DNA from: Brugia malayi
Taxonomy: Eukaryota; Nematoda; Chromadorea; Rhabditida; Onchocercidae
Reading direction: 5' to 3'
DNA length: 64,000 nt
NCBI RefSeq assembly: GCF_000002995.4
Contig: NW_025062475.1
Coordinates: forward strand, 6,328,187-6,392,186
Both the position numbers and the translations under genes were made by a program. The notes beneath the pieces were generated by a model, which saw only the letters and a list, made by a program, of their open reading frames with translations, was not told the origin of the DNA and did no database searches. Position 1 is the first letter of the stretch. Each line of letters opens with the position of its first letter. Positions 1 through 64,000 of the stretch are shown here, in pieces.

Positions 1-42
1 TCTTTATATCTAGTAAAAAATATGTTACTGCTGTCCAAGATG

Positions 43-4533
<4,491 letters not shown>

Positions 4534-7169
4534 ATGGATGCAGATGGCCAACAATGTTATCGTTCTCAGTTTGGTGCAGCAAAGTTTTCTCGTGTGCGAT
4601 GGCTTAATCTCGGAGGACAGCAAAAGAAATTCCTGACCTCAACCTATGACTTTCGAAACAAAGAAATAGCTGCATGGTCACTGGTTGAAGGTTGATAGCT
4701 CTTTTCCTTCTTCATTTGTCTTTTACCTTATTCTTATGTGATACCTAATATTCTAATATTCCATTTTCCCAGCAGTGCCATATATCACTTGATCAACAGT
4801 GACTCAATTTGAGAGGATTCGATTTACATTTCTTTGTGATGTCAATTTAGTCTTGTATCCTTTGAGTCATTCAGCTGACTATCAATCATTCAACTGGATA
4901 TCCTAGTAAATAATTGGGAATGGTTAAGCTTTCGAGAAAATTTTGTTAGCCATAAGCATATGATATTCAAAAGAAATCATTTACACAGAAGCAATAGCAA
5001 TATAGGCTGTTCTCAACCAATTTTTAATTTTTTAAGTATTGATCTTGCCTTTTTCTCATGATTCAAAATCATTCGAGTTGACATTGTCATATATTTAGAT
5101 GCTAAAGTAACGGATGACTTATTCTCGTGTGAATGCAGATTAATGGTTGACGCAGACGTGAATGATTTGCTGTAAGTAATATCCCTATTGTATTAATTTT
5201 CAAGACTGTCCACTGCATATTCTTTTTCAGAATGCTTTATTTATTTATTAGAATTTTCGGAATTATTCAGAATGCTTATATATATATATATATATATATA
5301 TATAACTCTTATTTTGTTCGAATGCATTATATATATGGCATTGCAAACTTTTTTTAAATTATTGAATTAAAAAGATGAAGATTTTCAGCCTATATGATGG
5401 AATGAAATTTGCGGCTGCGATGAATGATGGTTCAGTGAAGTTATTAGAATATGATGAAGGTGTCATTAAACCTATGAAGAAATATACTGATGTGCACGGT
5501 GGTTGTCCTTGTAATGCACTGTGTTGTAACAGTGGTAAGATCATCTGTGGTGGTGAGGGTGGAAGTTTAGTAGGTATCGACTTGGACGGCAATGCTAAGG
5601 AAGTTGTCTCTTTGGTTTGTTCATCCTGGATTTTTCTCCCGAATATTTATTCTTAATGCAATAAAATCGGATTGTCACTCATCTTTTCTTTTTACCTGAC
5701 CTAGGGATTCCAATTTTCTTACTATTCTTAATCTGCCAAAGGCCTTATCTTTTCCTTTTAAATTACAGAACTTCCTTATGCACTTACAACATTATAATGC
5801 AGTGACGAAATCATCCTTAAAATCTTTTAATTCCTTCGAGCTTGAGAAGATGCTAGTTTATATAGTTCTTCACTAAGCGGTTATTACAGCTTATGGTAGT
5901 CATATTTTGAGCTGTCGTCATAATTTACATTCTGAGAGAATCAAGTTACTCATGCAGAGTATGGCAAGCATACGTTCATTAGCATCAGTCGCACGGGATA
6001 TATTTGTATCAGCTCATCTAGATGGACAAGTTTGTTTATGGGATCTCAGAGGAGAAGCGGAATCATCTCGACCTGTATTTTCATGCAGAGTTACCGACTG
6101 TTTCCAAGGTACTACATCAGTTGCTGCTCATCCTGCCGAGCCTAATTTGGTCAGTTTTTCACTTTCTTAGTAACTTTGCATATTTTTAAAGTCAATTAGT
6201 TAATCTTATTGATCTATGTAAATTTATTTTCAAATATTACCAGTTTTCCCGACATAAATAACATTTAGACGACCATCAATAGATACTACAATTATGCCAA
6301 ATGTTACATTTATTCCAACCATTATTCAACGTAACTATGAATTACTAATGTCTTAAATCTGCATGAACCACAAACTCCCAGTTAACTATGTATGTATAAA
6401 TTTGCCTTATATATGCCTTATATAAGTAAATTTATATATGTTATAAAAATTGCAGGTTGGTTTTGGTACTGAGGACGGTGGTATTGGTTTTCTCGATACA
6501 CGTCGAAGTAGTTGTTTGTTAAATGTTGTTGCAGTTTCTTTTCCAGTTGGCACAGTCTGGGAAGTTAGCACATTTTTACATCATGTGTTGGCCAAAAAAA
6601 AGCAAGCGCTGTCATGGAAATTTGATATTAAAATGTCCAACGCTTTTGAGAACCTGCTTATTTCGAAAATGAAGCATTTAAAAATTTTCAGGTAGCCTTT
6701 CATCCGGTTTATCCATCAAATTTTTATTGTGCAACTGGTAAAGGACATCTGCTGCATCTAAGCGTTAAGGGATCTGGTCTTTCCAGGTAAATCCAGTTAT
6801 ATATGCTTTCTGATAATACTGTTTTAGGTAATAGTTGCGAGTGCCTAAGGGTTATGAATGCTCAACGAATTAACCTTTTTTGTGAGTTTCTTTCATGGCA
6901 GCTTCACTCTGTTATATTACGGCTTTTTTTTTTTTTCTTTATTAGCACTGAAGTTATAAAATCTGAATTGCAGTTCGATTTCAAATTTTAACAGTCAGTC
7001 GCGAGCGAATGCATGGCTTTCACCATCAGTTCGTTCTGGGAATGCCAGTGTCACTGCTCTTATTGATTGTTTGACATCAGTAAGCACTTTCAGCGTGTCG
7101 ACGAATGGAATTATCGCTTGTTCAGACAATCAGATGATTACTTATATCGATAAGAAATATCTGGCATAA
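4534..7169 (+). CDS. npp-23: Nucleoporin Nup43 (WD40 propeller, NPP-23 orthologue)
   Basis: Seven exons (4534-4690, 5099-5171, 5389-5618, 5890-6149, 6456-6563, 6692-6786, 6995-7169) give a 365-residue protein; human NUP43 is 380. The order of diagnostic segments follows NUP43: SRVRWLNL near the N-terminus, EIAAWSL, DVNDLL, the repeat IICGGEGGSLVGIDL, VGFGTEDGGIGFLDTRR, VWEVAFHP, and the C-terminal NAWLSPSVRSGNASVTALI, which corresponds to the NUP43-specific NPWLSP tail. Nup43 is a peripheral member of the Nup107-160 Y complex, acting in nuclear pore assembly and at kinetochores. The 3' ends of exons 3 and 4 are the least certain boundaries; exon 3 was ended at 5618 because that keeps frame. 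An (AT)n tract sits in intron 2. The gene is convergent with the methyltransferase gene, 207 bp away. Confidence 0.9.
5277..5304. repeat. (TA)n microsatellite
   Basis: About 14 TA units in intron 2 of the Nup43 gene, likely length-polymorphic. Confidence 0.95.
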
Positions 7170-7376
7170 TTCTTTAATCATCTTATTCTGTTTGATATTG
7201 GCTGTTATTTCAGTAGTGTCATTTCTGAACAAAATTTTTGCAGTTATTAGAAGGAATGTTGGTGTGAAAGCAAAATAAAAATTTCTTTTGAGTTAAAAAG
7301 TGGCAGAAGGATAGAAAGGGACAAAGAAATGAATTAATTTCTTTCTGGGCTGGTAATTTCTTCATGTTATATATTT

Positions 7377-9441
7377 TCAAAATTTCTTCCTAGTGATTAA
7401 GAGGAATACGTCGTCTAATTCAAACCATTTGAAATTTTCACCTTTCTCTACTGCCATATTGTTTTCCTAAAATATATCTTGTTCATTTTTATTAAAAGAT
7501 GACGTAAACTAATGGATTATTGCATCTCAAAAACTAGTATTAGTATTTATATTGAACAAATTGATTTTTCCGTTTTAGATAGTAATAAAATGTCTTTCTT
7601 AATAAATTCACAAAATTAACCTTTAGAGATTCGATAACTTGTTCTTTGGTTAAGTGATGGCATCTGTAACGTTTATTGCCGAAATAATAGTCATTTGCTT
7701 GGAGAACTCCACCCTGTATCTGAATTATTAGCTGGAATTTAGTTATCGGATTTGATACTTTACTTTGAAATTCTTAGAAACCAAAGCGATGAAAGTTCGA
7801 GGTTCCAAAATAAATGGAAACTGAACAAAGGGGTGAAAAGGCTTTTTTTATCACTGGCTGAATAATTTGCTCCACGTAATTCAATCTGTATAGATTTCTG
7901 TTCACACAGAGAAAAGTGTAGCACATATGTCACGTGGATTTTAAACGAGAAGTTGGGTCTGATTATATATATATATATAATATCATGACCTGGTAGTCCA
8001 CCTTGTTGGTAGAGTTACTGGTCATTAGTAGCGCTTCAAAATAATTTCGAAGGGCTAAAACTGACCAAAAATCCATTTGGTTCAATCAAATTCACTGCAC
8101 TACGGACTGCGTGACGGTAACCTTCCAAATTTTCACTGGAATATTCTAAACAAAATATGGACACAACTACATGGAACTGTTGGGGAATATCATCGCTGTC
8201 TGAACATTTGTAATGCACACATTTGATGGTTGGTTCAGCGTGTAAATCAGCCTGAAATTATTTCTTGCTTTCCTGCGAGCATCTGACTTCGTTGGATTGT
8301 CTTTCAAAGTACGTTTGAAATGTTTGAAAATTTCTCAGGATCGGATTACACATTTTTCATTTGCTAATGGGTCATCCCATTCACTCTCTAAGAAAGAAAC
8401 ATGCAAAATTACCCGCAAAACGGCTTTGAACCTGCTGCGGGCGCTCTGTTCCATAACAACTGGTAGCTCATTCGAGCCTTCGATAGAGGCTATCCATTTA
8501 CATACTTCTGTCCACTCAAACGATGATTTATTTTTGGCCCAGTTTTTCAACATGTTGCAACTGTTTTCTGCACAGTCTGCACTATAAATATGCTTGGCAT
8601 GTTTCCGAAATGTTATTGGCACATAAACAGTAGGGCCTAAATAAAACGAGATTTTGGGACCAGTTTGGAAGAAAGATAAATTTAAATTTCTATCAAATAG
8701 AAACATACGCTTTTTTTTTCTACCATGACGCAGTTGGATATTTCATTATCAATGATTAATCATTCTTGTTTTATAGTTAAGCATTTTTGCTTGAAAGATT
8801 AACAATTGCCGTACTGCATAACCATAAAAGGAAATGTAAGAAAAAAAAAGGGACACAAACCAGCTCCGAGATCGAGTAGTGTCCGAATTTCTTCTGGAAT
8901 CCAGTAGAGAATTCCGGGAAGAAAAAAAAGTATGGTATGCATCGCTACATCTTTTGTTGGCATGGAATAAAATGCTTGAAGATACTCGTCCGGATTAAAC
9001 TAAACACATTTTCAGCATTAAAAAATGATGTAAGTTAGATAGGAAACTGAAATAAAATATGAGTGTGTGGTGATAGCCTTTTGATTGCAATATTTATATG
9101 AACTTACCGGTATCCTGCCAGTTTAGATTGAAATACCTATGCACTCCCCAGTTATCAACTGTTGTTTCAGAATGAATTACTTTTTCTCATTTGAAATTTC
9201 AGTTTTCCACTTGAGAAAGAAATTCAAAACAAAGAGAAATTTACTACTGAATTGCAAAAATAGGAAAGTTTTCTACATTAATGGCTTGTTCGGCAGCGGA
9301 GCAGAGTTCCGGAACAATATCGTCCGTCATTGCATCGTCATGTGAAATCTTGGTCGAGATATCTGGCTTCTCTTTCCACTTTCGTGAAACAGAATCGATA
9401 GTGGAAGACGAAGTTACCTTCGAACTCGTTATCTCTGACAT
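7377..9441 (-). CDS. NNMT/PNMT/TEMT-family SAM-dependent N-methyltransferase
   Basis: Exons 9441-9248, 9114-9108, 8999-8861, 8636-8413, 8251-8066, 7719-7621 and 7466-7377 give 312 residues. Family hallmarks in order: FNPDEYLQAFYSM (N-terminal FNPRDYL motif), LLDLGAGPTVY (SAM-binding loop I), SADCAENSCNMLKNW (motif after beta-2), FEWTEVCKWIASIEG, VVVSIFCLEYSS (the CLD/CLE acidic loop), EPNGFL (motif before beta-5), and C-terminal FLLITRKKF. The N-terminal 60 residues are Ser/Thr/Lys rich and not part of the fold. The family methylates amines such as nicotinamide, phenylethanolamines or indolethylamines using S-adenosylmethionine; nematode members are annotated amine N-methyltransferases, and the substrate cannot be read from sequence. 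Exon 2 is a proposed 7-nt microexon: it has a perfect GTAAGT donor and is the one choice I found that joins exon 1 to the FNPDEYL exon in frame. This is cytosolic by prediction, with no signal peptide. Confidence 0.9.
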
Positions 9442-10916
9442 CAGAAATTCTGTTTTTGAAATGTTCTTCTTTCCTAAACGAACTTAAAGTTTCTGCAAGC
9501 TGAAATTACATAACATAGTTGACAAAAAAGAAGAAAAACTGAAATGATATGACATAGTTAACAAGAAAAAAACGACAGAGAAGAGGAAAGATAAGATACA
9601 TATGTGAGATATATAGAGACTGGAGATGAGAAGTGTAGTAATGCAGTATGACTGACTGGTGAGACTGTTATTAAATTTAAAGAAGCAAATACGAAAGACA
9701 CTTAACATTGAAGCCTTGAACATATGTTTGTTTATGCTCGCTCCATCCTCCAATTAAATTTTCTTGTACAAAAGATGAAACAGTGACAAACTACTACTAC
9801 TCTTATGTCTAATAAGTTGACATTGATATATAATGAACAGATCATTTATAATCAGCTTGCAAAGGACAAAGAAATATCCTGATCCATTGATTACTGCATT
9901 TGGACTCAACAAATTTTGAAGTATTGATTAATTAGTTTCCAAATAACAATTCACGAGTGCAGGATGACTTTGTGACTTAGTAATTGGTTGTTTAATGATT
10001 AACGAAGACAAAAGAAATATTATTTTGAGAATGGGACAAATGTCCATCTGCTGATATATCAGTAAGTAATAAGGTAGTTGAGCAAGTTCACTTCTTTTTA
10101 TTTTTCATATCTTTTATCTTTGCTTTTTGCCTACTGTTTTAGACATGAAATTAATAAGACAACAAAAAATATAACCGATCAACCTACAAAATATTGACAT
10201 AATGTAATCCGCTTATTTATGGATTGCTCGTCATACGGTTGTTTTTAATTTTTCTATGTCAGAATCCAAATTCCTTCGAATTCTACTCCAGGGTGTTGTT
10301 TTCAATCGCAAAAATGCACATTAATTATGATCCGATGCAAAAACCTGGATTTTGATTTAAACCAAAACTTAGAAACTAATATACTAATCTAAGTCAATCA
10401 GTGTACGAGCCGCAAACTTAAACCCCCACTATGGTTCCAAACAACGAAAGCATAAAAAACAACATCCTCCAATGCCTAATCTGAATCAGAAGCATAAATT
10501 ATAACATCAACAGCTATATATTACCTACGCAATTATAAATGCTAATCTTGGATATATACTATTACCTACGCAATTATATAAATGCTAATCTTCAGACTAA
10601 ACGACAAATGAAAGAACCGATCAGTAAAATTTCTATTATTTCAGATGTCAAAATGTTTGTGTAGGTTCTGGTTTGCAGATTATTTAACTTTATCAAACTT
10701 CTAGCAAGAATAGTGGTGATGACACAATAAAGAATTTTTACAACTTTACTAAACAGCTAAATTAGTAAAGCAAGAATGAAATACGACATTTAGTAGAAAG
10801 GCTTGCTTCTTGTACAAATAATTTGATCTATCGCAGAACACAATTGTTTCATATTTATCTAAACTATTTAATAAGAATAGAGTTCTTATTAGACAAACAT
10901 TCATAAATTTTACCAA
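9442..10916. other. Intergenic, no gene recognised
   Basis: About 1.5 kb of AT-rich sequence. It holds a short tandem pair: ttacctacgcaattata plus aatgctaatctt at about 10520-10549 and again at 10561-10592 with a 2-nt TA insertion. The small ORF at 9484-9753 is hydrophobic and low-complexity and has no support as a gene. Confidence 0.6.
10520..10592 (+). repeat. Two-copy tandem repeat (unit about 40 nt)
   Basis: The segments 10520-10549 and 10561-10592 share attacctacgcaattata and aatgctaatctt; the second copy has an extra TA. No coding role. Confidence 0.85.
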
Positions 10917-12155
10917 CTAAAATATACGTATGGCAATATACGATCGTTGAACCATTGAAATGTTTTCCATTCTTTTATCTTCATTGAGCAAATGTATTAA
11001 TCTTTCAAAACTTGCATGGACTGGAAATATAGGAATTTTTGGAATATTTTTAAAATGAATAGAATTTTTTACTAGAAATATAATCATGTCAAACAATATT
11101 TGCATATATGATGCTAGTAGCAAATATTAGCGATGGGCAAAAATCCTAACAACTGATATATATAACAAAAAACAAACAAGAGGAAGCCAAATTTTCATAG
11201 TTCGAACTTATCCAATTGCACAAGTATGATAATTGGCTGATGGAGTATTGTGATAGTACGATAGTTGGGTACAATATCCATTCTGACCTGTTGTGTTGCT
11301 GTAGCCGTAAAAGCCACCACTGGAACGTTTTGACCAAAGAAATTACAATTTTAGCTAACTGCCGATAGCTTGGACGACATTCGTGCCCTTACTCAGAAAG
11401 GCAATGAGCCTCGTCGACTGCCAGCAAATTAACATCTAAAATAAGCTTGTCCAATCTGTGTGGCTTACACAGAGCAGTTTATTAACTACGATTGTGTGGA
11501 TACAAAAGCAATACTCAATTTATACAGGCAAATTTAATTGTAAACAAATTGAACATTAAGCACGGTATTTGCTGTACAATCTCTTATTACAGATATTAAA
11601 CTTCCTTTTACGAACACTTTTTAACAAAGAACCAAAGTGGAGTGCAAATTCAGGAGTAATATAAAGCAAGTGAAGATTATCAGATGCAAGGTTTGACTGC
11701 TATTCGTTCAAGTTTGTTCCGCCACTTATACAAGCTACTTGAGTACCACTGCTCCTGTAATTATTTCATGAACTCCGATTTCTACGAAAGCCATGCTTAT
11801 AAATGCATAATTTGTAAATTTGATGATAACTCACCGAGTATTTTCCATTTGATCATTCATAAAAGAAATCAATGGTAATGTAATAATAGTTAATTTGTCA
11901 GTGTACAGTGATGGTAATTGGCAGCAAATACTTCTACCATAACCTAAAATAAGTCGAATAATCAATTAATACTCAAAATTCTTAATCATTATCATTAAAT
12001 AAGTGCAAACATTTTAAGCGAGTAAAAGAAAGTACACTCGTTGACATCACTACTATTTGGTCTTTAAAGCATTTTGAAGCACTGTCCATTGCAAAGGTCG
12101 AAAACTGTTATGACTAAAGAATTGTTCAAGTAATCGAAAAGCACTTGCAGGTATG
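10917..12155 (-). pseudogene. Decayed WRN-like RecQ DNA helicase
   Basis: On the minus strand consecutive segments match RecQ helicase motifs in the right order. About 12150-12040 has motif 0, FFSHNSFRPLQWTVLQNAL, then DQIVVMSTS in another frame. At 11945-11835 lie the Walker A remnant YGRSICCQLPSLY (Lys of GKS replaced by Arg) and PLISFMNDQM, followed by a normal GTGAGT donor. At 11754-11600 is DNLHLLYITPEFALHFG. At 11445-11340 is LLAVDEAHCLSE, then GHECRPSYRQL. At 11335-11280 is VPVVAFTATATQQVRMDI (motif III), and possibly SFERLIHLLN at about 11060. Breaks: TAG at 11702-11700, TAA at 11391-11389 where RecQ proteins have Trp (SEWGHDFRP), and frame changes near 12085 and 11345. The F-R-P-x-QW form points to WRN/wrn-1 rather than BLM. 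Splice sites survive, so decay looks fairly recent. I could not find the helicase C-terminal, RQC or HRDC parts. Confidence 0.78.
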
Positions 12156-12994
12156 CACTATCGTGTCTGTAGATGGTATTGACTCTGTAGTTATTAACTG
12201 GGATGTAATACATTCCATCCTCGTTTTCTCTTTATCATCTGTTAAAAACAAAGCAGACCAACGGAATTCCAATAAACAGACGTTAAAAGGATCTTCATGA
12301 TGATAATTTTATGAAAAGATTTTGTTATTCAGATTTTATCATCGTGTTTGAAAGTTTAGTGCGAGGATGGAATCTGAATAACAAAAAGTTCCAGAATGAA
12401 TGAACTTATCGTATATATTTACTTTACTCGTAGTAAATGTGAATATGTGGACAGTTAGGAAAGAACAAGTTGTAACCGAATTATTATTTAAGAATTTATT
12501 AGCAAGGTTCGCACAAAATTAAGGACAAATTAAAGAAATACAATAATACACATCCCAATCGATAAAAATAAATCATCGTGACATGAACTTCAGTATGTTT
12601 TGGTAAGAGTACAAGAACAACAAGAAAAACCAGTAGAATTTTTCGAGAATATCTCTATCCTTTTGAGCAGCAGGAGAGAGAAGTTGGAATGAACCGATCT
12701 TACGACCTAAGACAAAATATTAAGACATATGAAATTAATATTTGTTGCATTATTAGAGAATTCAGATGAACTAATCAGATCAACAACAAAAGTTACTGTT
12801 TATTAACGAAGCCAAGATGACATAATGAAGCAAGAATATTACAAAAGAAACTAACTGATTGGTGGTAAAAGATAAAAATAGGGAAAGATTCCTGAATTAG
12901 CCATTGTCACGTGCACTAAGAAATGTGCATAAAATAATTAGCAATATCAGAAATTAAAACAACGTTGGATTTATATTTATCTTTGTAATTTATA

Positions 12995-13199
12995 AGACAA
13001 AAAGCATAGAACTATATACTTTTCACGGAATACTTTCTAAATAAACATAAAACTGTCACAAAGCAGTTTTTACAATAAACATAAAACTAAGTAAAAGGAC
13101 AATAATTATTATAATCCTAAGTGTAGAATCAATTCACTTTAAACGAATCAATTTTTATTAGACAAAAAACATGGAATTATATACTTTTCACGGAATACT
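12995..13199. repeat. Pair of 40-nt direct repeats
   Basis: The units 12995-13034 and 13160-13199 share atatacttttcacggaatac and flanks (roughly 36 of 40 identical). They lie beyond the malectin stop codon. Between them 'aataaacataaaact' also occurs twice. Confidence 0.85.
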
Positions 13200-13201
13200 A
13201 A

Positions 13202-13259
13202 GGCTCATCTTCGAAGCGATTGATTCACTACGCAACTTAAGATCTGCTTTGTCAAATCT
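13202..13259 (+). repeat. Diverged copy of part of malectin last exon
   Basis: The segment starting ggctcatcttcgaagcgatt repeats, with a few substitutions and small gaps, the sequence at 13471-13532 inside the final malectin coding exon. The copy lies 3' of the malectin stop codon, so it belongs to the 3' UTR or flank. In the + direction it creates a chance ORF (13171-13434) that is not a gene. Confidence 0.85.
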
Positions 13260-13361
13260 TTTTGACTTCAGCCAAAATAGGAGCAAAGACGGGAAAGTTC
13301 TTTCTGAGGTCTACAGCTTCATGAGAATGAGGAAAACAAACAACAGGAAAAAATATGTCTG

Positions 13362-15840
13362 TTATAATTTACATAAACAGAATAAAACTGGAAAAAAACA
13401 AGCGAAGGCTATGAGGAACGGTATAAACATGTGACTTGTATCCTGTTCAGCATAAGGATCCTCCACTACGGGCTCATCTTCGAAGCGATTGATTTCAGTA
13501 CGCAACTTAACATTTGCTTCTTCATCAAATCTGTCCTCTTCTTCCTCCTCCTCTATTTCCTCGTCAAATAATATGTCTCGGAGAAACGGGATATCCTTAA
13601 AAAGCTTGAATTCTAAAAATTTGTTCCTTATAGATTTGGTAAGGAAAATCCCTTTGATATATAATATGGAGGCTTCAACATTCTCGTAATTTCAATAAAC
13701 TAATTAAGATCAGATTCAAATGAATTACCGTTTTAGGGCCACGATAAATATAAAATGCGTTTATTTTTGGATTATCCAAAGGACCCTGAAAATCTTATTG
13801 TTTCAATAACTTAAAATCATTCAACTAAAGCGTTTGATTAAAATCTTGTACGTACCCACTGTGAGCATTTCAAACTACGATAACGACAAAAAAACGAAAA
13901 ATGAAAAAGAAAGCATGCCTTAGATAACGTGATTTTTATATATCCAGACGAATCACGTCGATCTCCATATAATAAAAAACCATTTTCAACCTGTGCAAAT
14001 CTGATATTTTTAAGCATAATGTCTAACTTCGAATCCATAAAACATCAAATAAATAGTTCGTAACATTTTTAGAAAATTTAGAAAATCCAACTTTCTAATG
14101 CAGAAACTATAAGGATTTGTAATCAGAAGCGTTAAACGAGAAACACTAAGCTTACGAGTAATTTTCCAAAATCAAAGTCACACAAACACGACATATTCAC
14201 ATAAAAAACATCACAGTATAATTAAAATTTATTTACACGAAACGTCAGCAGACGATCATAAGCAACTCCAATACCTCCTGCTTCTTTGAATATATCTAAG
14301 TCTGCGATCACTATTTCGTCGTTAAATATGACATCAAATACCTAGAAATAATGCAGTAAAATGGTAGTTGAACAAATATTCATATTAGCTTTACTTAATA
14401 AAGTTATTAAGGCAAATCTAGTAGAAACAAAGAAACAATCACCTTTTGCTGTGAAGACTGAAAATAAACTTCACAAAATTTGAGAACCAATGTGTATTCC
14501 CCATCATCCTTTGGTAATGGCACAGTATAAGTGAAATCCTCTGTATGGTACCTAAATTTTATCAGTTTTATCAAACAAGTTTGGTAAATTGATTGTTGGG
14601 AATTTTATAATATGTTAAAGTGTTGAAATAATAAATGCGAGAGTAAAACTTCCTGTTGCATTTTTATGTAATAAAAAAACGCAAGAAAATAATATTCTTG
14701 AATCATCGAATATTATGTTAGTGTAGCCGAAACCACAAATGACACGGTGTGTAGTTATTACGGGATCTTGCTCCTTTTATTTTATCTTTTAAGTGTAAAG
14801 AGGTCTATCGATTAACTTACCATAATTAATAAAATTGAACATCGTTTAATTGGAAATTTCATGTTGCTCAATATTTGCTATTAAATGTATTAACCTCTCA
14901 GTCTGATAAAGAATAGCATCACGTGGATCAACCCTCATTATCGTTAGCCTACTGCCAAAATCAGATGCAATGCCAACGCGTAATGGATCAGCTTGATAAT
15001 GAACACCATTAAGATCTGTGTGTGCTAGTCCACCTAAATATTAAAAAAAAAACTCTTTCCTTTCAAGAAAAACTACTTCCAATATTAAAGTCTATTAGAT
15101 TCATGAACATGAAGTAACTTCACGTATCGTAGTACTACTACTGCTAAATCAAGTGTTGAGGAAAAGATTCTTTTCGTATTCCACTTCATTGCTTAAAAAG
15201 AAAATTTTGCTAATTACAGTAAAGTAAATGAAATAAACTGAAAATCTTAAAGAACTAAATGGACTTCATACTTAGAGAGAACTAATGATTACAAACACTG
15301 ATTTATTCTTTCTGAAGAATTATGAAGCCCTTTAGTCCTTTACTATTTTCAGTTGATTTCATTTAGTTTACTGCGAAATAGTTCTACATTTCATTCAATA
15401 ATAACACTGCCTACATGGTTACCATCTCTAATACAAACACTTATTATTACGGATGGTAAAAGGTAAAACTTCCTCTTTCTTATAAAACTTTAGAATCGAA
15501 AAATATTTAACTGGTAAGGTTCGAAAATTTACAATGGATGGAACTTATTGCTCGGTGGAAAGCAGTCTGTCCATTTTCACCGGGACACTTAATAAGACTG
15601 ACTATCTCGGTAATACTTCGACAACATTAAGCTCCTTAACCTAGCGATAGTATTCTTTCATGGTTTTCAATCCTTCTTTCTCACTTTAATTGAAAATTTG
15701 GTTCTTTTACTACTTGTAAAATGATACTAACCGCAGTTCACAGCATAGTAAATATTGTCACCAAGGAAAACATTAGCCAGTGTTAGTGCAAAATGGACGA
15801 ATGTAATTGAGAGCAATTGTATGATACCTATAATTTTCAT
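13362..15840 (-). CDS. Malectin (ER diglucosyl-glycan lectin)
   Basis: Exons 15840-15732, 15033-14895, 14551-14443, 14341-14237, 13990-13919, 13785-13729 and 13595-13362 give 274 residues; human MLEC is 292. There is an N-terminal signal peptide ([20 protein letters not shown]). The malectin domain follows ([71 protein letters not shown]). Then comes an acidic tail ([10 protein letters not shown]) and a C-terminal membrane anchor ([18 protein letters not shown]) ending CLCKL, very like human FCLCRL. Malectin binds Glc2-high-mannose N-glycans and works with ribophorin I in ER retention of misfolded glycoproteins. Intron 5 has a GC donor (TCTAAG|GCATGC) where homology leaves little choice. The gene is divergent from rfc-2. 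Confidence 0.96.
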
Positions 15841-17208
15841 TAAAACCTGAAAATTAATCAAATTAAAACTAATCATCGACTACTCAAATCTGACAAATAA
15901 TCCAAGGAAAAACTCTCCAAAAAGAGCTCGCGGTAGCTTCTACTAAATATTCCCGGTTAAGTTCAGTTACTTATAAAAAACAAGAGAACCGTGAAGCACC
16001 GGTCGGGCTTTTCAAACGAGAAAAGAATGAAACACTTTAATTTTCAATCCTTCTTTCTCACTTTAATCTCTTTATAACCCGTTAAGAAGATTTCAGTATA
16101 TGTCTCACATAATTAAAGGACTAACCAAAAGTTTTGGTGCCTGAGATTAAGCCTCAAGTTATAGTCAAATTATCTGACCAAAACATAGTCAAAGTCCTAA
16201 AGATATCAGAGGTCAGGAAACATTTTCTCGCTGATGGCTTTTGATGGCCCTCTTCAGAATTACTTCAGCTCTCGATGTATTGTGACAGCCAATTTATGTT
16301 TAAGATACAAATACAAGAATATCAAAATTGGCTTAAGTCTTTGATTTGTATTATATAATATTAGATAGGTGTCGTTATGATCGCAGTAAAATGCGAAGGT
16401 TTCATTTTCTTTAAATTCTCTCTTTATTTTATTCTGTTTGAAAAATGAAGATGCTAAATACATTGAATTTCATATTTCATTTAACACTGCTATAGAGAAA
16501 GTGGAGGAATTGTTTGATACTATTACTACTGCATGTGTTATTTGTGAGTGATCTTCGTAACTACGAAATTTCGTTCGAGCATGAAGTATTATTCCTCTAG
16601 CGAGCTTTCCACTGTTTTTACTTTCAGTAACATATCATATGCTTTCCCATTTATCTCACACATGTTTTATGAGTTTCCCTTATCTTCCATAACACTTCCT
16701 CCTCTTTTCAACCTGAAATTAGCTAACCTATCATAAGAATCCAAATCCTTCAATTGACAAATGCTTGTAATAACCAGTACATTCGTCATTCACTCCGTCT
16801 TAACATATACATGTTATTGATATTATCACAAGATGACCTTTGTACTCTCTTTCTGGAATCATATTCACCGACTTTCCGTCTTTGACAATTCACAACTTTC
16901 AATTGTAGAGGAGTGAGAAGAGAGGAATAGCATCTACGTAGTGCCGCTTAAGATAGCATGATATAGACGAGTTTCATAACGATTACTTACTTGAAACAAT
17001 GTTTGAATTTCAAACGTCGTAACAGACGAATTTTTGGTTCTGATTGACCTCTTATGATTTAATCTAAATCTGTTATTATTGCATATATATCTACTGAATT
17101 ATGTTAATTATGCTTTGGACACAAAGTTCAATTGCTGATGAAGACCTAATTAATTGATCTGTATGGTATTGTTTGCAGGGTGAGGCCAATTAAAGAAAGC
17201 ATAATAGG
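15841..17208. other. Intergenic between divergent malectin and rfc-2
   Basis: About 1.4 kb without a recognisable gene, expected to hold the promoters of both neighbours. A 23-nt string (tcaatccttctttctcactt and flanks) occurs at about 16042-16065 and also in malectin intron 1 (about 15668-15690). A strong acceptor, gtttgcag, ends at 17178, 30 nt before the rfc-2 ATG. Confidence 0.6.
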
Positions 17209-19633
17209 ATGAATTCGAGCACTCCTTGGTTAGTTTCGCTTTTGCTGTCATCTCAAATTGATAAATAATTTATCGTTAGTCTCAAAAATCTTTGGACATT
17301 ACCTGGTGGCGATTGAGGTCAAAGTAAGACGAAGTAAGATAAAATTTTACTTCTTGTAATACGAAACTAAACTGAAAACAGAGGAACCTATGAGCTACCA
17401 GAACTTAAGTAATTGAATCTGAATTAAACTATAGACAAAGTCTGTGAAGTTATCACTACTAGTAGTTTGCTCCGAATGGCGATAAGTTGTCGTTAGTTTT
17501 TTTTTTTGTTGTTACAGGCATTCTTATGTTTTGTTTTTCACACCATTAGATTCTAGCTTCTACTGAATGACTAAATAACAATAAATAACAAGGTTTTATG
17601 GAAACTGTTTCATTATAGGGTCGAAAAATACCGGCCAAAAATGTTGTCAGAAGTGGTCGGAAATGAATTTGTTATTCAACGTTTGGCTGCCTTTGCAAAG
17701 CAAGGAAACACACCAAATATTATTATTTCGGTTACTTTTTAAAGTTTTATTTCATGTACAAGATTTTTAAAATCTATTTCTTATCGTAAGTCTGTCCGTA
17801 AAGCCTGTTTTCATTGACTTAATTCTTTTCTGTGCAATTTTAATATTATAGCTTTTGAGGGACCGCCAGGATGTGGCAAGACAACGAGTATGTGGGCATT
17901 AGCACGGGAGATGCTCGGTGATCGTCTTAAAAATGCATGTTTGGAATTGAATGCTTCCGATGACAGGGAAATATTTTTCAAATTCTCGTTGTTTTCAATG
18001 CTTATTGCTTTCTGGACCTTTAATCTTAATTGTTCACTTACATATTCTTAGATTTCAAGTAAAGCTTCGCTCAGTAATGATTTATTTAAGCATCAAACTA
18101 TTCTGAGAATATTATCAACGATTTTAGGGGGATAGACGTTGTACGAAATAAAATCAAAACTTTTGCACAAAGTAAGGTTACGTTGCCACCGGGAAGACAT
18201 AAAATAATTATACTAGATGAAGTGGATTCAATGACAGAGGGGGCGCAACAAGCGCTCCGAAGAACAATGGAGATATATAGTAAAACGACTCGCTTTACAC
18301 TGGCGTGTAATCAGTCTGGGAAAGTCATAGGTAAATTATCCGCATGTTTTAATTTTACTGTGGTAGTTAATCTTTTTTGGGAATAATTCTGTTCTGATGC
18401 TTAGTAGATAATTATCAATGCAAAAGAGAAGCAGACTGTCAGCAAAAAAAGAAACTATCATTTAGAGGAATTGACCTGAAAATTTTTAATTAAATTCTTT
18501 GATGCGTTAAAATTTGCCTACAAAAAATCTAAGAGAAAACTCTTCGGAAGAAAAGGGTGTTTTCCTGAACTTGTTATTTTAGAACCGATTCAATCTCGTT
18601 GTGCTATTTTGCGTTTTTCGAAACTTTCTGAAGAACAAATCGTGAAAAGATTGTTGCAAATATGTGAAGCAGAAAAGGTAACATACGATGATAGTGGGAT
18701 TGACGCTTTAGTTTTTACTGCTCAAGGAGATATGCGGCAGGTAATTTCTTTTGGGTTTCCGCATGATTCTAAACCACATAAAGTTCAAATTACATATATG
18801 ATCTGTTTGCAATAATTTAATCTAATTGGTTGACCTGGTTTAATACGTTAATTTTATTCGTGTGTTTTTTCTAGGCTCTTAACAACCTGCAATGTACAGT
18901 AGTTGGCTTCAACAATGTCACGGCTGATAATGTTTTCAGGGTAAGCTCTGTAACCTATCTTCATCTTTTTGTTGAGAGGAAATAAAAGCTGTGACATCCG
19001 GATTAAAAATTCTTTTCTGGAGATTAGGTAATTAAACAAATACAAGCTACAAATGTAAAAGGATATTGACGTCTAAAGATGTAGATTCAAGAATGGTTGA
19101 AACCATAAAGTTCCGTAATGGATCGGCGTTAGGTAGGAAGTTTCGAAAATCAGTGTGATTTTATTCAATATATCGCAGTAGTGTAAGACAGTAAGTCTAT
19201 AATTTCCTAATTTGTAGCTCTAAACTTTAGCCACCACAATGCATTTTATGATATATCATGTCAAGGTATGTGACGAGCCACATCCGCAAATGGTAATGCA
19301 AATAATCGAGCATTGTGTTCATGGGAAAGTTATCGAAGCTGGTGAAATTGTGCATAGTCTCTATCGGATGGGTTATTCAGCAGAAGATATCCTTAACAAC
19401 ATGGTTCGCGTGTGTAAAACACTCAGTATTCCTGAATATCTAAAACTGGAATACGTGAAGGTATTGTTTTTTCATTTGAAGTGTATGGAATTGATGGAAC
19501 TGTTTATATGGTGCTGAAGAATTAGTGATTTCAGGAAATTGGTTTGTGTCATGTACGAATTGTGGAAGGAGTTAGCTCACTACTTCAGTTATCTGCACTG
19601 GTTGCTCGAATGTGTCTTAAACAAAGTCAGTGA
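17209..19633 (+). CDS. rfc-2: Replication factor C subunit 2 (RFC40-type clamp-loader ATPase)
   Basis: Exons 17209-17228, 17619-17730, 17860-17966, 18128-18330, 18583-18740, 18875-18940, 19266-19460 and 19535-19633 give 319 residues (human RFC2 354; the missing part is the N-terminal extension). Motifs: [17 protein letters not shown], Walker [28 protein letters not shown], Walker [11 protein letters not shown] (DEVD, where human has DEAD), the SRC arginine-finger motif in [25 protein letters not shown], and VCDEPHP with the C-terminal collar domain. RFC2 is part of the pentameric RFC complex that loads PCNA at primer-template junctions, and of the Rad17, Ctf18 and Elg1 variant loaders. Intron 3 has a non-canonical GGAAAT donor. 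A trans-splice-like acceptor lies 30 nt upstream of the ATG. The gene converges on coq-2 with only 104 bp between the stop codons. Confidence 0.97.
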
Positions 19634-19737
19634 ACTTTGGTTATACCAAAGCAACACATGCTTAAATTTCTTTATGGATATATGAGAGTACGACATTCAT
19701 TGAAAACTGATATTTAGTATCTTTCACAACAGACATA

Positions 19738-22700
19738 TTACTCAATAAATTTTTCAAGGAGAGCAGGATTCGTTCCTTCTTTTTCTTCTTTCCGTAACAA
19801 ATTCCCAGCGACAATACCAGTAAATAAAATAATACCAAGCCACTGGAAAAAAATGATAAAAAACTGATATGGATATCTTTCCGCCTTGATTCATATTTAA
19901 GATCTTAAAATAAATTCTTGTATCCAACTGTAGAAATGTGTTTCAGAATTTTTATCAATATGTTATTCCTGAGTAAAAGCAAAGCCTAGTTTTGAATCAA
20001 ATCTTCTCCTTTGAGGAAAACTGTTTAACTTGCTGAATCTTTGTCGAAATTGAACGTACTATAATTTATCACTGATAAGTTTATATATTTCATCTTTGAA
20101 AACATGATGCAAAAAAATTCTTTTGACTGCAATCTTAGGAACAAGGATGAAAACAATTTGTCTATTGGATACTATTAAGATATTTTATGTTTGAAAAACA
20201 TTAACATATTGTCTTACCTGATTAGTTTTAAATTTTCTCCAGCAATCCTTTGGATCATTGATATTCACGGTGCCAATCTGCCATGCAAGATGCACTCCGG
20301 TAGCAGCTAAGGCACCATAAAAGGGCCATGTCTGTTGCACCATAACACCTGTGGTTCCAAGACCTAGCATGGTAAGAGCTGCGAAACCAGTCAACCAATG
20401 CTTCGTTCTATCACCGAAAAGTAGAGCAGTAGATTTAACACCGGCTATCAGATCATCTGCTTTATCCTAAACAGTTAGATCGAAGTGTAAGAATTAAAGG
20501 ACGCACCTCAGTGTTTATATATAAAAAATAATAGGAATCTATTATGCCAGTAATATATTAATCGTAGATTTTTTTAGTCCTATGATATTGTCCCATTGTC
20601 AAATGATCTACAGTGTTTTTGTCTGCGAGTATATTTGGGGTATACTGGAGTATATTGTGTCCAAGCCTATTCCACCTGATGAGCGTATATTGTGTCGTAA
20701 ATCAGAGTCCAATTCACCGAAGCCATATACAGTAAAAGCACCACTGTGCACAATTCGTCGCGTATAACGGCCCAGCCCAGCAGTGCTCCCCAGTTGAATA
20801 CCAATCCTGTGGAATCAGTAGTAGAAGTAAGTTCTTGGATGATTACTCTTCTGCGACCTTTCAAGCTCTATTATCCCATTACTTAAATTATAATGCACGG
20901 GTGGATAGCTGGTGCAAAATCTAGTCTAATTAAATCTTGAAGAAAAATTGCATTTCACTTCGTTATAAAGTGGAGAAGTTAACCTTCACACATAAAGTTA
21001 AGTTTCCAAAACGAATTATGCATTTGTGAAAACTTTTCTATTAAGGGCTTTAATTCCAAAGAGCAAAGCTGTTCAAGTTTTGGATGTAGGTTTAAAGCTT
21101 CGGAATTCAACTAGGACATCGTCTTCACTTTCCCAAAAAGCATTTTTGATGAAGCATTAGTGAAGCGTCATGCGATTTTTGCATATTTTATAACCATTAT
21201 AAAAGCTTAGTTGAAACTGTTCGATTCTTTTCAAAGACTAGAGAAAATCAATATTATTTTTGGTGAGCGCAAATTAATTGAAATGAGGTAGACAAAGAAA
21301 TCAATGGCGAATAGCATTGTGCGAAAATAAATTAAATCAGTGGGATGAAAGAAATGAACAACCCCACGATGCAGAACAAAGTAAGCAACTTATAATGAAA
21401 AAAAAAAAAAAAAAAAACGAACAAACAAACAAACGATAACATATTTTAGAAGCAGATAAAGAAGAAAGGAAATAACAGTATTTTTGATGCTAAGGAGATT
21501 CGGAAGCTGTGTTAGGTATCATCCAAATTCTAAATTTTATATTTAAGATTTTCCAGATTTTCCTTAACTCTTTTGCAAGTTCTTCAAATCTTGTAGTACC
21601 AAGCATCAATGATGTGAAGCTTGTTTTGTTGGAACATGATAATAGAAGGTACAGTACCTGGTGACTATATATAGTGTCATATGTAGCAGTGTAAAGCACG
21701 GTGGCAGTGTACAAAGGAATGACAGTAAGTAGTGTGTTCGGACACAAGTGAGACCACGCAATAAATACTCCCCAGTTAGAGGTAAGCCCTGAAATTCTTG
21801 AACAAGAAATGAATGTTCAAGTTTTGGATGTAGTTTTCAGTTCTTAAGTTGCAAAGCAGTGATACTGTGAGAAATGCATTAGTTTGCAAAGCACTACAAT
21901 CGAGAAAAAATTTTGTAAGTTTTGACCAAATTAAATCTAATTTCTGAAAAACTCTAAAACTACAGTGGCGAACACATTAAGGCGAATGTTTATCAGACTG
22001 AAAGAATTTTTAAGAGTACCAAGGACGAACTGTGGCCAATATGTATAGCGCTTTGCCAATGGATATACAACAACTAGAAATAATGAGCTAGCACCCACTG
22101 CAACGCTGAAATGACATGTATTCAAAACGACTTATTTTTCATACCACAAAATCATCAAATTAAAGTCCATTTATTTTACTGGAAATGATGGTCATTACAG
22201 TATTTGTAATCAGGCATAATTACCAATATTCTGCAACGGCAAATTTGATAATTCGTGCTTGCCCTACGTGAAAATAAAATGTTCCAGATGAATAAATGCT
22301 AATTTATTTGAATAAGACAAGAATATCTGTTAGCTCGAGAAATAATTATAAACATAGTATTTGAGGAAGTAGAAGTCTCGAAAAGAAGGAAGACAAAATG
22401 AATAAGATCAGCAATAGAAGAAACCTGAACCAGCTGAACTGTAGAAGTATCGCGAGTGATCCAGATAGTAATACTGCAAGAACAGAAAGAGCTTGTCGGT
22501 TACTAAGTTCTCCACTTGCAAGAGGTCTTGACTGTGTTCGTTCAACCTTAACGTAGAATGGAAGCAGAGAAACACAGAACATCTGGCTATACTGCATATC
22601 TAATGCATAAATTGCTAGATGAAATCGGAAAAGCATGAAAATAAATAAAACAGTGGTAGCATCATTAATACCATTCTGTCGTAATTCTTATCAAAAATAT

Positions 22701-23155
22701 CGTTCACAATGCAACCGGCAGAACGCATCAGAATCGACCCAGCACCAAATAATGCAAGCATTTTCAGATCGGGTAATGAACCTGGTGTTGCAGATAGAGC
22801 TATCGACCATGTACATGGCCAATACAGTAACCAAAAACCTATATAAATATCATATCTGATCAGCTACCTGTTTATATTAATTTGAACAATTTATGAATAC
22901 TCAAGAAAATTTTTTTCTGAGAAACAGTGCATCTCTGTATTGAACTCTACATAATGTTAAGAAAAACTGACCAGTAGGCTTATCGATACGCATTAGCTTT
23001 AAGTACGGTTGTATATTTTTTGGTGAAACCTGAACCAAAGCTGCACCAGATAATGCTCTTCGCGTTTCAACATAAGCAAATTTTGTCGCGAATGGCAATA
23101 ACGCTTTCTTGTAGTGGAATAATTGCCGGACGCACCGATTTGATAATGCATTCAT
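19738..23155 (-). CDS. coq-2: COQ-2 polyprenyltransferase with mutually exclusive exon pair
   Basis: Common exons 23155-22972, 22838-22672, 22546-22425, 22105-22020, 20466-20218 and 19842-19738, plus one of two 131-nt exons, give 347 residues in either form. The protein is a mitochondrial inner-membrane UbiA-type prenyltransferase that joins the polyprenyl tail to the quinone ring precursor (4-hydroxybenzoate for ubiquinone). Visible: a basic N-terminal presequence, [20 protein letters not shown], the first Asp-rich motif [36 protein letters not shown], and the second Asp-rich motif DTIYAHQDKADD, which spans the junction of the variable exon and exon 6. The variable exons are annotated separately. 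In C. elegans the choice between two such exons decides whether COQ-2 supports ubiquinone or rhodoquinone synthesis; that role here is by analogy. The exon pair is clearly seen. Confidence 0.97.
20676..20806 (-). other. coq-2: coq-2 alternative exon, canonical (ubiquinone-like) type
   Basis: 131 nt, preceded by TTCCACAG and followed by a GTGGAA donor. It completes a Gly codon with 2 nt and ends in phase 0. Translation begins [17 protein letters not shown] and ends [14 protein letters not shown], close to vertebrate COQ2 ([21 protein letters not shown]). This is the downstream member of the pair in the transcript. Confidence 0.9.
21658..21788 (-). other. coq-2: coq-2 alternative exon, divergent (rhodoquinone-like) type
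   Basis: 131 nt, with acceptor GAATTTCAG and donor CAG|GTACTG, and the same phases as the other exon. Translation begins [17 protein letters not shown] and ends [12 protein letters not shown]. Compared with the canonical exon, GALLGW becomes [14 protein letters not shown] becomes LYTATVLY, and AHQ becomes SHQ. The DTIY catalytic segment is kept, so it is under coding constraint and is not a decayed duplicate. Because 131 is not a multiple of three, a transcript containing both exons would be out of frame. Confidence 0.9.
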
Positions 23156-23792
23156 CTCGCACTAAGCTTTTTCGCATTCATTACGACATTCGCAATAATC
23201 GAGTAGCTAAGAAGTTCTGCGAGGAGATCAACTTGCGACTAAAACTACAATTATTGTAGTTATATAGCTATTGAGCAATATAACGTATGAAGCAAAGTAT
23301 ACGTGAACAACTGACGATAATTCACACGCTGACATCGATAACATCTAGATATTTATCGATTTAAAATATTTACAAAACAGAAAACTAAATCTGAGAGGTG
23401 GCTTCAATACAAATAATAATGAATATAGAATATAATTTTGACAGAAAATTATATGTTGAATAACTTAACTAATCCACACACCATACCTCCTTAACTTATA
23501 TCATCCAGCTCTTCCTCTTCCAAAACATTAAAAAAAAAAACTGAAAAATAAAGCGTTTTTTTTACATGTCCTATAATACGGAGAGAGAGCATCCACGAAG
23601 AATCATCCTTAAAATTTCCTCTGTAACTTACCTACTTTGTACAATAACATAGCATCATGAATGTCATACCTTAATTCAAAGAGAACCGACATAGCGGAAA
23701 TATTACAAAAAAGCAATTTAATAGAAATGACAGTGTTCACATGTTCTACAGCATATGTTGAATAGAAAATCTAAGATATTTTTATTCATCAT
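23156..23792. other. Intergenic between acyl-CoA-binding protein and coq-2
   Basis: About 640 bp, AT-rich, with no gene seen. Both flanking genes are on the minus strand; the spacing is long for a typical nematode operon (about 100 bp), so independent promoters are more likely. Confidence 0.6.
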
Positions 23793-24336
23793 TTAGTGGC
23801 ATTTCTGGATGAGCTTTTCGACGAGCTTAACATATTGTTTCTTAGCTGCTTCACTGGACATACCTTTAAAACAACGGATTAAACACTCCGGAGAGTAAAT
23901 GATACGACTAGAAAATTAAATAAGTTAGACTTCAACGATATCTGCAAATGCTACATAGATGAGTAACCCTGATTTATCATAGGAAAGCATATAAAACAAT
24001 TTTAATCAAAACAGCCTTTACCAGCATATAAAAGTTTTAATCAAAACAATCTTATATGTTTAAAGAAAAGATTTACAAGGCCAGTCCTAAGTTTGCAACT
24101 TCAAATTTGCAATACTGCTTTAAGGCAAAGATATTTCAGTGTGATAATTACTAGTAACCTTTTCTTCTTCGCCAGGCTTCCCACTTGGCTTGAGCTTTGA
24201 AATCGATCCAAGGCTTACTAGTAATGTTGTCACCCATAACAGCCTGCTTATAGAATCCATAAAGTTCTAATAACTCGTCATCCGTTGGACGATACTTCAA
24301 CTGTTTCACTTTGACCACAGCCTCATTAAAGTCCAT
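23793..24336 (-). CDS. Acyl-CoA-binding protein (ACBP)
   Basis: Two exons, 24336-24159 and 23863-23793, encode an 82-residue protein, the usual size for the single-domain family. Motifs: MDFNEAVVKVKQLKYRPTDD, LELYGFYKQAVMGD (YKQA acyl-CoA pocket), and WIDFKAQAKWEAWRRRKG (KWEAW, which carries the CoA-contacting Lys). The C-terminal helix is KKQYVKLVEKLIQKC. The protein binds medium- and long-chain acyl-CoA esters and carries them between cytosolic enzymes. There is no signal or organelle-targeting sequence. The gene is divergent from SAP18, and a (GT)n tract lies between the two starts. Confidence 0.95.
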
Positions 24337-24720
24337 GCCCCCTCATCAACACACTTCACCCAACCAAAATAACCGCCACATCCTGCGCCTTATCAAGAGA
24401 CAGACATGTTCATAATGTCCACTTAACAAAGCGCTATGATTCCAAAGTTCGGATGTTTCGATTCGGATGCTATGGATCTGTGTCTGTGTTCGCGTTTGTG
24501 CATGTATGTATGATGTATGTGTGTGTGTGTGTGTGTGTGTATGTGTGCATACATATCTATGTATGCATGTACGTGTATGTATATATACGTCCGCGAGGTT
24601 CGAAGATCATCGGTATCATAAAGATGATAGTAGCTGTATAAATAGTTCCATCTCTAGAGGTTCAAGGAGAGTGGTTAGTGTTATATTACAGGAATTTTAG
24701 AATAACAAGCGAAAAGAAGA
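24337..24720. promoter_or_regulatory. Divergent promoter region with (GT)n tract
   Basis: 384 bp between the ATGs of ACBP (-) and SAP18 (+). It contains a (GT)n run at about 24516-24540 inside a longer GT/GTAT-rich block (24490-24580). Short chance ORFs across the repeat are not genes. Confidence 0.5.
24516..24540 (+). repeat. (GT)n microsatellite
   Basis: About 12 GT units within a GT/GTAT-rich block between the ACBP and SAP18 starts. Confidence 0.95.
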
Positions 24721-26300
24721 ATGAATGTAATATCTCAAGTGGAAGCACCGGAAGAGAAAACTGTGGACCGTGAAAAGGTTACTTCATACAATTATCGATT
24801 TTCCTTGTTGCGATTTATTTTTCACTGTTTCCTCTGAGTATGAGAACATTTGTTATAAAAGTTAATTGTGTTTCTGACATGCATTCAGCAGATATGAAGA
24901 TTGACAGTTTCTGTATCCAATTAATCGAAATTAAAAGCATTTTGTTATTTCTCATAATTCTTTAAAAAAAAAGAACATAGTTTTCGTCATAGGTATGCCC
25001 ACTTTTGTTGCGAATATTTTGTGCAAACGGAAGGCATAATCCGCTGTCAGAATATGGACGTGGCAGTACTCCAGCTAACGAACTACAAATTTACACTTGG
25101 TATTTTTCTCCCTCTCACGTAGAATTGATTTTTATGATGTACTCAGAAATTTTCTTGTAACCAAGACCTGAATAGCTTTTATCATACTAGCTCCATCGTC
25201 TCTGCCATGATTTTTGTACTGTTCATATATTTGTCTTTCTGTTAACTGTGTTTATCAAGCCGTCGAAATCTTAAAATGTTTGAAATTAAAACTCCTGTAG
25301 AGTTATTCTTAACTTAAATAAATACCGCCATAGCCAAACAGTGAATCAGAAGAATGGCTTAATGGTTGTTTATCAAAAAGCTGCTCTGTTCCAGGTTGGA
25401 CTGCACTCTAAGAGAATTAATGTCACTAATAAAGGAGGTGAATCCAGATGCTCGACGACGTGGCACTACATTTGATTTTGCAGTCGGTAATATTGCTTTA
25501 AAAAAAAATTAGATATAGATAAAACAGTAGCGATTCGCGAATAATAGCAAAAATAACTGAACTCAGAGCAAATTCTATGATTATAGCTCCGTTCATTTAC
25601 ATAATTCTATGATTATGAAGTCAGTAACTTCATAGCTGCGTTCATAATTACACACTTTCATTTATATTTCAACACTTAATTGTTTGATCAAATCATTTCC
25701 ATCATTTTCATGCCAAAAATGATATCTGTAAAGTTCTGAATTTGAATTCAATTTCAGTAGCCCCGGATCGCTTCACTCCTCGGTATGTGATGAGGGATAT
25801 TGGCAATACAATGAACGGGCAACGTGGTGTGGATGACAATAAGACGGTAAGCTTAATTGTTTAAGGAGCTTTAATTTTTGACCCCCGGAATTCTTTCTTT
25901 TTTAATTTAATTGGTTATTTCATTGAAATTCGTTACTCGACTTGATACGGTGAGAATTTGTCTATAACATTTTTCTTCCGATTCATCTGACTATCATTCT
26001 TCAAATTCGACTTTTAAACAAAGAGAATTGAATTTAATTTCGAGATTCGTTACCGATTCTTAAGAAGTGATGCCGTTTCTTTTTATAAGGCTCGGATTTT
26101 ACAACTGTTGGGCTTTTCCGTGGATATAATTTTGTATTTTGTTATTTACCTTACAGTTAGCAAATTGCAAATTCGAAATTGGTGATTTTATCGATGTGGC
26201 AATCACTTTACCAGGTATTGGACCTGTTGGACCGATACTGCGGCGAAGCGGAGGGTTACCAATGCGAGATCGATCTCCAGTACGGCGAAGAGTTTACTAA
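24721..26300 (+). CDS. SAP18, Sin3-associated / ASAP-complex ubiquitin-fold protein
   Basis: Exons 24721-24777, 24993-25099, 25395-25486, 25758-25846 and 26157-26300 give 162 residues (human SAP18 153). Segments follow SAP18 closely: TVDREKVCPLLLRIFCANG, GRGSTPANELQIYTW, LRELMSLIKEVNPDARRRGT, FDFAVVAPDR, RYVMRDIGNTMNG and KFEIGDFIDVAIT. The tail is Arg/Pro-rich (RDRSPVRRRVY), as in other animals. SAP18 is a ubiquitin-like-fold nuclear protein. It belongs to the ASAP and PSAP complexes with RNPS1 and Acinus or Pinin, which link to the exon-junction complex and splicing, and it also associates with Sin3-HDAC repression. All five exons have canonical GT-AG borders and the phases agree. Confidence 0.96.
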
Positions 26301-26812
26301 ACTAGCTTTGTCCTTTGTAATATGTTGCCATTAATATGCGTTCTATACAATATCTTGCATTCGCCAAAGAATAACTATTTTTACATGTTGCTTGTGAAAA
26401 TAATAAGTTTTCGTATATGCAAAACAAAATTTCGCTTATAGATTATTATTATTTAGTTTGCCCGTAAATTAGGTAATCATATTTAAGTATTAATGGAAAT
26501 TGGTATCTAAAACGAAGGGAATCACCAATCAGTGGAAAGTGGAAGGTTCCTATAAAATACTGGGAGAGATTTTTGGTTTTAAATTCCTTGTGAATTTCAT
26601 TATTGTTTTGTTTCCTAGTTCATTGTTATAAATGACCATAAAATCACTTTGTTGTTTATTCTACACGCGAAATTTATGAAATTTGTTGATGAGATTTAAT
26701 GTTTTGAGTGCACTTAAATTCATTTTAAATAGCATTTACTAGAATGGAAGAGTATCATTTATCCCTCTTTCAATATAAAAGCAACTTGATGTTATTGTGG
26801 TTTACTTTAAAA
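26301..26812. other. Intergenic, SAP18 3' UTR and upstream region of next gene
   Basis: About 510 bp of AT-rich sequence with no ORF of note. Both neighbours are on the plus strand. Confidence 0.6.
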
Positions 26813-29418
26813 ATGTGGCCAAGTTGGACGGTTGTTTTTGTAATATATGTTCTCGTGGATGCTGTTGGGACTGAATGTTCCATGGATAGTTTGCCTAAGT
26901 TTGATGGGTATTTCCAATTAAAATTTTATGGTGAATTTAGCATTTTGTGGGACTTTGTGTGTTTGGAAAGGATTTCTTATCTTTTCAACGTAACCGCTGA
27001 ACTTTTTCCAAACGTGGCGGAATATCTGTTTTAGCGAATACATTCATTATTTGCTCTCATGGGATTGTAAACTAGTGGTAACACGAAACTGGAACGGCAA
27101 TTCATTGCAAGAGTTTGCAGTTGTCTCGGATAAATTAAATATTTGTAAGTCAGATGGGACATGGAAGCTGATACATTATGTACAAATTCATCCCGGAATA
27201 CAGCCACTTCCATTCCTGGTTTTTTTCATTTATTTTCACAAGGAAAATGGCACTAATACGAATATATGGAGAGTAGTGAAGTAAATTTTATTTCCTTTTC
27301 TTCAAACTGTAACGAAATGATGAACTTTTCAGATGCAACAAATGGGCGTAACTGATTTGCCCGGGTTAAGCAGCAATTTCTCTCTTCTATATTGCCTTCA
27401 GAAACTGAAATTTCGGTTAACTTGCTAAGAAATTTGTAATTTGCCGAGATATTTTAGGATAAATATTACTGAGATAATCTACAAGAAACGCTTGCATCGC
27501 ACAATTCTTGACAGTATCTTTACTGAATACTCAACACTTTATACAGACTATCCTCTCAAAACTTGTACTTACCATACTGTGAGCAGCATTTACTGTTTCT
27601 GGCAAAAAGGTATCAAACAATGGGCACAGCTATATAATGTGTCGAGAAGTAATGCAGTGCCGGAATACAGGTTCCTTTTGGATGGTGAATCTGAAGCTCA
27701 GAAAATGATTAGAAATAAGAAGAAATTCAGGAAATTCAAATTCATGGATGGATTTGTTGATGTAAGGGACTTCAGTTTGCAGAGCAGCTGGTGAAGCATT
27801 TTATTTGGAAGGACATCCGAATTTTGGTGAGATCGTAGGCAGTTTGCCTGGACCCATTCCACGAATGCTTATGTTTGATTACAAAGTACGAGGCTGGTTC
27901 TATGAAGTGCCAATTGTAACAAACTATACAGCGCCAGGACGACGGGTTCAAGAAATGCGGAGGATTGAGAAGGTATTTAAGATTATTTTTTTAAAAGATG
28001 AAAAGTTAAGTTTTTATTGGTATGTTTATGTATGAGCACGTCATGCTTGCTTTTTTCAACATCTTTTTTTCTCCCAAATCGTGTAATTTAAACCCAATTG
28101 TTCAGAAGTTATTAGTTTAAAAGTTTTGATGAGCACGTCATCATGAATCGCAACCGCTGTTTTTAGATCATGTTGGTCACTATTGTGTCATTCAAAAATT
28201 AGGTTTTCTGAAACTCTTCAGATCCATAAAGTGTATTATTTGATTTAACTCTAAAATTAGTCATTAAATATATTTTCAAACATTACAAGAAAATAAGAAT
28301 CCCTACCATCCTTTTATTAGTAAACTATTATATGTGTCTCATTTTGCCTTTTTGTTTAAAATTTGTTTGATCACATTTTTTAACCAGATACAAGGTAAAT
28401 TAGGGCAAGTAGCTGCGATGAGCATCCAATCATTTATTGTCAGTGATTGCTATGGTTCTATGTGTAAATACTGGTACAATTCATTAGGTCAGGTTAGTTC
28501 ATTATTTGGTTTTATTTCGATAAGTCAAAACTTTTTAATTCAAATAAGAACTGAAATTTATAGTTTTAAGATTTTTCCATAGACAACATTTTTTTCCACA
28601 ATTTTTTCTACAGCACAACATTTTTATATATTATTCTCCAATGGATTAATTAGATTTATTTTAATTTTTTTTTGTAATCATCTTTATACACAATTCCTTT
28701 TCATATATCTAAAATATATCGATGTCAAATGTCACCTTCCGTTTTAATATAGTTAAATAATAAAGTGGTTTTGAATTAAATCATTTTTTGATCTCTTTTG
28801 ATACATTTTATAAAACGGTTTTGTTGCGTTAATTTTATTTAATTTAAGGATTAATGAAGTATTACTGACTGATGCTTTAATTCATTCAGTAAGTAATTCG
28901 TTGATATCAAAATGTTTTGAATATATGAAAAGAATATGATATGCTTAAAGTGAGCTTCGCCTAAGGGAGCAACACTTGAAATAATAATTCTATTATTACT
29001 GGTACAAATTTTTGTGCAAATAATTCGTCAAAAGTTAGTAGTAATTGAAATTCAAATTGAAATCACATCTCACTGAATTTAAAATTAATAATAGATCGCT
29101 AAGGCAACCACAACATGCATCTTTACATCATCATCTGATGCTGTTTCGGGTGTATTCGAGATGTTCCGTAACTTTCTGATGCCAATACGACCGGAATTAG
29201 AAGGATGTCCATCCTTACAAGTCATCAAAACATTTGCATCGAAGCCAAGACAAGAGGAAATTGTGGCTAAGCAATGGATGGAACACTGCATGGTGGTTAT
29301 TTATGCGTTCACGATCGCATTTGTGCTCACCATAAAGATTCTGATGGAAGTTTGTATTCTGACCGTATCTTCGAGCAATGCTTCACAACATTTTACAAGT
29401 GTTTATTTTTCGGATTAA
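26813..29418 (+). CDS. Unrecognised secreted/type I membrane protein (397 aa model)
   Basis: Exons 26813-26907, 27035-27218, 27333-27415, 27458-27670, 27783-27972, 28388-28492 and 29095-29418 join in frame to 397 residues. The start MWPSWTVVFVIYVLVDAVG is a good signal peptide; an upstream in-frame ATG at 26744 is possible but would bury it. The ectodomain is Cys-rich, with N-glycosylation sequons (NIT, NVS, NYT) and a conserved-looking block GSLPGPIPRMLMFDYKVRGW followed by FYEVPIVTNYTAPGRR. Near the C-terminus MVVIYAFTIAFVLTIKIL is a membrane segment, followed by a short tail. I do not recognise the family; it may be nematode-specific. The 42-nt intron 27416-27457 and the intron 27671-27782 (whose retention would shift frame) are the weak points, so a decayed gene cannot be fully excluded. 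Confidence 0.6.
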
Positions 29419-30370
29419 CTGCAGGTTAATTTCTTGTATTTATTCGCCGAATTTACTTTAAAAATTCAAAAACTAATGTGAATACTTTATGATGACTTAA
29501 TACTACTTAGGTACGACTTCATATATATGGACTGTCTGTCAAGTTTCAAGTCCAAATTTGCTACTGAGCTATTAAATTATTATCAGTATGAAATGGCCCA
29601 ATGATTTCATGAATCAAGTCATAGATGGATCTTTCAAGTTTTCTAAATGCTAGTGAAATTCAATTATGAAAAATTTCAGGAAAATTATAAGTGAGTTAGC
29701 CGAGAAATTTTCAGGGTGCAGCTTAAATAGAGATTTGGAAAGCCTTGTTTGCATTTGCTGATTTTTTTCTAATAAAATGAATTTTCATAGAAGAAATATC
29801 TGTTCTGCATACTGAAAGAAATATTCTTTGATTAACTTCAGCTATTTAAACTTCCTAATAACTGAATTATGATTTTTTGGTTATGTATTAATGGTTTCTT
29901 CCATTAAGATTTCTCAATACTCACTAATTGAAAGCAATAGTGTCTATCATTTATGCCATGCTACGATGATGCTTATAAATATTATCCCAACACGAAAGTA
30001 GCGGATCTGCATAACAGATCATATTTATTAGGAATGTCAACAGTGAGTAGTAGACTTTCACTATTCCCAAAAATGTACGATTTATCAAAATCTTAATTTG
30101 CTCCTTTTTTTGCGATGCGTTAAGAAAAAATTTTTTAAGTTCTGATAAGCAAGTAATAGAACAATATGTATTTGTAAAATTGACTAATATGAAAGTTTTG
30201 TTGTCCAGGATTTTCATATCTCATCTATATAGTTTACATATGAAATTATCAATTTGATAACTAAAATATTGAGTCATCTACGATTACAATTTGTATGTCT
30301 TCAATATTATCTGCAATTATGATGTGAGGATATCGTGATTGAGCATTGTAGAACCAAACTTTTAATTTAG

Positions 30371-30471
30371 ATCAAGGAAGCCAGTTATGATGTGACTTAG
30401 TAATTTTATGATGTGCTTAGTAATTTTGACTTAGTAATTTAGAAATAATCAAGGAAGCCAGTTATGATGTG
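30371..30471 (+). repeat. Pair of 24-nt direct repeats
   Basis: The 24-nt units 30371-30394 and 30448-30471 (atcaaggaagccagttatga, then tgtg) are identical. The 53 nt between them contain three copies of cttagtaattt-like sequence, so the block looks like a small tandem duplication. Confidence 0.9.
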
Positions 30472-32348
30472 TGATCGCCACTTTGCTTATCTCTGCGAAG
30501 ACTGAACATTGTCCCCACACCGTTGGACAACAGGTATAGAAGGACTAATTGATGATAATATCCTGAGTCTTATCAGGAACAGGATACTTGAGTTTATGCC
30601 AAACCTGTAGCTGAATCAACATCGCTAGATAAAGATAAAGAGAAATGAGTGAAGAAGCGACCGATGAGGACGCGGTATTTTGGACAATAAGATAAGCAGT
30701 AGGTGAGAAACGATTTTAGATCAGATCATGTTTCTTTTGTGTTCTGCAAGAATGCGAAACATCGCACATATCCAATTTGGATAACAATACCTTGCACTGC
30801 TCCACAAGGTTCCAGGAAGTTTCCCGGTGCGACTACTGTAAACACATATGTGTGAAGGAGAGAAACAGTCCGGGAGAGATTCATTTCACCATCTCATGTT
30901 AGAGGCAGAGATGTAACTGCAGGGCTGGAAGGGAAAGGTATCCCATTCATCTGGCGGCCACTCTCTCAGGATACCATCATGATATCTACCTTTTCGGTAG
31001 TGTCAACTACCCTCTCCCATCCTCAGTTCTGTCAACGGCAGAGGCTTTCCACTTTCTTTAAAACCTATAAATTCTTTTCATCAGTTTCTATTTGTTTGTT
31101 ATTCCTCCCCCGCCTGTTCTTAGTTTTTTTTTTCACTTCACATATCAAATCCTATATGTATGTCATCAGCACCACCTCTTCTTTAAACTCCTTTTATTCT
31201 TTACTTTCCTTCATTCATGTCTTTGTTTTCTTTTCCAAACTAGCTACCGTAACCTTTGAGATGAACTTTGTCCTTTCTGAAATCTACCTCTCTGTCCTCG
31301 ATATTAAATTGTCATCCCTACTTCTGCCGTGCATCTTTCTATTTCTTTCAGAAACAAAGCTTCCTCCTTTCTTCATGGAAACACTTACAAAATCTACCGG
31401 CTACTGTAATCTACTTTTGTTAATTTCAAATCCTCAAGTTGCTTATAAGGACAAAATGTGAGTGTAATGTATCATTCACTCTTACCAATCGTAAACATCT
31501 TCGATGCTTAAAGCTTGTCATACAGTAATATCAACCTATCCATAATTTTCTTGACTGAACACGTTCCACAATGCACATCAACAAATAAAAGTGATCGTTG
31601 ATTTGCACAATGAACGTTCCCATCATTAATTTAAATAATGTGTCGAACCCATTGTTTCAAATAAAAGTTTTGCAGGATTAAAACTCGTTAGAAGGCACAT
31701 ATTAGTCGAACAAATATCCACTTCATTTATTTTGGAAGACTGAATTTTTCATCAGCATTTTCGTGAAATTTATAATTATGCCATGCGGCTATGCACCAGG
31801 ATTCAGATAGTAACAATAATGAGAAAAAAAACGACGTGAAATAGGTCAGAAAGAGCGTAGTAATGTAGCATGTTACAATTTTCCGTTACAGAATATCGAA
31901 AATGATTCCAGCTAGATCAAGATAATCCATAAAATAATTGTACCATGTTGTGCAGAAACCTACTAAGAGAGAGGTAAAAAGTAGATCTATCTTTTTTGTA
32001 GGCCTTTTTTAAAAGCAAAATCCAATATGACTGTAACTGCCATCATTCACAAAGGGGCTTCTATTTTCATCGTTTTTAATCAAAAGTCTTGAATGACTGT
32101 TCTCCCACAATTGCCAGGTTATTTGTGGAGGTCGAGAGAGAAAGGAATGGGAAGTTAATTTACATTCGCAGGAATGACAAACTTTCACCTGTGAGTTGTT
32201 TATTTAAATAGATTGTAGAGATTTAAAGAGCGACGACGCATGAAGTTATCAGTATATCTTCCATTGCTGTTGCTATCACTTGTAAGAGTGCAAATGTTAC
32301 ACTCAGATGATAAGGTGCAGTCAAATAATTACCGCTATTCTTGTATGT

Positions 32349-32543
32349 CCGGAAAAGTTGCAATCGCTACCGTGATTCGTAACAGTAATCGCCGAAACAC
32401 TGAACTGGGATTCGCACTAACCTTTAACTTTAACAACCAAGAAGATTAAAAGGAAATGAAATGGTCTCTGATATGGGAATGCAACTATTCATCTGGCTAG
32501 TGTCCAGTACACTATCATCCGGTAGCGATTGCAACTTTTCCGG
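32349..32543. repeat. Perfect 24-bp inverted repeat, 147-nt spacer
   Basis: The left arm 32349-32372 begins ccggaaaagttgc and ends cgctaccg. The right arm 32520-32543 is its exact reverse complement. No transposase or target-site duplication is seen. Confidence 0.9.
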
Positions 32544-33367
32544 ACTTTTCCGGAGGTCACTTGTCCATCTCAACTCACCCACTCATCTCTTTACAGTATT
32601 TACAACCCTCTCTTCGACCCAACCACTTCCATTTCCGAACGGTAATAACTAAGTGCGTGGGTGGACAGACCAATCACCGGCACCCTCTGTCTCTGATAAG
32701 AAGTGAAGGAATGCTTGATGGAGCAGTATCAGGTAAACTTTCAAGATACATCGCAACTGTTACGGATCGCTTCTAGCATATATACGAATGCTCTCTCAAC
32801 GGTCGCACGCTTGTCTATCTCTCGTCATATACTGAATGTATGTCCCCCACTCTCTCTTCATGTCAGCATGTTTCTCTTCCTTCTTCCCCATAATTGACAT
32901 GTTCTCCTGCTCCCCTCTCTGAGACGGTCCCTTACTTCGTATCGTTGTGTGCATTTCCTCTTTCTCTTCACCCTTTCTCGTTATCGACCCAATCCCTTTA
33001 TCTTCTCTCGTATCTCATGTCACCTCAGTGTATCGTTCTCTTCTACTCTCGTATATTTTCAAAAAGCACACTTTCTCCAAATTCTGCATAGAACCTGCCA
33101 CGTGTTCCCTTGTCATTCTTGATGACTATTTCCCTTTGCATCTGTCTCACAGTTTGTACCTTCCGCTTAACTAGCACTATTTCGCATAAAAAATGTATGA
33201 TTCTCCTCTGGTGTGCACTGTCTACAAATCATCGACTCTATCGAAGAGCAGTCTCCACCCCTCGGGTAGTATATCTTCTCGCGAGCTGCTCAGTGTTCAA
33301 CGCTGTCTCCTCTGCCGCTGCCTGCCCTCTCCCTCTTTACACTTCCTTTATATATTTGTTGTTATAT

Positions 33368-33583
33368 ATGCGACTGTGTGTGTATGTGTGTGTATGCACA
33401 AATATATGTATGTGTATGTGTGCACAGTGTATGTACGTACACACAAGAATGAGAAAGGGATGAGCAGTGGTGCATCGCCCTCTCCCGCGTGTTATTTTGC
33501 CGATAAATTAGTAGGGTGTGTCTGTGTGTCCCGCACGGACATACACACACACACACAGTCACTCGCACACACACACACACATC
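33368..33583. repeat. GT and CA microsatellite cluster
   Basis: A GT/GTAT-rich block at 33368-33440 faces two CA runs at 33542-33556 and 33568-33583, so the strand can fold on itself. The ORFs across it read as simple-sequence Thr-His or Val-Cys peptides. Confidence 0.9.
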
Positions 33584-33759
33584 TCGTCCGTCCACTTCAG
33601 TTATATATTTTTCTCACTTATTATATTCCATTCCATCTATGTTTTTAAGTATTTGTTTAGTGTCACCTTGAATGGATGGACAGACAGAGAGACAGACACG
33701 ACTGCCCAAGTTGTACTCATTTTCAAAACAACGAGGACTGCTTCCCGCCTTGCGAACGG

Positions 33760-33824
33760 CTCACTCATATCGTGTGCTGGAGGTCAGGGTGCATGCCTGA
33801 CCTCCATTACAAGATATGAGTGAG
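33760..33824. other. Long imperfect hairpin
   Basis: ctcactcatatc (33760-33771) pairs with 33813-33824, and ggaggtcagg (33779-33788) pairs with 33796-33805. They are separated by a 7/7 internal loop and capped by a 7-nt loop: 22 bp of stem in 65 nt. This could be a structured RNA or a fossil inverted repeat. Confidence 0.6.
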
Positions 33825-34850
33825 GATCGAATTCCATGCAGGTCAGCTCATCCTTCCACATCAAATTGCCTTCTTGACCTCCGTTCTCCCTCTCTCTCCT
33901 CTCCTAACAACTACCGCCACCAGTGCCATTGCCACTGCATTCCTTGCACTTCATGCAGCCTCTGATAACATGCAGAATGCGTCCAAATTTAACTTATAAT
34001 TCAATTTGCATCTTTAGATAACATAGACACACACATACACACACACACTTATCCGTGTATCTATCAGTGCCTATTGGGATACGGTAGGAAGGAAGTTGGA
34101 TTTGAAATGATGAAAGGGAGCCTTGTATGGGTGACAAGGTGTACTGTAAGCAGTGAACGCTGAAGTGATTGCTGAAATAGGCATGGCTTACTTAATGCCA
34201 TACCTTAGAAAAGATGGCATTCTGTGATACCCATTCTCTTCATTTTTTATGTTAACTTGAACTGCAAAACTCTAGCCGGCTAGTGATACATATAAGTATT
34301 ATCGATAATTTTTTACCAAGATACCATGCCCTGGCTGGTTTAATGTATCCAACGGTAGATATCTACAAGGAAATAACGTTATGCATGCATATCTCACATT
34401 ACTGACATCAACTGCCGCGCTCTTGCCCGCTGCAAATTGTTCGATATTCCAATAACAATTGCTGTTCGTCCATAAAGCTTACTGTATTTCCGCAAGCAGT
34501 GGGAATATTCGTTCTAAAAGTTTTGAATCTGATCATCTTCCCGCTTTTAGTTTGTCTGTATGGCAATGAATCAGAATTTGGTACCAGCCTATTTTCAGAC
34601 TGGAAATATATCCAGCTCTGCTCCGCAGCAGGTCCATTTTTTTATCATTCATCTTCGAAAGCTTACATTCTTATAAATATTCCAGACTTGAAGTTGTTTT
34701 TTACGAGCGATTTCCTGAGGCACTCATTTGACCGTGTCTGAATTCATTTTTCTTGTGGTGATTGTTTTGAAATAAGAATCGCTCTTATTTGACTTCAGAT
34801 GTTTGGTTTTTGTTCAGGTCGAGCATTTAGTAATTGGCGATCGTGTCAGT

Positions 34851-37800
34851 ATGCTGAAAGATGAGGCGAAACCAACGATACAGGTAATATTGAGCATGCG
34901 GAGGGAAATTATATGACAGTTTTGCTTGTCATTGTTTCCATTCCCACCGTACTTATTTCAGTAAAGACTAAATACTTATCTGCAAATAATGTAATCGTGT
35001 GTAGGAGTACTCACGCCATGATGACATGTGGCATCGAGGACACACATCAAACACACCAAACTTAATACGTCAGCACCAAACTGACACATGGAATTGAAGA
35101 ACATTTGAGATGGCGTGTGACGTCCATGCTCCTTGTATGGAAACTGAGCATAACTTTCGTTCTTCTCCGTTTTCGTACTTGAAACGTGGTTAGCATTCTT
35201 CAAGCAAAACTTTAGTGGTGCATAGGTGAGTTTATCGGTCGTTCGTATGCAGTTGACAATTCTTTATCTGCTTATTGTGATGTTTAATTGCAGCTACAAG
35301 CATCCACTCCCACGGGTATGACTATTCATCCAGCAGGTGCAACTTTTTTCCAAACGACGTCCAGTAGCCCGTTCACAACAACAAATAGTGGTCCCGTTTT
35401 TCATAGCTCTACAACAGCAACTACATTTCTACCCAATTCGGTGAGCTGTTTAAAATTCATTAGTCGTGAATCTGCTCTGAATTCCTCGTCTTTATTGCAT
35501 CTACTAAACAAGCCAAAAGTTTCCCACATGCTAGAGAAGCTAGCAGGCATTAGGTTTGCAATGTATTTCTTTCTTACTTTTCATGAAAATATTTTCCAGG
35601 TGCAGAACGTCCATATACAACCAAACACCGCGGCTACGCTTAATGGACAACAAACACAGCAAGTTCGCCTTGTGCAAGCAGTCAATTCTACATCGGGCGT
35701 CAATGTCACGTCTCCTCAACATCAAGCCGCTACAGTGTTGACTGGTAAGAAATTAAATGTGGGGTTTCAAGTTGCGTATGTTAGTGTTCATAGATGAAAG
35801 GACATTATACGAAAATATTGCATAACTGTGTCTGGCCTGCTGTAATTAATAACTTTAAATTGAGCTGAAGTTTCAGTCAGGCATGAACATGTGCGGACTG
35901 CTTTGTCTTCTCCGACTTTGAAGGAATCATGATAATTTGACTTACGGATTTCATCATATGTTGTGCTAGATAAAAATTTATATTTTGCTCTTTATTTGCA
36001 GTTGTAACGGCACAGAATCCGAATGGTACAACTATGCAGATTCTTCAGCCACAAGGTGCTGAAACAGATGAGCGACGTATTGCTGCCATACTGGATTCAT
36101 ATTTCATTGAACAGCAGGCTCCAACAACATCAGTGGTTGCACCCATTACAACAGCTGCTGTAGCTGTCACAACGCCATCTGCTTATCCATCACCTGCAAG
36201 TATCGTAGCAAAGTAAGTCACGTAATTCATGGTATATATGACTTAGGGAACATAATGAGAATACAGTGCTGCATCATGGGATAAAGTGTCGGAAAAACAG
36301 ATTCATGATAATTATGTCTTAGGGATTAAGCATCTATAATTGTTTTGTAGAAATTATGTGTGAGACTTTTGGTGGTACATTTTTAGTAGTTGTAATGCTT
36401 CCGGACTTCAGATACACACGTGGGAAAGGTACAACACAAGAGAAAAAGGAAAAGGACGAAGCAAAACGAGCTAAACAAGCTGAAGCAGCACGTTTGCGGT
36501 ATCATCGGTTAAGCGCTGAGGAAAAAAGGGCGTTAAATATCAAGCGAACAATGGCGCAGAAGCGCAAAAGACAGCGTGAGAAAGAACTTGAAGAACTTGA
36601 AAATTTACTGCGTCAAACAAATGATATACAAGAGGTAGTGAGGCTTATTCTTATTTATTTCTGGGAAATCAGTTTGAGTTTAAAAACATGATCAACCATT
36701 TCAGGATCCAGATATTAATGAACAGCTGCGTGAGAAGCGGATGCGGGCACGTTGGGCTGAGGCAGCACGTTCACGTTATCAGCGTATGTCATCAGAAGAA
36801 CGCCGCGCGCATAATAATCGTAGACGGATGAGACAGATTGCTGCAACGGAAGGATTAAAGGGGCCTGACGGACAGCCCGTAATTTTCCATTTGAGTTTAC
36901 ATAGATTTGGCTGATTTTTTAAAATGATTATTTTATTATATCATGTTATTTTATACTGAATATCTAGCCTGATTTTGAAGGATATTCAAAAATCTACTTT
37001 TTCAGGACGAAGAAGCGATCAAGAGGCATATCAAGGAACAAAATGCAAAGAAGGCTGAGGCTGCCAGACTTCGTTACCATCGGATGACTGAGGAAGAAAA
37101 GAGGGCTTATAATCAGAGAAGGTCGTCTCTCTCTCCCCCTCTTTAACCCATCGTTTTCTTGCTCTTGCCCTCGTTTCATAACATTAGTCTAGAATAATGG
37201 CAGTTATTGTTCATTTTATCTAAATTTCTAAAAAATCAGATGTCACTATATATTAGTTTATTATTTATTTATTTTTTTAAATCTACTTATTCATTTATTA
37301 ATTTTAGAACGGAAGCATTCCGGCGACGACGTATGGAGGAGGAAATGTTGCTTGCAATGCCCATAGGGCGTATTAATGGAGAAGCCTTAGATCGAGCACA
37401 GCAGATTGTTGTTCGAAATGCGAAACGAGCAGAAGCTGCCAGGCTGAGGTATTGTTTATGTTAATATCACATAGATTTTTTTCATTTATGAGTATAACGT
37501 TTTGCCTTCAGAATAATGGTATATAAGCAAGAATTCCAGATATCAGAGAATGACACCGGAGCAGAGGAAAGCTTATAACCAGAAACGGTACACACCAAAA
37601 CGGAAACGACTTGAAAATTCTGAGGATAGCGAAACTAATATGAATCGTGGTCGAAAGCGTAATCAAGATGAACAGTTTGATGCACTTTCAACCTTGGAAA
37701 GAGATGTGATCAAGAGGACGCAACAAGTTTCTTTTCCATTTTTATCAGTGATGATTAGCATCTTTTATGAGTGAAATAAAGCAATATCTATTAGTATTGG

Positions 37801-38790
37801 TTTATCAAAGTTTACTTTTTACACTGTCTCTTGTTATCAGCACAAAAAAACGTTTTCAGTCCCTTGGATGCGATGTGGATATGTGAAAATTTGAAGTTTT
37901 TCTGATTAGACTATAGTGAGCAGCACTGGTAATTGTCCATATGATGAAATATGCAGTTTAGGTTAAATAATTTTTGTGCTTTATTAACTTCTCGGTTGTC
38001 GGAAAATTACAGTTTTAGGCCCAACAAGCTTTGATGCGCCAACGAGGCACTCCCTCAGCGAATGCTCCTGCCGGTGCTTACTTGACAGCACATGTTGTTC
38101 AGCAACCTCATTCAAATGTAACTACGGTTCTTCCCAGCACAGCAATAATCCCGAATAGTGGCGGTGTGTTGCCTGGTGCCACTGTGTTAGCTGCACAGAT
38201 TCAGCCATCGCAAATTCAAACCGCTCCAATTCAGACGCAGCAAGTTCAATCGCAGCAAACAAATCAGCCTATGCAGCAGCAAGCAATGACGCAGATTCCC
38301 CAGCAAGTTCAGGTACCTAGTAGAAAAGGCTTTTTTTTTCGTTTGAATTACCTTGCTTAATTTTTGATTGATAAAGTGTTAGATTTTTTGATTTAGAAAT
38401 TTATATAATTTTTCATTTTTGTTTTTCTATTTTTTCTATACCCGGATTTAAAAATTTTTTGTTCTTTATTTTTTTAATAATTTCTCAACAATTGTAGAAA
38501 ATGAAGACATAATGAATTCTTTTCGGGAAATCTTTGAGATTGAATAAGGAAAGAAATATATCTAATTGAGATTTTTCAATTGTGTTCACTCTTTCTTGCA
38601 TTTATTACCAAAGTAATCGCAGTTTCAGTTACAGCAAATCCATCCCCAACAAATCCAGAATCAATCTTCGCAGCAACAACCACAGCAGCAGATTCAATAT
38701 ACCGTAAGTCCAGCTGGGCAAATGATGGTTGGACAACATTTACAGCAACAGTTGCTTACACCATATGCGACAGTGCCTCCGAGAGCCTAA
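34851..38790 (+). CDS. Q-rich protein with four STPR-like basic repeats (paralogue A)
   Basis: Exons 34851-34883, 35294-35440, 35600-35744, 36002-36212, 36412-36634, 36705-36878, 37006-37121, 37308-37448, 37540-37726, 38019-38312 and 38623-38790 give 612 residues. The N-terminal 180 residues are Ser/Thr/Ala/Gln-rich and disordered. The middle carries four copies of a 23-residue unit of the form AEAARLRYHRMT-EEEKRAYNQRR, each followed by an Arg/Lys cluster (KRKRQ, RRRR). Repeats 1 and 2 are separated by an acidic helical linker (EKELEELENLLRQTNDI), and repeats 3 and 4 by a GRINGEALDRAQQIV linker. The C-terminus is Gln-rich (SQIQTAPIQTQQVQSQQ). The unit length and the ExxR...SxEER pattern resemble the STPR repeat of silkworm FMBP-1 and ZNF821, which binds DNA; that link is inference. 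It is a likely nuclear transcription factor. An acceptor 33 nt before the ATG suggests trans-splicing. Confidence 0.87.
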
Positions 38791-40446
38791 GTATTTTTTT
38801 TACCCTGGAAACTACAGTATAATAAACGACACTACAAGTCACTCTTTGGGGTGTGCTACATTTATGTATTATAATCCGGTATTACCTTTGGCGCCAGGAA
38901 CTTGATTAATATTTAAATCTCTTATAAATAATGATACAGAAGCGTGTTTTTATTCTTTCAGCTTTTGATGAAATGAATGAGCGAACTGTTTATTTGTAAA
39001 AAGATTTCTATTCAACGTTTTGAAAATCATTCGGTTATATGCCGCTCGTGATGTTGAATGTCCTCTATTCACTTCTTTTTTCAACATTGTTGCTAGACAT
39101 TAAAACTTACACTTAAATATAGGTTCCATGTTTTTAAAACATTTTATTCAATCGTTAGACTTTGAGCCAGGTTCTTGTGCTCCATACGTTTTTTACCCCT
39201 TGTGTAAATGTTAGGTCATCTGCTGATAATATATGTGGTAAGGTAAATGCTATCACCTTTGCTTTTGCAGATAAGGAAGGAAAGAGATTTATTTGGGGTA
39301 AAAATTGGAAGGGGCAAAAGACATGCATGGCACAAATGAATTCTGCTGTGCTAGGTTATGCCAGGTTTTCTTAATACCAATGATTCTTATTATGTAAAAG
39401 AAAATCTTGCAAACCACTGTTTGTTTTGAAAATGGATGAATCTTATAACAGGAATGGGATAGATTAAATATATTGCTGATATCATAATTATGTGCTGGAA
39501 TGCATGGCCTTGCAGTAATGTTCATGTCGAGTGTACTCTCAGGTTCTTTTTTCTGCTCTTTTAATGTTTTATATTATGCATGTAATAATTTGGGTTCTAT
39601 CATTCCGTGTCTAAGTTAGCTCCATCGTTTTCATTTCACTCTGGAGTTTTCTTCACAGAGCTTCTGTTTCTTGATTCAGTTCCAGTAAATTTATTGCTTT
39701 AGTTTCAAATTTTTTTTACCTTGAAATTTTGGATTACTTCATATTTAAGCCCACTGATCCTACCCATGTTGACAAAGATCGCATCAGTGTATGAACATTT
39801 TGTAATTTTTATTTCGTTTTTGATTCTCTACATAGCAATTTGAACATACTTTAATGTTTTCACAATAGTATCTATCTAGTTCTCCCTATGGTATCCTGGA
39901 GTTTTATTTTTCGAGAGTTTTGAAAAAAAAAACTCAATTTTAAGATTTCTTTGGGCTTTGATAATCGTATACTAGTTTTTTTTTTTTTGAAATGTCTTCC
40001 TCCAGGAGTTGGAAGGGAAAAGTTTGTTGTTTGATTTTACTTAGCTTATACATGTATAAATTTTTTCAGAACATTTAAATTCTCATCAATTGTTCACTGA
40101 GTGTTTTCATTTTAATTATGGATTCATTGAATAAATTTGCTGATCTCGTTGGAGCTCGAACCACTGCAATTTGCTTGAAAGAAGCGCTTTGTTACCTTCT
40201 TTTTTAGATGGGAATTTTTATATATTGTTGTGGTGTTTTAAATTTGGTAGAATTTTCTGGGGGATAGCTTTTGTTTAAAATATTCATTTCAGGATTCGTC
40301 CACCGCACATTGACTGTTAGTGAAAATTTGAACAATATATTTCTGTCCTAATATCTGCAGATTAGTGAGGCTATAGTAGCTTATGCTACCTTTCTCTGAG
40401 TAAGATGAGCCAACGTGCATTTTTTTCAACTGCAGGTTCGGAAATC
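38791..40446. other. Intergenic between the two STPR-like paralogues
   Basis: About 1.65 kb of T-rich sequence. The short ORFs (e.g. 39162-39374) have no support. A strong acceptor (ttttttcaactgcag, ending 40435) lies 11 nt before the ATG of paralogue B, fitting trans-splicing. Confidence 0.6.
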
Positions 40447-43400
40447 ATGGGACAGTCACAGATCCTTGAGGGTTTGTCCATTTAATTTTATTTAGTCAGT
40501 TCATTTCCAATAATTTTGGTGTTTTTAAAAAATAATGTCTAAAAAAAGATGAAATTGCAGGCTTATCTACAACTAATATAGGCCCTGCTGTAACATCCGT
40601 GCAGTTCCAATCATCTGGTTGCTCAACTTCGGTTCTCTATCAATCTACTGTAACACCAACGTTTTACACCTCAACTGGATCTCCATTTCACAGTAATGGG
40701 GCATTTCTACCTCCGGCTGTCGATGATCGCAAAGAATATGTATGTTTTGAGAGTTTGATATAAGAAATATTTTTGATTTTCATGTTTCTTTTTTAGGTGG
40801 CTGTGTTGCCAGCCGGTGTTCAAATAAACGATGCTTCGGGGCTAATACCAGCAAGTGGGAGAGGCACTCTCGCATCGGTGGGAACAGTTGATACTGCTAG
40901 CTCTGTTGCCCAGCTTACCGCAGTCCCACTTTCTCATGTTCAGTTGGCACCAGTACAGGTGAATTTTGCAGTTTGTCCACAAAACATAAGAGCTCTATGG
41001 TCTAGAACTAACTCCTCTGTGATTGTTTGATATAAATTGGTTTGACTGTAACCATGTATACATGAACTGATTTAGAACTGCGTCAGTTCTTTACTCGGTA
41101 GAATAATTGTTGGTATTGTATCTTAGCTGGCTAATGATGGGCAGTCAAACACTCAGCAGCAAATAATTTATGAACATTACTATGTTGATCAGCAACACCC
41201 ATCAACTTCGTCAACGATCAATGCAACTTCACGTGGTCTTCTATCTGAAACCACGTCATCTGGAGCTGAAAATGGCAAGTAAGTCAAAGGAGCACATTTT
41301 TATTGCAAAAAAGACTGATTATCTTCCAAAATTCAGTTCCTAAGAACAACATAACCAGTATCGACTTTCAGATTTTGTGATCTTGCAGAGATTTTGCAAA
41401 TAAAAGCGGTAGCAGCGAAACATGTTCACTGAGTGGGTCTGATACTGCTGCGGCGCTGCAATTAAAACGGCAAAAGCAGGCGGACGCAGCACGCCAAAGA
41501 TATCAACGAATGACTTTGGAGGAGCGGAAGGAAGTAAATCAGAAGCGGACTGAAGCACAGAAGCGTAAACGACAAAAGGACAAAGAAGTAAGAATTTTTG
41601 GAAGTTGGGTACTTTTAAACTGCACATCTTATATGCATTTTTATAAACAGATGCATGCATATATACACTTTAGTTGGAGGAATTGGAATCACTGCTGCGA
41701 CAATCAAAAGATATAGAAGATGATCCAGCTATAAATGAACAATTGAGGGAAAAACGAATCCGTGCTCGACGTGCAGAGGCAGCTCGGTTGCGTTATCAAA
41801 GGATGAGCTCGGAAGAAAGACGTGCTTACAATCAAAGAAGACGTTTTCGACAACTTGGCATTCAAGGTGGTGATGTTGTATTTGCTGCTTTGTTCTTGGT
41901 TGTTTTTTCGTGGACAGTGATCGAAAGGGGCGATCTTATAGAGGCAGACTCGAAGGGTCATGAAGTAGTTGCTCTGTAAGAATGTTTTGCATGAAATTGA
42001 GGTTTATCATGAGTGAATAAACGAAACCATCTATTTTAATTGCTTATATAGGTGCGAAGCAGTTATTTGTTTTATTTGTTTTTTTTTTTTTTTTTTTTTC
42101 CATACTGTTCCCCATTATTTGATTGATTAATGTCACAGTTTTAAGTAAGAAAAGCTTAGTTTTTGATGTCATGATATAGATCAAGAAGTTTAGAAGTTGT
42201 TCTCCGAGATGCGCATAAGGCAAAGGCTAAGCACTCAAAAATCTAGCCTCTTCACGAACTGTTACTTTTTATGTAAAAATTGGTGCTTGTTTACAGTGGT
42301 AAAATAAATCAATAAACTGTTCAGATGTTAAAGCTTTCGCTATTCAATTACTGGTTGACAAAGCCCACTTCATATCAAATTATCTTCAAATTTTTTGTTC
42401 CGTGATTCGTTATGTGAACGAATATTTATTTTAAGGGGCAAAGAAGAACGGCATGGATGAGGAAAAGTTGCGGCAACATATTATCGAACAAAATGCTAAA
42501 AAGGCCGAAGCAGCAAGATTGCGTTATCATCGAATGACTGATGAAGAGAAACGTCAGTACAATCAAAGACGGTATTTATTTCTCAAGTTTATTTTAGGGC
42601 ATTTATGAATATAAACATGAGTGCTGGTGAGATATTGATTAAGAGAGTCGTTCCCGGTTGTTATAAAAAAGTTCCCTCATTACAGACAGTTTTCATGTTT
42701 TAGCAGTATCTGTCGAAAAAATTTTTATTTGTCAGATTTCCTTTGTAAATTTTCAGGACAGAAGCTTTTCGTCGCAGACGTATCGAGGAAGAAATCTTGC
42801 TCTCGACTCCAGCAGGTCGTATAAGCGCGGAGGCTCTGAACAGAGCACAACAAATAATGTTACGTAATGCGAAACGAGCAGAAGCTGCTCGATTACGGTA
42901 CAAATTTCTTTGTTTCCAAATTTAGATTTCACGTAATTTTATTTTATCTACAAATTCGGCAGCTTGAGTGGTTACTTACACATCTGCTTACTAACGGCCA
43001 TTAAATGTTGGCCGTTAGAGCTGAGATGCCTTAATTATCGGGAAAAGTGGTTGTGTGCTTTCTTGAAAACTGTAAATTGGTGGTTCATATTCATATACTT
43101 CTTTCACATCTGGTAATGTCACTTGTAAAATTTCGAACCTTGTGATTGCAATGATGACAAAGCTTCAAGTAGTAATGGTGACAAAACAGAAAATATAATA
43201 GTAAAGGAAGGTACTGAAGAGACCGGGAAGCACATTTTTTCGAAAAATCATTAGTTAGGAGATCAGCAGGTGACATTACTGGAAGTATCCAGCGTCTTAT
43301 GTTCATTGCGGATATTAGAGAACAGCAGATATATTATGTTTGAAATTAGGGATGCTGAAAAGAGTGTAATATTGCACAGATCCGAAACTCGGATATCCAT

Positions 43401-46400
43401 TATTTTTTCAAGTGCTACCGAGTCAGCTTTATCTAAGATTTCAGGTTTTGGCTTTTCTTTATTAAGACTAAGAAATTTCCACTAGTAATTAAATGCATCA
43501 TTTATTATTGAAAATCCTTTGCCGTCTTACCTGAATAAACGATTTCTTTAGTTTTTATATCTGTTTTATTTCGACGGTTGTAGGCGTGAAATTCTTATCA
43601 GCTAGAAGTATATATTACAGATATCAAAGAATGACACCAGAACAGCGACGTGCATATAATCAGAAAAGATCTCGTGCAAAAAAAGAACGCGAACGAGTAA
43701 TGCGTGCAGCATCAGGTTTATTTCTATAACTTCAAACGTTAAACATAAAAGACGGAGATTTGTCCGTTTAACTCACTTCAATTATCTTGAGATGAGATTT
43801 ATTGATATTATGGGCATGCTTAACTGAATAGCAACAGATGCTCGGAAGGAAAACTTTTTCATAAAATATGCGAACGTTTCAGTCACTTCGGAATTCCAAA
43901 TCAGTTTTTCAGAGGACGCCATGTCAAGTTTATCATCATCTATAAATGGAAATGAAAGTTCAACACAAGTTAACAGTAGTAACACTGCGGTGGAACAAAA
44001 ACCAATAATTGATAGTGTGGTCAGCGAAGAGGTATTATCTACTCTGGAAAGAGACGTGCTGAAGCGGACGCGACAAGCCAATATGGTGCTAATGCGACAA
44101 AAAAGACTTCCACCTCAGGAACAATTCGTTATTGTATGTTTTACAGTTTCTTGGATGCATCCATTAAGCTGTAAATAAGTTTCATAATATATAACAAACT
44201 ATATAATAAACTCTAATGTTTTTGCAGCGGTCCCTCAAGAAGCTATACGTTCTGTCAAAATCCATCTGTTAATTTCCGCTGTTTATGTTTTCTGCATCAA
44301 ACACATAAAACTTTGCTAACGTAAAGTTTCTCGAAATAGTGTATTTTATGTTAAATCTTTGCCTATCACTGTATAATGTAATAAAAATATGTTAACTACT
44401 TTCCATGAGAAATAGTTGTAAATGATGGAATTAGCAGTAACGAACTAAACTAAAGCGGAATAACAAATCGAACTTGCATTGCTACATAAATATCTTTTAG
44501 TGATGCTAATCTTACAGGAGGATGTTGGAAATTGTGAGTTTCAGTCTTATCGAGGACTTTTATAGGTGAGTACAAATCCTGATGGCACTCAAACGGTTAT
44601 CCCAGCAACGACTACTGAGGATGGCAAACAAATATTTCACATTCCTGCTACAGCAACAACAACGGAGGATGGCAAACAAGTATTTCATATTCCAGCGATA
44701 ACACAGCAACTTATTAGTACTGATCCGAATACTCTGACACTGGTTGATGATTCGAGTAAACTATTAGGAACCGCACAGCAGCCACTGCAGATAACATCAG
44801 TACCGCAACTTCTCGGTTTATCACAGCAGCAGCACAGCAACAGCCATGATCACGGAGAAACGTCGCATCAAGTTCGTGAAATTTTTATATCATTAAGATT
44901 GGGAAAGCAAGACACAGACATAAAATGACGTCAAAATCACATCCATTTATATGACTTGCTGTCAAATTAATTACATGGATTAAATATTTGCTGTCAAACC
45001 TGTGAAAAATGAGGAAATTATTTAAAAAAAAAAAAAAAAAAAGAAAGCAAAGACAGTATTAGTTGTAAATGTTTCAGATACGAATTATAGAGGAAGAAGA
45101 ACAATAGGCGGAATAGAAGTAACATTATGAGGGTTTTTTTTTTTTGATAGATTAAAATTCTTCCCGAAGGAGTAATAGCGACAGCTAAAGAGTTTCATTT
45201 TCTGCATGATAATGATATAAAGAATTGTTGCTTACAATGTAATCCTTTACAGAAATATGAAGCTGGGAGAAGTGTTTTCATATCCTTCATAAATCATGTA
45301 AAATAAGTTGAGAGGCAGATTTTTCTTTGTATCAGTGAGTCAAATCGTTTTTCTTTGATTTCAAGTTCTAGGTTGCGATGACTCAGCAGCAACAGATAAT
45401 TCCTCAACTTGCCGAATTACACAATGTACAGGAAGGAGGAGGTGGTGCGGATGAAGCGCAACATACGGCGCGCGAAAATCAAGTTGATGCCCATGGCCAA
45501 ATACAAGCACATCAGCAACAAAGTTCACAGCAGCACATGCAACAACAGACACAACCGCAACATATTATAGTAACTTTGCAAGAACATCAGCAACCTATGC
45601 AACATCAGGTGAAGATTTCAAGTTGAAGTTTTTGTTCGCAATCTTTACCTTCAAATTTGGAAAACTTCCGAGATATGCTTTTCCTTCATCGTATGCTATA
45701 TTTAGATAATTGTCACCGATTTGAATCAAGCAACTGGAGCCGTTCTTTCAAGCATGGGTGGACATGGGCGTTCACGAGGTCGTCCTCCGATGTATGCTGC
45801 TGCTGCTGCTGCAATTCAGCAGCAACAAGGCAGTGTAATGCTACCTCCAGGACAGGCAAATTTTGTAGAGTTTCATTTAGTGTAACACTTTGTAGTTTAT
45901 TATTTATTATCTTCAGCATACATCGGCAAATGTTTCAGCTTATTTGCTGCTCTAATTTTTTATTTTTCTTCGATATGAGAAATGCTTTCAATTTTCAGGT
46001 CACAATAACAGCAACACCGATGATAAGCGAGGCGGAAATAAAACCGCCATATCGAGTAACTGCTCCACGTCATATGAATACAGCTCCGAGTAGACGAGAT
46101 ATTTTGGCGGTTGCGACTGCAGCATCAGTTGGCCCAACAACAGGAATTTCGCCTGAACAAAAATTAGAAATACAAAGGGCAAAGCGAGCAGAGCGGGCAA
46201 GGTAACTATCTGCTGGATGTCAGTTTAACTTTATATAAATTTACTGTTAACTGTTCTGGATAAATGGTTTGCTTTTCTTTATTGAAGAGGTAAGAAATTT
46301 TCAGGTTACGCTATCACAATATGTCTGCTGAAGAACGACGCAATTTCAATGCACGTCGTGCTAAAGCTTTGCGGACAGCTCGTATGAGAGACGATGAACT

Positions 46401-47715
46401 ATGTCGAATGGCAGAAAGAGCTCAAATGTCTGGAACTACTTTGGACGCAGATTTGATGATTCAGGTTATGTTCTTTGTTTTCAGTTTGTTTTTTTCAACG
46501 TATTTTCAATAAATGAATCCTAACTCATAGATTTATTGAGGGAGTGAAAGTTATTTTCAGAATGAAACTGTTTTGCTTTTCAGGTTGCGGAGGCGCAGCG
46601 CCGTCGTGCGAAGAGAGCAGAAGCAGCTCGATTAAAGTACCACAGAATGAGCAGTGAAGAACGACGTCAATATAATGCGATGAGGGATGCGCAAAGGCGC
46701 CAAAGGCTGGTTATTATGTAAAAAAGTTTAAGAGTGTTCTCAGTGAATTGCACTGTTGGGTTATAAAATAAACCTCGTCAAACTGTTTGTAGAAAAAGAC
46801 AAAAAGAAGAACAAGAACTGCTCGAACGTGAGCGTCAGCAACAGGAACAACAGCAACAACAACAGCAAAATGAAATTCATCAGGAGACCCGTGAACAGGT
46901 TGAGCTATTTGAGTCGACATTGATTGATCGAAACTGTCTTTACTAAGTTCTTTATCATTATTCACTTTCGTGGAGTTTGGAAAATGACTTTTTGTTCTAC
47001 ACAAAAATATGCAGGTAGGCCTTCGGCTATGAAATAGATGAAAATCCACGAGTTCTGTATTAGTTTTTTTATTACATCACATGTTGCAACATATAGAGAT
47101 CTTGGTGAATGAATTAATGACGCTATATTAAGCGTTATAAGTTTTTGTATTTTAAGTATATTAAATGCAAAGTAGTGACGATGTCAATTATCGTTTGATA
47201 ATGAGGAATAAACTTAAAGTGCCTAGTCTCATTTCAAAATTCATTAAGCTGTTGGGTGCCATCCGGAAAGTTGGAAGTGAAACACTGAAAAGGAGTGAAG
47301 AAGACTAGTATAGAAACAAACAAATTAAAGGGAGTGCTGTTTAAAGACTCCTGAATTAATTTTTAAATCTTAAAAAAAAAAAAAAAAAACAAGAAAGGAA
47401 TACAGCTTAATGATTCACAAATTTATTAGTGAATATAAGAACAAGCAAGATGCTAGGCTAAGTTGTAGTTGCATTTGTGATGTCAACACAAATATCATCA
47501 TTTTCTTCGTAGTGATGCTTCACATTGTTTTTTGCACTCATGTTCATTATGAAATTTGTCAGTTTGTATATTTTTGAAACATATCAATTTGATACATAAA
47601 TAAAATGGTTCTTTTGCAGGATGCAAACCGTGAAGGTAATAACGAACAAATTCTTTATGACTCATATATTCGCTATGATAGTCAAATGGATCATGGATGG
47701 GCAGTACAAAGTTGA
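40447..47715 (+). CDS. Q-rich protein with six STPR-like basic repeats (paralogue B)
   Basis: Eighteen exons (40447-40471, 40561-40739, 40797-40958, 41127-41278, 41389-41587, 41674-41866, 42436-42571, 42757-42897, 43621-43715, 43838-44133, 44566-44871, 45372-45608, 45706-45864, 45999-46201, 46305-46464, 46584-46717, 46793-46898, 47620-47715) give 992 residues. Repeats 1-4 align with paralogue A, including the linkers LEELESLLRQSKDIEDDP and GRISAEALNRAQQIM and the block STLERDVLKRTRQ. Repeats 5 and 6 (RAERARLRYHNMSAEERRNF, RAEAARLKYHRMSSEERRQY) are absent from A. Between them lie two copies of TTTEDGKQ(I/V)FHIPA, Gln-rich stretches and an AT-hook-like GRSRGRPP. The C-terminus has a Glu/Arg/Gln coiled coil. 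Likely a nuclear DNA-binding regulator (inference). A possible alternative last exon begins at 44228 and stops at 44270-44272. Confidence 0.87.
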
Positions 47716-49323
47716 AGTTATTCGTTATGGTGCAGACTTAGTTTATGGAGCTGCTCAAACCCAGTGAAGTCTATGTGCTGTTACGGGTAATTCAGATCGT
47801 TGGTCAGCGTCTGTTTGTTGCTTTATGTTTAATCTTTGTTTTGCTAAAATGGTCGGTTTGTCCAAATTATAGTCATTGCTGTTGATTTTTATTTTTACTT
47901 AGTTTAAATTTTACTGTACTTACGAATATTTGTTAATTTTTTGAAGTCTACATAAGGTTGATTCTGGAAGAAGTAAGCAGTGGAAATACTTATTTCAAAG
48001 GATTAGTCTTCATGATAATTGCATGCGCAAGAGAAAGCGCGTTACCATTCTCGGCTTTCTGAGTAACCTGTTTATTTGATTTGCTCCTGCTCAGGTTTAA
48101 AGTTTTTCTTCTTAGGCGAAAGATTAAAAGGAATTCTATTACTTTAGGATTCATTTCTGTTTTCTGTGATACTTCTTTGAAATTTGAAGCAAAATCATGC
48201 AAAATAACTACGACAGTTGCATGTAATTACGAAGTCCTCCTCCTCCCTGGTAGGATTATTTTAAAATCCTGTGAAAATAAGAGTTTCATGAACAGTTCCA
48301 ATTCACATTTGTCCTTCCATGTTTTTGTGTATGTGGCCGCCTAATCAATTTTCCGGAATGATTCCAAGTCTGTCATAAATATTTCTTTAAACGTTTGGGA
48401 TGTTTTTTATCTTTTGAAATGTCATATTCTAGTAGTTTTCAGCTTCTTTATTCTTCAGATATGCACATCCATTTCGTGTGACTTTCTCTCTACTATTCTC
48501 CTATTCTGATAATTGATGATCGCCTTCTTTATAATCGTTGTATAATGAATGTTTCGTCCTGTTCTTTTAATGAAGATACTCAAGTTTCAGATTGTTCCAC
48601 AACCTATTTATCAAAAGTCAAGAGGCGCACCGATTGAGAGGCAATGAAAATAGCTTAATGAAAATTGAAAATAGCTAATTTACGTACTCGAAATTCTGTC
48701 GCTGAGGCAAGCATTTTCGATCATTGCTATTAAGTGTAGGAGAAGTATGTTAAGGTTCTTCAAATTTAACGCTGTTCATAACAGTTCCCGTTTATCTGTA
48801 GATGAGGAACCTAATTGAGCAATTAACATATATAATGCCTGCTCATCAGCTTTCCTGAAGTTTCTGCTTGCTCTTAGCAAAATATTTAAGGGCGACGATT
48901 TGAAATATTACTGCTTTATGTTTCAAGAAGTAAAACATTCAGCGATCTAATAAATACAAACTAGAGCAAAATGTTACACTGTCTAACGCATTTGCTTTAA
49001 TTTGATAGATTTTCGCGTATCAAATATATCACAGTCATGACGAAATACTTGACAAGTGTCCAAGTTATTTGTGACAAAAGCGAAGTGTAATGTTAACTGA
49101 CCCCGTCATTTAAAAGATAAGAAAACGTTAAATCGTTGTATAGGAAAATAGGGGCATTCCAAACACAGCGTGCAAGTTAAGATGCATCGAATATTTGAGT
49201 ATTTATTGCACTTGGACAGTTCTCAAAATATTCTCTTATCCTCTGTGAAAGCGAATAAAGTTCCTGAGAAAATTTTGTAGAAGTGCGACGAAATACTAGA
49301 AATAAATTACAAAACACGACAGT
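47716..49323. other. Convergent intergenic region
   Basis: About 1.6 kb between the stop codons of paralogue B and riok-3, holding both 3' UTRs. The short ORFs at 47990-48344 on both strands are shadows of each other with no support. Confidence 0.6.
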
Positions 49324-52300
49324 TTAATTGTATGGTTCTGCTAGATCATTGTGTGTTTCTGCAACTTCAGCATTATACAAACGTAACTCCATATCAGCTG
49401 GATTTGCTTTATCGCACCGTAACTGAACATTACGATTATCTTTTTCAAAATGTTCAACCTGGAAATTAAAGTCAGTTACGTTTCCTAAATACCATTATTA
49501 AATTGGTAAGTTTGAGTTCTTACGAACAGTACTCCACTTAGAACTCAAAATTTATTTATTCAGAACCATCGAAAGATAACATATGTCTTTAAATTTAATA
49601 TAATTTAAATTAACGATATAAAATGCCTTACTCAAATGAAATGAATTACTTCCACAGCCTTTTCTGATCATCCCCCGGATTTTGCTTTAAAAATGATCAT
49701 TTCTGCCTTATTTTGGCGTGAAATTTAACGACTTAAGAACAAATGAAAGAAATGGCATCAAATGCATCCTAAATTATTAACGCACAAAATAACCTGTACT
49801 ACGAGATTTTTCTCTGGATCCATATTCAGACCAGTAATTTCGTTGAACAGCTCAGTTGCTGATGGTAAATTCTTAGTACCCAATTTTCCAAAAAACTCTA
49901 AGACATTGTTGATGTCACGCAACAAGAAAAATAATGCTCGAGGATGTGAAATGTCCATTGCCTGTAATAAATTTTTGAAAACAAACCAGAACAGTGCTCA
50001 TAAATTTTTTCCTTTCTATTTCTTTTGGAGATTTTGTTTTCTCGAAAGCTTGAAAAAGATTTTCGAACTACTGAAATCGTGAAACTTTAAATATAAAGAT
50101 ATAGTTGTTAATTACTATGAAATATGAATCACTTGAAATTTGATTTGGTAAATCTAGTTTACCAAAATTAATTTTAAATTCACTCCATAATTTAATCAAT
50201 TAACCTGTGAGACATCAATAATGTAAACATCATTTTCATGATAAAGGATATTAAATTCGCTGAGATCACCGTGTACCAGGTTGCAATCCGAAAACATTTT
50301 AATCATTGCCTGAAATATTGTTCGCAAGCTTATTTTGTATTTCATTTTACTTCTCCTTCGAATCCAGTGAAATTCATCTTATATCAACAAAACAGTGAAG
50401 GAATATTTGTAATGAATTGCAAGAAAGCGTATTCACTTATTGTAGTGATCGGTAAATAATCTATATCGGTAAACAATGGAGAAAATATGGATCATTTTCG
50501 AACAGTTTGCTTCTTTAATAAGAGTTGACTAAAAGATGAGAAAAAATTGAAAAAGACAAACCTCTTTCACTTGCAAAAATGTATCATAAATAATTTCCTG
50601 ATCAATCCATTCAATATCCTTCAATTTACGAGCTGCAATACCATTAGAACCGATGAATGTCATAATCATAATATGTTTTCTAAGACGAATCGGTTTAGGA
50701 CATTTCACACCTGCTCGTACCATCCTTAAAAAATCAGAATTTTATTCTGACCTCGATTTGACTAGAGTTTAAAAAGATTAGATTTAAGAAATTTTATGCA
50801 ACTCTCACTACTTCAGTTGTGTTGAAACTAACATTAAGGTGAACTTCTAAAAGAGAATTAGAACAAACAAATTTTATTTGCATTTTTTCCTTTCATTTTA
50901 TAAAACCTAAAAGGAAAAACCAATTACACAGGAAATAAACAAGACATTAATCAAAAGTCTTGTAATTAAGTTAAATATAAGGTGTTAAATTGTTAGGCGC
51001 CTGAAAAAACACTGCATAATTTTTATCCTTAATTCATTCCTGATTTCGTGATAAAGTCATGCAATCATTTAAACCTGAATTAAAAATAAATGTGAGAGAA
51101 ACAATTAGATCAAATTCCCTATGGAAACCTACTTCACCTTCTCAAAGTAGAATTCTACTCTAGCATATTTATTGCTTTGACATTAACCATCAGATCCTCT
51201 CTACTTTACAATCTGCTTTATCTCTGTTGCGCTCAAAGATCAAAAGAAAATTCTGGGATGAACGCTTTAACTATTTCATATAGAAATGGCTATTAATGCG
51301 TCGTTTTTCTTAACACAATTTGTTGCAATAATACATAGCAGGATTTAATTAAAGCTTTAATTGATTTTGAAGCTTTAAGCAACTGATAAGGATGAATGCA
51401 TAAAACATGCCGATTCAAATTTGTATACTCCTTCTCAGCCCAAATTCGCAACACCCGCCGTGGATTTTTGAAACGATAATCATCTTGGACATATTCTGAT
51501 CTATTTTTGAATTCTGACAACGCCATTTTGAAAACTTTCAAAGCGCAGTGTTTTTCTTCAAAAAGTCGCACTCCATCACCATGTGCTATTGCGCGCAAAA
51601 CTATCGATTCCTATATTCAGATCCAATTTTTAATTAAAATGTCTGAAAGTATAATAATGAGAGCAAATATTTTCTGATGTAACTTTATACCAAATATATT
51701 ATTCATAATAGACAAAGTGTATGACGAGTATATGCTCAAAGCATTCTGCTATTCTCGGTAAAACCACAAATCATGAAAAAATTACAGTAAGGAGTGAAAT
51801 CAAAAGTATATTTTATCTTACTCTCAAAATATTTAACAGATTCATTTATAATTTCCGAATATTGATATAAATAGTGTGAAATATTTTATGCTGTTACAAC
51901 CTGCTTTCTCCAATGCATTAATATTATTTTATACTATTTTTCAGGAGTGCAGAAAAAGAAAATCTGATCTTGCTTTTGGACTCAAATCTTATTTTCGTTG
52001 ATGAGCAATTTTTGTCAAATAAATAGTGAAGACTTACTCCGAACATATACGAAACCTATTACGAAAATCCCACGAATCCGTAGTATTCCGTGGTTCCATA
52101 TACCCGAAAAAAAAAACCCCCACTCAGATCGAAAAGTCCGAAGTAGCACGGATTTATGGAATTTTTGAGCTTAGAAACTTATTCAAACTCAAGGAAAAAA
52201 GATGGACGTAATGAAAATATAAAGTTCTTTTTATTCCATAATTTGTTAATCTAGTTTGTTTATAGAAAGAGTGAAGAGGAAGAGAGAAGAAATACAGCTT

Positions 52301-54351
52301 TTAAGACGCACCTATTATGAAGTATCTGAATAAGCTGTAACAAGAAATAATGTAACAGTTCTTATGTCTTCAAATCTTCTCCCTCTACACATTTTTATAT
52401 TTCTTAACACATCCTCTTCTGCTTAAGCGACTAGAACTCCACCTTGCCTGTTGCAATAACATTTCCGATTACATCGAAAAGACCAGTTGTAATAAATCTA
52501 TAGATTATCAACCGAGTGACCTTGTCCATGCTTAACTCATTTGTTGCTTTTTCATCCTTATCCTGAAGAAATTAAATCGAAATAAAATTTCATGAAAAAA
52601 CTTGACTAAAACATAAACATATATTAAAAAACTGTCTTTTTCCATTACTTTATCGAGAATCACGGGATCTTAAAACTCAACCAGACTCTATCGACAAAAC
52701 ATATTTTCAACTTACTTTCACACGAGCATTCCTTCTTTGATCAGTTTTGCAGTAATTACGCAGTTTATTGTAAACTCTATTGCTCAGTTTTTCACCGACT
52801 ACATCGCCAGTGGGAATATCAATAGGAAGCTATAAAGAACAGAAGAGTTATGTGTTACTTATGTATGATAAGTGTCTGAAGTGAATGTTTTAATGAATTT
52901 AAATGAAGTGATAAAAACATAATATCTCCTCGGTTATTAAATTGCAGTATTATTTAATAGGAACTAACATGCATCACTTTTTCGGAATTACGTCTCTCAG
53001 CGATTTCTTTATCATGTTTTGTAATTAAATGTCCTGAACCATCACGCATATAACCGCTCGATGGGAACTCATCTTTTGGTCTTGCTGAAACTTGCTATTC
53101 AAATACAGTTTCACAAACTTTATCCGTTTTAATTTTTCACTCAACAAAACACGATTCATAAACATATATGAAAAAAAAAAAACAAACTCCCACCCCCGAA
53201 AAAACCATAATTGTAATTCTTCAGAGAAATAATTGCAAGCCAACATACAATAGAGAAAATCAATAGCGACTTCTCGCAAATCTTCGTCGTCTTCACTCAG
53301 TTCCTCCTCTAAATCATAATCGCTATCGTAAGAAGGATGGTAGCGCTCAAATCCAAATTCAACTGCAATACTGAACATTTCGAAAAAATTAACAGCCACG
53401 TAAAGATTTGAAAACGAAATTTATATTTAAAAAAAACCGACTCTTTGTTCTAATTTCTTTTGTTTCTGCTGACTTTAAACTCATTTCATATTCTCGATCA
53501 AATTCTTCCTGTAGCTTTCTAGCAAGTTCTAGATCACTTTTACATTGCGCTAGTTCATTAGGGCTTAAACCATATTGAGCTATAGACGGATCGAGACTGC
53601 TAGCATTTTCTTCCTGAAGGACCAGTAAATTTATTTTGGAAAATAAATTTATTTCATATATAGAAAGATGTAAATAAAAAGAACCGAAATTTGGCATGCA
53701 ATTAGTTTTCTTAACATAGCTTGACTTATTTTCCTTCTCGAAGATTTCAACAGAAAAAAAAAAAAAAAAAAAAAAAAAAAACGTCAGATTGACTTGTTTC
53801 AGACCACGGATCTATTCTTCTTTTAATTTCAGTAGAGAAAGTTAAGAATAAGGCTGAGAATCATTTAGGTCATTTTTGTTTCTCAAAGTTGAGTATATCG
53901 ATTAACAGAGCAGATCTTAAAGAAAAATCTAATAATTATGCTATTGGAAAAGACTTTTCACTAAAAAAAGTGTATGTATTTTCAGAAAAATGTATTTTCA
54001 CGTGTATGTATTTTCTCGCTAAAAACTTATATCACCGCTAAAATAGTGGCGAAGAATTTAATGCATAGAAAAGTGAGTGCACCATTAAAGTACAAATAAT
54101 GTGTTCCCTGAGTAGGAAATATCACTGTAGAAATTTATGTAAGCATTTAGAGTAAATGTAAGCATCACCTTATATATATCAATCAAAAAGAAGATCTGAA
54201 AGAGGAAAAAAAAAAGTGAAACAAGAAAATAAACCTCAAGTTGTTCTGCTAATTCCTCGCTCATTATTTCAGCAAATGATATTACCGATTCCATTTCTTC
54301 AGTTTCCTTTTTGCACCATGCCGACTCCTTCACTTTCAAACCAGAGGACAT
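49324..54351 (-). CDS. riok-3: RIOK3 atypical serine kinase
   Basis: The first exon is 54351-54235 ([20 protein letters not shown], then [14 protein letters not shown], the RIOK3-specific N-terminal motif). Next are 53613-53438 ([19 protein letters not shown]), 53370-53249 ([19 protein letters not shown]), an exon at about 53087 ([16 protein letters not shown]), about 52830-52720 ([12 protein letters not shown]), about 52560-52443 (GNVIATGK), about 51605-51411, 50724-50575, about 50310-50205, about 49961-49796 and about 49459-49324. Kinase motifs: ATGKESIVLRA (nucleotide loop), [20 protein letters not shown] (Lys; RIOK3 insert), [28 protein letters not shown], catalytic [13 protein letters not shown], metal-binding IIDVSQ, and [22 protein letters not shown] kinases act in late cytoplasmic 40S maturation; RIOK3 associates with pre-40S particles. 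The intron after NLNR uses a GC donor. Confidence 0.94.
53754..53781 (+). repeat. Poly(A) tract
   Basis: An uninterrupted run of about 28 A in riok-3 intron 1. Similar homopolymers are at 42079-42098 (T) and 21398-21417 (A). They are typical of this AT-rich genome and prone to sequencing length error. Confidence 0.9.
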
Positions 54352-56111
54352 GTTTCCTAATTTTCAGTGCAGAATTATTGCAAAAGGCAAAACGAGGTAT
54401 TAACTCCCTGAAGCATATTATGGTAAAACTAATCTAAGCGCTCTAAACTCATGTTACTCGTTTTCCGTTACAATATATCGTTTGAAATGTGTGATAATAA
54501 CATAAGCAAATACTCTTTCCCATAAAGCTTCATAACTCCCGACATAAAGACTTTGAGGTGGGCTGCATGAAATCCTAACTGATTGAAACTTACACGGAAA
54601 ATACTACCCAATATGCTAACAACTTGACACCGTAACCTTACCTATCGATGATCTGAGAGTGTAATAGGCCACGAGGAATGGACAGAAAATAAACAGAAAA
54701 TGAAGGAAGAGATGACTGCTATAAGACATACGTATTCCAGCTGATTGAGTGTACTCCGTGGACATTTACATTGCGTAATGTGCGTGATCAACAATAAGTC
54801 TTGTAAAAGAAACAGTCGGAAAGTAGCACTAATTGAGAAAACAGGCAGCATTTCACAGGGATTTCTTAATTTCAGGTCCAAAAATTATTTAGATGAATGT
54901 CGAATATTCTATCGCAGCTTTTGCAATAATGGAATAGCTATGTTTGCAAATTTCCGAAATGGGATAAGAAAGAATGTATACAATCTAGGTCACTACATTC
55001 CTCTCAAAATTATTCATTGAATAGGGACAAGCCATATCCCCCACGCCAAACTAAGAGGACCAGTGGAGTGAGCAGCAATCAATAGGTTGATAATCCAACA
55101 AATCATCAATCATGGTAATGTCATGATAAGTGAGTGCTAAGTGATCAATCAGCGTATTTCTCCACAAGAGATGCAATCTATTCATTTTGACAGAAAGCAG
55201 ATAATCATTTCTATCCTTCACGAGGCTCAAAAGTGTATATGCTACAAGAGAAGAGGTCTGGTGAAATAGTGCACAAGTTGAGGTGGTGAGTGTCAACTGT
55301 GATAAACCTCTCGAAGGGGGCGGTTTACCAAGAGTCAACAGTACCGAGAGCTGGAAAGCCACAAGTATTGCCCAGTAATCACCTTAATACCTGTAATCGA
55401 ACATACTTGAAATGGCTTTATCAGTTGGCTTTAATGTTTTTAGAAATGTTTAAAAGAATGAGAAATTAGAAAATAAAATAAATGCACAGGGATCACAAAA
55501 ACATTTGAATTTGTCCAGCTTTGTTTGAAAGCATTTCCTTCATGACACGAATTGCATATAAAATAATCCGAAAGCAACAGACAAAACTGTTTTGCATTTA
55601 AACTGCTACACTTGAAGCACCAGTGAAATAGGCAGTCGGAAATTATTGTGTCATTCTCTGGTATAAATAAGTCATGTAAATAACCAATGAGCAACAATGA
55701 GTGTGATTCATCCGTCATTAGATCATGTGAAAAGCAACACAAAAGCAATACACCTTGAGTTTCAATCTACCTTAATTTCTTTACAACACTCATTACTGAA
55801 ATCTTATTATAATGAGATACATTTCTGTATACGAGATACGTTTCTATATATTCTGACCCAATTTTTAATTAAGATTTCATTCATTATAATGACAATTGAC
55901 TTCTTGACTGAATTTGGGAATCATGACATAATTTCAGAAATAATTTCTTTGCAAACTATTCGTTGGACTGCTTTGGAGTAGAAGAAAATCTCGTAGATAA
56001 AATTTCTTTACAATGATATGAAGTTTTGAACAATGAGAAAATGGCGAAGGGTTGAATATGGAAGCACAAAATGGACATCAAAGCTTTGTAAAATAGAAAT
56101 TCAAAAATTTA
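54352..56111. other. Intergenic between emb-8 and riok-3
   Basis: About 1.75 kb with no gene recognised. The ORFs at 55051-55362 (-), 55440-55748 (-) and 54745-55020 (+) lack recognisable domains, good splice context or codon pattern. Upstream of the riok-3 ATG, AAAATTAG is a possible trans-splice acceptor. Confidence 0.55.
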
Positions 56112-59100
56112 TTAAGACCAAACATCTGTTTGATAACATCGCTTTCGTTCCAAATCTTTTTGAAATTTCTGTGCTTCGATTTCGGTTTTTCCACCAATTT
56201 CCATGAATATTCGTATAAATGTATTTTGTACATCGCGTGCCATATTGCGTGCATCGCTAAAATACTACGAAAGCTTAAAAATAATTTCTTAATAATATAT
56301 AAACAAAAGGAAGATAAGCGAGAAGCTTGAAAATCGCTACGGCAAATTCAAATTCGCAAAATATTGAATAATTTATGTAGTAAAGAAAGGAATGAATCAA
56401 ACAAAAAATTAAACATACCCACACAAAAAAATATTTCCACCATTCTCAATAGTTTTCCACACTTTTTCTCGATTCTTCCAAATTTTGTCTTGGACGTAAA
56501 TCTGAACGAAATGCATTGTCATGATTATTGATTTCTGGTAATTTCGATTCTTTAAAGAACTGTTAATGCTATATAAATGGCTGGTTGGGTGTAGACTTAC
56601 TTTCTTTGCGGTAAGTCTAGAAAAGGCTATGTGTAATTCAGAAAGTACACCATCTTCTACGAACTTCTTCAGTTCTTCTTCATAAATGAAATCATGTTCC
56701 GGATGCCGACAACCGTAATATAATATCATTGGTCCAATGTCTTGTCCTAAACGACTTTGTTTCAGAAGATAGCATAACCACTGAATAAGTCGAAATCCAT
56801 AAACTCCAATTTAATGGCTAGCTAAACTTACATGAGCTTTTACAAATCACCAATACATTTTCAGCAACAAAAAACTGTCAAAAAGCAGAAACTCAAATTT
56901 TAGGAATTATTGTATGAACTTACCTTGCTTTTTTTGCCAACTCCGCTCCTGAAGAAAACCTCTAAATGGAGCAAAACCTGTCCCAGGACCTATCATGATA
57001 ACTGGTGTTTTCAGTCGGTGTGGAAGTCGCATTGTTGATTTTCTAAGAAATATTGGTACTTTGGAGCCTTCGCCCTTCAATAAAAACTGCTCATAAAAAA
57101 TGCACATATAAACAACTTCGTCGATCTCCATGATTCCGAAAGAGTGTAAGGAAACGTATGCATTGGAAAAGATTTGATAAATCGTAGAAGAACAACATTT
57201 AAATATCAAAACTGCAGTGAGATAACGAACTAAAAAAAAAAAAAAATAAATATAAATATTGATCAATAATATTTTATAACACTTTTAAGTAAATAAAGAA
57301 AATAACTTTTTGGAGTAGAAAGTTGCTGCAAACTCCTTTAATCAATCGATCGCTGATCACATATTTTGTTACAATAACTGTTATCGCCAGTGAGTCATGA
57401 CTGTATTTGGATGATGATGATATGCTGTAATAACGTGGCTGCAACATATAAATGTTGGGTGACTATTTGCTCAAAATCATCATACAGGCAAATAACAAGA
57501 TCTAAAATTAGAAACTGAAAGGTATAACAATAATAAATGAGTTGGAATTTCACATAAAACAGTTTACAATGCTTTATAATGCCAAGAAACAACTAGAGGA
57601 AAAAATGAACCTAGAGATACCTGAAGTCGCGGCAACAATTCTAGAATATAATCAACTGGAGGTTTACATGTTGGAAATGCACGAAGAATGTCAATAATAG
57701 AACGCCTTTCCTTCTGAATATAATTCCCATATTCCTTCTGCAAATGTGAAAGCTTATTTTCTGATGGAAACATTCGAAACTGACAAGAAAAACTTATGAT
57801 TCGAATTCTAATTTAAACTTACCAAACCCTGCTCATTCGCCGTGCTTAACAATAAAAGACGTTCTTTCTCATTTTCATCACTTGTGAAATGAGCTAAGGC
57901 TTTCAGGACATTCGACTTAACTGGTGCACAAATATCAACGTAATGAGTGAATGCAGTTCTTATTGTACATGGACATGGGAATGGGTTCTTTTTCAAGTTT
58001 TCCTCTAAAAATAAAATTATAGTAAAATGGGCTTTAATGGCAATTAAATCAATCATAAATTTTGTGAAGAAAGTGAAGAAAATTTTTTTTTTTTTTTAAC
58101 ATACTGCATTTTCTGTCAATGCAGTTGAAGAAAGAACATTATAATGAAAAACGAAAGCAATAATTAATACCATCAAGATTAACCAGACTGAAACGTAGAT
58201 CCATATCAGCTTCAAGCAATCGTCCTAATTCCTCCACCTTGACCGGATCATTCGTTGGAAAAATACCTAGGTGATCACCCACCTCATATCTAAAAGCTTG
58301 CACTTTAGTTAATAGTTTAATATTTGTAGAAAAAACAAAAAATGAACCAAAATCCAAATGGCTAACCTCATCTTTGTTTCACTGATGATAAATTCGATGT
58401 GACGACAACTTCTATCACTTTTAATACCGTGTAGTTCACGATTAACACTAACAGTAGCGATAAATGGGTTCTTCTGGTTGAAAGGCCGGAAAATACAAAA
58501 TTATATAATAATCAAAAAAATTGTGATGAATTCTCAAAAATTCTTACAATTTCAAAAACAAAGTAAACTCACGGTCTTTGCTTTTCAAATGACCCCAGAC
58601 GACCATACTCTCCTGTAAATAATTTAACGGAGAAATCCTTTACAATTTCAAGGCAATACTGGCGCACTATACCTATTTCAGCAATTTCCCAACCAAAAAT
58701 ACTTGTCACAGCAGACCAAAAGCCTTCTCGCCATCTAAAGACATAAGCTTTGGTTTCTGAAGAGTAATTAAATTATTTTAAAATAAGTTCTGAAAATAAA
58801 TTACAGCTCATTATTTTAAAATAAACAAGACAGTTTAAGATGCAATGTAAATAAAAAGAGAAATATAATAAACATAAATGAAGTAAACTACAAGAGAATA
58901 AATTCCAAATCACACGCACTACTCCAAACCTCATAAAATCCTCTTCCAGATTTCCGTCATCATCACCGAGGCCAAGGCTGTAAATACGTGTAGCACCGAA
59001 TTCTTCCATTCGTCGGTTGAAATATTTCGCAATTTCATTAAAGTGTCCATAAGTTTTATTACCTAAGCCAAAAACCTGAAAATTCCCAATTCTCCCAATC

Positions 59101-60308
59101 TAACTTACTATTATTTCCAATACACTCTAACGTTGCACATTAACATTAGTGCTTGAAATAAAGCGATCAAAGCAACCAAAACTGAGTAAACAAACCAAAG
59201 TGAAACCTGTGTAGTACAATATAAACATGTAAAAGGTCTTCTTAATAGCTAGCTCACTTCTTTCTAGTAGTATTAAACTAACAGCAAAGTTAACGCCTGT
59301 TAAATTGAGTTCCGTATTCAAAACATGCTGGTAAAATTCCTGCGCGTTATCTGTGGGATCGCCTTCACCGTATGTTGCCATGAATAATACTAGAAGAACA
59401 CCAGAAATTTCTTTGATTTTTTCAAAATCCTCGACATTCATTTCCTCTGGATCGAGTAAAAGAGCCTGAAAATTTAATCCTCACAATGAAATATTTTACA
59501 GAATAATACTACAGAACGGATTAGAAAGAAAAATTAAAAACTGAGAGACTAAAAAAAATAAAAACCCAGTGATTCAACACCTTTTTTCTCTTTTCACCTT
59601 CTTATCAAGTTCAAATTCTAAAAACTTTTTGAGAATATAATTTATAGTACAAACCTTCTGACCGTAATTTTGGACATCCTTAGAAAGACGACCCGCCAAT
59701 TCCTCAGCTGTTCCTGTCTGTGAACCATAAATTATTAAAACCTACAAAAAAATTGATTTTTGATATTTGAATGTTGGCTTTAATTGATGGATGAATAGGT
59801 TTCTATCGTAAACAAATTCTATTACTTTGACTCGGAGAAACAAGGAAAAAGGAAAGTCTAGTACAGAGTAGGAACAAATTTCAGCAGGAATTTTTTACAA
59901 AACTGTTTTGAAAAGTTTCAAATATTTCCTACTCACCGAAGAAAGAAACAATTTAAGTAAGAAAGATCAGACACTGAAATAATGCATAATTAATGCATTA
60001 ACGATGACACAATCTCGCAAAAAGTTAACTTAATAACAGAAGAAAATAAAAAAATATAAACTGGCAACCTTTCGTTCTTCCGACTTCATACGTGTAACAA
60101 ATGAAGTTTGTCGATCAACTGAAATTTCGGAAGAAGTGCAAGAGGGCAAAACAGTTGATTCTATCAACTCATTAGAGTTTTTTCCGATCCATAACCTCCA
60201 AGAATAGTAAATTGTTGTAAGCAGCATGACAGTTAAAACAACTAGATCAACTATGTCTAGCCCTGTTCGTAACCAATCCATCACTGCCGTTGTGATTACA
60301 ATTTTCAT
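56112..60308 (-). CDS. emb-8: NADPH-cytochrome P450 reductase (EMB-8)
   Basis: The first exons are 60308-60069 (N-terminal ER anchor, [18 protein letters not shown]), 59741-59655 (FMN motif [20 protein letters not shown]), 59465-59283 ([20 protein letters not shown]) and 59075-58930 ([33 protein letters not shown]). These are followed by exons for [15 protein letters not shown], the connecting domain ([46 protein letters not shown]), [12 protein letters not shown] (FAD), [17 protein letters not shown] (NADPH), [18 protein letters not shown], and last exon [11 protein letters not shown] to the terminal VWS. The enzyme moves electrons from NADPH through FAD and FMN to microsomal P450s and is the sole such donor in most animals. 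The penultimate Trp that stacks on FAD is present. The linker exon before [10 protein letters not shown] (about 57150-56930) is the least certain part. Confidence 0.97.
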
Positions 60309-62691
60309 TTGGTTTTTTTCCTCACAAAAGACTAGTTGACCTGCAAATTTGAAATAAAATGATCAACTGAGAAATCAATGTAAACTGTTTCACATAAAGC
60401 TAAGAAAACTAAGGAATAAAACAGAAAACTTTGGTCAGTATTTAAAAATTATCTCTCCATGTTTGTCTTTTGATTCTTGATGAAAATGAGAATATTATCA
60501 GATGAAGATAGTAGGAACAGAACAATTAAAAAACGATGTGATAAAAGAACTGGAAGTGTTGTGAACTCCAATTACGAAGCAGTATTTTTTCATTTCTTAT
60601 CGTTGTAATGTCATTATCCCCGTAGTTCTCTAAGACTCAACAATAACCTGATTATTATCGAAGAAAAGAAAAAAAGCCATCGTCAGCATATAGCATATAA
60701 GATTTTTTAAAAAAAATCTTAGCTACAGAGAGAAGACATTGAAGAAAAACTGTCTACACTCTTCGCTGAATTATGACTAAAGAACATTGAATTTAAAAAA
60801 AAATCGCTTATCAGAATCTCAGAACTCCTTGAAATGCATTAGAAAAAAAAACATACCATAACAAAGCGAACCGATGGTTGTCGTCTACGAGGTATATGTT
60901 CTCGTAAATTGATATTATATAGTTGATTGTCAAAACCGGTTTCTCTTACTAAATCAGACACTATTATTTTTCGTCATCGATATCATCTAAAAAATATTCA
61001 TTGTTTTTTTCATTTTCAATTTCTGTTTGAAAATTAGCGGATGCAACTGAGTGTAAAGTAAGCGAAATATGAAACAAACTAATTTTTACATGTCAACTTT
61101 TGTGAGCAACACTTTTTATTGAGTTCTTTTCCAATATAAAAAATAGTACGGTCATTAAAAAATGAATGCTTTGTCAGTGGACGTTTCTTACGTCCTCCTT
61201 ATTTCATCAATCCCAAAAAGATTTCCTCCAAAAAAAAAGGAAGGACATTTCTAATTTACTTCATCTCCTCATGTAGTCACAAGAAATGCCTTCTATTACA
61301 AAGCATTTTACCGCTAACGTTCGGCACCAACGGCAAATAGAAAATATTTAATTTAAAGATACAGGAGAACAACGATTTCATTTCTGCTCCATTCTTAATT
61401 TAGTAAACTTAAACGAATAGCAGAATTAGATGAACAGCTGAGGGGGAAACAATGATTCATGAAGGACAACTACTAAGTCCATTGTATATATTGTAAGTAA
61501 TGTTGACTCAATACACTGTAGCTTGTCAACTGCATTTGTTATTCGAAATGTTGGCCGTTACACCATTTGAATCATTTGATTCTTTTTTCTCTTCTACCGT
61601 ATGATTAAAGCCGTCACTCTGGTTCAAATATTTGAGTTTTGGCCCACAGTACGAGATACCAACCTGAAGACAGTGAATATAGGAATTATCAAATGAGAGA
61701 AGTGGTCGTAATCATACATACACCATCAGTTCATATGTCTATTTATAAAAAATAAGTGTTAGAATTTCTGAAGTGCTGCAGAACTTCAAGCGGGAAGGAG
61801 TACGATAATATTAACAGGATACAAAACTGGGTATATTTCAGCGCTCAATTGCAGTTCAAGATCTTGAAGTGAAAAGTAATCGACTGGAGCCATGAGTAAA
61901 GTTCAGACAAATTATCAAGCAAGTCAATTAATGAGAGTAAGAAAAGAATATGAATCTTTGAGCTATTCTCTAAATAAGTCTCTCAAAATTCGGTTATTAC
62001 CGACCTTTTTGCATCTCTACTTTTATCACCGAAATCGGAATTAACTTCAGCGAACTTTTGAACTACATATTGCCTCCACAACTCTCCGCTCACATTTGTA
62101 TCACCCTCTTAACTATCAGATGTAATTCAGCTCGAAAGCTGTTGCTGCCCTCGCATTACCTTCACCCTCGTATCACCTTGATTAATTCAATTAAACCTTA
62201 TTCCATTACGAAAAGAATATCAGACCTCTACCACAAACTTATATCTCGTTGCACTTGGTACGTTGTACGTACCCAAATCTCGGTTAAATACCATTCATAT
62301 CACTCAACAATAATGCATGTACTAGAGCCCAACTCAGAAAATCCGAAAATGCAGCAAATCCCTCCCAAGTTATCAATACTGGTTATATTCACCCCTGTTT
62401 TACTTCCACTTTTTCCAGACGCAAATAACTAGATGCCTTGTTTGAGAATAGAACTTCCACTACAGGTAAAATTCACAGGTAAAAAGATTGACTGACTCCT
62501 TTACAAAACTGCTTGGTACCAGGTTAAATTTCATAAGAACAACTCGATCATCCAGTAACAAACAAGGGAATCTAAAAAATTTTAATTCCCTATCGTTCAT
62601 CGCCGATTTCTCATATATACTGCATCCCAACAAAAACAAAAAAAAAAACATTTTATTACTATAACACCACATTTCAAATAATCCATCAAAA
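60309..62691. other. Intergenic between rps-21 and emb-8
   Basis: About 2.4 kb, both flanking genes on the minus strand. A TTTGCAG acceptor on the minus strand at about 60341-60347 lies about 33 nt before the emb-8 ATG and probably marks trans-splicing or a 5' UTR exon. A short block near 60855-60965 is less AT-rich and could be an upstream untranslated exon. The 124-aa ORF at 62058-62432 (+) is unsupported. Confidence 0.55.
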
Positions 62692-63171
62692 TTAAAAACT
62701 GCTTGGTATCAAACCATCGCGCTTGGCAAGACGCATGATGCAATCATCCGATTCACCCATACAGCGAATTTCGCCACAGATTGCATATCTACAGTAAAAG
62801 AAATTTTAGCTTATGTGTTACAAAACAGTTGTAAAATTTAAGACCAAAATTTTTCGAAATATAACTATGTTGGATGTAAAAAAAAAGACAATCTCTCTGG
62901 TAAATAAAACTTATTAGTCTAGAAATTATTTAATTCTTCTTTAATTACTTTGCCCTATGAATTTCTAAGAGACTATTCTATGAGGAAACCGACCTCACAT
63001 TTAAAATTATCACCTTATAACTTTTCCAGGTACCATGCGTCCAGTTTTAGGATCCACATCGACTAAGTCGATCTGCACAGCTGCATGATCAGTTGCTGCA
63101 ATGATACGCGATGATGAAGAACATTTCCTCGGTATATATAGTTCAACAAGTGCTCCTTCGTCGTTCTGCAT
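62692..63171 (-). CDS. rps-21: 40S ribosomal protein S21 (eS21)
   Basis: Two exons, 63171-63014 and 62788-62692, encode 84 residues; human RPS21 is 83. Segments: [48 protein letters not shown], then [20 protein letters not shown] and [11 protein letters not shown]. Every conserved block of eS21 is present (LYVPRKCS, RII-A-DHA, YAICG-IR-MGESDD, RLAK-DG). eS21 sits on the solvent side of the 40S head/body junction and is needed for 18S rRNA 3'-end maturation. The intron is canonical (AAG|GTGATA ... CTGTAG). Upstream within the window there is no further gene. Confidence 0.97.
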
Positions 63172-64000
63172 AATCAGTAAATGAAAGCCGACTAATTGTT
63201 ATCCTGCAATCCATTTTATGAAATTCGATATTAATGATCAGATGGACAGCAAATAACATTTTGCAGTAAAAAAAAAAAAACACAATCCCATTATATTCTA
63301 AAAGGCAATATTAAAATACCAACAATGAACCAACTTATCACAGGAATGTACAAAAAACATGATTAAACAGAGGATGCAGTTTCAAGATCAAAAGTACAGC
63401 GTCAAAACAAGCAGTATTAACAAGTACCAATAACATTTTTTAAGGACTGGCATCATCATAAAACACCAAGAACAAAAAAAATGTGACTTGATTACAGTTT
63501 TGAAACAGAAATAATGAAACATAAATTCAAAGTAAAAGTACTTCATAAACCGAGAAAATGAAACTATGGCAGAAACAGACCAAGAAGCTATTCATATGAA
63601 TGAAGACAAACGAGAAGTCATAAAGAAAACAGTAAAATCCACTTCAATTTCACCGGACATCATTAAAACACACAATTTATTTCAAACTAATTATGCTACC
63701 TCAGAAATGCATGCAAGACAAATATTTCTAAAACACCACAGGCTATGAAAACGAACGAACTATGCACCTGAGATAAAAATATATTGTTGTTACCGAACCA
63801 CTCATTGAGAAAAACACATCGACCAAAGTATAGTATCAAAGCCTGATAGAAGGCATTAGCATCTAATGCATTCTCCTACTCAATTCAAACTTTTCTGACT
63901 CATTCATACAACTGGTGCATCCCTCTAAAACACCAACTCATTCGTTCACAGAGCGACCTGTCCACCTTTACATCTGCTCATGAACAACAAATAGGTGGAA
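63172..64000. other. Upstream of rps-21, no gene seen
   Basis: About 830 bp of AT-rich sequence to the window edge, holding the presumed rps-21 promoter. The 60-aa ORF at 63566-63748 is not supported. Confidence 0.5.

Follow-up and report, generated by a model that had tools for sequence, protein, structure and literature searches.

The coq-2 locus and its alternative exon pair

The window, a stretch of 64,000 nt of Brugia malayi DNA, carries the prenyltransferase gene coq-2 on its reverse strand. Our gene model comprises exon 1, which starts at the ATG (22972-23155), exon 2 (22672-22838), exon 3 (22425-22546), exon 4 (22020-22105), exon 6 (20218-20466), and exon 7, which includes the stop codon (19738-19842). 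Between exons 4 and 6 lie two alternative exons, 5e (21658-21788) and 5a (20676-20806), which share the donor of exon 4 and the acceptor of exon 6. Every intron of this model starts with GT and ends with AG; the acceptors are TTTCAG for 5e and CCACAG for 5a, and the donors are GTACTG and GTGGAA, respectively. Both exons are 131 nt long and of equal phase. With the last base of exon 4 included, their translations end in ...YDTIYSHQ (5e) and ...YDTIYAHQ (5a) and are identical at 19 of 44 residues. An isoform that includes one, and just one, of these exons has an open reading frame of 347 codons; including both or omitting both breaks the frame and leads into stop codons. By length, phase, and frame logic, exons 5e and 5a are thus the mutually exclusive a/e pair of coq-2. 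An earlier note on this DNA had named the gene as coq-2 with two mutually exclusive 131-nt exons of the same phase and good splice sites; its coordinates and motif quotes are exact, the splice sites are sound, frame logic and protein matches agree with its gene assignment and arrangement, and its statement that inclusion of both exons would shift the frame is confirmed.

Database comparisons agree with this model. The e isoform is identical at 347 of 347 residues to the B. malayi protein Bm16942, and the a isoform differs from the a-form protein of B. pahangi at 8 of 347 positions; because of these two matches, the exon pair is not a product of chance. A search with the 5a sequence gave a single match in the whole B. 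malayi genome. Against the PF01040 (UbiA) profile, with a curated cut-off of 34.2 bits, the B. malayi e isoform scores 190.7 bits and the B. pahangi a form 203.9 bits. In gene models that contain both exons, for example those of Loa, Toxocara, Caenorhabditis bovis, Trichinella, and Mytilus, the e exon precedes the a exon, as in B. malayi.

Such exon pairs have been described before. PMC7434440 reports alternative coq-2 exons in C. elegans and other helminths, with counterparts in molluscs and annelids; B. malayi is among the genomes searched there, and its stage RNA-seq is among the data. The C. elegans pair, 6a and 6e, resembles that of B. malayi, known here from its sequence, in having neighbouring exons that are used one at a time, Phe204/Ala243 in the a form, Ser243 in the e form, and separation of the e and a forms on a tree. 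We therefore regard 5a as the ubiquinone-type homologue of 6a and 5e as the rhodoquinone-type homologue of 6e, assignments that draw on the gene model, the residue survey, and the exon tree described below.

Directly upstream of coq-2, and also on the reverse strand, lies a two-exon gene for an acyl-CoA-binding protein (PF00887, 23793-24336). In Acanthocheilonema, Cercopithifilaria, and Setaria, PF00887 and the coq-2 domain are found together in predicted proteins, which indicates that the gene order is kept, and the two genes possibly form an operon. A replication factor C C-terminal domain (PF08542) is encoded by an open frame on the forward strand (19239-19517), arranged tail to tail with coq-2.

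Residues 204 and 243 of the e exon

According to PMC7434440, Phe204 and Ala243 are changed to Leu and Ser in every e exon examined, and Leu204 and Ser243 are termed invariant. In B. malayi, alignment and codon reading on the reverse strand place the published e-type Ser243 at Ser228 of exon 5e (codon AGT, 21664-21666). In contrast, Leu204 is absent: the corresponding residue, Phe in a exons and Leu in the published signature, is Ser190 (codon TCT, 21778-21780). Exon 5a has both expected a-type residues, Phe204 and Ala243. The numbering was anchored on the C. elegans a form, in which the spacing from the Phe preceding NWG to the Ala of YAHQ is 39 residues, and on the C. nigoni e form, in which Leu and Ser have the same spacing. 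In an alignment of 22 sequences, the two residues that follow Ser190 are invariant. The motif quotes of the earlier note begin at NWG, one residue past the departing position.

To survey the two positions, two protein searches were pooled (the best 120 of 1224 matches from one and 81 matches from the other; 159 proteins in all, 5 of them without a readable segment), yielding 173 segments. Among these listed matches, 103 segments have Phe/Ala at 204/243, 50 have Leu/Ser, and 13 have Ser/Ser; the rarer pairs are Leu/Ala (4), Ser/Arg (1), Leu/Ile (1), and Ile/Ala (1). In the Ser/Arg row, from Cercopithifilaria, and the Leu/Ile row, from Dracunculus, the gene model leaves the exon at that point. 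Accordingly, the 63 listed segments with Ser243 divide into 50 with Leu204, 13 with Ser204, and none with Phe204. Ser204 itself occurs in 14 of the listed rows, from 12 filarial or thelaziid species, 13 of which have Ser243, the fourteenth being a truncated gene model. The species are B. malayi (2 rows), B. timori, Loa loa, Onchocerca ochengi, O. volvulus, O. flexuosa, Dirofilaria immitis (2 rows), Acanthocheilonema viteae, Elaeophora elaphi, Cercopithifilaria johnstoni, Setaria digitata, and Thelazia callipaeda. An additional D. immitis model with a cut e exon, outside this count, also reads LTSNWG. Leu204 is found in Dracunculus, Ascaris, Parascaris, Toxocara, and Enterobius. The non-filarial Spirurina thus have the same exon with a similar sequence (Dracunculus, Ascaris, Toxocara, and Enterobius), but with Leu204, and the B. 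malayi exon differs from the e exons of C. elegans and the published set in the same way. A literature search covering titles and the visible openings of abstracts found no published report of the filarial Ser204 change. The exon pair itself is already published; the novelty lies in the departure of Ser204 from the published two-residue rule.

Three further variations were seen in the survey. Among the 13 Ser/Ser rows, the e exon has the ending YSQQ in 9; in Brugia and Loa it ends in YSHQ, as in other nematodes. In three Pristionchus proteins the exon is e-like apart from position 243: it has Leu204 together with Ala243 and so departs from the published signature in the opposite way. A protein of the nemertean Tubulanus shows Leu204 and Ala243 in an exon that is a-like for the most part.

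We next placed these residues on trees. On a nematode tree of 25 proteins, built with the alternative exon excluded and including two proteins without the C-terminal part, a single change accounts for Ser204, and the ten species that have it fall together on one side of a branch supported at 100/98. The change is placed on the branch leading to Thelazia, Setaria, and the filariae. In a tree of the exons themselves (57 rows), one branch separates e from a with a support of 98/92, 5e lying among the e rows and 5a among the a rows. Since rows had been assigned by residue 204, the tree was rerun on slightly different rows with positions 204 and 243 masked; the e rows of this second tree, that of Tubulanus among them, were again assigned by residue 204. 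In the masked tree, the e rows need two changes and are no longer set apart by one branch. The test does not reject one clade of e rows (p 0.444), and a duplication confined to nematodes is weakly rejected (p 0.0255). These trees are at most suggestive of a single old origin of the e exon over a repeated origin. The earlier note had taken the upstream exon (21658-21788) for the rhodoquinone form and had proposed its clustering with helminth rhodoquinone-type exons as a check. The position of 5e among the e rows and its Ser243 uphold that assignment, with the two changes of the masked tree as a qualification.

Moreover, across the seven species in which both exons are readable (Cercopithifilaria, an eighth, has a truncated e exon and was excluded), the e exon has a mean pairwise identity of 0.90, versus 0.84 for the a exon. 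Judged from these sequences, exon 5e is not decaying and has been conserved since Ser204 arose.

The predicted structure of the e isoform (mean pLDDT 83.3, pTM 0.78) has its best PDB matches among prenyltransferases of the UbiA superfamily, including UbiA of Aeropyrum pernix. In this model, Ser190 ends a predicted helix at 182-190, and Ser228 lies within a long predicted helix at 203-238. A. pernix UbiA (PDB 4od4/4od5) has its fold and sequence family in common with B. malayi COQ-2e but differs in sequence, with 24% identity at best and a weak alignment that puts Leu opposite Ser190. To our knowledge, no exon switch is to be expected in an archaeon. In PMC7434440, positions 204 and 243 are described as near the substrates, and A. 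pernix UbiA was used there for threading.

Rhodoquinone-linked genes in the B. malayi genome

According to published work on C. elegans, efficient synthesis of rhodoquinone, whose most likely precursor is 3-hydroxyanthranilate, depends on COQ-2e. In PMC7434440, deletion of exon 6e is reported to leave negligible rhodoquinone in C. elegans. PMC8659336 states that C. elegans without 6e survives cyanide again if COQ-2a bears F204L and A243S, and that tryptophan dioxygenase (TDO) is needed for rhodoquinone-dependent survival. Searched for the corresponding genes, the B. malayi genome gives evidence that is mixed.

A kynureninase gene is present (G000:C1:433120-437000), with readable exons and splice sites; a human kynureninase query found seven of its exons at E < 0.01. 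The conserved lysine, which we take to bind PLP, is kept in 120 of 120 listed relatives. Of 124 near-invariant columns, 4 differ in the Brugia protein, compared with 0 to 7 in nine control rows. A dead enzyme, considered because Asn occupies the position of human Asp250, presumably a PLP contact, is not supported, as Asn is found there in 4 of the 120 listed relatives, including those of O. flexuosa and Dracunculus. Among the best 120 relatives listed, proteins of B. malayi, Ascaris, and Toxocara are missing, and a single partial row from O. flexuosa represents the filariae; the missing B. malayi protein is possibly an annotation gap.

An indoleamine 2,3-dioxygenase (IDO) gene is also present (G000:C138:4179779-4182010). 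The strong form of a loss scenario, in which the kynurenine route is gone and 5e is a relic, was rejected since the genome has IDO and a kynureninase gene whose exons can be read one after another. TDO was not found in the B. malayi genome with two profiles (E up to 0.001 and up to 10), HAAO was not found in this genome, and a single human query gave no KMO match. The recovery of kynureninase with a human query shows that the method works at about 40-60% identity, and a more diverged KMO could escape it. The PF01494 matches were rejected as KMO because their motifs resemble other families; by eye, we take L014 to be close to COQ6, L012 to a retinol-saturase-type oxidoreductase, and L013 to an amine oxidase. 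3-Hydroxyanthranilate could form in B. malayi if a KMO exists or if the host supplies 3-hydroxykynurenine.

Two further rhodoquinone-linked genes are present. ETFDH has Phe at the position of the pig Cys in two loci (the alignment was run on one copy), which we take to be the published Phe437 change. The two loci, at G000:C135:1823903-1824418 and 3408365-3408882, are nearly identical and lie on one contig; they are either a recent duplicate or an assembly duplicate. Furthermore, an Ldh_2-type dehydrogenase, presumably of the archaeal-like malate dehydrogenase class, is present in the genome. According to PMC8659336, every rhodoquinone maker has that class, and none of the mammalian hosts of these worms does.

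Possible function and splicing of the filarial e exon

We consider it probable that B. malayi coq-2 makes a ubiquinone form with 5a and, with 5e, a COQ-2e form that still makes the rhodoquinone precursor despite Ser204. Exon 4 can be joined to either 5e or 5a, the reading frame as sequenced allowing one alone. The 5a product would be the ordinary ubiquinone enzyme and the 5e product the COQ-2e isoform. In an ancestor that Thelazia and Setaria share with the filariae, Leu gave way to Ser at pocket position 204 with Ser243 unchanged, and the exon has stayed conserved afterwards. We infer that the filarial enzyme still yields the precursor because the loss of the bulky Phe, not the gain of Leu, would matter, and Ser is also small; its preference for the amino substrate would persist, since the pocket is opened by the loss of Phe and still has Ser243. 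This explanation accounts for the gene model and its frame logic, the exon tree, the retained Ser243, the single origin of Ser204, and the conservation of the exon. It is also consistent with the UbiA fold, kynureninase, the Ldh_2-type dehydrogenase, the ETFDH Phe, IDO, and a passage of PMC6859908 in which rhodoquinone was detected in all nematodes and platyhelminths analysed for it. Against it stand the absence of Leu204, TDO and KMO not being found in the searches above, and the masked e rows that fall off a single branch. On these sequence-based observations, rhodoquinone synthesis in B. malayi is likely, and use of COQ-2e for its precursor is inferred from them. The earlier note, which went further and concluded that this worm can make rhodoquinone, is in that respect supported in part.

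A less likely explanation, which we nevertheless regard as a serious one, is that COQ-2e was retuned in filariae, such that Ser204 shifts the preferred aromatic substrate, for example back to 4-hydroxybenzoate or to another aminobenzoate, and rhodoquinone is no longer the main purpose of the isoform. Filariae inhabit blood, lymph, and tissue, not the gut. A clade-wide Ser at one signature position in an exon that is still constrained would fit such a shift, as would the failure to find TDO with two profiles and KMO with one human query. However, Ser243 is kept, kynureninase is readable and constrained, IDO could supply the first step, and the Ldh_2-type dehydrogenase and the ETFDH Phe are both retained. 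Either the two-residue rule needs amending, so that it asks for Ser243 and for any residue but Phe at 204, or the role of COQ-2e is a different one in filariae. Filariae are the agents of lymphatic filariasis and river blindness. In PMC7434440 and PMC8659336, rhodoquinone synthesis is pursued as a drug target specific to worms, and its expected selectivity is put down to the two pocket residues of COQ-2e. In filariae, the pocket differs from that description.

A bolder reading, which we hold to be doubtful, is that filariae and thelaziids rewired the COQ-2e pocket once, by Leu204 to Ser, perhaps with IDO replacing TDO, as a third substrate setting, and that exon choice in B. malayi may also use an RNA hairpin. 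The candidate splicing element is a 24-nt direct repeat, found by a repeat search, with one copy in the intron ahead of each alternative exon. On the reverse strand, copy 1 (21814-21837) ends 25 nt before exon 5e and copy 2 (21070-21093) ends 263 nt before exon 5a; the copies are identical at 23 of 24 positions. Genome-wide (86.8 Mb, at most 2 mismatches), the repeat occurs at these two sites and in one other place. Similar local repeats were seen in 6 of 105 sliding windows, at 3 places in the window including the coq-2 intron site. Within copy 1, CTTGAACA can pair with TGTTCAAG, which is unique within 20660-22030, and folding predicts a structure (21780-21845, reverse strand) that pairs copy 1 with TGTTCAAG and in which the whole 5e acceptor TTTCAG is paired as well. 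Copy 1 could in this way close the 5e acceptor, while copy 2, ahead of 5a, could compete for pairing with TGTTCAAG and free it.

The predicted fold has an energy of -14.4 kcal/mol (z -3.0), with 1 of 200 shuffles equally good, compared with z values of -0.54 to 1.29 for six other coq-2 acceptors used as controls. Among the 108 TTTCAG sites in the window, the target included, 3 are as stable and 10 have all six bases paired; the 5e acceptor is the one site that is both. The hairpin was examined post hoc, after the repeat had been noticed, and we treat it as a lead only. A D. immitis protein with the intron read through ends in ...KILILCSEISG, and its codons, in our own reading, seem incompatible with the same stem.

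The predicted hairpin over the 5e acceptor would also fit a situation in which exon 5e is present in the DNA yet hardly used in B. malayi, the gene making the a form. We regard this as improbable, since the exon and its splice sites are intact and the e exon is more alike across species than the a exon. In addition, the B. malayi database gene models include the e form, a gene model being distinct from transcript proof, and the junctions in Figure 3 of PMC7434440 are reported there as confirmed by RNA-seq, B. malayi not necessarily being among them. Finally, the idea that Ser204 is an assembly error or a misalignment can be set aside almost completely: we found nothing in its favour, and the same Ser in rows of 12 species, the two invariant residues after it, and the 39-residue spacing from 204 to 243 in the C. 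elegans a form and the C. nigoni e form all argue against it.
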